Position numbers and translations under genes: made by a program. The notes under the pieces were generated by a model. The model saw only the letters and a list, made by a program, of their open reading frames with translations, did not search any database and had not been told where the DNA came from. A stretch of 64,000 bases of DNA from Croceibacterium sp. TMG7-5b_MA50 (GTDB taxonomy: Bacteria > Pseudomonadota > Alphaproteobacteria > Sphingomonadales > Sphingomonadaceae), in contig NZ_CP156082.1 of NCBI RefSeq assembly GCF_039830145.1, positions 2,808,001 to 2,872,000 on the forward strand. The letters are read 5' to 3'. This document shows positions 1 to 64,000 of the stretch, one piece after another (the first letter of the stretch is position 1; every line of letters begins with the position of its first letter).

Positions 1-719
1 CGACCGAGCGGCTGGCGCGCTGCCTGGCGGAGGGGTTCATCTACCAGGGCGAGGATGGCGGCCACGGGCCGCGCGGCAAGCCCAGCGGGCATCTGTCGCC
101 CGGCCACTTCGTCAGCTTCCTGCAGAACCACGATCAGGTCGGCAATCGCGCCTTGGGCGAACGGCTGATCAGCCTGACCGATGCTGACCGGCTGCGCGCC
201 GCGACCGCGCTGCAATTGCTGTGCCCGCAAATCCCGCTGCTGTTCATGGGGGAGCCCGAAGGGAGCACGACGCCTTTCCTGTTCTTCACCGATTTCCATG
301 ATGAACTGGCCGATGCGGTACGCGAAGGCCGGCGCAAGGAATTCGCCCATTTCGCCGCCTTCTCCGATCCCGCCGCGCGGGAGGGTATCCCCGATCCGAA
401 CGACGGGATGACCTTTGCCCGCTCCGCGCCCGAACCCGGCCCCGACAACGCCGCCTGGCGGGCGTTCTACGCCGACCTGCTGGCGCTGCGTTCCCGGCAT
501 GTGGTGCCCGGCATAGCGGGTGCCCGATCGACGGGGGTAGAGGTGCTGGGCGATGGCGCCGTGGCCGCGCGCTGGCTGCTGGGTGATGGCTGCACATTGG
601 GACTAAGCATCAATCTGGGTCGAGCCCCTGTGACCTTCCCCGGTGCGGAGGGCCGCGTCCTGCTGGAGCTTGGCGACAGCGGCGCACCCGACAGCTTCGC
701 CGCATGGATCGCCAAATGA
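1..719 (+). CDS. treZ: Malto-oligosyltrehalose trehalohydrolase, C-terminal part (5' end outside window)
   Basis: The frame is open from base 3 at the left edge and gives the last 238 residues, ending in TGA at 717-719. TreZ (GH13) hydrolyses the terminal maltooligosyl-trehalose made by TreY and releases trehalose in the cytoplasm. The family signatures FLQNHDQVGNRA and FFTDFHDELADAVREGRRKEF are both present. One oddity is the stretch LFMGEPEGSTTPF, where the family usually has GEE followed by an aromatic residue. The stop overlaps the malQ start as ATGA, so the two are probably translationally coupled. The catalytic (beta/alpha)8 N-terminal half lies outside the window, so completeness cannot be judged. 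Confidence 0.93.
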   Translation, partial: TERLARCLAEGFIYQGEDGGHGPRGKPSGHLSPGHFVSFLQNHDQVGNRALGERLISLTDADRLRAATALQLLCPQIPLLFMGEPEGSTTPFLFFTDFHDELADAVREGRRKEFAHFAAFSDPAAREGIPDPNDGMTFARSAPEPGPDNAAWRAFYADLLALRSRHVVPGIAGARSTGVEVLGDGAVAARWLLGDGCTLGLSINLGRAPVTFPGAEGRVLLELGDSGAPDSFAAWIAK

Positions 720-2731
720 GTGCGGTCGCCGATCTGGCGCGTGCCGCCGGACTACAGCCCGAATGGGACGACGCCCATGCCCGGCCGCAGGTCACCGCGG
801 ACGAGGATCTCGCCCGCGTGCTGGCGGCGCTCGGCTATCCGGCGGGCAGCGGGGCGGAGATCGCGGCCGCGTACGAGAAACTGGCGGCGGAGCGCGCGCA
901 GCGTGACTTTCTGTCCGTCGACCTGGGTGACGACCTGCTGGTCAACGATGTCGGTACCAGCCACGCAGACCTGACGCTGGAGGACGGCGGCGGCATGACC
1001 CTGCCGCTGGTGCCGCACGGTGACGGGCGGCTGCGCCTGGGAACGTCGCGGGTGATGACGACCGGCTACCACCGGCTCCGCATAGGAGCGCGCGACTACA
1101 CGCTGGCAGTGGCGCCGCGGCGTTGCTTCAGTTTCGACGATGCGGCGCCCGGCCGCCGTTTGTGGGGCAGCGCGGCCCAGATCGCCAGCCTGGTCGATCC
1201 CGAACCGAGTGCGTTCGGTGATTTCGGCACGCTGGCTCAGGCAGCGCGTGCACTGGGGCAGGCAGGTGCCGATGCGCTGGCGATCAGTCCGGCCCATGCG
1301 CTGTTCCCCGCCGATGCCAGCCGGTTTTCACCCTATGCGCCATCCAGCCGGCTGTTTCTCAATATCCTCTACGCCGATCCGCGGCTGGTCGGCGGCGCAT
1401 TGCCTGCGTCGGCAGGCGCGGGCGAGCTGATCGACTGGGAAGCGGCCATTCCAGCACGGCTGGCGGCTCTGCGCGCTGCTTATAATCTGAACAGTGACAG
1501 CGTGCGTCAGCGGGTCGCCCAATATGCGGCGAAGGGCGGTCGCGAGCTTGCGCTGCATGCGACCTTTGATGCGCTCCATGCCCACTTCTTCCACTCCGGG
1601 GCCGGCGGTTGGCAAGGCTGGCCAGAGCATTTTCACAATCCTGATGACGACACGGTGGGTGAATTCGCAGACGCACATGCGGACGAGGTCGGCTTCTACC
1701 TGTTCGCGCAATGGCTGGCGGAGGAGAGCCTGGCGCATGCGCAGGCCGCCGCCAAGGACGCAGGCATGGCGATCGGCCTGATCGCCGATCTCGCCGTCGG
1801 CATGGACAGCGGCGGCAGCCATGCGTGGAGCCGGCCGGATGACCTGCTGAAGGGACTTTCGATCGGCGCGCCGCCTGACCTGCTGGGGCCGCAAGGGCAG
1901 GATTGGGGCATCACCAGCTTCGCGCCGATGGCCTTGCAGCGCACCGGCTTTGCCGGGTTCATCGGCACGCTGCGCGCCGCGATCACACATGCGGGCGGCA
2001 TCCGCATCGACCATATCCTTGGCCTCAACCGGCTGTGGGTGGTGCCCCATGGGCAGGCGTCGAAGCATGGCGCGTACCTGACCTATCCGCTGGACGACTA
2101 CCTGCGCATCCTGGCGATCGAAAGCCACAAGAAACAGGCGGTGGTGATCGGGGAGGATCTGGGCACCGTGCCGGAAGGGCTGCGCCCGCGGCTGGCGCAG
2201 CGCGCAGTCCACGGCATGAACGTGCTGTGGTTCGAACAGGCCGACGACAAGAGCTTCATCCAGCCGCGCGATTACCGGCCCACCGCGGTGTCGATGACTG
2301 GCACGCACGACCTCGCCACCGTAGCCGGCTGGTGGAAGGCGCATGACATCGACTGGGCCTGGCGGCTCGGCCGGTCGGGCGCCGACAGCGAGGCTGCGGA
2401 CATGCAGGCGCGCGATGCCGATCGCGACCGGCTGTGGCGGGCGATGCAGGACAGCGCCGCGGCGCAAGGTTCGCGGCCGGCGGATTGGGACCGCGACCCG
2501 GTGGTGGACGCCGCCGCCGCGCATATCGGCACCGCCTCCGGCCCGCTGGTGATCCTGCCGCTGGAGGACCTGATCGGATTGGAGGAACAGCCCAATCTGC
2601 CCGGCACCACGGACGAGCATCCCAATTGGCGCCGTCGCCTGCCCGCTCCGATACCGGAACTGCTGGACCGCCCGCAGATCGCCGACAGAGCCCGCCGGAT
2701 CGGCGCGGCCCGCAAAGGACACATGGCTTGA
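716..2731 (+). CDS. malQ: 4-alpha-glucanotransferase (amylomaltase)
   Basis: MalQ (GH77) transfers glucan segments between malto-oligosaccharides in the cytoplasm. The 671-residue product has the three acidic active-site motifs in order: GIRIDHILGL (nucleophile Asp), VIGEDLGTVP (acid/base Glu) and TGTHDLATV (third Asp). An N-terminal extension of about 150 residues precedes the barrel, as in the longer bacterial MalQ type. I chose ATG at 716, which overlaps the treZ stop (ATGA), over an in-frame ATG at 704. Lying between treZ and treY, it probably supplies or remodels the linear glucans that TreY needs. Its stop overlaps the likely treY start. Confidence 0.93.
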   Translation: MSAVADLARAAGLQPEWDDAHARPQVTADEDLARVLAALGYPAGSGAEIAAAYEKLAAERAQRDFLSVDLGDDLLVNDVGTSHADLTLEDGGGMTLPLVPHGDGRLRLGTSRVMTTGYHRLRIGARDYTLAVAPRRCFSFDDAAPGRRLWGSAAQIASLVDPEPSAFGDFGTLAQAARALGQAGADALAISPAHALFPADASRFSPYAPSSRLFLNILYADPRLVGGALPASAGAGELIDWEAAIPARLAALRAAYNLNSDSVRQRVAQYAAKGGRELALHATFDALHAHFFHSGAGGWQGWPEHFHNPDDDTVGEFADAHADEVGFYLFAQWLAEESLAHAQAAAKDAGMAIGLIADLAVGMDSGGSHAWSRPDDLLKGLSIGAPPDLLGPQGQDWGITSFAPMALQRTGFAGFIGTLRAAITHAGGIRIDHILGLNRLWVVPHGQASKHGAYLTYPLDDYLRILAIESHKKQAVVIGEDLGTVPEGLRPRLAQRAVHGMNVLWFEQADDKSFIQPRDYRPTAVSMTGTHDLATVAGWWKAHDIDWAWRLGRSGADSEAADMQARDADRDRLWRAMQDSAAAQGSRPADWDRDPVVDAAAAHIGTASGPLVILPLEDLIGLEEQPNLPGTTDEHPNWRRRLPAPIPELLDRPQIADRARRIGAARKGHMA

Positions 2732-5148
2732 GCATCCCCCGCGCCACCTACCGCCTGCAGCTGCACCGCGATTTTCCATTCAGCGCGGCGGAAGCCATCG
2801 TGCCGTACCTGCACGATCTCGGCATCAGCCACGTCTATGCATCCCCGATCACCACGGCGGTCGCGGGGTCCATGCACGGCTACGACGTGACCGACCCCAC
2901 CCGGGTCAATCCCGAGCTAGGCGGGGAGGATGGCCTGCGTTCGCTGGTCGCCGCCTTGCGCGCGCATGGCATGGGCCTGATCATCGACATCGTCCCCAAC
3001 CACATGGGCATCGCCGGGGGCGAGAACTCCTGGTGGCAGGACGTGCTGCGGAATGGCGAAGCAAGTCGCTACGCCCGCTTCTTCGACATCGACTGGACCG
3101 GCGGCAAGCCGCTGCTGCCGATCTTGGGCGCCCGGCTGGAAGATGTGCTGGCCGAGGGGCAGATCACCGTCGACCGCGATGGAGCCGAACCGGCCCTGCT
3201 GCTGTATGGCGAGCAACGCGTTCCGATCCGTGCAGAGGATCACGGCGATCTGCCGGCGGACGGGGATATCGGTCGCCTGCGGGCGCTGCTCGACCGGCAG
3301 CATTACCAGCTGGCCTGGTGGCGCACCGCGGATGACGAGCTGAACTGGCGCCGCTTCTTCACCGTCAGCGAACTCGCCGGTCTCCGGGTCGAGGACCCGG
3401 AGGTGTTCGAGGAAACGCACGCGCTCTACTTCCGCCTCTATGCCGAAGGGCTGGTGGATGGGCTGCGTGTCGATCACGTCGACGGCCTGGCCGATCCGGG
3501 CACCTATTGCCGCATGGTGCGCGAGCGGCTGGAGGCGATCCAGCGTCCGGCTGATGCGCCGGCCGGCCCGGCCTATCTGGTGGTCGAGAAGATCCTGGGC
3601 GCTGGCGAGAAGCTGCCGACCAGCTGGCAGGTGGACGGCACCAGCGGGTACGACTTCATGGAGGAGGTCAGCGCGCTGCTGCACGATCCCGCCGGAGAGG
3701 CACCGCTCACCGCGCTGTGGCACGAGTTCAGCGGACGCGACCTCACCTGGCATCAGGAGGAGTTGCTGGCGCGGCAGCAATTGCTGTCGTGGTCGTTCGA
3801 TGCGCAGTTCCGCGCCTGTGCCGACCTGTTCGCAGACCTCGCCGCCGCACGACCGGAAAGCCGCGGCTGGACCACCGGCATGATGCGCCGCGCGATCGAG
3901 CGGCTGCTATGGGTGTTCCCGGTCTATCGTACCTACCGTCCGCGCGACAACGCACCTACGCAGGACGCCATGCTGGACCGCGTGCGCGCGGCGGTGAAGC
4001 CCTATGCCCCGCCGGGCGAGGCCGAGGTGGTGGAACAGGTGCTGCAATGGCTGGTCGAGCCTGCGGAAGGCGACCGGCTGCTGCAGGCGGCCCGACGCCG
4101 CTTCTGGCAATTATCCGCGCCGATCGCCGCCAAGGCGGTGGAGGACACCGGCTTCTACCGGTACTGCCGGCTGCTCAGCCGGACCGATGTGGGGTTCGAC
4201 GCCGGACGCTGGAGCCAGAGCGCGGAGGAGTTCCACGCCGGCAATGCGGAGCGGGCCGAGCATTTCCCTCACGCGATGCTCGCCACTGCCACCCACGACC
4301 ACAAGCGGGGCGAGGATGTACGCGCCCGGCTGGCCGTGCTGAGCGGCGTGCCCGATCTGTGGCGGCAGGAAGTGACCGGCTGGGACTGGCTGGCCGGCGG
4401 GGAGGGTACGAGCGTGGACCCGGCCGACCGCTACGCCTTGTGGCAGACGCTGTTCGGCGCATGGCCGGCCGGGCTGAACGTGGACGATGCCGACGGGCGC
4501 GCCGCCTTTGCCGAGCGCGTGAATGCCTGGCAGCAGAAGGCGCTGCGCGAAGGCAAGCTGCGCTCGTCGTGGGAGGCGCCGGACGAGGCTTACGAGCAGG
4601 TATGCGCCGACCTTGTGACCGCCGTGCTGACGGACGATCGCCATCAGCCGCTGGTACGGGCGATCGCCGCATTTGTGGACCGGGTCGAGCCGGCCTTCCG
4701 CGCGGTGGCGCTGGTGCAGATGGCCCTGCGGCTGACCGTGCCGGGGATGCCCGATACATATCAGGGGACGGAGCGCGAGGATCTGAGCCTGGTCGATCCC
4801 GATAATCGTCGTCCGGTCGATTACACGGTTCGCGAGATGGGCGGCCACTGGAAGGGTGACGTGCTGCGCCGTCTGCTGCATCTGCGGCGCGACCATCCGG
4901 CGATGTTCACCGGCGGCGGCTACCAGCCGGTGGAGGTCAGCGGTGCCAAGGCGGACCATGTCCTGGCGTTCCGCCGCGAAGGCGATGGCGAGGCCCTGAT
5001 GCTTGCCTTCGCGCTGCATTGTTCCGCCGCGATCATGGATGGGGACGGCACCATGCCATCGGCCGAATGGTGGGGCGACACGCGCATCGGCGAGTTGCCG
5101 GCGGCCGAGGCATTCGCCGGCGGGCCGGTGCATGTGGCGCCGGCCTGA
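2728..5148 (+). CDS. treY: Malto-oligosyltrehalose synthase
   Basis: TreY (GH13) isomerises the reducing-end alpha-1,4 bond of a maltodextrin to an alpha-1,1 trehalose bond. The 806-residue product opens with the family start SIPRATYRLQLHRDF. It carries IIDIVPNHMGI, GLRVDHVDGLADP (nucleophile Asp), VVEKILG (acid/base Glu) and ATATHDHKRGEDVRAR. No ATG lies near the conserved N-terminus, so the start is taken as TTG at 2728, which overlaps the malQ stop at 2729-2731. The much longer open frame upstream is the malQ shadow. treZ, malQ and treY therefore form one overlapping operon. Confidence 0.93.
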   Translation: MSIPRATYRLQLHRDFPFSAAEAIVPYLHDLGISHVYASPITTAVAGSMHGYDVTDPTRVNPELGGEDGLRSLVAALRAHGMGLIIDIVPNHMGIAGGENSWWQDVLRNGEASRYARFFDIDWTGGKPLLPILGARLEDVLAEGQITVDRDGAEPALLLYGEQRVPIRAEDHGDLPADGDIGRLRALLDRQHYQLAWWRTADDELNWRRFFTVSELAGLRVEDPEVFEETHALYFRLYAEGLVDGLRVDHVDGLADPGTYCRMVRERLEAIQRPADAPAGPAYLVVEKILGAGEKLPTSWQVDGTSGYDFMEEVSALLHDPAGEAPLTALWHEFSGRDLTWHQEELLARQQLLSWSFDAQFRACADLFADLAAARPESRGWTTGMMRRAIERLLWVFPVYRTYRPRDNAPTQDAMLDRVRAAVKPYAPPGEAEVVEQVLQWLVEPAEGDRLLQAARRRFWQLSAPIAAKAVEDTGFYRYCRLLSRTDVGFDAGRWSQSAEEFHAGNAERAEHFPHAMLATATHDHKRGEDVRARLAVLSGVPDLWRQEVTGWDWLAGGEGTSVDPADRYALWQTLFGAWPAGLNVDDADGRAAFAERVNAWQQKALREGKLRSSWEAPDEAYEQVCADLVTAVLTDDRHQPLVRAIAAFVDRVEPAFRAVALVQMALRLTVPGMPDTYQGTEREDLSLVDPDNRRPVDYTVREMGGHWKGDVLRRLLHLRRDHPAMFTGGGYQPVEVSGAKADHVLAFRREGDGEALMLAFALHCSAAIMDGDGTMPSAEWWGDTRIGELPAAEAFAGGPVHVAPA

Positions 5149-5250
5149 GGCATCCCTTTCGCAACCCTATGTCTCCGCAATTCTACGAACTGCACAGGGG
5201 GAGGAGCTGCCGGTAGGCTGACCAGTCATTGCAACAGGACGGTTCAGCAT

Positions 5251-5910
5251 ATGAGGGTATCGGCACTTCTTCTTTTCTGCGTCATCGCGGCCAGCCCGGC
5301 CGCGGCGCAGGATAAGGCCAGCCGTGTTATGCTGGGCGTGACCGGCGGCACGCTGGGCATCGGGCCGGAGGTGACGTTCCGCGCCTCTCCGGTCGTGGGT
5401 GTGCGCGCCAACGCGACCTTTCTCGGCTTCGGGCATGAGGTGGACTCGAGCGACATCACCTATGATGGCGACCTGGGGCTGAAGTCGGGCGGCGTGATGC
5501 TGGACCTGCATCCGCTGCGCAATGGCTTCCGCATCTCCGGCGGTGCGCGGATCGGCGACAACCGGGTGGACCTGCTGGCAACGCCATCGAGGAGCGTGCA
5601 GATCGGCAATGATGTTTACACCGAAAACCAGATCGGCACCGTGCGCGGCCATGTGGCGGCGGACGATTTTGCGCCCGTAGCGACGATCGGCTGGTCGGGC
5701 GGGCTGACGCGCGGGGTGAAGCTGGGGTTCGAGGCCGGCGCCATGTTCCACGGCACGCCGCGGGTGAACGACCTCGTCGTGACAGGGCCGTTCGCGAACA
5801 ATCCCGCGGTGCTCGCCAGCCTGGTGGAGGAAGAGGCCGAGATCGAGAGCGATATTGACGGCTACAAGGTCTATCCGGTGGTGCAGGTGTCGCTCGGCTA
5901 CGCCTTCTGA
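5251..5910 (+). CDS. Outer-membrane beta-barrel protein
   Basis: The 219-residue product starts with a clear Sec signal peptide (MRVSALLLFCVIAAS, with cleavage near AAAQ). The rest is a run of alternating polar and hydrophobic strands ending in Gly-Tyr-Ala-Phe, the terminal aromatic typical of proteins inserted by the Bam machinery. It resembles the small OmpA/OmpW-like barrels common in sphingomonads, but no specific substrate can be read. It stands alone about 100 bases after treY, with its own weak AGGA site, and ends at a hairpin shared with the convergent response-regulator gene. Confidence 0.7.
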   Translation: MRVSALLLFCVIAASPAAAQDKASRVMLGVTGGTLGIGPEVTFRASPVVGVRANATFLGFGHEVDSSDITYDGDLGLKSGGVMLDLHPLRNGFRISGGARIGDNRVDLLATPSRSVQIGNDVYTENQIGTVRGHVAADDFAPVATIGWSGGLTRGVKLGFEAGAMFHGTPRVNDLVVTGPFANNPAVLASLVEEEAEIESDIDGYKVYPVVQVSLGYAF

Positions 5911-5934
5911 CAATCACGCAAACGCGCGAGGTAG

Positions 5935-5962
5935 GGGCGCCGGTCCGGTCGGACCGGCGCCC
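5935..5962. terminator. Bidirectional terminator-like hairpin
   Basis: A perfect 12-bp inverted repeat (5935-5946 with 5951-5962) encloses the loop GGTC. It lies between two convergent genes that end at 5910 and 5971. There is no clear T tract, so it may act as a barrier or mRNA 3' stabiliser rather than a textbook intrinsic terminator. Confidence 0.6.
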
Positions 5963-5970
5963 TTGTCGTG

Positions 5971-6363
5971 TCAGTCGATCAGGAAATCGTCGTCCGTTAC
6001 GCTGGGTACCAGCCGCGCCATGGTGTCGAGCAGCGTGGCCATGGCGACTGGCTTCACAATCACCTCATCCGCCCCTGCCGCCAGGCAGCGGTCGCGCAGG
6101 TCCGGGGCCATGTCCGCGGTGATGACCACCACTGGCGCCGCCTGGTTGGGGCCGGGCTGGTCGCGCAGCTTCCGAATGGCGGTGATGCCGTCCATGCCCG
6201 GCATGCGCAGGTCCATCAGCACCATGTCATACGGCGTGGCGGCCAGCATGCGCAGCCCGGTCTCCGCCTCCTCCGCTTCTTCCATGGCGGTGTCGACGAC
6301 GCGCAGCATGTCACGCACGACACGGCGGTTCATGGCGTCGTCCTCGACAAACAAGACCAGCAT
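5971..6363 (-). CDS. Single-domain response regulator (CheY-like receiver)
   Basis: The 130-residue product is a receiver domain with no output domain. It has the acidic pair D8/D9, the phospho-acceptor D51 in VLMDLRMPGMDG, T82 in VVVITAD, and the invariant lysine K104 in VIVKPV. The start FVEDDAMNRRVV is typical of receivers found with hybrid kinases. It lies 62 bases downstream of the sensor kinase on the same strand and is very probably its phosphotransfer partner. Without an output domain it must signal by protein contact or pass phosphate to an Hpt protein; neither partner is visible here. Confidence 0.88.
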   Translation of the reverse strand: MLVLFVEDDAMNRRVVRDMLRVVDTAMEEAEEAETGLRMLAATPYDMVLMDLRMPGMDGITAIRKLRDQPGPNQAAPVVVITADMAPDLRDRCLAAGADEVIVKPVAMATLLDTMARLVPSVTDDDFLID

Positions 6364-6425
6364 TCATTGCACTCCATCGACCTTGCCGGGACGGTAGGCG
6401 ACCAAGGTAAACAGGCTGTTGACCG

Positions 6426-8843
6426 TCACGCGACGGCGGCCAGCGGATGGGCGAAACTGTCTCTCAGCGCACCAAGCACGCGGGTGGCGGGCACCGGCTT
6501 CGCCAGCACGGTGGCGGCAGGCATGGTGGCGAAGGCCGGCAGATCGCCCTCGCCCGCCAGCACGATCGCCGGCACTCCCGATTCGGCCAGCGCCGCCAGC
6601 AGCGCCGGGGTGCAGCCGGCGCCGTCGGCCAGCAGCCCGTCCAGCAGGCCGTCGGCCAGCGAGTCTAGGGCAGCCGCGGCATCGTCCAGCGGCACTGCCG
6701 CCGCACAATGGGCGCGCAGCAATCCGGCGAGTTTCAGGCGCCGGGCGCCATCGGGATCGACGATGCCGATGCGTGCATCGGCAAGGCTGGCCGGCACGAC
6801 GCGCGGTGCCGCCGCGACTTCGCGCAGCGGCAGTTGCAGGGTGAAGGTGCTGCCGATCCCCGGTGTGCTCGCCAGCGTGATCGCACCGCCCAGCGCCTCG
6901 GCCAGATTGCGGCTGATGGCGAGGCCCAGGCCCGTGCCGCTGAACTGGCGGGTCATGGCGCTGTCCACCTGGTGGAACGCCTCGAACACCGCGGCCTGGT
7001 CTTCCGGCGCAATGCCGATGCCGGTGTCCGACACCGAGAGGATCAGGGTGCCGGCGCTGCGGTCCGTCGCGGCCACCAGCCGTACCTCTCCGCTTGCGGT
7101 GAACTTGATCGCGTTGGACAGGAGGTTGTGCAAGATCTGCCGCACGCGCGCGCCATCGGTCTCGATCGCGCCGGCCGGCAGGTCCAGTTCGGCCACCAGC
7201 CGCAGGCCCTTGGCCGCGGCGCGCGCGCGCCACAGGGCCAGCGCATCGTCCACGATCGGGCTTAGGCGGGTGGGCGCGGGCTCCACCGTGATCTCCCCCG
7301 CCTCCATCTTGGCGAGGTCGAGGATGTCGTCGACCAGCACGCGCATGGTTTCGCCCGCGCCATGCACCAGTTGTACCTGCTCGCGCGTCTCGCCCGCCAC
7401 GTCCGGGCGCGTCAGCATGACCTGCGTCATGCCCAGGATGCCGTTCAGCGGGGTGCGGATCTCGTGGCTGGTCATGGCCAGGAAATCGGTCTTGGCGCGC
7501 AGCGCGCGTTCCAGGTCGGTGTTGACGCGGGTCAGCACAGTGTTCGCGCTGCGCACCTGGTTGCGGCTGCGGCGGATCGACAGGGTGGTCCAGCCCATCA
7601 GGCCCAGCAGCACGGCGGCGCCCGCGCCCAGCAACGCGAAGATGGTCGTGCGGAAGGTGCCGCGCTGGCGTTCCAGCTGCACGTCGCGCTGCAACTGATC
7701 CTCGCGCAACTGGGCGATGCGCAGGTTCTGGTTGGCGAAGTCGAACTGCGCGGCCATCAGCTGCGAGCTGGCGGTGGCGGTCAGTTGCCGCGCCTCGCTG
7801 TCGATGCGGTTGAACGCGGCCAGGTGGTCATAGGCGCGCTGCACCTGCCCTTGCCGGTGGTAGATGCGTGCCGCCAGCTCGTGGAACTCGCGCGCGGTCA
7901 TGTCGGTGCGGGAAAGGTCCCGGCCGGCAAAGGCCCGGTCCAGCAGCTCGACCGCGCCGGCATCGTTGCCGCGCGCCGCGGCGATCTTGGCCAGAACGCC
8001 GAACAGGGTCCAGCGCCATTCGGCGGCATCCGGCGTCTGGCTCAGCGTCAGGGCGCGATGGATGTTGCGGGTTGCATGGCTCAGCTTGCCGCCATCCACC
8101 TGCACCAGCGCCAGATTGCCCAGGATGCGCGCCTCCAGCAAGGGGCTGCCCAGCTTGCGCGCATCGGTCAGGGCGGCGGCGAACTCCCGTTCCGCCTCCT
8201 GCCAGCGGCCCAGTGTGCGCAACGCCTCCCCATTGTTGTTGTGCGCCGCCAGCGTCACCGCCGGGTCGTCGTCATACAGGTCCAGCGCCTGCGAGTTGTA
8301 GCGCAGCACCCGGCTGTAATCGCCGCCTTCGCCATACAGCTGAGCGATGTCCATCAGGGCAATGGCTTGGCTGCGCGGCTCGCCTGCGATGCGGAACACG
8401 TCATGCGCGGCCAGAAGGTCGGCCAACGCCGCCTGCACCTGCCCCTTGATGCTGGAGAGGGAGCCTCGCGCCCGCAGCAGGTCGCCCATCAGCTTGGTGC
8501 GCGGGGCATGCGCCTCGGCCAGTGCCAGTGCCTCATCGACCTCGCTCTGCGCCTCGGTCATGCGGTTGAGGCCGATCAGCGCCTCCGTCCGCAGCCACAG
8601 GGCCGTCGCCCGCGCGATGGCGCCCTGTGATCCGGGAAGAGCGGCGGCACGGACCAGCGCCCGGTCCGCCGCCGCCAGCGCCGTTCGCGGGTCGGCCATC
8701 ATCGCCGCCTTGGCATCGGTGATCGCCCGGTCGAAGGCGGTGGCGGCGGCGGAGGTCGCCGCCGCGGAGCCCTGAGCCGGCACTGCCTGCACGGGTGCGG
8801 CGAGCAGGAGCAGGGCGGGCAGGAACAGGCGCGTGCTGGTCAT
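6426..8843 (-). CDS. TPR-sensor histidine kinase with degenerate C-terminal receiver
   Basis: The 805-residue product has a signal peptide, then about 350 residues of TPR-like helical repeats, a coiled region and one membrane segment at about 398-420. A HisKA domain follows (phospho-accepting H460 in TSHEIRTPLNG), then HATPase motifs: N box HNLLSNAIKF at about 572, G1 DTGIG at 606 and G2 GTGLG at 636. Residues 690-800 are receiver-like, with the start IGIVDPDG, a candidate Asp at 740 in LLADG and Lys782 in AKP. The conserved Thr/Ser is replaced by Ala and the region is divergent. The TPR part should lie in the periplasm. The partner receiver is encoded just downstream. Confidence 0.88.
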   Translation of the reverse strand: MTSTRLFLPALLLLAAPVQAVPAQGSAAATSAAATAFDRAITDAKAAMMADPRTALAAADRALVRAAALPGSQGAIARATALWLRTEALIGLNRMTEAQSEVDEALALAEAHAPRTKLMGDLLRARGSLSSIKGQVQAALADLLAAHDVFRIAGEPRSQAIALMDIAQLYGEGGDYSRVLRYNSQALDLYDDDPAVTLAAHNNNGEALRTLGRWQEAEREFAAALTDARKLGSPLLEARILGNLALVQVDGGKLSHATRNIHRALTLSQTPDAAEWRWTLFGVLAKIAAARGNDAGAVELLDRAFAGRDLSRTDMTAREFHELAARIYHRQGQVQRAYDHLAAFNRIDSEARQLTATASSQLMAAQFDFANQNLRIAQLREDQLQRDVQLERQRGTFRTTIFALLGAGAAVLLGLMGWTTLSIRRSRNQVRSANTVLTRVNTDLERALRAKTDFLAMTSHEIRTPLNGILGMTQVMLTRPDVAGETREQVQLVHGAGETMRVLVDDILDLAKMEAGEITVEPAPTRLSPIVDDALALWRARAAAKGLRLVAELDLPAGAIETDGARVRQILHNLLSNAIKFTASGEVRLVAATDRSAGTLILSVSDTGIGIAPEDQAAVFEAFHQVDSAMTRQFSGTGLGLAISRNLAEALGGAITLASTPGIGSTFTLQLPLREVAAAPRVVPASLADARIGIVDPDGARRLKLAGLLRAHCAAAVPLDDAAAALDSLADGLLDGLLADGAGCTPALLAALAESGVPAIVLAGEGDLPAFATMPAATVLAKPVPATRVLGALRDSFAHPLAAVA

Positions 8844-8858
8844 CGCGCCATCATGGAG

Positions 8859-8897
8859 GCGGGGCGGTTAAGCCTTGGCAAAGGCTCGCCGCCCCGC
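8859..8897 (-). terminator. Terminator-like hairpin after the S8 protease gene
   Basis: An outer 9-bp stem (8859-8867 with 8889-8897) encloses an inner 6-bp stem (8871-8876 with 8881-8886) and a 4-base loop. It follows the protease stop at 8903 and precedes the kinase start at 8843 on the same strand. It probably separates the two transcription units, although no T tract follows. Confidence 0.5.
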
Positions 8898-8902
8898 ACC
8901 GA

Positions 8903-11899
8903 TCAGAAGCCGAGGCGGAGATTGCCGCCCACGGTCCATGATGCCCGGTCCACCTGCACTGCCCCCAGTTCCGCGCTGGTGAACAGGCTTGCGGCCCCGC
9001 GTCCGTCAGCGACCTCGGCGCCATACAGCGCCTCCGCTACCAGCCGGCGCTGTTCGGGTGCACCGATCCGGGCATCGCGCGCAACCAGGCCGATCTCGCC
9101 CGTCTGGCGGTCGATCACCTCCCGCTGACGGTACTGGAACGTGCCGTCCTCAGTCGTCAGCGGCTGAGCCAGTGACAGGCGCAGCCGGTCACTGCCGCCC
9201 AACAGGGCCTGCTTGGCGATGCCGAGCTGGAAGGCGGTGCTGCGGGTGTTCGACAATTGCAGCGCCGCATCACGCCCGCTGGTGCTGTTCGCCACTGTGC
9301 CGCTGGCGAACAAGCTGAACCCCGCCGCGAGAGCCGCATCGGCTGCCAGCGTCACGCCGGTGCTGGTGGCGCCGCGGCCGAAATCGCCGGGATTGACGGA
9401 ACGAACGCCCAGAAAAGCGCCATCTTCCTGCAGCCGAGTGGCGGATGCGGACAAGGCGATCGCCTGCGCCGGCCGCCAGGTGAGCTTGGCCTGCGTGGCC
9501 ATCGCACGGTAGTCGCCCATGCGTTCCAGCAGAACGGTGTCCGCCGGATCGAAGAACGCCCCTGCCAGGTCCTGCTCGATCGCGCGGTCCTGCCGCGTCA
9601 CGCCGACTTGCAGGTCCACCCCGCGCATCAGCCGCACAGTGCTGGCGACATGCGCGCCGCCGCTGGCGAAGCCGAGCAGCGGGTTCGCGCCGCCGGTCTG
9701 CGGATTGAAGTCGCCCGTCATCTGCAGGCCGGCCGTGCCGCCCAGCAGCAACGCGCCGTCACCATGACCGAAGCCGACGGAGAAGGCGCTGTCGGGCGCG
9801 GTCAGTTCCATGCTGGTGCGCAATTGCAGACGGTCGATGCCCTGCGATCCCGGCACCTGCTGCTGCCGGCCGCGCATGGTGAGCGTCCAGCCATCAGCCA
9901 GCGGCGCGGTCGTCCCCGGCATGCTGTCGGTCAGCGCCGCGATGTGCCGGTTGCTGGCGCCGCCGCCAATCCATCCGATCATCCGGTGATAGACGAATTC
10001 CTGGAATGAACGACCGGCCAGGCTGGCGTTGAACAGGCGGTTCGTCAGCGGGATCAGGAAGTCACGCTCCGCGCTGTCGACCTTTTCGAAAGCGGTGAAG
10101 TAGGCGTCGCGTGCCGTCCAGGATGCCTGTACGCCATTGCGGCGCAGCGTGACGGCGGCAACCTCCTGCGTCTGGAAACCGTTGACGAGGTAGTATTTCA
10201 GGGTGCTGAAATCGAGCGGCGCCTGCGACGCCTCGATATCCAGCAGGCCATGGCCGTAGACCGGATCGACGCCCGGCGCGCCCAGGTCCTGTGCGCTTTC
10301 CAGGATGATCTTGGCCGTGGCGCGTGGTGCGTTCTTCAGCCAGGGCCAGCGATCATGCAGCAGCGCGATCGCACCCGATACCAGCGGTGCGGCGAAGGAG
10401 GTGCCGGACATGCGGGTGACGCCGCCGTGGCCGTCGGACACCAGGATCAGTTCGCCCGGCGCCACCAGGAAGCGGTTCATCAGAAGGCCGCTTTCCTTCA
10501 GGTAGTCCGCCTTCTCGAACGTACCGCGTCCGCGTGCCCAGACGGCGGTGTTCTTGCAGATGCCGCCATCGGTCAGGCACGCGGTGCCGGGAGTGTTGCT
10601 GAAGGGGGAGATCACGCCACCCGGCCCGACCGAACCGACCACCAGGAAGGTGGAATCGAGCGCGCCGTTCATTTCGATATTGGTCGGCTGAGCGACGCCG
10701 TCATTGCCGGCGGCGATGACGTAGGTGACCTTGTCCTTGTGGCTGTCGATCGACGAATGGCGGAACACGCCCCGCCATTCACCCGGCAGCACCTGTCCGC
10801 TGACGCCCAGCGACAGGTTGACGACGCTGGCCCCGGCACGGACGACCGCCTCGACCCCCGTGCGGACATCGGTCCAACTCGCGGTCATGGTGTGGTCGAA
10901 CGGGTTGTAGGCGGCAATGCGCGCATCGGGCGCGATGCCCATCACGCCATGCCCGTCATGCGATGCGACCATCAAGCTGCCGACGGCGGTGCCATGCGGG
11001 TTGGCGACATCCTCGTACCCGCCGTCATACACCACCTTGGATGCGACATCGCTGTCCGCCGCGGCGAAGAAGTCGACCAGGCCGATCGTGGTATTGCGCC
11101 CGCCGCCCTGCACCTGCGTCAGCGCCGGACGCCAGTTGACCGCGTTCATCCAATGATCCGCGCTGTCGAGGCCGGAGAACAGCAGCAGATTGTCATGCCA
11201 GTCGAGCAGCATCAGCTGCCGTTCGACCGGTTCCAGCGTGGCGAGCGATTGCGGGTCCGCGGGATCGAGACCCCATTTGGTCCAGAACGCATCGGCGAAG
11301 CCGCCCGCGAAGGACTGGCCCGTCTTCGCGGTGACACGATCCCCCCAGATGCCGGCGGCGTCCTGCTGCATCTGTTGCAGCAGGCTGGCGACCGCCGCGT
11401 AGTCGCCGCTGGTGCCGGCCCCGGCCCAGGCCTGCAGAGTGGCGGTGCTGTGCGGGAAGAACTGGTCGCTGAACGCCCGGATATAGCCGGTCTGCGGCGA
11501 CAGATCGCCGCCTTCCGGCGTCAGCGTGCCCCAGAACGCGCGGATGTAGCCGGTGTAGGGGTCCAAATCGCCGCCGAATGCGCGAATGTAGCCGGTATGC
11601 GGATCGACACCGCCCGCAAAGGCGCGGATGTAGCCGGTATAAGGCGTGATGTCCCCGTCGAACGCACGGATATAGCCGGTGTGCGGATCGAGAGCCCCCT
11701 CGAACGCGCGGATATAGCCGGTCTGCGGATCGACCGAATGGAAGGCGCGGATATAGCCAGTCATCGGCCGGATCGGCCCGGTCATCGCGGCGGCATTCGT
11801 GTCGCTGCTCTGCGCTGCCGCCGGACTGCCCGCTGCCAGCGGCAGCATCATCATGCCGGCCGTCGCCAGCAGCCCTACCCTGTTGAACCGTGTGCGCAC
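8903..11899 (-). CDS. Secreted subtilisin-like (S8) serine protease with TGYIRAF repeats and C-terminal barrel-like domain
   Basis: The 998-residue product starts at GTG 11899, preceded by a strong AGGAGG; an upstream in-frame ATG at 11941 lacks such a site. A signal peptide ends near PAAAQ. Residues 47-143 carry seven TGYIRAF repeats. The S8 catalytic domain follows: Asp about 276 (IGLVDFF), His about 302 (NPHGTAVGSL), oxyanion Asn about 399 (AAGNDG) and Ser about 501 (MSGTSFAAP). The last 300 or so residues are strand-rich and end in Leu-Arg-Leu-Gly-Phe. This suggests an autotransporter barrel or membrane-embedded tail, so the protease is probably surface-displayed or secreted. Its substrate is unknown. 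Confidence 0.85.
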   Translation of the reverse strand: MRTRFNRVGLLATAGMMMLPLAAGSPAAAQSSDTNAAAMTGPIRPMTGYIRAFHSVDPQTGYIRAFEGALDPHTGYIRAFDGDITPYTGYIRAFAGGVDPHTGYIRAFGGDLDPYTGYIRAFWGTLTPEGGDLSPQTGYIRAFSDQFFPHSTATLQAWAGAGTSGDYAAVASLLQQMQQDAAGIWGDRVTAKTGQSFAGGFADAFWTKWGLDPADPQSLATLEPVERQLMLLDWHDNLLLFSGLDSADHWMNAVNWRPALTQVQGGGRNTTIGLVDFFAAADSDVASKVVYDGGYEDVANPHGTAVGSLMVASHDGHGVMGIAPDARIAAYNPFDHTMTASWTDVRTGVEAVVRAGASVVNLSLGVSGQVLPGEWRGVFRHSSIDSHKDKVTYVIAAGNDGVAQPTNIEMNGALDSTFLVVGSVGPGGVISPFSNTPGTACLTDGGICKNTAVWARGRGTFEKADYLKESGLLMNRFLVAPGELILVSDGHGGVTRMSGTSFAAPLVSGAIALLHDRWPWLKNAPRATAKIILESAQDLGAPGVDPVYGHGLLDIEASQAPLDFSTLKYYLVNGFQTQEVAAVTLRRNGVQASWTARDAYFTAFEKVDSAERDFLIPLTNRLFNASLAGRSFQEFVYHRMIGWIGGGASNRHIAALTDSMPGTTAPLADGWTLTMRGRQQQVPGSQGIDRLQLRTSMELTAPDSAFSVGFGHGDGALLLGGTAGLQMTGDFNPQTGGANPLLGFASGGAHVASTVRLMRGVDLQVGVTRQDRAIEQDLAGAFFDPADTVLLERMGDYRAMATQAKLTWRPAQAIALSASATRLQEDGAFLGVRSVNPGDFGRGATSTGVTLAADAALAAGFSLFASGTVANSTSGRDAALQLSNTRSTAFQLGIAKQALLGGSDRLRLSLAQPLTTEDGTFQYRQREVIDRQTGEIGLVARDARIGAPEQRRLVAEALYGAEVADGRGAASLFTSAELGAVQVDRASWTVGGNLRLGF
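11471..11761 (-). repeat. Seven in-frame TGYIRAF repeats (mostly 42-base period)
   Basis: Within the protease N-terminus the heptapeptide TGYIRAF occurs seven times without a single substitution. The spacings between starts are 13, 14, 14, 14, 14 and 21 residues. The linkers vary but are usually acidic or glycine-rich and end in Pro plus one residue (PQ, PH, PY). The DNA of each copy is nearly identical, with only scattered third-base changes. This suggests recent duplication or strong selection. Confidence 0.95.
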
Positions 11900-11904
11900 C
11901 CGTG

Positions 11905-11911
11905 CCCTCCT
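11905..11911 (-). promoter_or_regulatory. Ribosome binding site deciding a GTG start
   Basis: On the minus strand the sequence AGGAGGG lies a few bases before GTG 11899. It places the protease start 14 codons inside the longest open frame and gives a well-formed signal peptide (MRTRFNRVGLLATAGMM). Confidence 0.7.
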
Positions 11912-12005
11912 GTTGCATGACCCGACTCGGCTGCGGGACATGGGATGATCATGGGCGGGCGCCGGTATGCGGCGGGCAAAGGATCGGGGTTAACGGCGGG
12001 TTACC

Positions 12006-13307
12006 TCAGCCCTGCGTGCTTCCACCCCGTACCAGCCGGACCGTGCCTGCCGGCGCGCGTCGCGCCGGGCGTTCCTCGCCCCGCGTGCGCAGGAAGGCGA
12101 TCAGGTCGGGCAAGGGCACGGGCCGCGATATGTGGTAGCCCTGCAGCGCGTCGCAGCCCATCACCTGCAGCAGCGACTGGCACATGGCGTCCTCCACCCC
12201 CTCCGCGGTGACGGTCATGTCCATGGCATGGGCAAGGTCGATGGAGGCGCGCACGATCAACGGGTCGCGGTTGCTGCTTGTCAGCTGGCTGACGAACATC
12301 TTGTCGATCTTCAGTTCGTTGACGGGCAGCCGCTTCAGATAGGCGAGGCTGGACAGCCCCGATCCGAAATCGTCGATCGCCACCGGGATCTGCGCGGCGG
12401 CGAGCGCCGCCAGCGTCTCGATCGCAGCCTCCGGATCCTCGATCACGCTGGTTTCGGTGATCTCGATCCCGACCCGTGGGGGCGTCCCGGCGATCAGCCG
12501 CATCACCTCCGTCATGAAGGCCTGATCCGCTAGCAGCGGACCGGACATGTTGACGAACACCGTCAACGGCTGGCCCGCCGCCTCCAGCACGGCAAGGTCG
12601 CGCAGCACCTGGCGGATGACCCACAGCGTCACGTCGCGGATCATGCCGGTGCGTTCGGCCAGCGTGATCATGCGCAGCGTGTTGACCGCGCCGAACCGGG
12701 GGGAGACCCAGCGCAGCAGCGCCTCCGCCGACAGGTGCAGGCCGGTGCGGCAGTCCAGCTTCGGCTGGTAGACCAGCGTCAGCTCGTTACCGGCCAGTGC
12801 CCCCGGCAGGGCGCGCAGTAGAGCGAGGTCGTCGAGTTGCACCGGAATGGGCAGTGCGGGATCGACATGGCGGATGCGCCCGCTGCCGGCGTCGTCACCC
12901 GACAGGGTGGCGATTACCGCATCGAACAGCTCGTCCGTGATGGCGGCCTGCCCGGTCGGGATCGCGGCGAAAGCGACGGTGCCGGTCAGCTGGAAACTGA
13001 CGCCGCCGATCTCCAGCCGGCGTTCCAGCAGTGTAAGGCATCCCGCCAGATCGTTGCGCGCGGCGGCGGCGTCGGCTGCGCGGAAGGTGAATTCGATGGT
13101 GTCATGCCCGATCCGGCCGACCGATCCCGCCTGCATCGCCGCCAGGATGCGGTCGGCGGCGCGAACCAGGATGCGGTTGGCGATCTCGAACCCGACCGTG
13201 CGACGGGCTGCGATGAACCGTTCAAAGCTCATCACGGCGAAGTACCGGGTGCGCCGGTCGGCATCGTGCCGGGTGCGGGGGGCCGATCTGCGCGTCATGT
13301 CCGCCAT
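12006..13307 (-). CDS. Cyclic-di-GMP phosphodiesterase (EAL domain) with degenerate GGDEF-like N-terminus
   Basis: The 433-residue product has a C-terminal EAL domain (about 160-415) with all signature motifs: AEALLRW (EAL at 195-197), FVNMS (N253), EITET (282-286), IDDFGSG (D312/D313), LKIDK (K333), AEGVE (E369) and QGYHISRP (Q389). It is therefore expected to hydrolyse c-di-GMP. The N-terminal 150 residues look like a GGDEF fold without the signature; GHDTIEF occupies that place, so no cyclase activity is expected. It has no signal peptide or membrane segment and so is cytoplasmic. It is divergent from the AEC gene and on the same strand as the protease. Confidence 0.88.
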   Translation of the reverse strand: MADMTRRSAPRTRHDADRRTRYFAVMSFERFIAARRTVGFEIANRILVRAADRILAAMQAGSVGRIGHDTIEFTFRAADAAAARNDLAGCLTLLERRLEIGGVSFQLTGTVAFAAIPTGQAAITDELFDAVIATLSGDDAGSGRIRHVDPALPIPVQLDDLALLRALPGALAGNELTLVYQPKLDCRTGLHLSAEALLRWVSPRFGAVNTLRMITLAERTGMIRDVTLWVIRQVLRDLAVLEAAGQPLTVFVNMSGPLLADQAFMTEVMRLIAGTPPRVGIEITETSVIEDPEAAIETLAALAAAQIPVAIDDFGSGLSSLAYLKRLPVNELKIDKMFVSQLTSSNRDPLIVRASIDLAHAMDMTVTAEGVEDAMCQSLLQVMGCDALQGYHISRPVPLPDLIAFLRTRGEERPARRAPAGTVRLVRGGSTQG

Positions 13308-13378
13308 CGTGCGGCGGCAATGGTAAAGGGCGGGTTGACGCGGTGCCCTGCGCCTTTGCGCATCGGCGGGGCGCGGCT

Positions 13379-14335
13379 ATGCGCACCGGCAGCGTGCTGG
13401 CGATCCTGTTCATCATCCTGCCGATCTTCGGGCTGATCGCTGCGGGCTGGGCGCTGCGACGGGTCGGCGTCTTCGGCGCGGGTACCACGGCCGAACTCAA
13501 TCGCTTCGTCATCTGGCTGGCCCTGCCGGCGCTGATGTTCGACATCGTGGCGACCGCGCGGTGGGCGGATATCTGGCAGCCGGGCTATATCGGCGCGTTC
13601 AGCGGCGGGATCGCCGTGATCTTCTGCGCCACGATACTGGTCGGCCGCGCGCTGCGCCGGTCCCTGCCCGATGCGGTGGTGGACGGACTGAACGCCGGTT
13701 ACTCCAACACCGCCTATGTCGGCTTCCCCCTGGCGGCAGCGGCGCTCGGGCCGGGGTCGCGCACGGGGGTGCTGATCGCCTGCATCCTGACCATGACCAT
13801 CCTGTTCGCGATCTCCCTGGCGCTGGTGGAGTTGGGCCTGCACGGCCGCGGCGCAGGAGGCGGGATCGGCGCCATCGCGCAGCGGGTCGGCACGCGGCTG
13901 GTGCGCAGTCCGCTGGTAGTGGCGCCCGCAATCGGGGCGCTGGTGCTGGCGAGTGGTCTCGGCCTGCCGGCGCCGCTGCATGCCTTTGCCAGCCTGCTGG
14001 GCGCCGCGGCCAGCCCGTGTGCGCTGGTGGCGCTGGGGCTGTTCCTGGGGGAGCAGCGGCGCGAAGGGGAGCAGGCGCTGCCGACGGTGGCGGCGCTCAC
14101 GGCGCTGAAGCTGATCGGCCAGCCGCTCGTCACCTGGGTGCTGGCGGTGCAGGTCTTCGCGCTGGATGCGCGTACGACGACGCTGGCGGTGCTGATCGCG
14201 GCATTGCCGACGGGCACCGGCGCGTGGATGGTCAGCGCCATCTATACCCGCGATCCGGCGGTGACGGCGAGGGTGCTGCTGGCGACCACAATCGGTTCGG
14301 TACTGACGCTGACGGTGCTGCTGAGCGTCATCTAG
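13379..14335 (+). CDS. AEC-family transporter (auxin efflux carrier type)
   Basis: The 318-residue product is highly hydrophobic, with about ten membrane segments in two halves. It opens with an N-terminal segment ending in AGWALRRVGV, followed by LNRFVIWLALPALMF, and has the YSNTAYVGFPL motif typical of AEC permeases. The family moves carboxylic acids or similar anions; the substrate here cannot be told. ATG 13379 is preferred to an upstream in-frame ATG at 13343 because the membrane-proximal homology begins there. It is transcribed divergently from the EAL gene. Confidence 0.82.
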   Translation: MRTGSVLAILFIILPIFGLIAAGWALRRVGVFGAGTTAELNRFVIWLALPALMFDIVATARWADIWQPGYIGAFSGGIAVIFCATILVGRALRRSLPDAVVDGLNAGYSNTAYVGFPLAAAALGPGSRTGVLIACILTMTILFAISLALVELGLHGRGAGGGIGAIAQRVGTRLVRSPLVVAPAIGALVLASGLGLPAPLHAFASLLGAAASPCALVALGLFLGEQRREGEQALPTVAALTALKLIGQPLVTWVLAVQVFALDARTTTLAVLIAALPTGTGAWMVSAIYTRDPAVTARVLLATTIGSVLTLTVLLSVI

Positions 14336-14467
14336 GCCCCTGGGCCAGCCGGAAGTTTACACTAAGTTGACACCTCCCGCGATCGCTCCTGCCGGCGACG
14401 GCGCTGCATCGGCAGATGGTTCACCGAACCGCTTGGGCGTAATTGGGCGGTGTAGGAAAGCGGTTTG

Positions 14468-15088
14468 TCACCCCCCGCTGGCACCGCTGCCCAGCATCGA
14501 CAGGCCGAAGCCGATCGCGGCGATGCTGGCGGCAAAGGCGATCAGCATCAGCAGCCCGTCGCGCACCAGCATGGCGAGGCCGAAGGCGGCGATCGCCGCC
14601 ATCGGCGCCGTGGTGGCGAGGGGGATAAGCTCCAGCGGGGGGATGGTGAAGGTGAGGCCGATGATCACCAGCGCCGCGATCTTCTGGAACAGGGGGCTGG
14701 TCAGCATCGGCAGGCGGCCGTGAAACCAGCGGTCGAGCCAGCGGGCGAGACCGCCCAGCTTGTCCGCCGCCTTCCTGACCTTTTCCGCCTTGGCGGAGCG
14801 GTTGGTGATGAAGCCGGGCAGCCACAGATGCTTGCGCCCCAGCAGCAGTTGCACCGCCGTGATGACGATCATCACCGCCAGCAGCGTGGGGAGGGTGGGG
14901 ATGGAGCCGATCGGGCTGATGTCGATCAATGCCGGGATCAGCAGGAACGGGCCGAAGCTGCGCTGGCCCATGGCCTGCACCACGTCGCCGATGCTGACCT
15001 TGTCCTGCCGGTCGGCCAGTTCCTTCAGCCGGGCGAGGATATCTTCCACATTGTGGACCTCGCCGCCCTGTTCATCCTGTTCAGCCAT
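14468..15088 (-). CDS. exoD: ExoD-family membrane protein
   Basis: The 206-residue product matches the ExoD family in length and pattern. A charged N-terminal helix with VSIGDVVQAMGQRSFGPFLL is followed by hydrophobic segments around PALIDISPIGSIPT and the paired helices near the C-terminus. ExoD was named for an exopolysaccharide and alkali-sensitivity phenotype in rhizobia, and its biochemical role remains unclear. It lies 31 bases after ybdD on the same strand and may be cotranscribed with cstA-ybdD, although no function links them. Confidence 0.75.
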   Translation of the reverse strand: MAEQDEQGGEVHNVEDILARLKELADRQDKVSIGDVVQAMGQRSFGPFLLIPALIDISPIGSIPTLPTLLAVMIVITAVQLLLGRKHLWLPGFITNRSAKAEKVRKAADKLGGLARWLDRWFHGRLPMLTSPLFQKIAALVIIGLTFTIPPLELIPLATTAPMAAIAAFGLAMLVRDGLLMLIAFAASIAAIGFGLSMLGSGASGG

Positions 15089-15119
15089 TTCGGCAGAATG
15101 GCCAGCCCTGCGGAAGGTT

Positions 15120-15305
15120 TCAGCAGCAGCGCCCGCCGCCCTTGCCGCCGTAGCGGGCCTGCTGCCGGTCGCGGAAGAAGGCGGTGCGATCCATCACCGG
15201 CGCGCCCGGATGGTGCTGCGCCATGTGCCGGCAATAGGTGTCGTAATCGGGCAGCCCGACCATCGCGCGTGCCGTGCGCGCCAGCGTGGACCAGAGCGCG
15301 CTCAC
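15120..15305 (-). CDS. ybdD: YbdD/YjiX family small protein
   Basis: The 61-residue product has the family core VGLPDYDTYCRHMAQHHPG and ends in a Gly-rich Cys-Cys tail (GGKGGGRCC), as in YbdD/YjiX proteins. These small proteins are usually encoded just after CstA-type peptide or pyruvate transporters and are thought to assist them. The start overlaps the cstA stop by 4 bases, which implies translational coupling. The reading frame is too specific to be a shadow. Confidence 0.85.
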   Translation of the reverse strand: MSALWSTLARTARAMVGLPDYDTYCRHMAQHHPGAPVMDRTAFFRDRQQARYGGKGGGRCC

Positions 15306-17389
15306 GCGGCGACGCCCGCGGCGTCGAGCGCGCGGTCTTCCGCCGTGATGGGTGCGGACGCGCCGCCGATCTCCTGCGTGGTCGGCCTTGCCGCCACCCG
15401 CGCAGCCAGTATGGTGCGGATCGTGAAGCCGGCCAGTGCCAGCACGATCAGCAGGAACAGGCCGACCAGCGCCGCATCGATCCGGTCGTTCAGCACGATC
15501 GCGCGCATTGCATCCATGTCGCGCGCCGGGGCCAGCACCTGCCCCCGGTCGATCGCATCGGAGAAGCGGGCGGCGTGGGACAGGAAGCCGATTGCCGGAT
15601 CAGCGCTGAACAGCTTCAGCCACCCGGCCGACAATGTGCAGACCAGCAGCCAGACGGTCGGCACGGCAGTGACCCATGCGAAGCGGTCACGCTTCATCCG
15701 GAACAGCACCGCGGTGCCCAGCATCAGGGCAATGGCCGCGAGCATCTGGTTGGAGATGCCGAACACCGGCCACAGCGTGTTGACCCCGCCCAGCGGGTCG
15801 GTGACGCCCTGGTACAGGAAATACCCCCATGCAGCGACGCACAGCGCGGTGCACAGGATGCCCGCCACCTGCCCACGCTCCGCCACGAAGCGCGGGGCGG
15901 CGAGCGCCAGCAGGTCCTGCAGCATGAAGCGGCCGGCGCGGGTGCCGGCATCCACCGCGGTCAGGATGAACAACGCCTCGAACAGGATGGCGAAGTGGTA
16001 CCAGAACGCCTTCATCGCCGGCCCGCCGACGACGTGGCTGAAGATCTCCGCCATGGCGACCGCCAGCGTCGGCGCGCCGCCGGCACGGCTGATGATCGTC
16101 GCCTCGCCCACCTCCTGCGCGGGGCGGGCGATGGCGGTGGCATCGATGGGGAAGCCCATCGCCGTGACCGCCGCCGCCGCGCTGATCGGATCGCTGCCGA
16201 TCAGCGCAGTCGGGCTGTTCATGGTGAAGTAGATGCCGGGGTCGAGGATGGAGGCGCCGACCAGCGCCATGATCGCCACGAACGCCTCGGCCAGCATCGC
16301 GCCATAGCCGATCAGCGGCGCGTCCGTTTCCGCCGCGATCAGTTTAGGCGTGGTGCCGCTGGCGATCAGCGCGTGGAACCCGCTGACCGCGCCGCAGGCG
16401 ATGGTGATGAACAGGAACGGGAACAACGCGCCTGACCAGACCGGCCCGCCGCCCGCGATGAAGCGGGTCAGCGGGGGCATCTGCAATGGCGGCGCCATGA
16501 TGACGATGCCGATCGCCAGCGCCACGATCGCGCCGATCTTCAGGAAGGTGGACAGGTAATCACGCGGGGCCAGCAGCAGCCACACCGGCAGCACGGACGC
16601 GACCGCGCCATAGCCGATCAGCACGAAGCACAGCGCCTGCGGGCTGAAGGTGAAGGCCGGACCCCAGGTGGAGCTGGCGGCGACCTGTTCGCCATAGACG
16701 ATCGCCAGCAGCAGGCCGACCAGGCCGATCAGCGACACCTCGCCCACCCGGCCCGGCCGGATCCAGCGGGTGTAGATGCCCATGCCGATCGCCAGCGGCA
16801 CGGTGGCGGCGACGGTGAACAGGCCCCACGGACTTTCGGCGAGCGCCCGCACCACGATCAGCGCCAGCACCGCCAGGATGATGACCATGATCATGAAGGC
16901 GCCGACCAGCGCCAGCGTACCGGCGGTCTGCCCCATCTCCATCCGCACCAGTTCGCCCAGGCTGCGCCCGTCGCGCCGCATGGAAAGGAACAGGACGATG
17001 AAATCCTGCACCGCGCCGGCGAAGATCACCCCGAAGATGATCCACAGCGTGCCGGGCAGGTAGCCCATCTGCGCCGCCAGCACCGGCCCGACCAGCGGCC
17101 CCGCGCCCGCGATCGCGGCGAAATGGTGGCCGAACAGCACGGTGCGGTCCGTCGCCACATAATCGAGGCCATCCGCCCGCCGGATCGCCGGGGTCGGCCG
17201 CGCGCCGTCCAGCCGCATGACGTGCCGGGCGATGAACAGCGCATAATAGCGATAGGCGACGATGAAGCAGCCGAGAGCGGCGGTGACCACCCACAGCGCG
17301 TTGACCGGCTCCCCCCGCGACAGCGCGACCTGCGCCAGCGCGGCGAGGCCGACGGTGCCGATGGCGATCCAGGGCAGATGGCGCAGCAT
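15302..17389 (-). CDS. cstA: Carbon starvation protein CstA, pyruvate/peptide transporter
   Basis: The 695-residue integral membrane protein has about 16-18 hydrophobic segments and CstA signatures: AAIAGAGPLVGPVLAAQMGY, GAVQDF, LACGAVSGFHALIASGTT-like text near 16370, and GGVNTLWPVFGISNQML. CstA proteins take up pyruvate and/or peptides when carbon is limiting. The start is ATG 17389, preceded by GGGAGA; the frame extends upstream to 17449 but that part lacks family similarity. It is followed by the overlapping ybdD and is divergent from the polyketide synthase gene. Confidence 0.92.
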   Translation of the reverse strand: MLRHLPWIAIGTVGLAALAQVALSRGEPVNALWVVTAALGCFIVAYRYYALFIARHVMRLDGARPTPAIRRADGLDYVATDRTVLFGHHFAAIAGAGPLVGPVLAAQMGYLPGTLWIIFGVIFAGAVQDFIVLFLSMRRDGRSLGELVRMEMGQTAGTLALVGAFMIMVIILAVLALIVVRALAESPWGLFTVAATVPLAIGMGIYTRWIRPGRVGEVSLIGLVGLLLAIVYGEQVAASSTWGPAFTFSPQALCFVLIGYGAVASVLPVWLLLAPRDYLSTFLKIGAIVALAIGIVIMAPPLQMPPLTRFIAGGGPVWSGALFPFLFITIACGAVSGFHALIASGTTPKLIAAETDAPLIGYGAMLAEAFVAIMALVGASILDPGIYFTMNSPTALIGSDPISAAAAVTAMGFPIDATAIARPAQEVGEATIISRAGGAPTLAVAMAEIFSHVVGGPAMKAFWYHFAILFEALFILTAVDAGTRAGRFMLQDLLALAAPRFVAERGQVAGILCTALCVAAWGYFLYQGVTDPLGGVNTLWPVFGISNQMLAAIALMLGTAVLFRMKRDRFAWVTAVPTVWLLVCTLSAGWLKLFSADPAIGFLSHAARFSDAIDRGQVLAPARDMDAMRAIVLNDRIDAALVGLFLLIVLALAGFTIRTILAARVAARPTTQEIGGASAPITAEDRALDAAGVAA

Positions 17390-17522
17390 GGTCGTGTCTC
17401 CCGGTTTGCTCCCGCACATAGCCTTTGCAGATGGGCGGGCGGGGGCCAACCGGCAAAATCGCGTGGCGTCCGGCCCGTTGTCACGCCCCGTGCGTTGATG
17501 AGGTCACAGCAAGGGTCGATTA

Positions 17523-18590
17523 TTGCAAGCTTTCCTCCACTCCATCGGCACCGCGGTGCCGCCCCATGATGTCCACGAGGCGTTTCTCGGCTGGGCGCGC
17601 CGGCAGCTCGCCGGCCGCCGGGAGGCCGCGTTGTTCGACCGGATGGCGGGGCGCGCCGGGATCGACCGGCGCTGGTCCGTGCTGCCCGATACCTCCTTCG
17701 ATGCCGACGCCGACGGCTTCTACCGCGCGGACGAATGGCCCGGCACGGCCGCACGCATGGCGGTGTATGCCGAAGAGACGCCCGACCTTGCCTGCGCGGC
17801 AATCGCCCGCTTGGGGGAGCAGGTGCCGCTCACCGGCATCACCCATGTCGTGCTGGCGAGCTGCACCGGCTTCGTCGCGCCCGGCATCGACCAGATCATC
17901 GCCCGCCGGCTGGGTCTTGCCCCATCGGTGGAGCGGCTGCTGGTCGGCTTCATGGGCTGCTACGCCGCGGTGGCCGCGCTGCGCAGCGCGCGGCACATCG
18001 TCCGGTCGGAGCCGGCGGCGCGCGTGCTGGTGGTGACGGTGGAATTGTGCACGCTGCACCTGCAGGACACGGCGGAGCTGGAGCCGGTTCTGGCCATGCT
18101 GCAGTTCGGCGACGGCGCGGCCGCCGCGCTGGTGACGGGGGAAGCCGGGGAAATGTCAAAGGGCGGCCTGCTGCTTGACCGGCCGTTCTCCACCACGCTG
18201 GCTGACAGTCACGAGCTGATCCGCTGGGACATCACCGATCAGGGCTTCGCCATGCACCTGTCGGGCGCGGTGCCGAACCGCATCGCCGGCGCCCTGGCGG
18301 AGGAGGCGTTCGCCAGGGCGTTGGGCTGCGACCCACACGGAGTGGATGGCTGGGCCGTGCATGCCGGGGGCCGCTCCATCCTGGACGCGGTGGAGCGGGC
18401 GCTGACGCTGGACGGGCATGCGCTCGACCATTCGCGCGCCGTGCTGGCGGACAATGGCAACATGTCGTCGGCCACGCTGATGTTCGTGCTGCAGCGCTTG
18501 CTGGCGGGCCCGCCGGTGGCCAACGGTGTGGCGCTGGCCTTCGGGCCGGGGCTGGCGGCGGAGGGGCTGACCTTCCGCAGCGCGCCATGA
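17523..18590 (+). CDS. Type III polyketide synthase (chalcone/alkylresorcinol synthase-like)
   Basis: The 355-residue product is a standalone ketosynthase of the thiolase fold. It has the Cys-His-Asn triad: C146 in VGFMGCYAAV, H280 in WAVHAGGRSIL and N313 in ADNGNMSSAT, as in plant chalcone synthase and bacterial alkylresorcinol synthases. It would condense malonyl-CoA units on an acyl starter. The apparent start is TTG 17523, with homology beginning immediately after it. Its stop overlaps the methyltransferase start (ATGA). The gene order PKS, methyltransferase, flavoprotein matches the phenolic-lipid srsABC operon of Streptomyces griseus in type, so a methylated, oxidised alkyl-phenol or quinone is a fair guess. 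Confidence 0.88.
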   Translation: MQAFLHSIGTAVPPHDVHEAFLGWARRQLAGRREAALFDRMAGRAGIDRRWSVLPDTSFDADADGFYRADEWPGTAARMAVYAEETPDLACAAIARLGEQVPLTGITHVVLASCTGFVAPGIDQIIARRLGLAPSVERLLVGFMGCYAAVAALRSARHIVRSEPAARVLVVTVELCTLHLQDTAELEPVLAMLQFGDGAAAALVTGEAGEMSKGGLLLDRPFSTTLADSHELIRWDITDQGFAMHLSGAVPNRIAGALAEEAFARALGCDPHGVDGWAVHAGGRSILDAVERALTLDGHALDHSRAVLADNGNMSSATLMFVLQRLLAGPPVANGVALAFGPGLAAEGLTFRSAP

Positions 18591-19276
18591 CCCTCGCCGT
18601 CCGGTCCACCCAGCCGGAGCTGATGGATGCGGACGACCTGCCGGCCGATACCTACGTGGCGGTGATGCGCGATCTGGCGCGGGTGAACACGGTCACGCTG
18701 GCGGCGCGGCCCACCTCGCGCTTCCTAGATAGGGCGGCACGTGGGCGAGGGAGTTTGCGCATCCTCGACGTCGGCTTCGGCGATGGCGACATGCTGCGCC
18801 GGATCGAAGGCTGGGCGCGGCGTCGCGGCATTGGCGTTGAACTGACAGGCGTGGACCTGAACCCGCGCAGCGAGGCGGCGGCGCGCGCGCATACGCCGGC
18901 GGGATCGCGCATCCGCTGGGTCACGGGCGACTATGCCGATCTGGCGGGGCAGAGGTGGGACGTGATCCTGTCCAGCCTGGTGGCGCACCACATGACTGAT
19001 GAGGAGCTGATCGCCTTCCTCCGCTTCATGGAGCGGGAGGCCGCCATCGGCTGGTTCGTGAACGACCTGCTGCGGCACCGCTTCGCCAAGCGCGGCTACC
19101 CCCTGCTGGCGCGGATCGCGGGATGGCACCCGATCGTGCGGCATGACGGGCAGGTGTCGATCGCCCGCTCCTTCCGCCCCGCCGAATGGCAGCCGCTGTT
19201 GGCGGCGGCCGGCGTCACCGACGCACGGGTGCAGCGCGCCTTCCCCTTCCGACTATGCGTCGCACGCCTGCGCTGA
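18587..19276 (+). CDS. Class I SAM-dependent methyltransferase
   Basis: The 229-residue product has the SAM-binding motif I ILDVGFGDGDML, the acidic motif II end GVDLNP, and the post-motif VTGDYADL. It probably methylates the product of the type III polyketide synthase, with whose stop it overlaps by 4 bases. It overlaps the next gene by 22 bases, so the three are one operon. The acceptor (O or C) cannot be told from sequence. Confidence 0.85.
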   Translation: MTLAVRSTQPELMDADDLPADTYVAVMRDLARVNTVTLAARPTSRFLDRAARGRGSLRILDVGFGDGDMLRRIEGWARRRGIGVELTGVDLNPRSEAAARAHTPAGSRIRWVTGDYADLAGQRWDVILSSLVAHHMTDEELIAFLRFMEREAAIGWFVNDLLRHRFAKRGYPLLARIAGWHPIVRHDGQVSIARSFRPAEWQPLLAAAGVTDARVQRAFPFRLCVARLR

Positions 19277-20340
19277 TCGTGGGCGGCGGGCCGGCCGGGG
19301 CCAGCCTGGCGCTGCGGCTGGCGCGGGCGGGGGCGCCGCACCTGCTGCTGGAGCGGAGCCGTGAGACGGGCGACGCGCTGTGCGGCGGGTTCCTCAGCTG
19401 GCGCACGCTAGCGATGCTGGACCGGCTGGGCATCGCGGCGGACGCGCTGAACCCGCAGCCCGTTACCCATGTGCGCCTATTCGCAGGCGGACGCATGGCG
19501 GAGGCGGCGCTGCCGCAGCCGGGGCGCGGCGTGTCACGCCGCCATCTCGACACGCTGCTGCTGCACGCGGCGGAGCAGGCCGGCGCGGGGGTGGAGCGTG
19601 GGATTACCGTGCGCGCGATCGACGGCCTCACCGCGCGGCTAGGCGACGGGGCGGAGCTGGCGGCGGATGCCCTGTTCCTCGCCAGCGGAAAGCATGATGT
19701 GCGCGGGGCGATGCGGCCGGAGGCGGCGCGCGGCGGCGATCCCACGCTGGGCCTGCGCGTCCGGCTTGAGGCCGCGCCCGCCATGCAGCGCAGCGTCGGC
19801 GCGGCGGTGGAGCTGCATCTGTTCGACCGCGGCTATGCCGGGCTCGTGGTGCAGGAGGATGGGACGGGCAATCTGTGCCTCGCGGTCCATCGTTCCCGCC
19901 TGACCGAGGCGGGCGGGGCGGACGGGTTGCTTGGCGCATGGGCCATGGAGAGCGCGCCCTTTGCCGAACGGCTGGCCTGGCGCATGGCGGGCGTGCCGGA
20001 TGCGGTCGCCAACGTCCCGTATGGCTGGCGAGCGACCCGGACCGGACCCGGCCTGTTCCGGTTGGGCGATCAGGCTGCCGTGATCCCGTCGCTGGCGGGG
20101 GAGGGCATGGCCATAGCCATCGCCAGCGCGGAGGCGGCGGCGAGTGCCTACACCGGCGGCGGACCGGCGGCGGCGATCCGCCACCAGCAGGACTTCGCCC
20201 GCCGTGCGCACCGACCCGTGGGGGTGGCGCGCACGGCGTGGCAGGTGGCCGAGCGGCCGGCAGCCGCGCGGATCGGCGTCACGCTGGCGCGTGGCTTCCC
20301 CGCCTTGCTGCCGCTGATCGCACGGCTGACGCGGATCTGA
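19255..20340 (+). CDS. FAD-dependent oxidoreductase (geranylgeranyl reductase/hydroxylase-like)
   Basis: The 361-residue product begins with a Rossmann dinucleotide motif (LIVGGGPAGASLALRLARAG) and has the second FAD motif GLFRLGDQAAVIPSLAGEGM. This places it in the aromatic hydroxylase/GGR superfamily. ATG 19255 sits directly before the Rossmann strand; a longer frame from 19186 is the methyltransferase shadow. As the third gene of the polyketide operon it probably hydroxylates or otherwise oxidises the polyketide ring. The stop lies in a short GATCGC-tcag-GCGATC inverted repeat shared with the convergent paoC stop. Confidence 0.83.
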   Translation: MRRTPALIVGGGPAGASLALRLARAGAPHLLLERSRETGDALCGGFLSWRTLAMLDRLGIAADALNPQPVTHVRLFAGGRMAEAALPQPGRGVSRRHLDTLLLHAAEQAGAGVERGITVRAIDGLTARLGDGAELAADALFLASGKHDVRGAMRPEAARGGDPTLGLRVRLEAAPAMQRSVGAAVELHLFDRGYAGLVVQEDGTGNLCLAVHRSRLTEAGGADGLLGAWAMESAPFAERLAWRMAGVPDAVANVPYGWRATRTGPGLFRLGDQAAVIPSLAGEGMAIAIASAEAAASAYTGGGPAAAIRHQQDFARRAHRPVGVARTAWQVAERPAAARIGVTLARGFPALLPLIARLTRI

Positions 20341-20344
20341 TCGC

Positions 20345-22579
20345 TCAGGCGATCTGCGGCAGGCGGTCCAGGTACTTGTCCAGTGTCAGCGGATATTCGC
20401 GCACGCGGATGCCGGTCGCGTTGTAGATCGCATTGGCGATCGCCGCGCCGGGGCCGCAGATGCCCAGTTCGCCCACGCCCTTCGCCTTCAGCGGGGTCGC
20501 CACCGCATCCGCCGTGTCGAGGAACACGACCTCCTGCTGCGGGATGTCGAGGTGCACCGGCACCTCGTACCCGGCGAGGTCGTGATTGACGAAGAAGCCG
20601 AAGCGGGTGTCCACCGCCAGCTCCTCCATAAGTGCGCCGCCCGCCGCCATCACCATGGCGCCGATCACCTGGCTGCGCGCCGACATGGGGTTGAGGATGC
20701 GCCCCGCATCGCACACCGCCAGCATCCGCCGGATGCGGGTGACGCCGGTGAAGGCATCCACCGCGACCTCCGCGAAGTGGGCGGCATAGGTGCCGATGTC
20801 GTAGTCCTGCTGGAACTTGCCGAAGGTGATGCCGTCTTCCGCCACCTGCGTACCGGCGTCGGTCAGCGCCCAGCTGCGGTCGCCCGCGCTGATCCGCCCG
20901 CCGGCGAAGGTGGCGCCGTCGGCGGCGAAGCCCAGCCTCTCGCCGATCTTCTGCCGCAGCGCCACGCAGGCGGCATAGACGCCCGCGGTGGAGGAGGCCG
21001 CACCCCATTGCCCACCCGATCCGGCGGCGGCGGGGAAGGCGGAATCGCCCAGCCGGACACTCACCCGGTCGAGCGGCACGCCCATGGTTTCCGCCGCGGT
21101 CTGGGCGATGATGGTGTAACTGCCGGTGCCGATATCGGTCATGTCGGTCTTGACCACCAGCGATCCGTCCGCCTGCAGCCGCACGCGCGCGGCGGATTTC
21201 TGCGTCGGGGCTCCACGATAGCCGGCGGCGACACCCATGCCCACCAGCCAGCGCCCGTCACGGTTCGCCGCCGGCGTGGCGTTGCGCCGCGACCAGCCGA
21301 ACCGCTCCGCCCCATGGGTCAGGCAGCGGGAGAGATTGCGATCGGAATAGCGCTTGCCCGGGGAACCGGGCACCTCGCCGGTCGGCTCGTTGGCGAGACG
21401 CAGGGCAATCGGGTCCATGCCGGCCGCCTCCGCCAGCTCGTCCATCGCGACCTCCAGCGCCAGGTGGCCGACCGCCTCCCCCGGTGCGCGCATGGCGTTG
21501 CCTTCGGGCAGGTCCAGATGGGCCACGCGGCTGGCGATCAGGCGGTTGGCGCCGGCATACAGCACGGGGGTCTGGGCCGTCCCGTCCTCGCCCGACTGGC
21601 CGTCGAGATTGCCGGACCAGCATTCATGGCCGATCGCGGTGATCTTCCCGTCGCGCCCCGCGCCCAGCCGGATACGCTGGATGGTGGCGTGGCGGTGCGC
21701 GGTGTTGTTGGCGATCAGCGGGCGTTGCAGGGCGATCTTCACCGGGCGCCGCGCCTGCTTTGCGGCCAGGGCGGCGCAGACCGCATCGGCGCGCACGAAC
21801 AGCTTCGAACCGAAGCCGCCGCCGATATAGGGCGAATCCAGCCGGATGTTCGCCTCCGGCATGTCCAGGATTTTGGCCATGGAGCGCTTGGACCAGGCGA
21901 TCATCTGGTTGGACGTCCACAGGGTCAGCCTGTCGCCGTCCCACGCCGCGATGGTCGCATGCGGTTCCATCATCGCATGGCTTTCGTCGGGTGTGGTGTA
22001 GGTGGCATCCACCTTCACCGGCGCGGCGGCGAACGCACCGGCGAAGTCGCCGATCAGCTTCGGCGTTTGCTGGCTCTGCGGATCGCCGCCATCGCCCGCG
22101 CCGTCATCCTGCTCGTTCCCGTCAGCCGACGGGGCGACCCGGGCGAGGTCGAAGGCGCCGGACGCACGTTCATAGTCGGTGCGGATCAGCGCGGCGGCGG
22201 CGCGCGCCTGCTCGAACGTCTCGGCCACGACGACTGCGATCGCCTGGTGATAATGGGCGATGTCCCGCCCGCCGAACAGCGGGGCGACATTGCCCTGACC
22301 CTTGCCCACCGGCGCCACGTCGGGCGCAGCGACCACCGCGACCACGCCGGGCGCCCGCCGCGCCGCCGCGACGTCCATCGACGCGATCCGGCCCTTGGCG
22401 ATGGCGGAGCCGACGATGTAGCCATAGGCCTGGTTGGCGACGGCATCGTGCCGTTCGTAGGCGTAGGGCGCCATGCCGGCGGTCTTCAGCGGCCCGTCGA
22501 TGCGCGGGGTCGACTTGCCCAAAACAGTGGCATTGTCGAACAGGTTTGCCCCTGCGGGCTGGTTGAAGTCCATGGTCAT
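20345..22579 (-). CDS. paoC: Periplasmic aldehyde oxidoreductase, molybdenum cofactor-binding subunit
   Basis: The 744-residue product belongs to the xanthine dehydrogenase large-subunit family (PaoC/YagR type). It carries the MoCo-binding Gly-rich segments ([37 protein letters not shown]) and the catalytic Glu in [12 protein letters not shown]. It oxidises aldehydes to acids, with electrons passed to the Fe-S and FAD subunits. ATG 22579 overlaps the paoB stop (ATGA); the frame upstream of it is paoB shadow. paoA, paoB and paoC lie in this order in one operon. The export chaperone/insertase PaoD (XdhC type) was not found here. Confidence 0.9.
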
Positions 22580-23529
22580 CCCTTGGCGTCGGCCAGCACG
22601 CCCGCCAGCGTGCGGGTGGCGAGCGGAACCTTGAAAGCGTTGTGTTCGGTCGGGCGCGCATCGGCGAAGACGCGGGCCGTGACGGCGGCGGCGCCTTGCG
22701 GCATGGCGGCCTCTGCCGCCTCCACCCGCCACGGCTTGTGCGCGACGCCGCCGAAGGCGACGCGGCCAGTGCCGTCGGGCTGCACCACCGCCGCCACGGA
22801 CACCAGCGCGAAGGCGTAGGACGCGCGATCGCGCACCTTGTGGTAGAAGTGCTGCCCGCCCAGCGGCCGGGGCAGGGTGACGGCGGTGATCAGTTCGCCG
22901 TGGACCAGCACATTGTCCTTCTCCGGCTCGTCACCGGGCAGGCGGTGGAACTCGCCGAAGGGGATGGTGCGGGTCTGCCCATCAGGCTGCACCGTCTCCA
23001 CCGTGGCGTCCAGCACCCGCAAGGCGATGGCCATGTCGCCGGGATAGGTGGCGATGCACTTGTCGCTGGTGCCGACAACGGCGAGCTGGCGCGAATACCC
23101 CTCCAGCGCGGCGCAACCGCTGCCGGGGTTGCGCTTGTTGCAGGGCAGGTTGGGGTCGTAGAAATACGGGCAACGGGTCCGTTGCAGCAGGTTGCCGGCG
23201 GTGGTCGCCTTGTTGCGCAACTGTCCGCTGGCGCCGGCCACGATCGCGCGGGTCAGCACGCCATAGTCGCGCCGCACCCGCTCGTCCGCTGCAAGGGCGG
23301 TGTTGCTGACGAGCGCGCCGATGCGCAGCCCGCCCTCCTCCGTCGCCTCGATGGTGGAGAGCCCTTCGATATCCTGCACGTCCACCAGATGGGTCGGCCG
23401 CTCGATCTCCAGCTTCATCAGGTCGAGCAGGTTGGTCCCGCCGGCCAGGAACTTGGCGCCCGGCTTCCCGGCCACGGCGGAGGCGGCCTCCGCCGGGGTG
23501 GCCACGCGTTCGTAGGTAAAGGCGCGCAT
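22576..23529 (-). CDS. paoB: Periplasmic aldehyde oxidoreductase, FAD-binding subunit with extra Fe-S site
   Basis: The 317-residue product is a CO-dehydrogenase-type flavoprotein subunit with the FAD motifs [13 protein letters not shown] and [15 protein letters not shown]. Cysteines within the segment [17 protein letters not shown] and the following GSGCAALEG match the additional [4Fe-4S] site known from E. coli PaoB and absent from most xanthine dehydrogenases. This supports the PaoABC call. It starts one base after the paoA stop and overlaps paoC. Confidence 0.9.
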
Positions 23530-23530
23530 G

Positions 23531-24163
23531 TCAGACTCCCGCCACTTCGGTCATGGCATCGACGATGTTGCTGTAGGCGCCGCAGCGACAGATATTTCCG
23601 CTCATCCGCTCGCGGATCTCCTCCGCGTTCATGGCCGGCCGCCCAGTGATGTCGCCCTGCACATGGCTGGGGATGCCGGCGCGGATCTCCTCCAGCACGG
23701 CCACGGCGGAGCAGATCTGGCCGGGCGTGCAATAGCCACACTGATAGCCGTCATGCTTCACGAACGCCGCCTGCATCGGGTGCAGGTCGTCGGGCGTGCC
23801 GAGTCCTTCGATCGTCGTGACCTCGTCCCCGGTGTGCTGGACGGCGAGCGACAGGCAGGAATTGATGCGCTGCCCGTTCACCATCACCGTGCAGGCGCCG
23901 CACTGGCCATGGTCGCAGCCCTTCTTAGTGCCGGTCAGCTGGAGATGTTCGCGTAGCGCATCGAGCAGCGTGACGCGCGTATCCAGCTCCAGCTCCGCCG
24001 GCTTGCCGTTGACGGTGAAACGCACCGGTATCTTCGGCGGATCGCCGGCGGGCGCGCCGCCGTCCTGCGCCTGCACACTGGGCGCCTGCGTCAGCGCCAC
24101 GGCGGCGCCGCTGCCCGCCAGCACCGTGCGGCGAGTGACCTCGAAATTGCCTGGACCAGTCAT
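23531..24163 (-). CDS. paoA: Periplasmic aldehyde oxidoreductase, [2Fe-2S] subunit with Tat signal
   Basis: The 210-residue product has a twin-arginine signal ([13 protein letters not shown]) followed by two [2Fe-2S] domains. The plant-ferredoxin type is [16 protein letters not shown] with a later Cys, and the helical type is QCGYCTPGQ with [11 protein letters not shown]. The Tat signal on this subunit alone is how the folded heterotrimer reaches the periplasm in PaoABC. The start is ATG 24163, with GAGGG a few bases upstream; a longer frame to 24208 has no support. Confidence 0.92.
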
Positions 24164-24242
24164 TGAACCCTCTGTCGCACCGGGTCGCGCGACGGCGACC
24201 CTCATCATCGGTTATGATGGAAAACGGTCGAGAACGGAAATG

Positions 24243-24263
24243 ATCCATTCTCAACGAATGGAT
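24243..24263. repeat. Short inverted repeat upstream of paoA
   Basis: ATCCATTC (24243-24250) and GAATGGAT (24256-24263) form a perfect 8-bp inverted repeat around a 5-base spacer. It lies between the GH115 stop and the paoA start, both on the minus strand. It could be a weak terminator for GH115 or an operator for paoABC; the sequence does not decide. Confidence 0.4.
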
Positions 24264-24299
24264 GAGCAATCCGCAGGTGTTCGGGCGGTCAGCGCAGGA

Positions 24300-27080
24300 T
24301 CATGCCGTCGGACCTGCCCCATACTCGTCGATCGCCCCGTCGCCGCGCACTTCCACCCGGTCCAGCAGCACGCCGGGGTCCTGCGCGATGATCTCCACCC
24401 GGTGCTCGCCGGCGGGCAGGCGGGGCAGGGGGATGGCGCGCACGGCGGTGTTGGACAGGACGTTGGCCTTCCATTCCTCGCTGCGGCCATGAGTGGCGAA
24501 GTCCAGCATCGCGGCCGCCCCGCCATCGATCGAGACGGCGATGCGCACCCGGTCGCGCCCGGTCAGCATGTGGGCGGGAAGGGCCACGATCCGCAGTTCC
24601 GCATCCTGCTCCGCCTGCGTGGCGAAGCGGTAGGTAAGCGAGGCGCGGGCCCGGCCGGCGAGGTCGAGCCGGCTGCGCAGCGCGGTTCCATGGCTGCCGA
24701 GGCCGGGGACCGGCTCCCAATCCGGGCTGCGCACGCTCGCGGCGGGCAGGCTGATGATGCCGTTGATGGCCGGCGCGGGCTCCGCGGGCAGCAGGGTCGG
24801 GCTCAGCGGCATCTGCCGGTCGCCGCAGGTGATCGTGCCGCCGGTCACGGCATCGCTGCCATCGTAGGCGAGCGTGATCCGCGCCCGGTAGCCATTACCC
24901 TCGTCAAGTCGGCCGCCGGTGGTGGAGGCGGCAAGGCCGGCAGGCGTGGACAGCGTCCAGTCCGCCGCGCCGCCGCCGGTATACAGCGTGAACGCGCGAG
25001 TTGCCGGCCGTCCGTCAACGAAGGCGAGGTCGGTCATCTCCAGCCCGCAAGCCGTGCCCTGCGGCAGTGTGTAGCCAGGCCAGGCGGGTACCTGGAACAC
25101 CGGTAGGCGGCGCGGGGCGGCGTCCATCATGCCGGCCCACTTGCCATTGCCCAGCGCATTGTAGGCGGCGGTATCCTCCGCGATGCGGTCCTGCGCCGCG
25201 CGGGCCTGCCGCGCCAGCGCATTCATGTCCGCGCGGGGCACGCCGGCATGGCGGCTGGCGACGCCGCCGGGGTCGGTCAGCGGCACCGGCGCCCGCTGCG
25301 CGCCCGCATGGACCGACGCAAGGTCCAGCTTCAGGATTCGTTCGTTGAGGCTCGCCGCCCCGCGCACGGGGTAGAGCACCAGCTGGAAGAAGGCGTCCTG
25401 CCGATCCGCCGGCAGCGTGGCGCCCAGTGCCTCCGCCCGTGCGACCAGCGCGGCGTAGGCATCCAGCCGCCGCTCCGCCTCAGGCCCGCCGGTGCGGACA
25501 TAGGCACTGGGCTGGTTGGGCCGGGTCGGTTCCGTCTGGCCCCAGCCCATGAATTCGGGCCGACGTTCCCAGGCAAGGTCGTACCAGTCGCTCATGATCG
25601 CCGCGACCTCTGCCCCGACCTCCGCGCCGAACTGGCGGGTCGCCCAGCCGCGCAGGTGCTCCGCCGGGGTTTGGGCGAGACCGTCCGCGTCGAAGGCGAG
25701 GTCGAGGAAATACTGCGTCAGGTACTCGCCCGGCTTGATGTCGCCGACATTGGCGATCCAGATGCGTCGCGCGCCCGTTTCCCACGCCCGCTGCAATTGT
25801 TCGCGCACCAGCGCCGGGTGCGTGCTCGCCAGCCACAGGTAATCGTGCGGTCGGCCCCAGTATGACAGGTGGTAGTAGATGCCGTGACCGCCGCCCCGCC
25901 GCCGCTCGTCGACGTCGGGCAGTTGGTGGAGGTAGCCGTAATTGTCGTCCGGCCACACCAGCGTGACATCCTCCGGCACCTCCAGCCCGGCATTGTAGGT
26001 GTCGAGCACCTCCTTGTAGAGGGTCAGCGCCTGCGGCACCTCGCCCGCCGGGCGCTGCTGCACCCCGGCCAGCAGGTCGCGCTGCGCGGCGATCACCGCC
26101 GCGGTGGCGTCGCGCGCCTGTTCGGGGGTACTCGCCCCCTCCATCCCGCTGTCGTGCTTGCCGCGCAGGCCGATGCTGGTGATCGTCTCCAGCCCTTGCG
26201 CCTCGACCGCGCGTTCCTGCCAGTAGCGGAGCAGCGCGTCGCGGTTGGTGAACCAGTTGAACGGTCCACGCTCCGCCTCCTCCCATTCCCGCACATTGTT
26301 GCGGTGCATGGGTTCGGCGTGGGAGGTGCCGAGCACGATGGCATGGTCGCGCGCCGCGTCGGCATTGCCGGGCACCTGCCAGAACGGCCGGGTACTGTCG
26401 TGCATCGCCGGCCAGATGGTGTTCGCCTTCAGCCGCCACAGCAATTCGAAGATGCGGCTGTAGGTCTTGGGGCCGATGTCCCCCACCTCCGGCTCGTGCG
26501 TCCTCGCGGCCCATGGTTGCAGGCCCCAATCCTCGTCATTCAGGAACACGCCGCGATAGCGCACCGATGGTTCGGCGGAGCGGACGGGTCCTGCATCCAC
26601 CGCCAGCCGGCTGGTGCGACGCGGCGTCACGTCGGCCCACCATTCCCACGCGGACACGCCCAGTTCGCGCGTCAGGTCGATCACGCCCCACACCGCGCCG
26701 CGTGTGTCCGATCCGGCCAGCAGCAGGATCCGTCGACCGGCACTGTCGGTGATGGCGGCGCGGCGATATTGCTCCCACCCGCCGGCAAGATCGGCGGTGT
26801 CGGCGGCGAACGGCGCCAGCAATGCGGCATCGTGCCGGCCGACCACGATGCAGGTGACGGTGCAGCGGGCAAGATCGGTGGCGATGGCGGGAGCCGCCCC
26901 GGTCAGGGCCGTCAGATCGCGTGCCAGCAGTTCGGCGGCGAGGCGCATGGCGGGATCGTCCGCATGGACGATGACCGGCGCTGCGCCGCCATCGAACAGC
27001 ACCATCTCCGCCGCGCCCGCCGGTGCGGCCATGGCCAGGGCAGCCGGCAGCACCAGCCATCGCATGCGCCCGTCCAGCAA
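24300..27080 (-). CDS. GH115 family alpha-glucuronidase
   Basis: The product of about 926 residues is a secreted GH115 enzyme, the family that removes (methyl)glucuronic acid from glucuronoxylan. It has a signal peptide (RWLVLPAALAMAAPAGAA), a GH115 N-terminal domain, the hallmark RGVFLNDEDWGLQPWAA at about 190, and then NTIWPAMHDSTRPFW and WPDDNYGYLHQLP. A beta-sandwich tail completes it. I chose TTG 27080 because GGGAGA precedes it; ATG 27065 is also possible, and the frame is open from GTG 27104. Neighbouring GH130, TonB receptor and aldehyde oxidase genes suggest plant glycan use. Confidence 0.88.
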   Translation of the reverse strand: MLDGRMRWLVLPAALAMAAPAGAAEMVLFDGGAAPVIVHADDPAMRLAAELLARDLTALTGAAPAIATDLARCTVTCIVVGRHDAALLAPFAADTADLAGGWEQYRRAAITDSAGRRILLLAGSDTRGAVWGVIDLTRELGVSAWEWWADVTPRRTSRLAVDAGPVRSAEPSVRYRGVFLNDEDWGLQPWAARTHEPEVGDIGPKTYSRIFELLWRLKANTIWPAMHDSTRPFWQVPGNADAARDHAIVLGTSHAEPMHRNNVREWEEAERGPFNWFTNRDALLRYWQERAVEAQGLETITSIGLRGKHDSGMEGASTPEQARDATAAVIAAQRDLLAGVQQRPAGEVPQALTLYKEVLDTYNAGLEVPEDVTLVWPDDNYGYLHQLPDVDERRRGGGHGIYYHLSYWGRPHDYLWLASTHPALVREQLQRAWETGARRIWIANVGDIKPGEYLTQYFLDLAFDADGLAQTPAEHLRGWATRQFGAEVGAEVAAIMSDWYDLAWERRPEFMGWGQTEPTRPNQPSAYVRTGGPEAERRLDAYAALVARAEALGATLPADRQDAFFQLVLYPVRGAASLNERILKLDLASVHAGAQRAPVPLTDPGGVASRHAGVPRADMNALARQARAAQDRIAEDTAAYNALGNGKWAGMMDAAPRRLPVFQVPAWPGYTLPQGTACGLEMTDLAFVDGRPATRAFTLYTGGGAADWTLSTPAGLAASTTGGRLDEGNGYRARITLAYDGSDAVTGGTITCGDRQMPLSPTLLPAEPAPAINGIISLPAASVRSPDWEPVPGLGSHGTALRSRLDLAGRARASLTYRFATQAEQDAELRIVALPAHMLTGRDRVRIAVSIDGGAAAMLDFATHGRSEEWKANVLSNTAVRAIPLPRLPAGEHRVEIIAQDPGVLLDRVEVRGDGAIDEYGAGPTA

Positions 27081-27179
27081 TCCCGTTCTCCCGTATCCGC
27101 TCACGTCCCGGCCCTTGTGCGGGAGGCGGTCAGGCCACGCAAGCCGTGGTCTGATAATTGGTTGACCGGGCAGGGCGCC

Positions 27180-28127
27180 TCAGGGTTCCAGCAGCCGCGC
27201 CCACGCCTCGGCGATCTCGCGGTCGGAGGTCGGCACGTCGAACAGGATGCGCCTGCTCCTGAAGTCGATCGCAACCCGGCGGAGCAGCCGCAATTCCCGC
27301 ATGCCGAGGAACATCGCGGGCCGATCCTCCAGGTCGAGCGCCTGGAAGGCGGGCGACTGGGCGAACACGATCGGCACCTTCGACATGGCCAGCCGGCCGA
27401 CCTCCGCCCGCTCCGCAACGTGCAGATGTCCGTAGGCAAGCGTCCCGTTGATGTCGCTGAGCTCGGTCTGCTCCACTTGCTGCGCGCGTAGCCGGCGGGC
27501 CAGCGCCGCATTGCCGACGCTCAGCTGCGCGCCGGTATCGATCACGATCGCGGTGCGGACCCCTTCCACCGTGGCATCGGTGATGATGAGCTGGCCGGCC
27601 CGTGCACGGGCGCGCACGACAATCTCGTAACCGCGATTGCTCCTCGCTTCGCCGGCGGCCGCGATGCTCATGGTCCGGCGGACGAAGTCGAACAGCACGC
27701 GCTGGCCCTGCAGCGCGTCCAGGCCAAGCACTCCGTCGGTGCCGCCGATGTTCTGCCCGTCCACCAGCACCGCGCGCGGCACGTCGGTTCGCCGCTGGCC
27801 GATGCCCAGTCCGGTAAGCGCAACCGTGTGTGTGGTGACCCGGCTGGCCATGCCGATCAGGGTGGCCGGCCGCCGGTCGAACAGCGCCAGCGCATCGGCC
27901 AGTTCGCGCGACAGGACGGTCGCCTGCGCCCCGGTATCGATCAGGAAGCTGTACGGGCCGGCATCGCCGATCATCACGGGCAGGGTCGGACGGCTGTGGC
28001 GGTCGTAGCCAAGCTCCATCAACTCGGCCGCAGGCGCCGGCGCAGGCGTGGCGATGATCGGCTCCTGCGCGAGGGCAGGAATGCCGAGGCCGAGCACGAG
28101 CCCGGCGGTGAGCGCAAGAACGCGCAT
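27180..28127 (-). CDS. Two-domain retropepsin-like aspartic protease
   Basis: The 315-residue product has a signal peptide ending near ALAQE and two retropepsin-like halves. Each has a hydrophobic-hydrophobic-Asp-Thr-Gly-Ala loop (D64 in FLIDTGA, D197 in IVIDTGA) and a closing Gly-rich turn followed by a strand pair (GVLGLDAL with VLFDF; FLGMREL with VAIDF). A single chain could thus build the two-Asp active site that viral retropepsins assemble by dimerisation. Start ATG 28127 has AGGAGAGG before it; the frame upstream to 28367 is arginine-rich noise. It may be periplasmic. The substrate is unknown. Confidence 0.78.
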   Translation of the reverse strand: MRVLALTAGLVLGLGIPALAQEPIIATPAPAPAAELMELGYDRHSRPTLPVMIGDAGPYSFLIDTGAQATVLSRELADALALFDRRPATLIGMASRVTTHTVALTGLGIGQRRTDVPRAVLVDGQNIGGTDGVLGLDALQGQRVLFDFVRRTMSIAAAGEARSNRGYEIVVRARARAGQLIITDATVEGVRTAIVIDTGAQLSVGNAALARRLRAQQVEQTELSDINGTLAYGHLHVAERAEVGRLAMSKVPIVFAQSPAFQALDLEDRPAMFLGMRELRLLRRVAIDFRSRRILFDVPTSDREIAEAWARLLEP

Positions 28128-28288
28128 GATCCTCTCCTGCCCGGATCGCGGTGCCCGGGCTTGGCAGGAGAATACCATGGCTGCGGGCGCCGCCATACTG
28201 CCAATCTTGGCCGAAGAGGCGGCGTCAGCCCTTGCCGGAGGCCGAATGCGGCGGCCGTGAGTTTCCCCTGGCAAGGTAGCCAGGAGCT

Positions 28289-29059
28289 GTGACGGCCGTG
28301 CGGACCATTCTTGTAACCGGGGCGGAGTCCGGCATCGGTGCCGCCTGCGCCGCCGCCTTCGGCACATTGGCGGACCGGGTGGCGGTCCTGTATCACACCG
28401 ACCTCGATGCTGCCGAGCGCACGGCCGATCTGGTGCGGCGAGCGGGCGGCCAGGCGATGACGGTTCAGGCCCATATCGACGATGAAGGCTCGGTCGGCGC
28501 CGCGTTCGATGCCGTGGAGACGGCTTGGGGCCCGGTCGACGTGCTGGTGAACTCCGCCGGCCTCAACATGAGCGGCGTACCCGTACGGACCATGACGCTG
28601 GATCAATGGCAACGCCTGATCGCCACCGACCTGACCGGCGCCTTCCTGGTCTCGCGCCGCTTCCTGGTCGGCCGGGGGGAGCAGGTGGGCGATGCGGCGA
28701 TCATCCACATCTCGTCCATCCATGCCTATGCGGTGCGATCGGGCGGAGCGGATTATTGCGCAGCCAAAGGCGGGCTGTCGAACCTGGTCGAGACGCTGGC
28801 GATCGAGGAGGCGGCGCGCGGCATCCGCGTGAACGCGATTGAGCCCGGCATGATCCTGACCCCGATGAATGCGCGGGCGCAGGCGGACGAGGCTTACAGG
28901 CGAACGCTGGAAGGGAACATACCGCTGGGCCGGGCCGGCGAACCCGAGGAGGTGGCGGCCCTGGCGGTGTTCCTCGCCTCCGCCCAGGCACGCTACATCA
29001 CCGGGGCGCGCATCCCGATCGATGGCGGGCTGTCGCTGATGCAGGCACTCGGCGCATGA
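28289..29059 (+). CDS. Short-chain dehydrogenase/reductase
   Basis: The 256-residue product is a classical SDR. It has the nucleotide motif TGAESGIGAA, NSAGLNMSG in place of NNAG, catalytic Ser in HISSIHAY, Tyr-X3-Lys in YCAAKGG, and the C-terminal GGLS. It is closest in pattern to glucose/sugar 1-dehydrogenases. GTG 28289 lies only 2 bases after AGGAG; GTG 28298 lies 11 bases after it, so the exact start is open. CCTGGC-aaggta-GCCAGG (28267-28284) can pair over part of this ribosome site. The stop overlaps the GH130-like gene, implying a shared sugar pathway. Confidence 0.83.
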   Translation: MTAVRTILVTGAESGIGAACAAAFGTLADRVAVLYHTDLDAAERTADLVRRAGGQAMTVQAHIDDEGSVGAAFDAVETAWGPVDVLVNSAGLNMSGVPVRTMTLDQWQRLIATDLTGAFLVSRRFLVGRGEQVGDAAIIHISSIHAYAVRSGGADYCAAKGGLSNLVETLAIEEAARGIRVNAIEPGMILTPMNARAQADEAYRRTLEGNIPLGRAGEPEEVAALAVFLASAQARYITGARIPIDGGLSLMQALGA

Positions 29060-30018
29060 ACGGGCAGGAGAATAAGGGCAGCATCGACGATCCGCACCGG
29101 CGCGATAGCGTCCAGCCGGCCGAGATCGCGCTCGACTTCAACGTGAAGCGTATTGAGACGGTCACCATCGACGGCCCGCCCGAACTGATGCGCCGCGACC
29201 TGATGAGCCCCTATGTCTGGCGGGAGGATGACGGGCGCTGGGGCATGATGGTCCGCGCGACGGTCCGGCCGGGAGAGGTGCTGACGGACACCGGGCAGAT
29301 CTGGGCCGGGTGGAGCGATGACGGCGTACGCTTCGCCATGCTCGACTCTCCCTCCATCGTGCCGGGTCCGGACGACCATGACGCTGGCGGGGTCGAGGAC
29401 CCGACCGTGGTACGGCAGGCCGACGGCTATGTGGTCTATTATTCGGGCGTGCTGGCGGATCATGCCCGCGGGGAACTGTCCTATGCAATGGGTCCGTCGC
29501 TCGACCGCTTGCGCAAGAGCGGCGTGGCGCTCGCATCCTCCAAGTCGGAGAGCAACACCAAGGAGGCGACGGTCGATCGCTCCGCCGACGGGCGCTGGCG
29601 GATGTTTTACGAATATGCCGCCGATGCCGCGTCGCGCATCGGGCTGGCGATCGGGTCGGGCATCGCGGGACCATGGGTGGAGCAGCCCACGCCGTTCATG
29701 CCGCGCCACGACAGCTGGGACGACTGGCACCTGTCACCCGGACCGCTGCTGACCGACGATCCCGCCATGCCCGTGATGTTCTACAATGGCGCTACGCGCG
29801 ACGCGCGCTGGCGGATCGGCTGGATCGCCTTTGACGCGAACTACGAACGCATCGTTGCCCGGGGGATCGAGCCAATGCTGACACCGCCGCCGGTGGACGA
29901 TCGCAGCGCGACCGACATCGCCTTCGCCGCGTCGGTCGTCGTCGAGCAGGGGGCGATCTGGCTCTATTACTCGCTGGAGGACCGCCGCCTTGCCCGGGCG
30001 CTGATCCGGCGCAGCTAG
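29056..30018 (+). CDS. GH130-like glycoside phosphorylase/hydrolase
   Basis: The 320-residue product has the five-bladed beta-propeller pattern of GH130/GH43-like enzymes: LMRRDLMSPYVWREDDG, GGVEDPTVV (acidic site), KEATVDRSADGRWRMFYEY and HLSPGPLL. GH130 members cleave or phosphorolyse beta-mannosides and related sugars. There is no signal peptide, so it should be cytoplasmic and act on imported oligosaccharide. Its ATG overlaps the SDR stop. It ends just before a strong hairpin facing the TonB receptor gene. The substrate is not certain. Confidence 0.75.
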   Translation: MNGQENKGSIDDPHRRDSVQPAEIALDFNVKRIETVTIDGPPELMRRDLMSPYVWREDDGRWGMMVRATVRPGEVLTDTGQIWAGWSDDGVRFAMLDSPSIVPGPDDHDAGGVEDPTVVRQADGYVVYYSGVLADHARGELSYAMGPSLDRLRKSGVALASSKSESNTKEATVDRSADGRWRMFYEYAADAASRIGLAIGSGIAGPWVEQPTPFMPRHDSWDDWHLSPGPLLTDDPAMPVMFYNGATRDARWRIGWIAFDANYERIVARGIEPMLTPPPVDDRSATDIAFAASVVVEQGAIWLYYSLEDRRLARALIRRS

Positions 30019-30038
30019 CCTAAGCGTAAAGGGCGGTC

Positions 30039-30076
30039 CGCCGGCATCCGGCCGCGCGAGCGCGTGGATGCCGGCG
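30039..30076. terminator. Bidirectional terminator-like hairpin
   Basis: An 11-bp perfect inverted repeat (30039-30049 with 30066-30076) has a 16-base GC-rich loop. It lies between the convergent GH130-like gene (stop 30018) and TonB receptor gene (stop 30088). There is no T tract. Confidence 0.6.
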
Positions 30077-30087
30077 AGTGGCCTGCG

Positions 30088-33000
30088 TCAGAGCGTGAAG
30101 CGCAGGCCGAAGGTGTAGATCGTCCCCGCGCCTGCATTGTACCCGCGTACCACGCTGGGCTCGTACACCCACAACCGGTCGGTCTCCCCGAAGATGTTCT
30201 GGATGCCAAGGTCGGCCTTGATGTGGTCGCCAAAGGCATAGGACGTCTTGAAGTCGACGTAGGTGGCGGCCTCCGTCCCGGCGAAGTCGTTGAACGGTGC
30301 GTTGCATACGCCGCCATTGTTCGTCGTCAGCCCCGGTACGCAGGTTCCCGACGATTGCGGGAAGGACGATGCGAACCGGTCACGCCAGCTATAGGTCACG
30401 CGCGCCTCGAACGGGCCGCGTTCGTAGAACACGGTACCGTTGAAGGTGTAGGGGGAGGCGAACGGCCAGGGCGCCTTCGCCAGCACGCCCGTCTGCGTCA
30501 GGAAGCTCAGCTCTGACTTGATGTGCGTGAAGTTGCCCTGCAGGCCGAAGCCGCTGAGGAAGCCCGGCAGGAAGGTGAGCCGCTGCTGGTAGGTGACTTC
30601 GATGCCCTTCACGAAGCCACCGGGGCTGTCGTTCACCGACGTCACCTGCCACAGGTTCTCGCCATTCAGGTACGCCTGCTGCGCGGGCAGCTGGGCCGCC
30701 GCAACGATCAGCGCATATTGCTCCGGTGACAGGAACTCGTCGAGCTTCTCCTGGAAGGTCTGGCTGCGCGGGAAGGAGCCGAGATCCTTGTAGAACGCCG
30801 CGACCGAGATCAGCGCGTCGCGTGCGAAGTACCATTCCACCGCCGCGTCGTAATTGGTGGAGCGGAACGGCTGCAATTGCGGGTTGCCGACGGTCACTCG
30901 GGGGATGCTGCCGGTGCTGTCCGGCGTCGCGCCCAGCGAGAACGACGTAATGCCAGGTGCCAGGTTGCCGAGCTGCGGGCGCGCCATCGTCTTCGCCGCG
31001 GCAAAGCGCAGGACCAGCGTGTCCGTGGGTTCGTAGTTGAGGTTGATCGACGGCAGCCAGTCGACATAGTCGTTGTCGGCGGTGGTCTCCTGCCCGGCGA
31101 GCACGCCGGTCGTGCTGACGGAGCGGCTGTCGAGCAGCGTCTTGGCGACGCGCAGGCCGACATTGCCGCGCAGCGGACGGCCGAACACGTTGACGTCGTA
31201 ATTGGCCTGCAGGTACGCTGCCAAATCGCGCTCCTGCACAAACAGGGTGCCGCCATTGTCGCTGTTGAGGCGCCAGTCGCCGAATTCGTTCACGCAGTCG
31301 CATTCGTAACCGAACACGTCGGCGAAGGTCTGCCGGTCCGGGCTCCACCAGGATGTCGGCGTACCCTCCGGCACGTCGAGGCCCGCGCCCCAGTTGACGA
31401 TGCTGCCCATCTGGCCGAGCGTCAGGTTGGCATATTGCGGCAGGTTCTTGTCGCGGCCGTACTTGTTCAGCTCCGCGATGGTCGGGATGACCGCCAGGCT
31501 GCGGCCCGCCTCCCGCTGTTCGTAGTTGAACTTCTTCCAGCTGAGGCCGAACGCCAGCTCGAATTCGGGCGCCAGCGACCACAGGAAATCGCCGCGTGCC
31601 GTCTGGTACCGGTTCTTGTTGTAGCGGAAATAGCGGGAGATGCCGGCATAGCCCTTGGCCAGCTCGCCGCCGGTATATTCCAGCGGGTTGGTGACGTCGA
31701 AGCCGGGGATGAAGGTCGGCATGTCGCCGCCCTCCCGCTCGTCGAAGATGTAGCCGTTCTTGTCCAAGCCGTAGACATCGGTGCGGCCGCCATCGATGCT
31801 CAGTTCGGACTGCGACCGGCCATACAGGAACTGCGACGTCAGGTTGTCCGACCATTCGTGATCGACGATGGCATCGATCTGGTAGAACTTGGACCGGTTT
31901 TCGGCGTAGGCATTGTTCGTCATCCAGTCGACGCGGTCGAGCGCAATGTAATCGGCCTGGTTCGCATCGTTCAGGTTCACGTCCCGCACCGCGACATGTT
32001 CCTTGCCGACGAGCTGGTCGTAGAACTGGATGCCGCGCCGGTCGACCGCGGCCCGCGCCGCATTGTACCCGACCGACAACGGGTTGTTGTAATAGTCGTA
32101 GGTGTCGAGGTTGTACGGGTTGGTCGAGAACGTCGTGGTGCCAAGCACGCCGGGCACCGAGATGTAGCTGCTGCCGTTCCACACCTGCGCGGTCGGCAGC
32201 ACGCCCACCGTCGGATCGCCGAGGGAGCCGGCGCAGTTCAACGTCGCGGTGGTGTTGCAGACATTGGCGTAGGCCGCGCGGCGATCGACGAAATAGTTGG
32301 AGGGCGACTGGCCCGCGACATACGGACGCAGCCCCGTGGTGGTATTGGTCAACCCGATGGATGCGCGCGCCTGGTCGCCGTGGCGGTTGAGGCCGAACGG
32401 GCTCAGGATGCGTGATTCATTGTCCTGGTTGAACTTGGCGTACAGTCCGTCGACCGTGAAGCGCGTGCGGTCCGTCGGCTCCCATTGCAGCGTGCTGGTC
32501 AGGCCCAGGCGTTCGTACTGGGTCCGGCGCTGCTGCAGACCGACCAGCGCCGGCACGATGGCGGTGGGATTGGCATCCAGCAGCGAGAAGGCCGCCGGGT
32601 TCGATCCGAACATCAGCGAATTGGCATCAATGCCGTTCGCCACCTGGCCGACGCCCGACGGCGCCGGGGTCAACGGGCCACGGTCGCCCAGCGCGAAGCC
32701 GTAGTAGCAGTTCAGTGGCGAGGTGTTGGTGGTCGCGTTGACCGTGTTGACGGTTGTCGAACAGGTCGGCCGGACCGAACTGCCCGTACCGTTGCGCACC
32801 GGCCCTGCCAGGTCCGATCCGCGATAGTTGAATTCGAACTGGCCGGGATTGCGGTCGTACACGCTGATCTGGCTGTCGCGCTCCTGATAGGCGCCCGAGA
32901 TCAGGAAACCCAGCGTACCGTCGAAGAAGGTATCGGAGAACATGCCGGCGATGCGCGGATTGTGGCGCTCGTCATTCTCGAAATAGGTGTCCTGGACGGA

Positions 33001-33678
33001 CACCACCAGGGTGAGCTTGTCGTAATCAAGCGGCCGGCCGGTGTTGAGATCGACTGTGGAGCCGAGCGACCCTTCCTCCACCGATGCTTCGGCCGACTTG
33101 CGCACGGTCAGCTTGCTGAACAGGTCGGACGCGAACACGTTGTAGTCGAAGCCGCGCGTGCGGTTGATGTTGCTCTGACCCTCCTGCGAACCGGCGCTGG
33201 CGATCGTCTCCATGCCGTTCAGCCGGGTGCGGACGAAGTCACCGCCCAGGCCGCGCACGGTGATGGTGCGGCCCTCGCCGGTGCTGTCACGCTCGATCGT
33301 GATGCCGGGCAGGCGCTGGAGCGATTCGGCAAGGTTTGTATCGGGGAACTTGCCGACATCCTCCGCCGTGATCACGTCGATCAGCGAGTTGGACGCGCGC
33401 TTCTCGTTCAGCGCCTTGCGCAGCGATGCGGCGTAGCCGGTGACGACGATCTCACCGCTGTCGGTGGCCTGCTCGGCCGGCTCCTCCGGGTTGCGGGCGG
33501 CGTTGGCGGCCTCTTCCTCCTGCTCCTGCACACTCTGGCCCGGATCGGGCGTGGTCGTCGCCGGCGGCGCCGTGGTGACCTGCGCCCAGGCCGGTGCGCC
33601 GGTCAGCGCGATCGCCAATGCGGCGGCGGATACTGTCAGATGCGCAGCCGCACGGCTGCTACTAAAGATGTCGCCCAT
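30088..33678 (-). CDS. TonB-dependent receptor, oligosaccharide-type
   Basis: The 1196-residue outer-membrane receptor has a signal peptide (cleavage near AWAQ), an acidic Pro/Glu-rich linker and a TonB-box-like GEIVVTGYAASL. The plug has the hallmark GKFPDTNLAESLQRLPG of the large Xanthomonas/Caulobacter/sphingomonad oligosaccharide receptors (TIGR01782-type). A long 22-strand barrel ends in a Thr-Phe-Gly-Leu-Arg-Phe segment. ATG 33678 follows GGAGGA closely; an in-frame start at 33720 is less likely because the signal peptide fits the internal Met. Its position next to the GH115 and GH130-like genes suggests import of a glucuronoxylan- or mannan-derived oligosaccharide. Confidence 0.9.
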   Translation of the reverse strand: MGDIFSSSRAAAHLTVSAAALAIALTGAPAWAQVTTAPPATTTPDPGQSVQEQEEEAANAARNPEEPAEQATDSGEIVVTGYAASLRKALNEKRASNSLIDVITAEDVGKFPDTNLAESLQRLPGITIERDSTGEGRTITVRGLGGDFVRTRLNGMETIASAGSQEGQSNINRTRGFDYNVFASDLFSKLTVRKSAEASVEEGSLGSTVDLNTGRPLDYDKLTLVVSVQDTYFENDERHNPRIAGMFSDTFFDGTLGFLISGAYQERDSQISVYDRNPGQFEFNYRGSDLAGPVRNGTGSSVRPTCSTTVNTVNATTNTSPLNCYYGFALGDRGPLTPAPSGVGQVANGIDANSLMFGSNPAAFSLLDANPTAIVPALVGLQQRRTQYERLGLTSTLQWEPTDRTRFTVDGLYAKFNQDNESRILSPFGLNRHGDQARASIGLTNTTTGLRPYVAGQSPSNYFVDRRAAYANVCNTTATLNCAGSLGDPTVGVLPTAQVWNGSSYISVPGVLGTTTFSTNPYNLDTYDYYNNPLSVGYNAARAAVDRRGIQFYDQLVGKEHVAVRDVNLNDANQADYIALDRVDWMTNNAYAENRSKFYQIDAIVDHEWSDNLTSQFLYGRSQSELSIDGGRTDVYGLDKNGYIFDEREGGDMPTFIPGFDVTNPLEYTGGELAKGYAGISRYFRYNKNRYQTARGDFLWSLAPEFELAFGLSWKKFNYEQREAGRSLAVIPTIAELNKYGRDKNLPQYANLTLGQMGSIVNWGAGLDVPEGTPTSWWSPDRQTFADVFGYECDCVNEFGDWRLNSDNGGTLFVQERDLAAYLQANYDVNVFGRPLRGNVGLRVAKTLLDSRSVSTTGVLAGQETTADNDYVDWLPSINLNYEPTDTLVLRFAAAKTMARPQLGNLAPGITSFSLGATPDSTGSIPRVTVGNPQLQPFRSTNYDAAVEWYFARDALISVAAFYKDLGSFPRSQTFQEKLDEFLSPEQYALIVAAAQLPAQQAYLNGENLWQVTSVNDSPGGFVKGIEVTYQQRLTFLPGFLSGFGLQGNFTHIKSELSFLTQTGVLAKAPWPFASPYTFNGTVFYERGPFEARVTYSWRDRFASSFPQSSGTCVPGLTTNNGGVCNAPFNDFAGTEAATYVDFKTSYAFGDHIKADLGIQNIFGETDRLWVYEPSVVRGYNAGAGTIYTFGLRFTL

Positions 33679-34265
33679 ATTCCTCCCCCTCTTGCGCCCT
33701 CGAATCGTAAGGAAGCGCAAGGCCGTCTTTCGCAGCCATTTGAATGGCTGCCTTATCGTTCCGGCAGGAGCAACGTTTATTTGCGGTTTCGTCCGCTTCG
33801 GTTCGTTTCGATCCGGGAAAGATCCATAGGGTAGGCGCGCTGCGCAAGCGCTGCTCGCCCGTTCAGGCCTGCTCGGAACGGGTCACCTTGTTGTCGGGCA
33901 ATGGGTATTCTCCTCCATGGGCTGGGTCACAGCCACCGATGGTGATCAGCGCTTCCATGTCGATCGGACGGTCTCCCGCCACCTGCGACAGGGGCGAGGT
34001 GCAGGCGGTCACCGCCGAGCCGGGACAGGCCAGCACAGCCGGAGGCCGTATGCATCTGTTTAATGCGGAGAGCTTTTCTTAACCTCTATTTGCTCAAAAT
34101 GGCACAGTTTGAGCGGCCGGGCGTACCTCCTGCTGGTTGACGATCAAATGTCTGATATCGCACAATAGCGATTGCGCCTAACGCCCACCCCTATGCCCAG
34201 CTGCGACTGATGAGGGGTTTCAAGCGGCTGCAAAGAAGTAACCGGTCGCGAGGAGTTTCGCATCA
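33679..34265. other. Intergenic region of 587 bases between divergent genes
   Basis: It should hold the promoters of the TonB receptor (minus) and of the first exopolysaccharide glycosyltransferase (plus). The part near 34075-34200 is visibly richer in A/T than the flanks. A possible small coding remnant lies at 33863-34036 on the minus strand. Nothing else was recognised. Confidence 0.6.
33863..34036 (-). other. Possible small ORF or gene remnant
   Basis: A minus-strand frame is open from 34078 to a TGA at 33863-33865. From GTG 34036 it gives 57 residues, including SPLSQVAGDRPIDMEALIT and GGCDPAHGGEYPLPDNK. Composition and codon third positions look coding-like, but there is no clear ribosome binding site. 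The only internal ATG (33958) would give 31 residues. It could be a degraded C-terminus of a former neighbour of the receptor gene. I do not recognise the family. Confidence 0.25.
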
Positions 34266-35474
34266 ATGTGGACAGGCTCATCTGGCGCCGACAAGTTCGT
34301 GGACGTGATCGCTCTGCCGGCCGATCCCGATACCGCCGTCACTGTGTCAAAGCGCACCTTGGCCATCTTCATTGCGGGTGACCTTCCGGTCGGGCAGGTC
34401 TGGCTTGCGCCCGGTGCAAGCACGGGGCTGCCCAGTGACATCGTCGACCGGGTGGCACGGCGCGGGGCGTCACGCCCGCAGCCGTTGCGACGCCCGACGA
34501 CCAGCCTTGTCGTATGCACGCGGGACCGGCCGGAGGAACTGCGCCGTTGCCTGGCAAGCCTTGCCGGGCAGAGCATGCCGGCAGACGAGATCATCGTGGT
34601 CGACAATGCCTCCAAGGGGCCGCAGACGCGGCGTGTCGCGGAAAGTGCCGGTGTCACCTACGTGCGGGAGGATCGGCCGGGCCTCGATTTCGCGCGCAAC
34701 AGCGGTGTTCTCGCCTCCACGGGAGAGATCATCCTGTATGCCGATGACGACACCGAGATCCACCCGCGGTGGATCGAGAACGTGGTCGCCGCATTCGATC
34801 GCCCGGATGTGGCGGCCGTCACCGGGCTGGTGCTACCCGCCACCCTGATCACCGAAGCGCAGTGGCTGTTCGAACGCGACTGGAGTTTCGGCCGGGGATA
34901 CGACCGGATCGATTACGATCGTGACTTCTACCGGTCCACCCGCAGGCGCGGTTGTCCCGCCTGGACCGTCGGCGCCGGGGCGAACATGGCCTTCCGCCGC
35001 AGCGTGTTCGACCAGATCGGCCTGTTCGACGAACGGCTGGATGTCGGGCAGGCGGGCTGTTCCGGTGACTCGGAGTACTGGTACCGCATCCTCGCCGCCG
35101 GCCTGACCTGCCGATACGAACCGACGGCGGTTGTCTGGCACCACCACCGACTGACCATCGATGGCCTGAAAAGCCAGATCTTCCATTATCTGCGGGGGCA
35201 TACGGCGGCGCTGATGGTGCAGTACGAACGCACCGGCGACATCGGCAATCTGTACCGGGCGTTCTTCGCGATGCCCCGCTACTATCTTGGCGGGTATGTG
35301 AAACGGCTGCTCCGTGGCGTAACCCCCAACACGCGCTTTCTGGGTCAACAGGTGAGCGGGGCCATATCCGGGCTGGTGTTCTATGCTCGCACCCCGCGTT
35401 CCGCGCGTGGCGAAGGGCGTCCTCCTCAGGAAGTGATGTCCGGCGCGGCAAGGACCGCGCGCCGCGCTGCCTGA
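34266..35474 (+). CDS. Family 2 glycosyltransferase
   Basis: The 402-residue product has about 75 N-terminal residues of unknown role, then a GT-A fold: TTSLVVCTRDRPEELRRCL, EIIVVDNAS, ARNSGVL, the DXD-type ILYADDDTE, and the acceptor motif GDSEYWYRI (ED-like). The C-terminus has amphipathic helices that may contact the membrane. It would add one sugar to the lipid-linked repeat in the cytoplasm. GAGGAG lies about 10 bases before the ATG. It is the first gene of the rightward block that opens the exopolysaccharide locus. Confidence 0.85.
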   Translation: MWTGSSGADKFVDVIALPADPDTAVTVSKRTLAIFIAGDLPVGQVWLAPGASTGLPSDIVDRVARRGASRPQPLRRPTTSLVVCTRDRPEELRRCLASLAGQSMPADEIIVVDNASKGPQTRRVAESAGVTYVREDRPGLDFARNSGVLASTGEIILYADDDTEIHPRWIENVVAAFDRPDVAAVTGLVLPATLITEAQWLFERDWSFGRGYDRIDYDRDFYRSTRRRGCPAWTVGAGANMAFRRSVFDQIGLFDERLDVGQAGCSGDSEYWYRILAAGLTCRYEPTAVVWHHHRLTIDGLKSQIFHYLRGHTAALMVQYERTGDIGNLYRAFFAMPRYYLGGYVKRLLRGVTPNTRFLGQQVSGAISGLVFYARTPRSARGEGRPPQEVMSGAARTARRAA

Positions 35475-35570
35475 CGCCTGCGCGCTACGGGCACGGCGGG
35501 GCCTGCCGCCCGCCGATGCCCCGTTCGGCGCGGACCCGAAAGCCGCTGGTTGAAGGTGATCGACCGCCGT

Positions 35571-36779
35571 ATGGCTGGAACCATGTCGAAGTGTACCGGC
35601 GCGGACCGGCCGAGCAACAGGCGGCGTATTGCCTTCGTGATCAACTCCATCGGCTATGGCGGGGCCGAGCGGGCACTGGCCAATATCCTGGAGGCGGGGC
35701 TATCGAAGCGGCCGGACTGGGATATCCACCTGGTCATCCTGGACGACATGGCGCATCGCCGACAGATGCCCGCCGGCATCGTCGTGCATACGCTGGACGC
35801 GCGGGAGCGGACCGGGCGTTCGATCAGGGTCCTGCGCACCTGCCTGGCTGAACTGCGCCCGAACCTGGTGGTGAGCTTCCTCGTCCGCGCCAATGTGGCA
35901 TCCGCCTGCGCTGGCCGGCTGCTCGGTATCCCGGTGATCGTATGCGAACGGATGCACCTGACATCCCATTTTCGCCTGAAGTATCGTGGTTGGCGCCATC
36001 TTGCCGCCCGCGTCGCCCCGCGCCTGTGCTACCGTCTGGCGACCCGCATCCTGGGCGTTTCGGAAGGCGTCAGCGAGGATCTTGCGCTGAATTTCGGTGT
36101 CGATCGGTCCAAGCTCGCCACGATCAACAACCCGTACGACATCGCCGCCATCCGCCGCGACGGGGAGAAGGAGCCGGAGTTTGCCTTGCCTGACCGCTTC
36201 ATCGTTGCGGCCGGCCGGTTGGAACTAGGCAAGAACTTCGCCGGCCTGATCCGGGCCTTTGCCGCTAGCCGTATAGGCGGGCAACTGGTCATCGTGGGGG
36301 AAGGGGGGCAGCGGAGCGAACTGCAACGCCTCGTCACGGATTTGAACCTGACCGATCGCGTGATACTGCCTGGTTACGCATCCAATCCGTTCGCCATCAT
36401 CGCCCGTGCGAAGTTCTTTGTTTCCTCTTCTCTCAACGAGGGGTTCCCCAATGCGCTGGTCGAGGCGATGGTTCTGGGCAAGCCCATCGTCGCGACGGAT
36501 TGCCCATCCGGCCCGGCGGAGATCCTGCGTGGTGCGGCGCCCACCGCCGCCGGCGAGGTCGCCCTGGCGGAATATGGCATGCTGGTCAGGCCTCAGGACG
36601 ATGCGGCCCTTGCCCATGCGATAGACTTGATGGCGGCCAACCCCATGCTGGAGCGATACAGGCAGAAATCTATCCAGCGGGCCGGCGATTTTGCGGCTCC
36701 GATCATCAGCGGCCAGTATTGGCGGTTGTTTGACGGTGTCGCCGCGGGATCAGGCCGGGATCGCGCTAGTCAGCCATGA
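35571..36779 (+). CDS. Family 4 glycosyltransferase
   Basis: The 402-residue product has a GT-B fold with the N-terminal sequence NSIGYGGAERALANIL and the C-terminal donor-site EX7E motif in SLNEGFPNALVEAMVLGKP. A retaining mechanism is expected. ATG 35571 is used; ATG 35583 and an upstream TTG 35550 are alternatives. It is the second glycosyltransferase in this direction and converges on the next gene with a 14-base overlap of the coding ends. Confidence 0.87.
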   Translation: MAGTMSKCTGADRPSNRRRIAFVINSIGYGGAERALANILEAGLSKRPDWDIHLVILDDMAHRRQMPAGIVVHTLDARERTGRSIRVLRTCLAELRPNLVVSFLVRANVASACAGRLLGIPVIVCERMHLTSHFRLKYRGWRHLAARVAPRLCYRLATRILGVSEGVSEDLALNFGVDRSKLATINNPYDIAAIRRDGEKEPEFALPDRFIVAAGRLELGKNFAGLIRAFAASRIGGQLVIVGEGGQRSELQRLVTDLNLTDRVILPGYASNPFAIIARAKFFVSSSLNEGFPNALVEAMVLGKPIVATDCPSGPAEILRGAAPTAAGEVALAEYGMLVRPQDDAALAHAIDLMAANPMLERYRQKSIQRAGDFAAPIISGQYWRLFDGVAAGSGRDRASQP

Positions 36780-37875
36780 TGGCGGTATACAGCGCGATGT
36801 GGTCACGCGCGGCAATCGACCAGTCCGTACGATGGTGTGCAATGGCTTCGCGCGACAGGTATGCGCTGTAATCCTGCACCGTCAGCGCGGCGGTGAGCGC
36901 ATCGACATCGCCCACCGGCAGGTAGCATTGTGGTTCAAGCCCGAACTCTCGATGCGGCGGTATGTCGCTGAGCAGGATGGGAATCCCGGCCGACAGGGCT
37001 TCCGCCACCACCAGTCCAAAGCCTTCCATGTGGGAGGGGTGGACGAACAGGGCCGCCCCTTCGTAGAGTTGCCGAAGATCGGCGCCGGACCGATAGCCGG
37101 CGAACACGACGTTTGCCGGGGCCTGTTCCTGCAATGCCTCGGCATAGGCAGTGTTGCCCGCGGCAGATCCGACTATGGCAAGCTTGTACCCGTCGAGACC
37201 GGCACCGGCGAACGCGGCGACCAGTTCATGGAAGCCCTTGGTGGCTTCCAATCGCCCGACGGCCAGCAGGTATCGACCCGCTTCCAGATCGAGATCGTCC
37301 AGGACTGTCGAGGAGCCGCCGGTGGCTATATCATCGAGGCTGCCGGCATGGCGGATGGCAACGGTGCGGCGCCGGGCCGCCGGAACCCGTTGGAGGAAGT
37401 CGTCGCGGAGCCAGTCGCTGACGCAGACTACGCGATTGGCGAAGCGGCCGGCCAGCCGTTCCCCCGTCATCAGGAACAGGCGGCCCAGGTGACCCCACTT
37501 GGGGCGCTGGTAGTCGGGGGCGTGGTGGGTCACGACCGTACGGACGCGCAGCAGCCATGCCAGCGGGGTGAAGAATGCCGGCCCTATCCCGTGGATGTGG
37601 ATGATGTCGGGCTTCAGCCGCAGCCAGGCATAGAGGATGGCCCATGCCGTATGCACCACGGTGTCGACGCCCCAGATGAACGGCGACCAGAGCGACAGCA
37701 CCTGCGTGCCGCGAAAATCGAAGCGGTCTTCCGGTCCGTAGCCGCGCCGGATCAGCAACGTGACCCGCACGTCCGCATCGTTTGCCACGATCGCGGGATA
37801 CAGGCGCTCGCACTGCGCCTCTATCCCGCCGATCACGTTGGGCACGCCGCGCAGCCCTATCACGCAGACGTGCAT
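36766..37875 (-). CDS. Family 4 glycosyltransferase (WcaI/RfaB-like)
   Basis: The 369-residue product opens with VCVIGLRGVPNVIGGIEAQCE, a start typical of GT4 rhamnosyl/glucosyl transferases of the DUF1972 type. It has LLAVGRLEATKGFHELV and the EX7E motif in HMEGFGLVVAEALSAG. ATG 37875 is preferred over the preceding GTG. Its 3' end overlaps that of the convergent GT4 gene, and it lies 111 bases downstream of the UDP-xylose synthase gene on the same strand. Confidence 0.85.
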   Translation of the reverse strand: MHVCVIGLRGVPNVIGGIEAQCERLYPAIVANDADVRVTLLIRRGYGPEDRFDFRGTQVLSLWSPFIWGVDTVVHTAWAILYAWLRLKPDIIHIHGIGPAFFTPLAWLLRVRTVVTHHAPDYQRPKWGHLGRLFLMTGERLAGRFANRVVCVSDWLRDDFLQRVPAARRRTVAIRHAGSLDDIATGGSSTVLDDLDLEAGRYLLAVGRLEATKGFHELVAAFAGAGLDGYKLAIVGSAAGNTAYAEALQEQAPANVVFAGYRSGADLRQLYEGAALFVHPSHMEGFGLVVAEALSAGIPILLSDIPPHREFGLEPQCYLPVGDVDALTAALTVQDYSAYLSREAIAHHRTDWSIAARDHIALYTAIMAD

Positions 37876-37986
37876 CACCGCTTCCCGAACGCTGCCGGGA
37901 TGCGGCGACCGCCCGCCATCCTGTCAATCATGTGATCGGAGCCGCGCAAGGCACGACGCCATGATCGGGCGCCTTCATGACGCGGA

Positions 37987-38934
37987 TTATCGCTGCGCCA
38001 GCAGAGAGCGGAAGTAGGACACGGTTTCCACCAGCCCGTCACGCAAGGCGACGCTTGGCGCCCAGCCCAGAGCGGTGCGGGCACGTTCAATCTCTGGCTG
38101 GCGCTGGCGTGGATCATCCTCGGGGAGCGGCCGGAATTCGATCGGGGATCGGCTGTCGGTCAACTCCACCACCAGTTCGGCCAGTTGCAACATCGTGAAC
38201 TCACCCGGATTGCCGAGGTTGATCGGCCCGGTGACATCCTCCGGTGTATTCATCAGGCGGATCAGGCCGTCTATCAGGTCTGATACGTAGCAGAAGGAGC
38301 GGGTCTGCGAGCCGTCGCCATAGATCGTGATGGGAGAGCCGGACAACGCCTGGACAATGAAGTTCGACACGACCCTGCCATCGTCCGGCTGCATTCGCGG
38401 GCCATAGGTGTTGAAGATCCGCGCGACCTTGATCTCGAGCTGATATTGCCGGTTGTAGTCGAAGAACAGCGTTTCCGCACACCGCTTCCCTTCGTCATAA
38501 CAGGACCGGAACCCGGTCGGGTTAACCTTGCCCCAGTATGACTCCGGCTGCGGGTGCACCTCCGGGTCGCCATACACCTCCGACGTTGACGCCTGCAGGA
38601 CGCGGACGTGCAGCCTGCGGGCGAGGTCGAGGACGTTGATCGCGCCGTGTACGCTGGTCTTGGTGGTCTGGACCGGGTCGCGCTGGTAGTGCACCGGGCT
38701 GGCGGGGCAGGCGAGATTGTAAATCTCGTCCACTTCCAGATGGATCGGCTGCGTGACGTCGTGACGGACAACGTCGAACAGATCGTGCGACAGCAGGTGC
38801 CGGATGTTGTCGCGCGATCCGGTGAAGAAGTTGTCGAGGCAGATGACCTCGTTGCCGGCCGCGATTAGCCGGTCACACAGGTGGGAGCCCAGAAAGCCGG
38901 CGCCCCCCGTCACAAGTATCCGCTTCCGATGCAT
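37987..38934 (-). CDS. uxs: UDP-glucuronate decarboxylase (UDP-xylose synthase)
   Basis: The 315-residue SDR-type enzyme matches UXS along its whole length: [18 protein letters not shown] (NAD site), [57 protein letters not shown] (Tyr-X3-Lys), [19 protein letters not shown] and [13 protein letters not shown]. It converts UDP-glucuronate to UDP-xylose in the cytoplasm. With Ugd at the right end of the window it completes a UDP-Glc to UDP-Xyl route, which implies xylose in the polysaccharide. Confidence 0.92.
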
Positions 38935-39090
38935 GCCTCGCCCCCTTAGTCACACCTGCCTGTGGCATGGCTGAAAGAGCAGAATCTTCAAGCGCCTGCG
39001 GCGATAGCGTCTCGACTTGAACCACCCGGTCGGCCAGCCTGGACAACCGGGAGCGCCAGCGGAGCCGACCGATGGACAGCGGATCGCCGC

Positions 39091-40041
39091 CTACATGAAC
39101 CGGATATCCTTGAACACCTTGCGATCGTCCAGACGATACTTGAGGAAGCGGGCACCCAGTCTTGCGCGTTCTTTCGCGCGTCCGAGCACGCTGCCGTCAC
39201 GGGTCTTTTCCTCCAGCACGGACGATGCGCGCTGCCAGTTCCGGTTTGTCAGCGATTCGCGTATCAGCCAGTCGATGTAGAACCGGCGGCCATAATCCAG
39301 TTCGTAGATGGAATGGGGGTGCCTTTCGAGCATCTCGGCACGCACGATCGCGTCGGATCGCAGCATCTGCGCCGCGTCGCCCGACATCGATCCTGCCAGT
39401 GCCCGGTAGCCGACAAGATGATCGCGGATCACGGTGAACAGGCTGCGTTCCGCAAGCAGCAGGTACAGCTTCCAGTCCTCGCACCCTTGTGCCCTTTGCG
39501 CCCGCAGGCCCGGGTCATAGCCGCCCGCTTCGATCACGAGATCGCGCCGCATCAACGCGCAACTGCCATTCCCCACGAAGTTGCCGACGAACAATTGCGG
39601 CAGCACATCGCCTTCATGGACCGGCCTGCCACCGCGGGAGGTGATGGTGCCATGTCCGTCGATCACCGCGCTCCAGCAATAGACTAGCCCCGTTTCCGGC
39701 CCGCCGGCGCGCATCGCCCGCATCTGACGTTCAATCTTGCGCGGACGCCAGAGGTCATCCGCGTCCACAGGCGCGACAAAGGCCCCTTGCGACACGTCCA
39801 GTCCGTGGTTCCGGGCTGCCGCCACCCCCCCGTTCTTCTGCGTGATGACGCGGATGCGCGGATCAAGGGCTGCCTGCGCCTCCGCCAAAGCGCGCGTGTC
39901 ATCGGACGAGCCATCATCGACCACGATAATGTCGAGCGCCCGGTATGTCTGCGCGCGAACGCTTTCCAGCGTTTCCGTTATGGTCGCGGCCGCATTGTAG
40001 GCCGGTATGATTACGCTGACCAATTCCTCGCGCACGTCCAC
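39091..40041 (-). CDS. Family 2 glycosyltransferase (paralogue A)
   Basis: The 316-residue GT-A enzyme has LVSVIIPAYNAAATITETL, DIIVVDDGSSDDT, AAARNHGLD, the DXD motif PVDADDLW, and QGCEDWKLYL as catalytic ED. Its C-terminal half resembles that of the GT2 at 43629-44657, including the stretch (L)RAxxAQGCED and a matching LRSDAIVRAEMLERHP, so the two are paralogues. GTG 40041 is chosen because GAGGAG lies 8 bases upstream; GTG 40050 would sit directly on that site. Confidence 0.85.
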   Translation of the reverse strand: MDVREELVSVIIPAYNAAATITETLESVRAQTYRALDIIVVDDGSSDDTRALAEAQAALDPRIRVITQKNGGVAAARNHGLDVSQGAFVAPVDADDLWRPRKIERQMRAMRAGGPETGLVYCWSAVIDGHGTITSRGGRPVHEGDVLPQLFVGNFVGNGSCALMRRDLVIEAGGYDPGLRAQRAQGCEDWKLYLLLAERSLFTVIRDHLVGYRALAGSMSGDAAQMLRSDAIVRAEMLERHPHSIYELDYGRRFYIDWLIRESLTNRNWQRASSVLEEKTRDGSVLGRAKERARLGARFLKYRLDDRKVFKDIRFM

Positions 40042-40230
40042 CCGCAACACTCCTCAGATTTGGCACAGCCATATTGATTGACCAGCGGTTCGGCCAAGTG
40101 ATGAACCCTGCATTGTCTCATTACCATGCATGCGGCAGCGTCACAGGACAAGACAGGCAGGTCAGAGGGCGCTAGCAAGTTGCCGGGGAAATCCATCGAT
40201 GTGATGGACGGCCGAGCGGGAAGCACATTG

Positions 40231-41055
40231 ATGAGTAGCGGGCGGTCGGACGCACCCGGTATTTCCACGCGGACAGGCGCGGGTGCAGGTGGCGGCACCC
40301 TGGTGCGACTGTGGGATGTAATCGTCGTCCTCGTCACACGGGATTACAAGGGCCGGTACAAGAATACCGTCATCGGCCTGGGCTGGTCCCTCATCAGCCC
40401 CCTGATGTACCTGGCGGTTTTCTATACGGTTTTCCGGATTGCCTTTGCGATCTCCGTACCGTTCTACGCAACTTACGTCTTTATCGGCGTCCTTGCATGG
40501 ATGTGGGTCCAGTCGGCGTTGAATGATTCTGTCGGCAGCATCACGTCGCGGCCGAACTTGATCATGCAACCGGGTTTTCCCGTGGCCGCGCTGCCGATTG
40601 CGGCGATCGCCACCAACCTGATTACCTTTGCCGCTGCCACTCCGGTTCTGATCCTGATCGCCCTGATCGAAGGGGCCGGGCTGCATGTATCGATCCTGCT
40701 TATGCCGCTGATCGCGGCGGTGCAGTTCCTGCTGATGCTGGGCTTCGCCTATATCGTCGCGGCTTTGAATGTCGTGTTCCGGGATACGCAATATATCCTG
40801 CCGGTGGTGCTGCAGCTTGGCTACTACATCTCCCCAATATTCTATGATCCGGCTTCCATTCCGGCAGAATACCGTTCCCTCCTCCAGCTCAACCCCTTGT
40901 ACCATATCATCGCCGGGTATCGGGCCGTGGTGATCGACGGGGTGGCGCCGCAATTCCTGCCGCTCGCGATCGTGGCTGCCGCATCGATCGTACTGCTGGT
41001 CATCGCGCACCGCTATTTCATGCGCGCGAGTGCCAATTTCCTGGAGGAGATTTGA
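40231..41055 (+). CDS. wzm: ABC-2 type polysaccharide export permease
   Basis: The 274-residue protein has six predicted membrane helices and the family signatures RDYKGRYKNTVIGLGWSLISPL near the N-terminus and GYYISPIFY near the end. With the ATPase that follows it forms a Wzm/Wzt (KpsMT/RfbAB-like) exporter, which moves a complete lipid-linked glycan across the inner membrane. ATG 40231 has GGGAAG 7 bases upstream and gives the usual family length; the frame is open from ATG 40126, which has no ribosome site and weaker coding composition. The stop overlaps the wzt start by one base. Confidence 0.87.
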   Translation: MSSGRSDAPGISTRTGAGAGGGTLVRLWDVIVVLVTRDYKGRYKNTVIGLGWSLISPLMYLAVFYTVFRIAFAISVPFYATYVFIGVLAWMWVQSALNDSVGSITSRPNLIMQPGFPVAALPIAAIATNLITFAAATPVLILIALIEGAGLHVSILLMPLIAAVQFLLMLGFAYIVAALNVVFRDTQYILPVVLQLGYYISPIFYDPASIPAEYRSLLQLNPLYHIIAGYRAVVIDGVAPQFLPLAIVAAASIVLLVIAHRYFMRASANFLEEI

Positions 41056-42332
41056 TGCAAGGTCGCATTTCGGCCAGCGGTGTCGGCAAGCGGTTCCGCG
41101 CACGGCACGAAGACGCGCCCCGCACCGCCAAGGAGTGGTTGTTGCGCCTGGGGTCGCACAAGCGCTCGACCGACCATTTCTGGGCGCTGCGTGACCTGTC
41201 GATCGAAGTCCCGGCCGGCGAGATGCTGGGGGTCGTCGGCCACAATGGCGCCGGCAAGTCGACCTTGCTGCGGCTGCTGGGCGGCGTGATGCAGCCGGAC
41301 GAGGGACAGCTGCTGACGGGCGGCCGCGTGGGGGGCATGCTGGCCCTGAATTCCGGCATGCACGAGGATCTGAGCGGTCGCGACAATATCCTGATCAACG
41401 GCGTCATTGCCGGGCTGTCACGAACCGAGATCAGGGAGCGACTGGACGAGATCATCAGCTTTGCCGAGCTGGAGCAGTTCATCGACAATCCGGTCCGCAC
41501 CTATAGCAGCGGGATGAAGCTGCGTCTCGGCTTCGCCACGGCGGCTCACGTTCAGCCCGACATCCTGCTGATCGACGAGGTGCTATCGGTCGGCGATGTC
41601 GCCTTCCAGCAGAAATGCCTCGATCGCATCCAGTCATTCCGGGCCCGGGGCTGCACGATCGTATTGATCAGTCACGATCTGGGGCAGGTGGAAAAGCTGT
41701 GCGATCGCGTGCTGTGGCTGAGCGGCGGCCATGTCGCGGCACTTGGCGCAGCGGCCACGGTGGTGCCGGATTACCGCGTCACGATGATGAACCGGACGCG
41801 TGTGATGACCAGGGACGACTTTCCAACCGTGATCTCCACCGATGGGGTGACTCTCGAACCGATGAAGAACCGGTTCGGCTCCTTTGAAGCCAGGATCTCC
41901 GGGGTCCGTGTCAGTGGTCCGAATGGCGATGGCTCGAAGATTTTCTCGCCCGATCAGCCCATCGTCATCGACATCGACATCGACGGCGCCGGGCTGCAGA
42001 AGCGTGGCATCGTCGCCGTGGCGTTCGGAAATGACGAGCGCGGCAATCCGCTGGACCTGAATACGTGGGGCGAGGGCATCGACCTGCCCGAACTGGGTCA
42101 GCTTCGCTCCGTGCGGCTCACCATCGACAGGCTGGACCTCGCCCCAGGCGACTATTTCCTGACGATCGGATTGTACGAGGCAGGCTGGGCCTACGCTTAT
42201 GATTACCAATGGCGTGTCTCCCACATCACCATCAGCAACGGCGTGGCCACCACCGGGCCGTTGAGCCCGCCTCGGCGGTGGGATGTCCAGTACCAGGTCA
42301 GGGATGCTGCAACCGGCTCTGTTGCCACCTGA
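41055..42332 (+). CDS. wzt: Polysaccharide export ATPase with C-terminal substrate-recognition domain
   Basis: The 425-residue product has an ABC ATPase domain (1-245): Walker A VVGHNGAGKST at 61-70, signature YSSGMKLRLG at 150-159, Walker B ILLIDEVLSVGD and switch His in LISHDLG. A Wzt_C-like beta-sandwich (about 265-410) follows, ending in YDYQWRVSHITISNG-like text. In O-antigen systems that domain binds the capped non-reducing end and couples chain termination to export. GGAGGAGA precedes ATG 41055. It is translationally coupled to wzm. Confidence 0.9.
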   Translation: MQGRISASGVGKRFRARHEDAPRTAKEWLLRLGSHKRSTDHFWALRDLSIEVPAGEMLGVVGHNGAGKSTLLRLLGGVMQPDEGQLLTGGRVGGMLALNSGMHEDLSGRDNILINGVIAGLSRTEIRERLDEIISFAELEQFIDNPVRTYSSGMKLRLGFATAAHVQPDILLIDEVLSVGDVAFQQKCLDRIQSFRARGCTIVLISHDLGQVEKLCDRVLWLSGGHVAALGAAATVVPDYRVTMMNRTRVMTRDDFPTVISTDGVTLEPMKNRFGSFEARISGVRVSGPNGDGSKIFSPDQPIVIDIDIDGAGLQKRGIVAVAFGNDERGNPLDLNTWGEGIDLPELGQLRSVRLTIDRLDLAPGDYFLTIGLYEAGWAYAYDYQWRVSHITISNGVATTGPLSPPRRWDVQYQVRDAATGSVAT

Positions 42333-43281
42333 GCGCCGTCTCCACGATGAAGTCGATGGATGATCGCGACGGCATCCAGCCGAGCTTCGCCTGGGCGCGG
42401 GCCGCCGAGGCCACCAGCATCGCCGGATCGCCGGGCCGGGGCGGGGCATGGACGACCTGCAGCCCGCCCCCTGTCGCCCGGTTCACCGTATCGGCCAGTT
42501 CCAGCACCGATGTTCCGGTGCCGGTGCCCAGGTTGAAAATCTCCACCCCGGTTGCATCCAGCAGCTTTTCCGCTGCCAGAACATGCGCATCGGCAAGGTC
42601 GGCGACATGGATGTAGTCGCGGATGGCGCTGCCGTCCCGCGTGTCGAAGGCGGTGCCGTTGACGCGGAAGACGCCACCCTCCTTCAGCGCGGCCGCGATG
42701 GCGAGGGGGATGGCATGGGGCTCCGGCTCATGCCGTTCGCCGATCTCCCCGTCAGGGTCACAGCCGGCCGCATTGAAATAGCGCAGGATCGTGGATGAGA
42801 AGCCATATGCCTGGCAGTAATCTTCCAGCATGCGTTCAATGATGAACTTCGACCAGCCGTACGGGTTGATCGGCGCCTGCGGGTGATCTTCATCGATCGG
42901 CAGGCGCACCGGATTGCCGTAAGTCGCACAGGTGCTGGAAAACAGGATCCGCGCCACGCCCTTGGCACGCATCGTTTCCAGCAGAGCAAGCGTCCCGGCG
43001 GTGTTGTTCGAGTAATAGAGATCCGGCTGCTCGACGGATTCCCCGACATAGGCGTAGGCCGCGAAGTGGGCGACGAGATCGGGTGCGTAGCGGTCGATCG
43101 CCGCGCCAACCGCGTCCCGGTCCGCGATATCCGCCTCCACCAGCGGGCCCCACTTCACCGCATCGCGCCAGCCCCGGCTTAGATTATCCAGCGTGACAAC
43201 GTTCCACCCGGCTGCGGCGAACGCCTTGCAGCAATGCGAGCCGACATAACCGGCACCACCTGTCACCAGAACCGTCTTCAT
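42298..43281 (-). CDS. galE: UDP-glucose 4-epimerase
   Basis: The 327-residue product has VLVTGGAGYVGSHCCKA, LDNLSRGW, VAHFAAYAYVGESV, SSTCATYGNP, the Tyr-X3-Lys site in NPYGWSKFIIERML, and ILRYFNAAGCDPDG, all typical of GalE. It interconverts UDP-Glc and UDP-Gal. ATG 43281 has GGAGG 4 bases upstream; the 12 codons before it are unsupported. The 3' end overlaps that of wzt by 35 bases on the opposite strand. Confidence 0.92.
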   Translation of the reverse strand: MKTVLVTGGAGYVGSHCCKAFAAAGWNVVTLDNLSRGWRDAVKWGPLVEADIADRDAVGAAIDRYAPDLVAHFAAYAYVGESVEQPDLYYSNNTAGTLALLETMRAKGVARILFSSTCATYGNPVRLPIDEDHPQAPINPYGWSKFIIERMLEDYCQAYGFSSTILRYFNAAGCDPDGEIGERHEPEPHAIPLAIAAALKEGGVFRVNGTAFDTRDGSAIRDYIHVADLADAHVLAAEKLLDATGVEIFNLGTGTGTSVLELADTVNRATGGGLQVVHAPPRPGDPAMLVASAARAQAKLGWMPSRSSIDFIVETALRWQQSRLQHP

Positions 43282-43628
43282 GCAGCCTCCATAAGTTTCA
43301 GGCGCCGTGCGCCGCATCCAGTCGAGCGTCGGATCGACCAGCCGGCTCCGTCAACCACGATACCCCGCGATCAAACCGACACCTCCCGCAGCCACGCCGA
43401 ATTCGTCGCTTCACGCTACCACTTCCTCCTGCCAGCACCAGCGTCTATGGCGTGATTGTCTAGGCTGCGACATCTCACCCCAGGGGCGATACGCTGTTTG
43501 TCACGACGCGCTGTTTGGGCAAGGATCGGATGCAGGCGACCAATCGGGGTATGATGGCGATGGCGGCAATTGCATCACCTCCGCCCATGTCGTGCCTGCC
43601 GGACCTGCATGGGTGGGCAGGCTGAGCC
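43282..43628. other. Intergenic region of 347 bases between divergent galE and a glycosyltransferase
   Basis: No gene was recognised. It should contain promoters for galE (minus) and the GT2 gene (plus). The 9-base sequence CGCTGTTTG occurs twice, at 43492-43500 and 43509-43517, 17 bases apart. This could be a paired binding site or chance. Confidence 0.5.
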
Positions 43629-44657
43629 GTGGGCACCTACGACCCCCAAGAGCTCGTTTCCGTAATCGTGCCAGCGTTCAACGCCGGTCATTTCATCCAT
43701 CGCACGCTGCAGAGCATCGTCTCGCAAACACACCGGGCGATGGAGATAATCGTGGTGGACGATGGGTCGACCGACGATACTGCGGCCCAGGTGGAGCGAT
43801 GGAGCCGCAGCGATCCGCGCATCCGCCTCGTCCGGCAGGACAATGCCGGCGTCGCAGCCGCGCGCAATGCGGGGATTGCGCAGGCGCGGGGTCGATACGT
43901 TGCCCCGGTCGATGCCGACGATCTCTGGGCTCCGGACAAGCTGGAACAGCAGTTGACCGCCGCATCGGGGGCCGACCGGACGATCGGCCTGGTCTACGGC
44001 TGGTACGTCCAGATCGACGAAGCTGATCGGGTAGCCCGCAAATATGCCGACATGCCAGATGCCGATGCGCTGTTGCCCGCGATGTGTCGCAACAACATCC
44101 TGGGGTCCGGCAGTCTGCCGCTGCTGCTGCGGGAAGCCGTCATCGAAGTGGGCGGGTACGACGCATCGCTGCGGGCGCGCAACGCGCAAGGGTGCGAGGA
44201 TTACCGGCTCTATTTCAGCATCATCGAGCGATACGCGACCGCGATTGTTCCAGCCTATCTGCTGGGTTACCGTATCCATGGTTCCGGAATGTCAACGAAT
44301 GTCGATGCGATGATGCGCTCCCGCGCCATCGTCACCGCAGAGATCGCGGAGCGCCATCCGCTTTGGCGAAGGAAGCTGCAGCGCGGCAATATCAGAGTGA
44401 TGCGTTTTACCCTGTCGCGGCTGATCCGCCATCGGCGCTGGAATGAAGCGCGCGTTATGATTGCCCGGATGATGCGTCTGGATGCAGCCGGGACGATGGC
44501 CGAATTGGGCAGCGGGGCGTGGCTCGCCTGCCGCCTGCTCGCCACGAAGATCGCCCACGCAGCGGGTGCTGTGACCGAGCGGCGTTTTGCGATCGGGGCA
44601 ATGCCCTATGTTCTCGACGAGGCGGCACCCCGGGGGCACGGCACGCGTCACGACTGA
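43629..44657 (+). CDS. Family 2 glycosyltransferase (paralogue B)
   Basis: The 342-residue GT-A enzyme has LVSVIVPAFNAGHFIHRTL, EIIVVDDGSTDDT, AAARNAGIA, DXD in PVDADDLW and QGCEDYRLYF. It is the paralogue of the GT2 at 39091-40041, and the pair flanks wzm-wzt-galE. The start is GTG 43629, with no convincing ribosome site; the homologous core begins within 8 codons. It probably adds a sugar to the repeat or to a terminal structure. Confidence 0.85.
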   Translation: MGTYDPQELVSVIVPAFNAGHFIHRTLQSIVSQTHRAMEIIVVDDGSTDDTAAQVERWSRSDPRIRLVRQDNAGVAAARNAGIAQARGRYVAPVDADDLWAPDKLEQQLTAASGADRTIGLVYGWYVQIDEADRVARKYADMPDADALLPAMCRNNILGSGSLPLLLREAVIEVGGYDASLRARNAQGCEDYRLYFSIIERYATAIVPAYLLGYRIHGSGMSTNVDAMMRSRAIVTAEIAERHPLWRRKLQRGNIRVMRFTLSRLIRHRRWNEARVMIARMMRLDAAGTMAELGSGAWLACRLLATKIAHAAGAVTERRFAIGAMPYVLDEAAPRGHGTRHD

Positions 44658-44722
44658 CCGACGCGTTCCACTCCCGGCCGGGCTTCGCCGGCAGACGCCG
44701 GATGGTCCGCAGTGCTTGCCGT

Positions 44723-46669
44723 TTACTGCGTACGCTGCACGAAGGGCAGCATGGCGGCCGCCACCTTCTTTGACCCATAGACGCTGAAGTGCCCGTTATC
44801 GCTCATGATCGTCTCGCCATTTTCATAGACCAGACAACCATCCTTCCGGCACAGCACCTCCGCCGGGTCGAAGTAGTCTCGCGGCCCCACCATCTGCTGC
44901 AAGGTCCTGTTGGTCCGCCAATCGTTGCGCGGCTGCATGTAGAATGGCGCAAGCGGCTTGTCCCGCTGCTGCAGACGGTGGGCCAGATATTCGGGATTGG
45001 AGAAGCTGTATTCCGGGCTGTCCGCCACGATCATCACACGCAAACCCCACTTCCTCAACTGTCGCACGGTCTGCGCCACATCGCTGAGCGGCATGCCGCT
45101 CTCCTCGCTGGCATATTCCCAATGCCCTGACAGGATGACCTGCTGCACGCCGAATTGGTCGATGATGTCCGGCACCCGGGCATTGACCGCATCGCAATAG
45201 GGGCGCGGTTCGCCGGTATTGTGCAGCACCGGCAGGCACGCAGCGGACGAATACAGCAGGATGTTCGCATCGACGGGCGAAGATGCGGAGATGCCGTGCT
45301 TGTAATGGTTGGCATGCGAGTCCCCCCACAGCAAGGTGACGGGCGCAGCGGCCTTGCGCGTGATAAAGCAGGCATCCCCGCCCCATGCCTCTTCAGCGTC
45401 ATTGAGAAAGCAATTTGCTGCCGTCGCCGCAGGCTGCGTCGTTTCCGTGATCTGCAGGTTGGCGAACCGCCGGGGCAGCCCGTCGGTCAGATAGAGGGTC
45501 AATCCGGCACCGGCGAGCGCCGCAAGCCCAATCGCGGATCCGATCCAGATCACCCGATCAGGAACTTTCTCGCGGTTGCGAACGGGCTGTTCGACAAATC
45601 GCCAGAACAGGGCGGCCAGCGCGATCATCCCGGCAAGCAGGCCCACTTTTTCCGCCAATGTGGCGGGTCGGATCAGCGCGTATTCGAAGAACACGATGAC
45701 CGGCCAATGGACCAGGTAAAGCGAATAGGAGATGAGGCCGATGGCGATGAGCGGCGCGGTACCGACCAGCGCGCCCATCCGGGTTTCATGCGCGCTGTTG
45801 GCGTGGATGAACATCGCCGCACCAAGGCAGGGCCACAGGGCGTTGTAGCCTGGGAAGGGGCTGCTGGAATCCAGCCACACCGAAGCGCCCAGGATCAGCG
45901 CAATGCCGGTGGCCGAAAACATCTCCGCCTGCGCGGCGGAGCGGTGCGGCGGCACATAGCCGAGCGCAACGACGGAGCCGGCCAGCAATTCCCATGCGCG
46001 GGTTGGCAGCAGATAGTAATTGGCTTCCGGCGCGAGCCACACAGCAGCGATGCCGCCGGCGAATGACACCACCAGGAGCGCAAGCAAGGGCACCCGGTAA
46101 CCACCCGGTCCTTTTTTGCCGAGCAGCAGAAGCAGCAGCGGCAAAAAGAGATAAAATTGCTCCTCGACGGCCAACGACCACGTGTGAAGCAGCGGCTTCA
46201 GCTCGACCGCGCCGTTGAAGTAGTCAATCTGCTGCCAGAACAGGACGTTGGACGAGAACGTCGCCACTCCGACCAGGCTAGTCCCCACATCGCGCAGTTC
46301 GTCCGGCATGAAGATCAGCAGGCCGGCGACAAGGACCAGCAGGCAAGTGGCGAACAGCGCAGGCAGGATGCGCCGTGCCCGGCGTTCGTAAAATTTCAGG
46401 ATGGAGAACCTGTTCTCCTCCATCTCGCGCGCGATCACTCCCGTGATGAGGAAGCCGGAGATGACAAAGAAGACGTCGACACCGATGAACCCGCCGCTGA
46501 ACAGACCGCTGCGCAGGTGGAACAAGATGACCGGCAGCACCGCCAGCGCGCGCAGCCCGTCAATGTCTCGCCGATGGCCGACCGTGGCGCGCGCAGCCGA
46601 AGAGCCGAATAGCGGCAGCGATGACGAGGGGCCTAAGGCCGAGGCACCTTTCATGGCAAGTTCATCCAT
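44723..46669 (-). CDS. Acyltransferase-3/SGNH O-acyltransferase (OafA-like)
   Basis: The 648-residue product has an N-terminal acyltransferase-3 membrane domain of about ten helices (IDGLRALAVLPVILFHL with the conserved His, VDVFFVISGFLITGVI, HTWSLAVEEQFYL, YSLYLVHWPVIVF) and a C-terminal periplasmic SGNH domain. The SGNH nucleophile is in LLWGDSHANH and the catalytic Asp-X-X-His is near SDNGHFSVYG. Such two-domain enzymes O-acetylate surface polysaccharides. It is divergent from a second enzyme of the same class. Confidence 0.88.
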   Translation of the reverse strand: MDELAMKGASALGPSSSLPLFGSSAARATVGHRRDIDGLRALAVLPVILFHLRSGLFSGGFIGVDVFFVISGFLITGVIAREMEENRFSILKFYERRARRILPALFATCLLVLVAGLLIFMPDELRDVGTSLVGVATFSSNVLFWQQIDYFNGAVELKPLLHTWSLAVEEQFYLFLPLLLLLLGKKGPGGYRVPLLALLVVSFAGGIAAVWLAPEANYYLLPTRAWELLAGSVVALGYVPPHRSAAQAEMFSATGIALILGASVWLDSSSPFPGYNALWPCLGAAMFIHANSAHETRMGALVGTAPLIAIGLISYSLYLVHWPVIVFFEYALIRPATLAEKVGLLAGMIALAALFWRFVEQPVRNREKVPDRVIWIGSAIGLAALAGAGLTLYLTDGLPRRFANLQITETTQPAATAANCFLNDAEEAWGGDACFITRKAAAPVTLLWGDSHANHYKHGISASSPVDANILLYSSAACLPVLHNTGEPRPYCDAVNARVPDIIDQFGVQQVILSGHWEYASEESGMPLSDVAQTVRQLRKWGLRVMIVADSPEYSFSNPEYLAHRLQQRDKPLAPFYMQPRNDWRTNRTLQQMVGPRDYFDPAEVLCRKDGCLVYENGETIMSDNGHFSVYGSKKVAAAMLPFVQRTQ

Positions 46670-47016
46670 CTATTACGGAGCGAATGCCAAATAAATAACA
46701 AGGAAGGCCTGCGTGAATGCACGCAAATTCAGGCAGATAACTTGGAATATCTATCGTCAGGCAAACAACGTCGAGCGTAAAACTTATTCAAGGCTTCAAA
46801 ATCGCTTCCAAAGCTTCAACTATTAACCTATATGAGGGAGGTGTGGCTGCAAAGTGTTTTCTTGCTGCGCTGCAGCATGTCATCCCGGTCGGGGCACAGC
46901 CCGTCGCATGTGGCGCAACGTGATTTCTGCTTGGCAGGCCACCTTGCACGGACGGTTGAAGCGCCGGGCCTCACGCAAGGCGGCTATCTCGACCATGCAG
47001 CACAGTGAGGGATAGA
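46670..47016. other. A/T-rich intergenic region of 347 bases between two divergent acyltransferase genes
   Basis: No gene was recognised. The part from 46680 to about 46850 is clearly richer in A and T than the rest of the window and probably holds the promoters of both genes. A small inverted repeat, GCGTG-aatg-CACGC, lies at 46711-46724. The local base composition could also reflect transferred DNA. Confidence 0.55.
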
Positions 47017-48909
47017 ATGAGCAGTCTTCAGCGGTTCCGCGGCGACATTCAGGGACTGCGCACGCTCGCGGTCATTCCCGTGGTGCTCTTCCATGCGTAT
47101 CCGCACCTGATTCCGGGCGGCTACGCCGGGGTCGACGTATTCTTCGTCATTTCCGGCTATCTCATCTCCCACATTCTCCTTCGGGAGATCGCCGCCGGCC
47201 AGTTTTCCATCGCCCATTTCTACGTACGGCGCGTGAGGCGGCTTTTTCCCGCGCTCTACCTGGTGCTGGCCACGACGCTCATCTGCGGTCTAGTGCTGCT
47301 CCCGCCGGAGCAACTCGCCACGCTTGCGCGCACCACGCTGGGCACGATCTTCTTCGTCTCGAACATCGTCCTGCAGCGACAGACCGGCTATTTCACTGAC
47401 AGTGCCGAGCTGAACGCCCTGCTGCACACCTGGTCGTTGGCGGTGGAGGAGCAGTTCTACCTCTTCTTCCCCATCTTCCTCTACCTTGTCTCGCGCTATT
47501 GGCGCCGGTGGCTCAAGCCGCTCCTGTGGCTGGGGTTGCTTGGCTCGCTCGTGATCTGCGAGGTGCTGCTGCGCACGGGTCACGCGTCACCGGCCTTCTA
47601 CTCGGTCGCGACCCGCGCCTGGGAGCTGCTGGTCGGCTGCATCATCGCCGCAGGCCTGCCGAAGCCGCGCTCCGAGCGCATGCTTGACGTGCTATCGTGG
47701 GTTGGTCTTGCGCTGATCGCCGGGGCTTACGCGTTGCTAACCCCGACGTCGGTTTTCCCAGGCCTGGCGGCGCTACCGGCCTGCGTCGGTACCGCGCTGG
47801 TGCTCTACGCGGGCGAGGGACGGGACTCGGCCGCCGGCCGTTGGCTGTCCATCAGGCCATTTCTGTTCGTCGGCGGTCTGTCCTATTCGCTGTATCTGTG
47901 GCACTGGCCGGTCTTCGTATTCCTTCGTTGGGCGACGCTGAACGACGCTACGCCGGTCCAGCTGATCGCAGCTGTCGCCGTCGCCTTTGCCCTGTCCGTA
48001 CTGAGCTGGCGCTTCGTCGAGCAGCCAATGCTGCGCCTCGCGCTTCCGGATCGCCGGGTGCTCGCGGGTGGGGTCGCGGTCATGGCCGTTGTCGCTGCTG
48101 CTTGTCTTGTCCTCATTGGAGGGCGCGGCCTGCCGAACCGCTTCGCTGACGAAGACCGCGCAATACTTGCCGCCGCCAAGGACAGCAATCCGCGCCGCTT
48201 GCAGTGCCACAGCAATGAGGAGGAGAAAACCGAAGTAAGCTATGCGCAAAGCTGCACGTTCGGAGCCGAGCCCGCCCGATATCAGGTGGCTGTCTGGGGA
48301 GACAGCTTTGGCGCCGAGCTCGCGGTCGCACTAGGCGAGAATTTGCGTGCGAGCGGCGGCCAGGTCATCCAGATCACCTCCTCCTCCTGCCCGCCTTCGG
48401 TCGGCTTCTTGCCTTCAAACCGTATCGGTTGCCCGGCGCATAACGCGAAGATACTTGATGCGCTCCTCCGCGATCCAAGTGCCACGCACGTCGTGCTGGT
48501 CGCGGATTACTTGATCTACCGAACGGACGATCCCCGTTACGGGGCCCGGTTTCTGCAGGGCTTCGCCGCCGCGGCGGAGCGGCTCAGCGCTGCGGGCAAG
48601 CGGCTGACCATCGTCTATCCTGTCCCACGGCAGCGATTCAGCGTGCCACTTGCGCTGGCGCTCGTCCCGGTCGAGCGACGCTCCTCATATGGTCTCGACG
48701 TCGCTGACTTCGATGCACAGCTGGGTTCGGTGACGGCCTTCCTCGACGAGCTGACCGCGCGCCTGCGCGCAGACTCCATCAAACCCGCTGACCGCCTGTG
48801 CGTCGAAGGCATTTGTCGCGCCTATTTGCCCGATGAAGGCGTTCTGTATTTCGACGACAAGCATCTAAGCCTGGCAGGTGCCCGCTTCGTTCTGGCAAGC
48901 GAGCGCTGA
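47017..48909 (+). CDS. Acyltransferase-3/SGNH O-acyltransferase (OafA-like)
   Basis: The 630-residue product has the same layout as its divergent neighbour. The membrane domain contains IQGLRTLAVIPVVLFHA, VDVFFVISGYLISHIL, LLHTWSLAVEEQFYLF and YSLYLWHWPVFVF. The SGNH domain has its nucleophile in VAVWGDSFGAEL and catalytic Asp/His in DDKHLSLAG. ATG 47017, with GAGGGA just upstream, is preferred to GTG 47005. The two enzymes are similar but clearly diverged, so they may modify different positions or use different acyl groups. Confidence 0.88.
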   Translation: MSSLQRFRGDIQGLRTLAVIPVVLFHAYPHLIPGGYAGVDVFFVISGYLISHILLREIAAGQFSIAHFYVRRVRRLFPALYLVLATTLICGLVLLPPEQLATLARTTLGTIFFVSNIVLQRQTGYFTDSAELNALLHTWSLAVEEQFYLFFPIFLYLVSRYWRRWLKPLLWLGLLGSLVICEVLLRTGHASPAFYSVATRAWELLVGCIIAAGLPKPRSERMLDVLSWVGLALIAGAYALLTPTSVFPGLAALPACVGTALVLYAGEGRDSAAGRWLSIRPFLFVGGLSYSLYLWHWPVFVFLRWATLNDATPVQLIAAVAVAFALSVLSWRFVEQPMLRLALPDRRVLAGGVAVMAVVAAACLVLIGGRGLPNRFADEDRAILAAAKDSNPRRLQCHSNEEEKTEVSYAQSCTFGAEPARYQVAVWGDSFGAELAVALGENLRASGGQVIQITSSSCPPSVGFLPSNRIGCPAHNAKILDALLRDPSATHVVLVADYLIYRTDDPRYGARFLQGFAAAAERLSAAGKRLTIVYPVPRQRFSVPLALALVPVERRSSYGLDVADFDAQLGSVTAFLDELTARLRADSIKPADRLCVEGICRAYLPDEGVLYFDDKHLSLAGARFVLASER

Positions 48910-48935
48910 AACCCCGAACTCTGCAGGGTTTCAGC
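48905..48935. terminator. Bidirectional terminator-like hairpin
   Basis: GCTGAAACCC (48905-48914) and GGGTTTCAGC (48926-48935) form a perfect 10-bp stem with an 11-base loop. The left arm contains the acyltransferase stop codon. It separates that gene from the convergent flippase gene ending at 48966. Confidence 0.6.
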
Positions 48936-48965
48936 ACCGCCCGGGTGCATTCCCTTTCAACCAGA

Positions 48966-50399
48966 TCAGCCGCGCGCCTGCCTGACGATCTGGATTAACA
49001 GACGACGACGCTCTGGCATCAGGGCAATCAGCAGGCCGGTGTACAGGCATGCCAGCAAGGGGCCGAGGAAAAGACCGGGTATACCGCCGATGACGAACCT
49101 CAGCACCGAAAAGGTGATCGCTGCTGCCGGCAGGCCGATCACAGCGGCGGTCATGATGCCGTTTACGGCCAGTTTCCTCACATCGATTCGCGCCACGCTT
49201 TGTGCGGTCCACATCTGCATGGCCCAGAAAATGCCGTAGCCGATGGTGCCCCCCCACGCGACGCCGATGCTGCCGAAGGACAAGCCGCCGACGATGCAGG
49301 CGATGATGATCGGTTGGCCTACAAGGTACAGCTTGAACTGACGGCCAGACGCGCCGTAAGCGACGAAAATCCAGTATGGCACCTGTCCGAGCAGCTTGAA
49401 CACCGCGCCGGCAGCGAGCGCCTGCGAGATCGGTGCCGCGGCCAGCCACGCCGATCCGAGCAGGATGCCGATGATCACATCCGCAGTCCCGGCCAAGCAG
49501 CCAAAGAACAACGCGCCCCCGGCAATTACGACCGTTTGCGCCGCGACGAGGTAGCGCAGGAACTGCTGGTCATCATCGACGATGCGAGCAAATACCGGCA
49601 GGCTGACCCGGCTCATCGGCGACATCATCTGGAGCAGGGGGGTGGTAACAAGCTGGAACGCCCGGCTGTACACGCCCAACTCGTAAGCGCCGAAGCGCAT
49701 GCCGATCAGCACATTATCGACATTCTTGGACACATAGGCGAGCAATTGGGTGCCGGAGAGGCCCGCGCCGAAGCGGACGATATGCCGGATCGAGGTCGTG
49801 CGGCTGGGCCAGGAAGGCCACCATTGTGTCTTTGCAAGCTGGAACAGGAAGAAGGTCACGGACTGGACGATCGCCTGGGTAAGCAGTGCAGCCACGGTCG
49901 GCGTCTGCAAAGCGACCAGAATAGCCGCGGCCACGCCGACAGCCTGTGCGGTCAACTCGATCGCACCCATGGTGGAGAACCGCAGGTTGCGCTGCAGTTC
50001 CGCTTGCAGCTGCGTTGAAAGGCCGCTGATCAGGAACGTGACTGAAAGTATGCGGGTGATGTTTACCAGTTCAGGTTGATCGTAGAAATTCGCGATGGGA
50101 ACTGCCAGCAAGAAGCAGATGGCCGCAATGCAGGAGCCAAGTAGGCCATTCACCCAGAAGAGGTTGGACTTTTCTTCATGTGACAGGTTCTTGAGCCGCA
50201 CCGATCCGACCGAGAGTCCAAAATCTCGTAGCAGGCCGCCAATCCCAGTGATCGCCACGACCATGGACATCAGGCCGATCTCCCGTGGCCCCAGCAGGCG
50301 CGACAGGACAATCAGCGAGCCGATCTGCAACCCGGTTCTCAGCATTTGCCAGAACAGGGTCGTCATCGCGCCCCGCGAGGCAGATCGCGCCAGGCTCAC
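48966..50399 (-). CDS. wzx: Lipopolysaccharide/exopolysaccharide flippase (Wzx/WzxC-like)
   Basis: The 477-residue membrane protein has about 12-14 helices. It begins SRGAMTTLFWQMLRTGLQIGSLIVLSRLLGP and continues with a motif pattern typical of the WzxC branch of the MOP superfamily (DFGLSVGSVR, NVDNVLIGMRFG, GVYSRAFQLV). It would flip the undecaprenyl-PP-linked repeat unit to the periplasm. The start is GTG 50399, overlapping the pyruvyl transferase stop (GTGA). Its presence beside Wzm/Wzt is notable. Confidence 0.87.
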   Translation of the reverse strand: MSLARSASRGAMTTLFWQMLRTGLQIGSLIVLSRLLGPREIGLMSMVVAITGIGGLLRDFGLSVGSVRLKNLSHEEKSNLFWVNGLLGSCIAAICFLLAVPIANFYDQPELVNITRILSVTFLISGLSTQLQAELQRNLRFSTMGAIELTAQAVGVAAAILVALQTPTVAALLTQAIVQSVTFFLFQLAKTQWWPSWPSRTTSIRHIVRFGAGLSGTQLLAYVSKNVDNVLIGMRFGAYELGVYSRAFQLVTTPLLQMMSPMSRVSLPVFARIVDDDQQFLRYLVAAQTVVIAGGALFFGCLAGTADVIIGILLGSAWLAAAPISQALAAGAVFKLLGQVPYWIFVAYGASGRQFKLYLVGQPIIIACIVGGLSFGSIGVAWGGTIGYGIFWAMQMWTAQSVARIDVRKLAVNGIMTAAVIGLPAAAITFSVLRFVIGGIPGLFLGPLLACLYTGLLIALMPERRRLLIQIVRQARG

Positions 50400-51448
50400 C
50401 GGCGATCTCCGGCGCGCACGATCTTCTGCAGGCGCGCCTCCATCTCCCTTATTGCGCCTTTGGCGGCGGCGCGCTTCTCGCTCAGTTCTTCGGTCCTGGT
50501 GATTTGCTGGTCCAGCAGCCGGGCCGCTGCATCGTCAGTCGACGGCAGGACGGAACTAACATCCTCAAACCCGATCGCCTGAAAATGCCGCTCGATCTTC
50601 TCTTCCGGCCAGTCTGTCAGGCACAAGGGCACCGCACCTTCGTTCGCCGCGACGATTAGAACGTGCATGCGATCGCTGACGACGAGCCGCGCGCGTTGGT
50701 AGAGCGTGCGCAGGGCACGTTCCTGGGCCGCGTAATCTCCCGTCATCCACGGCATCGGAGCGACGCCGAGACGCGCGGCGATTTCGCCCGACCGTGTCTC
50801 GTCACGCCCGACCTGCGTTACGACTTGCACCTGTAGTCCATGCCGCTGCGCGAACTCACCGAGCAGATTGAACCAGCGGGCACTCGGCGATGGGCGATCC
50901 CCCCGCATGGACACGATCAGCAGGTTGCGATCGCCCTCCGATTCGTTCGTCGCCTCCTCGGCAAATGCCCAATCCGGCATGACCTGCCCAACGCCGAGTT
51001 CCTTGTGCGAGCGCACGTCACGCCATCCGATCAGCAGATAATCGCTGAAGGCGGCGCGCAGCGCGATGCGCCTAAGCAGCGGCAGAGAATGTCGCAGTCC
51101 GACACCCAGCAGGACGGTCCGGCCCCCGCGACGGGTGAGCAGGCGTCGCCGCAAATGACTTTTCAATTGTGACCGCACGGACCTCCAGCTGGTCTGCAAT
51201 TCACCAGGCTTGTCAAAGAGGAGCACTGGTCCTTGTTTGGCGGCGGAGAGCATGGCCGACCACCAGAGGCGATGAGAGGAATAGTACTTCGCATCGGGAA
51301 ATTGCAGGCTTTCGAGATATGCCGCGCTGTGTTCACCGGCAAAAAGATGCAAGGACCCGTAACTGGCTGCGGTTTGCAGATATTGTCTTCTCAGCACGAT
51401 GTCGCCGATGTTATCTTCCTGACCGACAACCCTCGCAAACACCTGCAT
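50396..51448 (-). CDS. Polysaccharide pyruvyl transferase family protein
   Basis: The 350-residue product has the family landmarks VVGQEDNIGDIVLRRQYL at the N-terminus, VLLGVGLRHS in the middle, and SDRMHVLIVAANEGAVPLCL near the end (the conserved S/R/H segment). Family members such as GumL and CsaB add a ketal-linked pyruvate from PEP to a sugar. ATG 51448 has GGAGG 6 bases upstream; the 50 extra codons of the longer frame are Cys/Arg-rich noise. It is coupled to the flippase gene. Confidence 0.82.
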   Translation of the reverse strand: MQVFARVVGQEDNIGDIVLRRQYLQTAASYGSLHLFAGEHSAAYLESLQFPDAKYYSSHRLWWSAMLSAAKQGPVLLFDKPGELQTSWRSVRSQLKSHLRRRLLTRRGGRTVLLGVGLRHSLPLLRRIALRAAFSDYLLIGWRDVRSHKELGVGQVMPDWAFAEEATNESEGDRNLLIVSMRGDRPSPSARWFNLLGEFAQRHGLQVQVVTQVGRDETRSGEIAARLGVAPMPWMTGDYAAQERALRTLYQRARLVVSDRMHVLIVAANEGAVPLCLTDWPEEKIERHFQAIGFEDVSSVLPSTDDAAARLLDQQITRTEELSEKRAAAKGAIREMEARLQKIVRAGDRR

Positions 51449-51837
51449 CTGCCGCCTCCAAACAGGCGCAGATCGGCTGCGCATCCGAATTACGCAGATG
51501 CAGCAAAAGACCATCGGGTGGCAAGCTGCCCGTGCTGAGAAATCCCGGTTTGCGACGCACGCGCCGAAGGAAAGCGTGCAAGGCACCCGATGGTGCATTG
51601 CGCAAAAGGAAGCAGAGCTTGTAACAGGTACGCTGTTCGTTCCGACCGTGGCGACGACCTACCTGATTCGAGGGGCCGGGTGAGCAGTAAGATTAGATCG
51701 AAGGGCATTGTCGGTCCGGGCGGGTGCGCTTCAGGCGCAAACTTGTGTCGTCTGCAGCGGGCGATCGGCCGCCTAAGCTGTGCATCGATTGCACCTGCGC
51801 AGCCAGCGCCCTGGGCTACCGTCGGGCGGCTTGACTG
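51449..51837. other. Intergenic region of 389 bases between divergent genes
   Basis: It should hold promoters for the pyruvyl transferase-flippase pair (minus) and the next glycosyltransferase (plus). Short open frames cross it on both strands, but none has a ribosome binding site or recognisable sequence. Nothing further was seen. Confidence 0.5.
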
Positions 51838-52710
51838 ATGCAGGAACGGCCAGTTGTCAGCGTGATCGTCCCCGTCTGGAACGGCGAGGCAACGATCGAG
51901 GACACGATCCGGTCGCTGCTGCAGCAGAGCTACCCGGCAGCGGCAGTGCAGATCATCGTGGTGGACAACGGGTCCACTGACCGCACGGCTGAAATCATCG
52001 GCCGTTACCCGGAAGTGACCCTCTTGCGTGAGGAGAAGCCGGGCTCCTATGCCGCGCGAAATACCGGCCTGAAGATCGCCACGGGAACCTATGTTGCGTT
52101 CACCGATGCCGACTGCATGGCGCATGCCGCTTGGCTGTCCTCCGCCATCCCGCTGATCGAGGGCGACGCGCAGACCGGAATCGTGGCGGGCCGGATAGAG
52201 GTCATCCCCAGCGAAGGGGGATCGCAGCGGGCCTACCTGATCGAGAAGGAACTTTCGTTCAAGCAGCACGAGGCAGTCAAACGCGGAACATGCGTCACCG
52301 CCAACTGGGTGAGCCGCACCAGCGTCATCAGGGATGCGGGCGGTTTCGACGAACGGGTCAAGTCGGGCGGCGACTACCTGCTGTCGTCCAGGCTGTCCGG
52401 GCAGGGGCTGCGCATCGTCTATGCCGAGAACGCAGTGGTGTACCATCCCTCACGCGGCGACGTTTCCGAGTTGCTGAGAAAGCGGCGACGGGTCGCAGGC
52501 GGGGCCTGGGCGCGCAAGGACAAAAGCCTGTACCGGTTAATCCGCGCGGAGATCGCCGGATGCCTGCGCCGCCTTTCAGCCATGGCCCGCGCACCAGGCC
52601 TGCGATTGGGGCAGAAGATCAGCGTCATGCCGCTGGTGGTGCTGATGGCGACGACCTCCATCTCGGAGTTGCTGAGATTGTCCATGGGTGGCGATCCACG
52701 TCGGGCCTAG
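51838..52710 (+). CDS. Family 2 glycosyltransferase
   Basis: The 290-residue GT-A enzyme has VVSVIVPVWNGEATIEDTI, QIIVVDNGSTDRTAEII, YAARNTGL, the DXD motif AFTDADCM, and FDERVKSGGDYLLSSR near the acceptor site. The C-terminus carries one hydrophobic stretch (MPLVVLMATTSISELL) that may anchor it. No strong ribosome binding site precedes the ATG. It is followed by the small coupled gene and the first beta-helix gene on the same strand. Confidence 0.85.
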   Translation: MQERPVVSVIVPVWNGEATIEDTIRSLLQQSYPAAAVQIIVVDNGSTDRTAEIIGRYPEVTLLREEKPGSYAARNTGLKIATGTYVAFTDADCMAHAAWLSSAIPLIEGDAQTGIVAGRIEVIPSEGGSQRAYLIEKELSFKQHEAVKRGTCVTANWVSRTSVIRDAGGFDERVKSGGDYLLSSRLSGQGLRIVYAENAVVYHPSRGDVSELLRKRRRVAGGAWARKDKSLYRLIRAEIAGCLRRLSAMARAPGLRLGQKISVMPLVVLMATTSISELLRLSMGGDPRRA

Positions 52711-52790
52711 TCGGCCAGGCGCCTTTTTGGCTTTCCTACAGGCATATCCATCTTTAGCTGATCTTGGGTCTCGCGAAAAAGGAGGCCCCG

Positions 52791-52940
52791 ATGCCCTACA
52801 ACCAAACCAGCAATGAACGATTGTTCTGCCGTATTCCCGCCTCGCCGGCCGACGAGGTCGCCGCCACTCACGCCGGTTCCGAGAATCGTGTGCAGCACCA
52901 ATCCTGCACTTCGTTCAAGTCGCGCGGAGTGGCGCCATGA
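52791..52940 (+). CDS. Small 49-residue protein of unknown function, coupled to the beta-helix gene
   Basis: ATG 52791 follows an excellent ribosome binding site (AGGAGG at 52780-52785, 5-base spacing). The 49-codon frame ends in TGA 52938-52940, overlapping the ATG of the beta-helix gene at 52937. The product starts MPYNQTSNERLFCRIPASP and is polar, with two Cys (13 and 39) and no signal peptide or membrane helix. The frame may encode a functional peptide, or it may be a leader whose translation opens the next gene, whose own start has no obvious ribosome site. No family was recognised. Confidence 0.65.
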   Translation: MPYNQTSNERLFCRIPASPADEVAATHAGSENRVQHQSCTSFKSRGVAP

Positions 52941-55246
52941 GCGCGATCGATTTCGTGGCGCGTGCGATCGCCACGCAGGCCACAGCCGCGGTGCCGCAGA
53001 CCTTTGCCGATCACCTGCGAGCAGCGGAGCGCACCGGGCTGAACCGGATCGACAGTATCGGTCATTCTGAAAGTGGGCTGGGCGCCGCGACTTATCTGAG
53101 CGACCTGCTGGCCGACGAGGCGCTGTTCCGGGACCATCCTGCGGCGGTGATCGCCATGGGCAAGGGCAAGTTCCTGCGCCTTGCGGGAGATGCGAGTGGC
53201 TATGTCACTCCCGAGCAGCTGGGCTGTCCGCGCTCCGCACCCGGCGTCAATCAGCAACCCTATATTCAAGCGGCGATCGCCTATGCCGAAGCCGTCGGCT
53301 TGCGCGGCGTGCTGCTGTCGCAGCCGCGTTACGAATTGTGGGCGCCGGTGCGGCCTGATGGCCTAAACTGGTTGCACCCGGCGGGATCGTGCCTGGTCGT
53401 GAGCAAGGGGATCGTCCTGCGCGGCAGCGGCGCGGGGCGCGTGATCTTGGAGTGTCGCAACGCCGTTGGCGGTCGCAATGACAACGTGGTGCAGCAGGCC
53501 GCCATTTCCGACTGGCAGGCGGATTGGCAACCGCGCGCCGCGAACGGCAAGGTGCCCTGGATCGGCAGCGCGATCCTGGTCGATCCCGCGGCGCCAGTCA
53601 TCGATGAGCTCCTGATCGAGAATATCGAGATCGACGGAACTGCCGCCGAAGCTAGCGAGCCTAACCGGACCCATTGCGGGTTGCATTTACAGGGCAATGT
53701 TCGCCGCCTGCACCTGCGCGACTTCGCCATTCATGACTGCGCCGGTGATCTTTACGTTCGGAAGGGATCGTCGGAGCCGGCGGAGGAACTGCTCGAAAAC
53801 TGCGTGTTCGCCGGTACCCCGGCCGCGGCCATCCTGTCCGTCAACTCGGGCCCCGGCCGCTATCTGAATGTCGTTGCGGGCCGGGCCGGCACGGTCGAGA
53901 TCGTCAGTACCCTGGGGCATCACTTCAATGCCGTGCGGTTGCATGACATGCCTACCTGTCTGATCACCGGTAGCACAGATGGCGAGTTGCAAGCACCCGG
54001 ACAGGAACAGCCCTACAGCCAATTCCATGAAGTGCTGGTCGAGAATGTGGCCGCCATGCAGCTTGGCGCCCACCTGCGCGGCCGCCTCAAGACTACCGAC
54101 ACGACAGTGGTGTTCCTCAATCGGGGTCGACTGGAAGATGTCGAGTTGGAGATCGATGCCTGGGCCGACCGCAAGGGCAACTTCGATGCCGTGACAATTG
54201 CCGGGCCACAGGACCGGGTCACGCCCATTCCGGGCAGCGAGACTGGCGCATTCTATGCCGTCCCATCCTTCCTTACGGTGCAGATCAGCGGCCGGCGGAC
54301 CGCACGAGCGGCGCAGAGCGGCCATTGTGTCCGCACCCTGCTGGCCATGCAGGGCGGCCTGCTGGATCAGGACAGCGTTTCGTTCACGCTGACCGGAACC
54401 GCCGGGCAGGCTTTCGACCTAACCGGCACGGTACCGACGGGAGGAGCCGATCAAACCAGCCATCCTGCATTTCGCTGGCCTTGGTTGACGGTGAGCGAAA
54501 GCTTTCAGCCTTTGGCGCCGGCAGGTACGAATTTGACCGTGCCTGCTCCCGGAGCGTTCGACCTGGTCCTGCGTCCGGGCATCGCCAACAGCATCAGTGC
54601 CGCGGTCGAAGGCATTCATACGGCACGTCTGCTGCACCAGTTCGGCATGGCTGACGGGCAACGCGCGCGCATCAGTCTGTCCGATGGCGATGGGAAACGC
54701 ATCATCCGCATCGCGCAGGCTGGCATGGGCGCCCGTTTGCCGGAAGACCGGCATCTTTGCCGGACAGGCGATTACATCGAGTTGCGTTGGGATGCGCATG
54801 CGCAGGTTTGGGTCGAAACAGCCTACTCCAGCAGCGAAAGCCGCGAACTTGGCGGCACGTTGACCATCGAGAATGCGCTTGAGGTGCAGGCGGGCGATGT
54901 CGCCTCCTTTGACATCCAAGTGCCAGGAGCGAACACCACCGACTGCATCACCGGGCTGGTATGGGGACAAGCGCGAACCGGCGCGCTTCAGATCAGTCCT
55001 GTTATCTCTGCATCTGGGCTGGTCACTGTCCATCTGCATAACCCGGCACTGACAGCCATCACCATACCGGAGGGTACGCAGGTGAACACCCTCGTGCGTA
55101 GAAACTTCCTGCCAAATCTGCCTCGGAACCCTGCCTTAAGCATCTACGGAATCGATGGGACGAGTGATGCACCTGTTGCCAACGTGATGAACTTGTTGCC
55201 TATGCTGCAGGCGATGGACCAACGGCTGACAGCCTTGGGTTACTAG
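52937..55246 (+). CDS. Large right-handed beta-helix protein (pectate-lyase/tailspike-like fold)
   Basis: The 769-residue product has no signal peptide. Residues from about 100 form a parallel beta-helix pattern: RLAGDASGYVTPEQ, LRGVLLSQPRYELW, GIVLRGSGAGRVILE, then short strands such as LLIENIEIDGT, LHLRDFAIHD and LLENCVFAG. The second half is strand-rich without a clear match. Such folds occur in polysaccharide lyases, hydrolases, C5-epimerases and phage tailspikes. Position inside the exopolysaccharide locus suggests action on, or binding to, the exported glycan. How it would leave the cytoplasm is unclear. The start overlaps the small upstream gene. Confidence 0.6.
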   Translation: MSAIDFVARAIATQATAAVPQTFADHLRAAERTGLNRIDSIGHSESGLGAATYLSDLLADEALFRDHPAAVIAMGKGKFLRLAGDASGYVTPEQLGCPRSAPGVNQQPYIQAAIAYAEAVGLRGVLLSQPRYELWAPVRPDGLNWLHPAGSCLVVSKGIVLRGSGAGRVILECRNAVGGRNDNVVQQAAISDWQADWQPRAANGKVPWIGSAILVDPAAPVIDELLIENIEIDGTAAEASEPNRTHCGLHLQGNVRRLHLRDFAIHDCAGDLYVRKGSSEPAEELLENCVFAGTPAAAILSVNSGPGRYLNVVAGRAGTVEIVSTLGHHFNAVRLHDMPTCLITGSTDGELQAPGQEQPYSQFHEVLVENVAAMQLGAHLRGRLKTTDTTVVFLNRGRLEDVELEIDAWADRKGNFDAVTIAGPQDRVTPIPGSETGAFYAVPSFLTVQISGRRTARAAQSGHCVRTLLAMQGGLLDQDSVSFTLTGTAGQAFDLTGTVPTGGADQTSHPAFRWPWLTVSESFQPLAPAGTNLTVPAPGAFDLVLRPGIANSISAAVEGIHTARLLHQFGMADGQRARISLSDGDGKRIIRIAQAGMGARLPEDRHLCRTGDYIELRWDAHAQVWVETAYSSSESRELGGTLTIENALEVQAGDVASFDIQVPGANTTDCITGLVWGQARTGALQISPVISASGLVTVHLHNPALTAITIPEGTQVNTLVRRNFLPNLPRNPALSIYGIDGTSDAPVANVMNLLPMLQAMDQRLTALGY

Positions 55247-55644
55247 AGCGGTTTCCGACCGCCGTGAGTCACGGATATTCACACGGGCGTGCAGATCTGA
55301 GTGTGCGCTGCACGCCTTCGGCGTCACAGTGCTGGCTGGGATGAAGGTCGGCATGGATTTGCGAACCGTTACCGATGAACCTACGGTCGCGCGCGACAAC
55401 AGACCGGGCACGTTGTCGAGCAAGACCGTGGCGACATCCTGAGCCAGCGCGAGGCAGAGTTCGCAGCCGCGCCACCAGAGCCTCCATCACAATGGAGGCT
55501 CTGAAACAGCCCGCGCGCAAACCGTGGCACCGTTTATGAGTCTACCGCCGAGAAGGCTGTTGCTGCGCGCGGGTTCTTGCAAGTCCTTTGCCCCGGGGTC
55601 TGCTTGAAAGCCAACCACGTTGCATGGCAGAGCGGCCGGCTTGG
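55247..55644. other. Intergenic region of 398 bases containing a strong hairpin
   Basis: It lies between the 3' ends of two convergent beta-helix genes. Open frames exist on the minus strand (for example one with TVRKSMPTFIPASTVTPK) but without starts, ribosome sites or a recognised family; a degraded mobile-element or gene fragment is possible. The only clear structure is the hairpin at 55476-55503. Confidence 0.5.
55476..55503. terminator. Perfect 12-bp hairpin between convergent beta-helix genes
   Basis: Bases 55476-55487 and 55492-55503 are perfect reverse complements around the loop CACA. The stem is strong enough to act as a terminator or mRNA end for either gene, but no T tract follows on either strand and it lies more than 140 bases from both stop codons. 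Confidence 0.5.
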
Positions 55645-57237
55645 TCAGGCAATCAGAAAAGAAAAGCCATCTTCGACATTGCCCTGGCCGGGATTGTAAT
55701 AGGCGCCTTCGCCGCTATTCAGGAGAAATGCCGAGGCGGGCAGGTCGGGCAGATCAGGGGATGCCATGAACTGGACGTCGATGCCCGCCAAATCCGCCGG
55801 CGTGGCGATGTCTTGGTCAGAGGCCCAGGTCTCGGTCGCATGACCAGTCTGGGCGGAGCCGGTGTCCTGTAGATATCCCGCAAGAGCATCAGGGTCGTCT
55901 GCCCAGCTCACGTCCCGGTTGGTCGAGAACTCGAAGTTCCGGGACGAGCCGGTGGAGGCCAGCAAGTCGTGCGAGAGCCCCTCCAGCAGATTGGTGACGC
56001 TTCTGCCCTCGCCCAGAACGTCTTCGAGCAACCCGACCAAGCTAGGCAAAAGTCCTTCGCCGCCATCGGGTGCCGGACTCGGCTCATAAGATGATGATCC
56101 GGCAGGGGGCATGCGATCGACATCTCTTTCCGACAAGCCGGTCACGGGCCCGGAGGTGAGCCGGGCTCCTTCGGCCAGTTCGACTTCTGTATCAATCAGG
56201 TGGAGGGCACCGCCTTCGTTGTTGAACACGATGGTGCTGGTGCCGGCGTCTTCGAACTGGCTGTTGATGATCGTCACGTCGCCACCGGCACCCACCCACA
56301 CCTGCCCCTGCGAAGTGGTGCCGCCAATCTTTTCGGGATCACGGCCGGTGGAATCGCGCATGACAATATCGTCGCCCCAGAGCCGGTAATTGCGCCCGTT
56401 GCCTTCGGACAATGCGTTGTCGAACACTACATGCGACGACTTGATGTCATATCCGCCATCCGCATTACCGCGGGCAACAGTGTCCCTGAAATAGATGTTG
56501 TAAGTTCCCCGTTCGGCAGAGAACCCGTCACCGTTCCAGTACTCCGTCGCGTCGCGGGTTTGGATCGCGTTTTCCATGATAACGCGCTGAAAGACGACGT
56601 CGTGGACCGTATCGTCCAGATGGACGCCCATGGCGAAATTGTCACCATCCTGCCGTTCGCTGTCGCCGCGAACATTCTGTATCAGCACATTATTGGTATC
56701 GTATTGCAGGCGTATGGCATTCTTAGAAAAACCAGATACGTCCACATTCTGAATAAGAAGTCCGCTAATCGTGGCTGTTTGTTCTTCGCCCGAAATGAGG
56801 TTCTCAAAAAATCGCCTGACGTTGTCAGCCTCCATATCCCGGACGGTAAGATTCTCGACATCGCCGATTACCCGTATGGCCGTTCCGGTATTCACGAAAT
56901 GCATGTTCTCGAGCACAAGATTGTCCGCCCCGGCGGCGATGCGAAACAGTTCGTTGCCGTTCGCCTGTCCGACGGTCCAGTTCTCGGCCCGGCTCCCTTC
57001 GAAGACGGCAACTCCGCTCGTACCGTCGCGGTTGGTCGCCGTGATTGTCACCCCCGATCCGGTAATCGTCAGCGATCTGGTGGTGGTATAGGCGCCTTCA
57101 TCCGCAGCTAGAACCACCGTGCCGCCTTCGCCAGCCTTGATCACGATGGAGTTGAGACTATCGATGGCCGCGGCGTTTGCCTTGCTGCTACCGCTCCGAT
57201 CGCCCGAGCCGGTGGGCGAGACATATACTACTGACAT
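55645..57237 (-). CDS. Right-handed beta-helix protein, possible polysaccharide lyase or epimerase
   Basis: The 530-residue product starts SVVYVSPTGSGDRSGSSKAN, a common opening of secreted beta-helix lyases, and continues with regular helix turns (TITGSGVTITATNRDGTSG, NLVLENMHFVNTGTAIRV, GLLIQNVDVSGFSKNAIRL, DVVFQRVIMENAI, DVTIINSQFED). No N-terminal signal peptide is seen. The end (VEDGFSFLIA) has the acidic-then-hydrophobic form of a type I secretion signal. Sphingan clusters encode a comparable putative lyase (SpsR/GelR), so glycan trimming is a reasonable inference. ATG 57237 is preceded by AGGAAA; the longer frame to 57306 is not supported. Confidence 0.65.
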   Translation of the reverse strand: MSVVYVSPTGSGDRSGSSKANAAAIDSLNSIVIKAGEGGTVVLAADEGAYTTTRSLTITGSGVTITATNRDGTSGVAVFEGSRAENWTVGQANGNELFRIAAGADNLVLENMHFVNTGTAIRVIGDVENLTVRDMEADNVRRFFENLISGEEQTATISGLLIQNVDVSGFSKNAIRLQYDTNNVLIQNVRGDSERQDGDNFAMGVHLDDTVHDVVFQRVIMENAIQTRDATEYWNGDGFSAERGTYNIYFRDTVARGNADGGYDIKSSHVVFDNALSEGNGRNYRLWGDDIVMRDSTGRDPEKIGGTTSQGQVWVGAGGDVTIINSQFEDAGTSTIVFNNEGGALHLIDTEVELAEGARLTSGPVTGLSERDVDRMPPAGSSSYEPSPAPDGGEGLLPSLVGLLEDVLGEGRSVTNLLEGLSHDLLASTGSSRNFEFSTNRDVSWADDPDALAGYLQDTGSAQTGHATETWASDQDIATPADLAGIDVQFMASPDLPDLPASAFLLNSGEGAYYNPGQGNVEDGFSFLIA

Positions 57238-57315
57238 TTGCCTTTCCTCTTCCAGTGGGTGGTGGAGCGTTGTAGCTAGTCGGCACGCTCCGAGCCGAAC
57301 TCGCAACGGAGATGT

Positions 57316-57342
57316 GCCTGCTTACTGTATAAGAAAGCAGGC
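57316..57342. repeat. Inverted repeat in a divergent promoter region
   Basis: GCCTGCTT (57316-57323) and AAGCAGGC (57335-57342) flank an 11-base A/T-rich spacer, between the divergent beta-helix and GT2 genes and about 50 bases before the GT2 start. It could be an operator or a 5' leader hairpin. Confidence 0.4.
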
Positions 57343-57391
57343 TTGGCCATGTAGTAATGTTGCGTATCTATAGAATCATAGTGAGGCCATA

Positions 57392-58348
57392 ATGGACATC
57401 TCGGTCGTAATTCCGCTTTTCAATAAAAAGCCGCATGTCCAGGAAGCGATCCACAGTGTCTTGAACCAGACACTGCCCCCCCGTGAAGTCATCGTGGTGG
57501 ATGACGGATCGACAGATGGCGGTTTGGATATTGTACGTGCGTTTGCAGATCCGCGGATTATCGTGCTGCAACGCTCTCCGCCGGGGCCCGGCGGCTATGC
57601 GGCTCGCAATCTGGGGATCGAGACGGCCAACGGGGAGTGGATCGCCTTCCTGGACGCTGACGATTGCTGGAAGCCCCGGCACCTGGCCGACATGGCGGCA
57701 GCGTGTGCGCCCCATGGCGAGGACGTCGGGGGCGTGTTCAGCCGGTACGTCATCAGCGGCGGCGACGGCGACAGGCTGAACCGCGCTGCACCGGACCTGC
57801 AGCATGGCGGCAAAGTCGATCTGGACGGATTGTTACGCGCTTGGCTGCGCACCAGGCGTTGCCCGATCTGGACGGGAGCCAGTGCCTTTCGCCGTGATGT
57901 CCTGCTGAAAGCGGGGTTGTTCCCCGCCGGGCGGGCGCGCCGTGGCGGGGATAAGGATTTGTGGCTGCGCGCCGCGGCGATCGCTCCGCTGGCCCACGTG
58001 AGCAATGCGAATGCCGTGTTCCGGCAGGACACGGTCAATCGGGTTTCGACCGGCACCGGGCATACGGACCTGCCGATCGTGGTGCAGACGATTCGGGCGA
58101 TGATGCCGGTAATGCCGGCAGTTACCCGTCAGCTGCTGCGGCGCCTGTCCAATCAGGAGATCCTGATTTACGCACGATATGCGTCCCAGGCTGGAAGGGC
58201 AGTGGACACCAGCTTCTTCCGCGCGCTGTCCTATCCTGAAGGATTGCCGCACGCGCTGGGGATCATGGCCTTGCGGATCGGACGGCCGATATTGGGTCGG
58301 GTGCATCGACTGCTCCGCCCAGCCGCTCCGGTCCACAGAACAGCGTGA
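57392..58348 (+). CDS. Family 2 glycosyltransferase
   Basis: The 318-residue GT-A enzyme has ISVVIPLFNKKPHVQEAI, EVIVVDDGSTDGGL, YAARNLGIE, DXD in FLDADDCW and RGGDKDLWLRAA as the acceptor-side acidic motif. GAGG lies 5 bases before the ATG. It is flanked by the beta-helix gene and the outer-membrane barrel gene and probably adds a sugar of the repeat unit. Confidence 0.86.
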   Translation: MDISVVIPLFNKKPHVQEAIHSVLNQTLPPREVIVVDDGSTDGGLDIVRAFADPRIIVLQRSPPGPGGYAARNLGIETANGEWIAFLDADDCWKPRHLADMAAACAPHGEDVGGVFSRYVISGGDGDRLNRAAPDLQHGGKVDLDGLLRAWLRTRRCPIWTGASAFRRDVLLKAGLFPAGRARRGGDKDLWLRAAAIAPLAHVSNANAVFRQDTVNRVSTGTGHTDLPIVVQTIRAMMPVMPAVTRQLLRRLSNQEILIYARYASQAGRAVDTSFFRALSYPEGLPHALGIMALRIGRPILGRVHRLLRPAAPVHRTA

Positions 58349-58386
58349 CATTCACCCATGCCAACTGTGGGCATCGGTGAACGTCA
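58346..58386. terminator. Bidirectional terminator hairpin spanning both stop codons
   Basis: The arms TGACaTTCACCcATGCC and GGCATcGGTGAAcGTCA pair with three single-base mismatches around a 7-base loop. The left arm begins with the GT2 stop codon and the right arm ends with the stop codon of the convergent barrel gene. The two genes thus share one compact 3' structure. Confidence 0.65.
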
Positions 58387-59733
58387 AAGGGACGCGGTGA
58401 GCCCCACAGTGGCAATCAGGGAGTCGTAATTGGCACCCGGGCCAAAAGCGTCGCTGTCTCGCGTACGGTAATTCGCCGAGGCAGTCGCCTGGAAGCGGCG
58501 ATTGATGAGCCAGCGCGTGGCAAACTCCGCGCCCAGAACCCTGGCATCGTTGTCCCGTTCGAAATAGTCCGCCTTCTCGTAGAACGCGCCAGCGGACAGG
58601 ATCAGATTCCGCAGCAATTCATGGTCGGCGCCGAGGCGAAACTGGGTCGCCAGCGCGCCGGGCGAATTCACCAGCGCGAGCTGCCGGACGGTTCGCCGTG
58701 CCCGCAGGTTGATGGTGGTCAGTTGTGTGATCAGATAGTCGAGCCGGGTATCGATGGCCAGTGCGCCACGATTGTCCACGCTCGGGTCGCTGAAGCTTGC
58801 CTGGATGTAACCGGCCGATAGCCGGCCCAGCAGCAATGGCGTGATCTCGCTTTCGACACCCGCAAGCAATTCCAGCGTATCGACATCCCGGCCGGGGATA
58901 GATGGCACCGCATGCCGCCGCCATTCGTGGGTACCCGACACAAAGATGCGCGCGCCCGACGGGGTGTTGTAGCCGATCTGCGCGCCCGCCGTGTAGCTTT
59001 CGTAGTCCCGATCCCGGAGTGACTGCTCCACCCCGTTCAGTGTTGCGCTGTCCTCCAGGTTGAACTTTACGAAGGCACCGTTTGCGGACAGGAACCACCT
59101 GCCCATAGTGGTTGATGCGCGCAGGGTCGCCGTGGTGCGATCGGAAGCCACAGGCTGCAGTACGATCGCGATCTCGCTGGCAGAGAATTGATCGATCGCG
59201 CTTCGTTCCTGCGACAAGCCGACAGTCAGATCGGTTGCACGGGCAAGATCATACCGCCCAGTCAGACCAAGATCGTACGCGGTGAAGTCGCGCACGCTCT
59301 CGCTTGCGTAGAGGACCTGGCTGACGCTCGCCTCTGCACTAAGGCTGTGCCGCGACCATTGCGATCGCGCCCCCACGTTCGCCTCGGCGGAGGCGAACGC
59401 GTCGGAGGTTCCTTCTTCCGCGCGGTAGACATTGGAGTCGAACCCGGCCTGCAGATTTGCCGCGGCGTCTATCCTGAAGCCCCCGGCAAGCACGCCCAGA
59501 GGATCGTAGGCAGGGCGATTGCGCCCCGTGACCGTTACGCCTCGCGTGCCTCTGCTGCGCGGGACCACGGGTGACAGGGCGTTGTCGCGCTCGACTGCGG
59601 CCGGCAGACCTGGAGGGGGCAGCCTGAGGGGCTCTGGCCGGGGAGCCTGCGGCGTCGAACCGTCCTGCGCTGCCGCCATGGTGCTACATGCCAGCAAGCA
59701 CGTCATCAAAGCGTAGACCATCGGCCTTGCCAT
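58384..59733 (-). CDS. Outer-membrane beta-barrel protein of the exopolysaccharide locus (BBP2-like)
   Basis: The 449-residue product has a signal peptide (MVYALMTCLLACSTMAAAQ), a Pro/Arg-rich linker with GVTVTGRNRPAYDPLG, and then a long barrel region of alternating strands ending GLTASL. It resembles the putative beta-barrel porin 2 family, members of which occur in sphingan and similar export clusters as an outer-membrane export or assembly component. ATG 59733 begins the signal peptide; the open frame extends to 59814 without support and overlaps the export lipoprotein. It lies just after wza and wzc on the same strand. Confidence 0.72.
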   Translation of the reverse strand: MARPMVYALMTCLLACSTMAAAQDGSTPQAPRPEPLRLPPPGLPAAVERDNALSPVVPRSRGTRGVTVTGRNRPAYDPLGVLAGGFRIDAAANLQAGFDSNVYRAEEGTSDAFASAEANVGARSQWSRHSLSAEASVSQVLYASESVRDFTAYDLGLTGRYDLARATDLTVGLSQERSAIDQFSASEIAIVLQPVASDRTTATLRASTTMGRWFLSANGAFVKFNLEDSATLNGVEQSLRDRDYESYTAGAQIGYNTPSGARIFVSGTHEWRRHAVPSIPGRDVDTLELLAGVESEITPLLLGRLSAGYIQASFSDPSVDNRGALAIDTRLDYLITQLTTINLRARRTVRQLALVNSPGALATQFRLGADHELLRNLILSAGAFYEKADYFERDNDARVLGAEFATRWLINRRFQATASANYRTRDSDAFGPGANYDSLIATVGLTASL

Positions 59734-59791
59734 CGAGCTTCCCCCCTCCTGCATGTATCTGACAATCACGTGGCGTCGTGCGCCCCGGCAA

Positions 59792-60382
59792 TCAGAAATA
59801 ACGCTCGCCCACACGGATCACGTCGCCGGGATTGATGGTCAGTGGCAAGCGCGGATCCGCTTCATATTCGGTATCATCGCCCGCACGCTGGATGAACACG
59901 CGGCTCTGATTTGCGCGATATGTGTAGCCGCCGGCCGTGGCGATGGCCCCCAGCAGGGTGACACCTTCGCGGGCCGGGTAGCTGCCGGGGCGTTCCACTT
60001 CACCCAGTACGAAGTAGGGCCGGAAGTCGAACACCTCGACAACGATGCTGGGGTTTTGCAGGTAACCGGCGGCGAACTGCTGCGTCAGCTGGGCTTCCAG
60101 TTCCTCGGCCGTCAGCCCAACGGCGGAAACGGCGCCGATCAGCGGCATGCTGACCGTTCCTGATCCTGTGATTTGGTATTCGCCGCTCAGTTCGGGCTGT
60201 CCGAACACATTGATCCGGACCTTGTCCCCCAGACCAAGCCGGTAGGCAGAGGCGGACTGTGCCGCGGCGGCGGATGTGATCGGAGGCGCGCTCCGACCGG
60301 CACAGCCGGCCGTGATGGCACAGGCCCCGCCAAGAACCAGGACCAGTAACAGTGTGCGAACAGTGCGCAGCAAGTCAGCCAT
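59792..60382 (-). CDS. wza: Polysaccharide export lipoprotein (Wza/GumB-like)
   Basis: The 196-residue product has a lipoprotein signal with lipobox Thr-Ala-Gly-Cys (TAGCAG), a Poly_export domain (YRLGLGDKVRINVFGQPELSGEYQITGSG begins it in two parts) and one SLBB-type domain (FVLGEVERPGSYP). It should be the outer-membrane or periplasmic channel part of the exporter. It is short, like GumB and GelD, and lacks the extra domains of E. coli Wza. It lies 73 bases after wzc on the same strand. Confidence 0.9.
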   Translation of the reverse strand: MADLLRTVRTLLLVLVLGGACAITAGCAGRSAPPITSAAAAQSASAYRLGLGDKVRINVFGQPELSGEYQITGSGTVSMPLIGAVSAVGLTAEELEAQLTQQFAAGYLQNPSIVVEVFDFRPYFVLGEVERPGSYPAREGVTLLGAIATAGGYTYRANQSRVFIQRAGDDTEYEADPRLPLTINPGDVIRVGERYF

Positions 60383-60455
60383 GATTTTTCACTTCGCTCC
60401 CAACAAGGCGCCGTGCTGCCGATCGGACCACATGCAACACCATCACCATCAGTCG

Positions 60456-62594
60456 TTACGCCGACACAGCCTCATAGGCCTTGTAGTAATATCCGTCGGT
60501 CCCAAAACTGGCGGAAGCGCGCATGTTGACGAGCGTAAGCGCGGCACCCACGATTGTCGCCCCCGCCCGATCCAGCTCCTGAATGGCCAGCTTGCCCACA
60601 TGAGCAGGGGTCTTGAGCCACTTCATGGCGAGCAGGGTGCCATTTGCCATCGCGGCGACGGCCCGGGCCTCAGCCACCGGGAGAACCGGCGCGCAATCGA
60701 GGATTACCAGATCGAAGAGACCTTCGAGTTGCCGGACAAGGTTCTCCATCTTTTCGGAAGCGAGCAGGCTGTAGTCGGAGGCAGTCGTCGGCCCTTGGCC
60801 CAGCAGGAATGCGCCGCTGGCCTCGTCCTGCAGCAGTGCGGCATCGAGCGGCGCCTTGTCCTTCAACACGTCAAGCAGGCCGGTGGGCTCGCCGGCGATC
60901 AGGCTGCGGGTGGCGGCGCGACGGCGAATGTCGCAATCGACCAACGCCACCCGTGTACCCTGGCGGGCGGCGGCACGGGCAAGGCTGACCGACAGGGTCG
61001 TCTTGCCTTCACCGGGCAAGCCCGAGGTTATCGCCAGCGACCGGACAGCCGGATTCACCTGGCCGACTTTCAATGCCGTCAGAATGGAACGGACCGATTC
61101 TGCGTACAGCGAGTCTTCATTGGCAAGCAGGTAGTCGGATGGCCCGCGCGGGCTCTTGTCGGAAAGTGTGACGCCCTTGACGGTGTTGAGGTTCGGCAGC
61201 GAGCTTAGTGCCTGGATGTTGAGCCCACGCTCCAGCTCCGATCGGCTGCGATAGCCGCGATCCTTCATCTCCAGCAGCATGGCCGCCAGGGCGCCAGCGA
61301 TGAGGCCGCCTATGATGGCACCCACGGCGAAGGCCGGCAGGCTGGGGGAAGTCGGCAGTCCTGGCACCGATGCAAGGGCGATCACGTAGGCGTTGCTCTG
61401 CTCGGTCCCGGTTGCCGCGACGTTTTCCCGGTACCGGTCCAAGAGTGCCTGGTACAGTGAACGGGAGCTTTCGGCATCACGCAGCAACTCGTTCAAGCGC
61501 ACGGATGCATTGTTCGCCGACAGCAGCGCGGATTGGGCATTGTTGATGGATTGCTGCAGCGACTGCGCCCTCTGGCGTGCAGCAGCGGCTGCGCTGGTAT
61601 CAGTGGCTCGGGCACGGCTGACCTCGGCCGCGATGGCCTCGTTCACCTCGGCGAGACGCTGCCGGGCCGCGACGATGCGCGGGTGGCGCTCGCCAAGTTG
61701 CGTGCTCTGCTCCCGCAGTTCGGCGTTGAGCCGGGCCTGCTCGCCGCGAAGTTCGGTCACGATGCTGGAATCGGCGGTAGAACTTCCGGCAGTACCGCGT
61801 GCGCTTGCGGCCGCACGTGCATCGGCGGCTGCCTGTTCAGCACGGGCGGAGGCCAGTTGCGAATTGAGCGAGGAGATTGCCTCGCGCGAGGCGGTACCGT
61901 CCCCGGTGATGTCGGCCATGTTCGTGCGGGCGCGGTAATCGGCAACAGCAGATTCGGCAGCAAGGACGTCGCCCCGCATCTGTTCCAGTCGCTGGCGCAG
62001 CAGTTCCGTCTCGCGCTCGCGGCTGCGGGACCGAGCCGTACGGGTGCCGTTGATATACGAATCGATCGTTGCATTGACGATCGCGGCAGCCAGTTCAGGG
62101 TCTGCGTTGCTGTAGGAGATTATGATGGCATAGGACACGCCCTGGCGCTGAACTGACAGGCTGTTGCGGACCACGTTGATCGCACGAGACCGGGCCGCCT
62201 CAGCCGACGGAGCGGTTGCGCCTTCGGCGAACCCGAAGCCAGCCCGTCGGGCAAGCTGCAACTGGTCGACAACGGCGGCTGCCACGTCGGGGGACGTGAT
62301 CACCTGCACTTCGGTGTCAACGGTGGCCGAGTCCACGACAAGCGGACGCGTCTCGTTCACCGCCACCACTTCTTGCACCTGGCGGTCGACCCCGACTCGC
62401 CCGGTCGCAGAGTACACACGATCCGACAGCAGGTAGGCGGCTGCGGCAAGGGCAATCACTACTGCCATGGCGGCCAGGATCGGCCAAAGGCGCCTGCGCA
62501 ACACGGCGGCGATCTCGCCAAGGTCGATTAGGCCCCGCTCTTCCTGCACCGCAGGTGGGTAACTGCCATACGCGGGTTGGGCATTCATTTCCAT
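60456..62594 (-). CDS. wzc: Chain-length/BY-kinase protein (Wzc/GelC-GelE-like fusion)
   Basis: The 712-residue inner-membrane protein has an N-terminal Wzz domain with two membrane segments (about 40-60 and 425-445) and a long periplasmic coiled-coil region (about 190-400). A cytoplasmic BY-kinase domain follows, with Walker A SGLPGEGKTTLS, Walker A' VALVDCDIRR and Walker B LVILDCAP. It ends in a Tyr cluster (GYYYKAY) for autophosphorylation. It controls polymer length and export with Wza. In many sphingan producers these two parts are separate genes. ATG 62594 follows AAGG; a TTGACA hexamer lies upstream at 62647-62652. Confidence 0.9.
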   Translation of the reverse strand: MEMNAQPAYGSYPPAVQEERGLIDLGEIAAVLRRRLWPILAAMAVVIALAAAAYLLSDRVYSATGRVGVDRQVQEVVAVNETRPLVVDSATVDTEVQVITSPDVAAAVVDQLQLARRAGFGFAEGATAPSAEAARSRAINVVRNSLSVQRQGVSYAIIISYSNADPELAAAIVNATIDSYINGTRTARSRSRERETELLRQRLEQMRGDVLAAESAVADYRARTNMADITGDGTASREAISSLNSQLASARAEQAAADARAAASARGTAGSSTADSSIVTELRGEQARLNAELREQSTQLGERHPRIVAARQRLAEVNEAIAAEVSRARATDTSAAAAARQRAQSLQQSINNAQSALLSANNASVRLNELLRDAESSRSLYQALLDRYRENVAATGTEQSNAYVIALASVPGLPTSPSLPAFAVGAIIGGLIAGALAAMLLEMKDRGYRSRSELERGLNIQALSSLPNLNTVKGVTLSDKSPRGPSDYLLANEDSLYAESVRSILTALKVGQVNPAVRSLAITSGLPGEGKTTLSVSLARAAARQGTRVALVDCDIRRRAATRSLIAGEPTGLLDVLKDKAPLDAALLQDEASGAFLLGQGPTTASDYSLLASEKMENLVRQLEGLFDLVILDCAPVLPVAEARAVAAMANGTLLAMKWLKTPAHVGKLAIQELDRAGATIVGAALTLVNMRASASFGTDGYYYKAYEAVSA

Positions 62595-62661
62595 GGTATA
62601 CACCTTGCCGCGACGGGTTGTATTTGGATTTTCTTACGGTGCGTCATGTCAATCAAGCGAT

Positions 62662-63654
62662 TCACGCATCTGCTGTGGCTTGATAATGCCCCATGTACCA
62701 GTCGGCAAACTTCTGCAGGCCTTCGGCTAGCATGACTTTGGGCTTGTAGCCGGTCAGTTCCGCCAGTCGCGACACGTCCGCGTAGGTGGCGGTTACGTCG
62801 CCCGGCTGCATAGGGCGCATGATCTTTTCAGCCTTGCGGCCGATCGCTGTCTCCAGCGCTTCGATCATCTCCATCAGTCCGACAGGGTGGCTGTCACCGA
62901 TGTTGAGGATGCGATGCTGCCCATTCTCCGGCGGATTATCGAGCGCACCGACAATGCCGTCCACAATGTCATCAATATAGGTAAAATCCCGCGCCATGCG
63001 GCCCTCACCATAGACTTCGATTGCCTCGCCCCGAAGGATCTTCTGCGTGAAGCTGAAATAGGCCATGTCGGGCCGTCCCCACGGGCCATAAACGGTGAAG
63101 AACCGAAGCCCCGTCTGCGGGAAGCCGTACAGGTTGGCATATGCCTCGCTCATCAGCTCGCAACTGCGCTTGGTCGCAGCATAAAGCGAAACCGGGCTCG
63201 TGGCAGGCTCATCCTCCTTGAAGCCTGCGCCCCCGAGCGGCTTGTTGCCGTAGACCGAGCTGGAGGAGGCATAGACCAGGTGCACAAAACCGGGCGCGTG
63301 CCGGCACGCCTCCATAACCGCCAGATGACCGGCGAGGTTTGATCGCTCGTAAGCGAACGGGTTCTCGATGCTGTAGCGCACGCCCGCCTGCGCGGCGAGA
63401 TGCACCACACGCTTGATGCCGTTATCGGCGATCAAGCGTGCCACTTCCTCCCCGTTCGCAACATCCATCCGGCGGAAGTCGAAGCTGTTACGCCCGGCGA
63501 AGGTCTTCAGCCGCGCCTCTTTCAAAGCGGGGTCGTAATAATCGTTCACGATGTCCAGGCCGATGACCCGCTCGCCACGGTCAAGCAACCGGTGCGCTGT
63601 CGCGTGGCCGACGAAGCCGGCAGCGCCCGTCACCAGAACAGGTTCGGTACTCAT
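62662..63654 (-). CDS. lpsL: UDP-glucuronate 4-epimerase
   Basis: The 330-residue extended SDR has VLVTGAAGFVGHATAHRLL, IGLDIVNDYYDPALKEARL, VVHLAAQAGVRYSIENP, SSSSVYGNKP, Tyr-X3-Lys in SLYAATKRSCELM, and LRFFTVYGPWGRPDMAYF, the pattern of UDP-GlcA 4-epimerases (GAE/CapI/LpsL). It makes UDP-galacturonate from UDP-glucuronate. It lies directly downstream of ugd, with a hairpin in between. Confidence 0.9.
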   Translation of the reverse strand: MSTEPVLVTGAAGFVGHATAHRLLDRGERVIGLDIVNDYYDPALKEARLKTFAGRNSFDFRRMDVANGEEVARLIADNGIKRVVHLAAQAGVRYSIENPFAYERSNLAGHLAVMEACRHAPGFVHLVYASSSSVYGNKPLGGAGFKEDEPATSPVSLYAATKRSCELMSEAYANLYGFPQTGLRFFTVYGPWGRPDMAYFSFTQKILRGEAIEVYGEGRMARDFTYIDDIVDGIVGALDNPPENGQHRILNIGDSHPVGLMEMIEALETAIGRKAEKIMRPMQPGDVTATYADVSRLAELTGYKPKVMLAEGLQKFADWYMGHYQATADA

Positions 63655-63722
63655 CAGCGGTTACATCCTTTTGCCAATCCGCCAAGAGTCACGGACAGTT
63701 CCACCAGCCTGCACTGGATCGG

Positions 63723-63753
63723 CACGAGCCGGCCGGTGGCCCGCCGGCTCGTG
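63723..63753 (-). terminator. Terminator-like hairpin after ugd
   Basis: CACGAGCCGGC (63723-63733) and GCCGGCTCGTG (63743-63753) form a perfect 11-bp stem with a 9-base loop, 10 bases after the ugd stop. It may reduce read-through from ugd into the 4-epimerase gene. There is no T tract. Confidence 0.55.
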
Positions 63754-63763
63754 GCCTACCCGG

Positions 63764-64000
63764 TCAGGCGTTTTCCAGCCCGTGCTTTGCTTCCGGCAGC
63801 ACATCGGTCCGGGCGCCCGGCTCGATCCGGCCGATGCCGATGCCCCGCAGGCCAGCCCGCTCGACCTCTTCGGCCGGGTAGACGTTGCGCAGATCGATCA
63901 GCAGCGGCTGCTTCAGCCCCTCCTTGATGCGCTTCAGATCCAGTGCCCGGAACTCGTCCCACTCCGTTACGAGCACCACTGCATCGGCATCCGCCGCCGC
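63764..64000 (-). CDS. ugd: UDP-glucose 6-dehydrogenase, C-terminal part (5' end outside window)
   Basis: The frame is open to the right edge and gives the last 78 residues. VVLVTEWDEFRALDL and PLLIDLRNVYPAEEVERAG are the C-terminal NAD/UDP-binding signatures of UDP-glucose/GDP-mannose dehydrogenases, and the local pattern fits Ugd. It oxidises UDP-glucose to UDP-glucuronate, the substrate of both the 4-epimerase next to it and the decarboxylase at 37987-38934. The catalytic Cys lies outside the window. Confidence 0.88.
   Translation of the reverse strand, partial: AAADADAVVLVTEWDEFRALDLKRIKEGLKQPLLIDLRNVYPAEEVERAGLRGIGIGRIEPGARTDVLPEAKHGLENA

Follow-up and report, generated by a model that had tools for sequence, protein, structure and literature searches.

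A heptapeptide array in an S8 protease whose divergence follows the TPR domain of an adjoining sensor

Introduction

Why does an S8 protease carry one heptapeptide, TGYIRAF, seven times near its N-terminus, and what keeps the copies alike? The question is raised by a locus in the window, by which we mean the whole 64,000-nucleotide stretch of DNA analysed. An original prediction had described seven identical copies in an S8 protease, spaced by 14 residues in four of six intervals and by 13 and 21 in the others, lying after the signal peptide and before the catalytic domain. Exact counts on the minus strand and the domain order bore out each of these statements (Table 1). The prediction also proposed selection on a short functional unit, which is now strongly supported by the seven DNA sequences, the coordinated change of the cores and the pN/pS values reported below.

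Table 1 Features of the locus, in window coordinates
Feature	Position	Strand	Basis or remark
Stand-alone response regulator, 130 aa	5971..6363	-	domain search
TPR histidine kinase, 805 aa	6426..8843	-	signal peptide, TPRs, one transmembrane helix, HisKA, HATPase_c
Predicted periplasmic TPR sensor domain, residues 30-395, proposed receptor of the repeats	7659..8756	-	sequence covariation
S8 protease gene	8903..11941	-	1012 aa ORF
C-terminal beta-rich region, residues 660-1012, presumed outer-membrane barrel	8906..9964	-	strands in low-confidence model
Peptidase_S8 match, residues 310-565	10247..11014	-	PF00082, E 5.2e-29
Helical domain, residues 165-256	11174..11449	-	AlphaFold2 crop, pLDDT about 75-92
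TGYIRAF copy 7	11471..11491	-	exact match
TGYIRAF copy 6	11534..11554	-	exact match
TGYIRAF copy 5	11576..11596	-	exact match
TGYIRAF copy 4	11618..11638	-	exact match
TGYIRAF copy 3	11660..11680	-	exact match
TGYIRAF copy 2	11702..11722	-	exact match
TGYIRAF copy 1	11741..11761	-	exact match
EAL-domain protein, 433 aa, upstream of protease gene	12006..13307	-	E 2.1e-61

Results

The repeat unit is a heptad

The 3.24 Mb genome contains TGYIRAF exactly seven times, always in this array, with successive spacings of 13, 14, 14, 14, 14 and 21 residues, and no 7-mer appeared twice in any of 5000 shuffles of residues 45-165. The seven identical peptides are encoded by seven different DNA sequences, indicating that the identity sits at the peptide level. 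The linkers had been called variable; their sequences do differ, but they are not free sequence. EGALDPH, DGDITPY, AGGVDPH, GGDLDPY, WGTLTPE and GGDLSPQ fit, as degenerate heptads, the same unit as TGYIRAF, x-G-x-[ILV]-x-[PA]-F. A spacing of 14 is therefore two heptads, 21 is three and 13 is two heptads minus one residue.

No Pfam or NCBIfam model matched the array of the window protein above its curated cut-off. The 33 other S8 members, searched with Pfam only, gave besides Peptidase_S8 four families in one to three members each (E 0.001-0.04), and no described domain was found over the repeats. Two AlphaFold2 predictions, based on a shallow alignment of five sequences, returned no ordered repeat structure; in the one made on a crop, pLDDT was about 23-29 over the repeats versus about 75-92 over the adjoining helical domain from the same five sequences.

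Architecture of the protease

The 1012-residue protein consists of a signal peptide, the heptad repeats, a helical domain, a subtilase domain and a C-terminal beta-rich domain ending in Phe. Pfam found Peptidase_S8 in all 34 aligned family members, in which D290, H316, S515 and N413 are invariant (34/34); from family knowledge we take these to be the catalytic residues. The alignment leaves out L011 (contig end), L020 (lacking the N-terminus), L025 (frame not recovered), L033 and L040 (truncated at the edge of the locus) and L035-L039 (lacking an array, fragmentary or duplicated). By sequence the closest solved relative is a cyanobactin protease (E 1.6e-22). The helical domain had no Foldseek match in the PDB at E 0.001 or better, and its best VIA comparison, to myohemerythrin (Z 6.2, rmsd 4.2, 106 aligned), is of a kind common for helical bundles.

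Many strands are predicted in the C-terminal region, in a low-confidence model. No Pfam barrel family matched it in the 34 members at E 0.1; against PDB sequences the best match (E 0.0046) covered 82 residues of a toxin-complex chain and was taken as chance, and the second was a porin (E 0.33). Phe is the last residue in 31 of the 34 members, window protein counted. The cell-surface anchor that had been suggested for the array is more likely to be this beta-rich part. NalP and SphB1 are subtilase autotransporters, which the window protein resembles in its signal peptide, S8 domain and C-terminal beta-rich part ending in Phe. It differs from them in that no autotransporter barrel family is among the Pfam matches of the 34 members, and in the additional heptad array and helical domain, for which we know of no counterpart among subtilase autotransporters. 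The EprS model NF051851 matched the window protein weakly, at 32.9 bits, far below its cut-off of 1700 bits.

Relatives keep the heptad and change its letters

S8 relatives were found in 21 of 396 genomes in a search of the order at E 1e-60, all in the window's family, and a search of the class was positive in 2 of 289 genomes, both from that family. Viral contigs gave 17 pattern matches with no relative among them, and plasmids gave no match. Our literature searches found no paper text containing TGYIRAF and nothing in print on such arrays.

A heptad array scoring above every shuffle is present in each of the 36 relatives whose N-terminus could be read. Conservation thus depends on what is compared: the letters TGYIRAF are absent from the 395 other genomes of the order that were searched (C. 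mercuriale, which lies outside these, has them), whereas the heptad pattern is kept. Different lineages have different units (TGFIRAF, VGHIRTF, YRNIGAF, WGSVSPF, YGNIDPF), but most single proteins carry an almost uniform one. The heptads of many relatives directly abut one another, and the number of core copies ranges from 3 (L017) to 18 (L034).

The manner in which the copies change was seen most closely in C. ferulae, where Phe stands in 7/7 cores at the place of the Tyr of the window and C. mercuriale; outside the cores 0/14 shared Tyr residues were changed. The linkers of C. ferulae and C. mercuriale are positionally orthologous (amino acid identity 0.74 on the diagonal and 0.40 off it, permutation p 0.0026), and the codons of the C. 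ferulae cores differ freely while the linkers hold position. Because all cores changed, linkers kept their place and codons vary, we attribute the uniformity to selection on the peptide rather than to homogenisation of DNA. Likewise, L011 and L017 share 89.5% identity across the 305 residues that follow the helical domain, yet differ by Thr/Ile in 3/3 cores. The window cores have pS 0.46 and pN 0 (6 of 7 copies counted; other genes are similar) and linker heptads pN 0.31-0.64, although the core units were picked by motif, so that a core pN near 0 is partly by construction. It is unusual for repeat copies to change jointly under selection instead of through homogenisation of DNA, and such behaviour suggests that one partner recognises them all.

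A TPR sensor adjoins the protease gene

In 33 of 36 loci the S8 gene adjoins a gene for a sensor whose TPR domain is predicted to be periplasmic, either a histidine kinase or a GGDEF-EAL protein; the remaining three are cut by contig ends. In the window the sensor is a kinase with a TPR_12 match (E 1.2e-11) and, as read from the sequence, a signal peptide and a transmembrane helix at about residues 400-420. GGDEF-EAL output replaces the kinase in the sister group. In G551 the two sensor types stand in tandem, each accompanied by repeats of the type that goes with it. Apart from the genes for the S8 protein, the sensor, the response regulator and the EAL protein, no neighbour cluster recurred in more than 5 of 37 clustered loci.

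Wherever an S8 match exceeded 400 bits, the sensor family was present too (23/23 genomes). It is also wider than the repeats: 20 of the 43 genomes with a sensor have no such match. Among 28 further sensor stretches (21 from those 20 genomes and 7 elsewhere) a heptad array lay near only one at the threshold used, and this exception, L128, is the N-terminus of L020's own S8 gene. A constant pairing of sensor and array was thus rejected, 27 of the 28 stretches, some of them short, being without an array at that threshold. Linked sensors have Asn at position 203 in 30/32 and at 243 in 32/32; the other sensors, L128's included, have them in 24/27 and 22/27, respectively (L133, with a score under 80, is left out of these counts). 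From other TPR proteins, we presume these Asn residues to be those expected of a peptide groove.

Repeat divergence follows the TPR domain

By correlation of distances, repeat divergence follows the TPR domain better than it follows the protease's own other domains. In the kinase-type group (n = 18, L034 left out) the correlation with the middle TPR part was 0.77, compared with 0.44 for the catalytic domain, 0.45 for the barrel, 0.46 for the helical domain, 0.51 for the kinase and 0.32 for EAL; the partial r of 0.62 was reached in 0 of 5000 permutations. Note that the three-part division of the TPR domain was chosen after a scan. With consensus units and L034 included (n = 19) the helical domain (0.63) came close to the whole TPR domain (0.67), and within group A alone, L034 again left out, the TPR domain did not stand out (tprN 0.58, tprM 0.44, barrel 0.48, EAL 0.47). 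In the GGDEF-EAL group (n = 13, without L028, L033, L040 and L051, which are near kept rows or cut by the locus) the value for the middle TPR part was 0.87 versus 0.64-0.82 for segments outside the TPR domain, with a partial r of 0.42 reached in 145 of 5000 permutations and a small TPR margin over the cytoplasmic part of 0.05 (jackknife SE 0.04).

One locus, L045, has discordant parts. Its catalytic-plus-barrel region groups with L023/L024/L026 (100/100) and its sensor with the window's group (100/99). In AU tests each of these placements fails on the data of the other (p 1.5e-41 and 6.6e-4; L034 was left out of all trees and tests on this locus). The repeat-region tree agrees with the sensor and not with the protease, and the EAL tree favours neither placement (p 0.20). 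By plain identity the L045 TPR domain is barely separated, at 0.47 to the window's group and 0.45 to the other. This is one discordance on unrooted trees, and replacement of the catalytic-barrel part alone could explain it.

Discussion

The array, the selection on its peptide, the conserved locus and the covariation with the TPR domain stand as observed. Since the copies change together, their divergence tracks the adjoining TPR domain and the L045 repeats follow the sensor, we propose tentatively, at somewhat less than even confidence, that the array is a multivalent heptapeptide ligand of the periplasmic TPR sensor encoded at the same locus. Direct binding would then account for the uniformity: the copies must stay alike and change jointly with the groove because every copy meets the same one. 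The signal peptide would export the S8 protein across the inner membrane, and the array could be bound while the N-terminus still lies in the periplasm, or once peptides have been cleaved off. The bound kinase together with its response regulator and the EAL protein, or else the output of a GGDEF-EAL sensor, would presumably change c-di-GMP signalling. Against this, a passenger that is exported all the way to the surface would be out of reach of a sensor in the periplasm. Of the functions first offered, a ligand motif fits best, and as the data suggest the TPR sensor of this locus as the partner, both ligand and receptor are open to direct test. If the proposal is true, an input is gained for a membrane sensor family that probably feeds c-di-GMP signalling in this bacterial family, and the naturally matched pairs of ligand and receptor form a series in which specificity can be studied.

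A structural stalk or solenoid, in which identical residues stack in ladders, would need no partner, as stacking by itself would make the copies match. The heptad periodicity in relatives and weak Adeno_shaft matches in 3/34 members (best E 0.04) agree with it. We consider it rather unlikely, for it leaves the covariation with a neighbour's TPR domain unexplained; the low AlphaFold2 scores over the repeats also argue against it, although the shallow alignment may explain these.

The ligand proposal can be carried further, to a Gram-negative peptide pheromone system in which the protease would cut its own array into identical heptapeptides, read by the cognate periplasmic TPR domains of histidine kinases or GGDEF-EAL proteins. 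Each lineage would have its own pherotype, receptor and multi-copy ligand would co-evolve, and precursor, protease and receptor would lie in one locus as an independent counterpart of the RRNPPA systems. This fuller scheme we hold to be unlikely. The yeast alpha-factor precursor has identical short peptide copies with variable spacers cut by the subtilase Kex2, a likeness that is analogy only, the heptads here being contiguous in many relatives and cleavage hypothetical. The resemblance to RRNPPA systems (Rap-Phr and PlcR-PapR of Bacillota) lies in a TPR domain, which would bind peptides here as well, and in the multi-copy peptide layout; release of peptides is hypothetical here. RRNPPA receptors are cytoplasmic and act by DNA binding or phosphatase activity, whereas the sensors here are membrane kinases or GGDEF-EAL proteins of Gram-negative bacteria with a TPR domain predicted to be periplasmic, the window's sensor having a signal peptide and membrane helix. 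There the propeptide has a short gene of its own; here the array is part of a 1012-residue protein with its own subtilase. In the case of PlcR and the PapR heptapeptides, a TPR receptor recognises short peptides with group-specific pairing (PMC5007282), and the propeptide gene lies beside the receptor gene (PMC10075063). Propeptides with up to eight copies of one mature pheromone, matured by extracellular proteases, are reported in PMC11343458, which cites earlier work postulating Vpr, AprE and Epr for two propeptides and finds other proteases for its own.

Binding of a repetitive surface ligand, e.g. the cell's own or a neighbour's polysaccharide, could force joint change of the units through species-specific chemistry. 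The repetition of one identical unit that has aromatic and Arg positions would suit such a role, as would the placement of the array as passenger of a presumed outer-membrane protein. We nevertheless find it quite unlikely: covariation with the TPR domain is not predicted by it, and few loci share any further neighbour cluster.

Very unlikely, in our estimate, is that the array serves as a pseudosubstrate prodomain, keeping the protease inhibited until its removal. Many subtilase propeptides precede the catalytic domain, as the array does. Nothing was found in favour of the prodomain inhibitor first suggested: in the kinase-type group repeat divergence follows the catalytic domain (0.44) no better than most other segments, and the L045 repeats and catalytic domain have different affinities. 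The helical domain at residues 165-256 would be a likelier prodomain. A neutral tandem repeat made uniform by unequal crossing-over or gene conversion, which the varying core copy number might suggest, was rejected as having almost no chance, being contradicted by codon variety among the seven identical peptides and by linkers that hold positional orthology while the cores change jointly.

A residue-by-residue pairing of units with the TPR domain was set aside as confounded by kinship, with 2496 tests per contrast. The patterns in question were Asp at sensor residue 165 in 10/10 kinase-type rows whose unit position 1 is not Tyr/Trp and in 0/9 where it is, and an acidic residue 218 with 13/13 Arg units versus 1/6 other units.

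Lineage-specific heptads in an N-terminal array of S8 proteases

The original prediction described seven invariant TGYIRAF copies after the signal peptide of the S8 protease, and these were found exactly as stated. Three further parts follow the array in the window protease: residues 165-256 form a helical domain, next comes the catalytic domain, and the C-terminal part is beta-rich and ends in Phe. Peptidase_S8 (residues 310-565) was the sole Pfam match above cut-off. AlphaFold2 gave the helical domain a pLDDT of about 75-92 and the repeats about 23-29; the low values over the repeats would fit a flexible ligand array and equally a lack of data. The C-terminal part is presumed to be an outer-membrane barrel. 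Of 34 family members, 31 end in Phe, one in Trp, and two in Leu or Ile; no barrel family was present among the Pfam matches of 34 members, and comparison with PDB sequences gave a weak match that is probably due to chance (E 0.0046 over 82 residues). The 219-aa protein encoded beside the response regulator gene had no Pfam match and looks like a small outer-membrane barrel. G+C-rich codon use is the most likely origin of the frame antisense to the protease gene.

Features of the protease locus and their positions in the window
Feature	Position	Strand	Description
S8 protease gene	8903-11941	minus	1012 aa
Histidine kinase gene	downstream of protease	minus	805 aa; signal peptide, TPRs, membrane helix
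Response regulator gene	after histidine kinase gene, downstream of protease		130 aa
EAL protein gene	upstream of protease gene
Small protein gene	5251-5907	plus	219 aa; signal peptide, C-terminal Phe; beside response regulator gene
Open frame antisense to protease gene	10250-11920	plus	556 aa

Between the TGYIRAF cores lie linker heptads that are degenerate copies of the core pattern, x-G-x-[ILV]-x-P-x. An array was found in all 37 segmented proteins (that of the window and those of 36 relatives), and in each its score exceeded all 200 of its own shuffles (lowest observed score 50.8, top shuffle anywhere 42.0; the maximum among 171 neighbouring open frames was 23.8). The best repeat lag was 7 or 14 residues in 34 of the 35 proteins having an N-terminus and 15 in the other (L016). 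Two layouts occur, in which either a lineage-specific heptad alternates with an acidic heptad or all heptads are alike. The unit varies by lineage: among the named close relatives, Croceibacterium mercuriale has TGYIRAF, as in the window, and C. ferulae has TGFIRAF; elsewhere we found VGHIRTF, KGRIRTF, IGRIRVF, YRNIGAF, YGNVRSF, YGIIRPF, YGNIDPF, RGVVDPF, and WGSVSPF (ten copies). The longest array, at locus L034, has 18 counted copies of YGFIIPV alternating with variable acidic heptads. Copies are strictly uniform in most genes lying beside a kinase-type sensor, and less so in L016, L042, L043, and many genes beside a GGDEF-EAL sensor. The exact TGYIRAF pattern occurred in one of 396 genomes of the order, the window's own, in a list that includes no other genome of its genus and leaves out C. 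mercuriale.

Selection acts on the peptide

The seven TGYIRAF copies are encoded by seven different DNA sequences. Within genes, core copies gave pS of 0.30-0.97 and pN of 0-0.21, although picking the cores by motif biases pN downward; for the window, no core position was excluded as non-matching and segmentation missed one copy. Linker heptads gave pN of 0.31-0.64. All seven cores of C. ferulae have Phe in place of the Tyr seen in the window and in the sister species C. mercuriale. None of the 14 other Tyr residues common to the window and C. mercuriale was changed in C. ferulae, and outside the cores 33 of 657 sites common to those two were changed in C. ferulae alone. Linkers of C. ferulae and C. 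mercuriale are positionally orthologous (on-diagonal 0.74, off-diagonal 0.40, p 0.0026). Beside the changed base, the Gly codon varies (GGC, GGG, GGA, GGT). Gene conversion of the cores would have to involve tracts a few bases long. Note that core codons lack positional orthology (diagonal 0.80, off-diagonal 0.81) and thus the argument rests on codon variety and the linkers. Likewise, the proteins of loci L011 and L017 are 89.5% identical over 305 residues and differ by Thr/Ile in three of three cores. Such coordinated changes indicate that the copies are held equal to one another, whatever the residue. Equal copies would be the expected product of one shared binding partner, or of mutual stacking.

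The array gene usually adjoins a TPR sensor gene

A TPR sensor was detected by tblastn in 33 of 36 fetched loci, the remaining three being cut by contig ends. In 28 loci its gene adjoins the protease gene downstream on the same strand; two are divergent, one is downstream on the opposite strand, and in two it lies upstream, past the response regulator and EAL genes. The sister-group sensor, as read from the sequences, is a single protein having a signal peptide, TPR, membrane helix, GGDEF, and EAL, and therefore both groups link TPR input to c-di-GMP domains. Genome G551 (L075) carries both S8-plus-sensor types in tandem: GRIRTF-like repeats accompany the kinase type and YGNINPF-like repeats the GGDEF-EAL type. 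Lying between signal peptide and membrane helix, the TPR domain is predicted to be periplasmic. Two Asn residues one TPR apart (numbered from Met) are kept in most sensors: Asn 203 in 30 of 32 linked sensors and 24 of 27 others, and Asn 243 in 32 of 32 and 22 of 27, respectively. Asn residues so placed hold a peptide backbone in other TPR proteins.

Repeat units covary with the TPR domain

Pairwise repeat-unit distances were correlated with those of other segments. For the kinase group (n=18) the highest correlation was with the TPR middle (r 0.77), which is sensor frame 161-280 counted from the upstream stop eight residues before Met, or protein residues 153-272. Other TPR parts gave 0.68 and 0.59, the sensor kinase part 0.51, EAL 0.32, and the helical, catalytic, and barrel segments of the repeat's own protein 0.46, 0.44, and 0.45. 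Given all non-TPR segments, the partial r of the TPR middle was 0.62 (leave-one-out 0.58-0.66), a value reached in 0 of 5000 permutations, which leave kinship in place. As a kinship marker in this group the TPR middle is surpassed by the kinase part (mean correlation with other segments 0.58 versus 0.69). The TPR split was chosen after a scan. The GGDEF-EAL group (n=13) is in part a replicate: there the TPR middle again came first (r 0.87; partial 0.42, 145 of 5000 permutations), with the cytoplasmic part close behind (0.82), and in this group the TPR middle marks kinship well (0.80). In an initial version with consensus units (19 pairs) the TPR domain (0.67) was followed by the helical (0.63), kinase (0.53), catalytic (0.51), and barrel (0.48) segments. 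With the two repeat classes controlled, the TPR middle kept an r of 0.66, and no segment outside the TPR domain exceeded 0.32. When the window's group was taken by itself (n=9), TPR parts (0.44-0.58) did not stand apart from barrel (0.48) and EAL (0.47).

Locus L045 (unit VGNIRTF) is discordant. Its catalytic-plus-barrel part groups with L023, L024, and L026 (100/100), and a constraint placing it with the window's group is worse by 198 log units (p 1.5e-41), whereas its sensor groups with the window's group (100/99; alternative rejected, p 6.6e-4), although plain identity hardly separates the two groups (TPR 0.47 versus 0.45, kinase 0.55 versus 0.54). The repeat-region tree gave the sensor-like split at 100, from a loose alignment and a quick search, and the protein switches affinity near residues 176-250. 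In gene order the repeats and the sensor gene flank the catalytic-barrel part, and linkage by itself would not couple these flanking parts. Alternatively, the middle part alone may simply have been replaced, leaving repeats, sensor, and EAL with a shared history; the EAL tree did not favour either reading (p 0.20).

A possible ligand-receptor pair

We tentatively propose that the array heptads are the ligand of the TPR sensor, whose periplasmic TPR domain would bind them. Either the uncleaved array would be sensed during or after export, or heptapeptides would be released by proteolysis. RRNPPA systems offer a precedent: TPR domains read group-specific heptapeptides, as with PapR and PlcR (PMC5007282), propeptides hold up to eight identical copies, and maturation involves extracellular proteases (PMC11343458). 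The heptad-array system is not an RRNPPA member, as receptor location, outputs, and precursor all differ.

Distribution

The protease family was found in 26 of 298 genomes of the window's family (E 1e-20), three of these being S8-only matches below 85 bits. Searches of the order (E 1e-60; 21 of 396 genomes) and class (E 1e-40; 2 of 289) gave matches from the window's family and none beyond it. The sensor family was present in every one of the 23 genomes whose S8 match exceeded 400 bits, and 20 of 43 sensor-bearing genomes lack such a match. Among 28 further sensor stretches a single one had a neighbouring heptad array, namely the N-terminal end of an S8 gene divided between contigs. TPR histidine kinases and GGDEF proteins make up a wider family, represented by loci L107-L134, and almost none of these has a heptad array close by. 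In genome G041 (L033, L038, L040) the S8-array occurs twice, at or close to contig ends, and a fragment of the sensor (G041:C1:444-1448) is interrupted by two stops.
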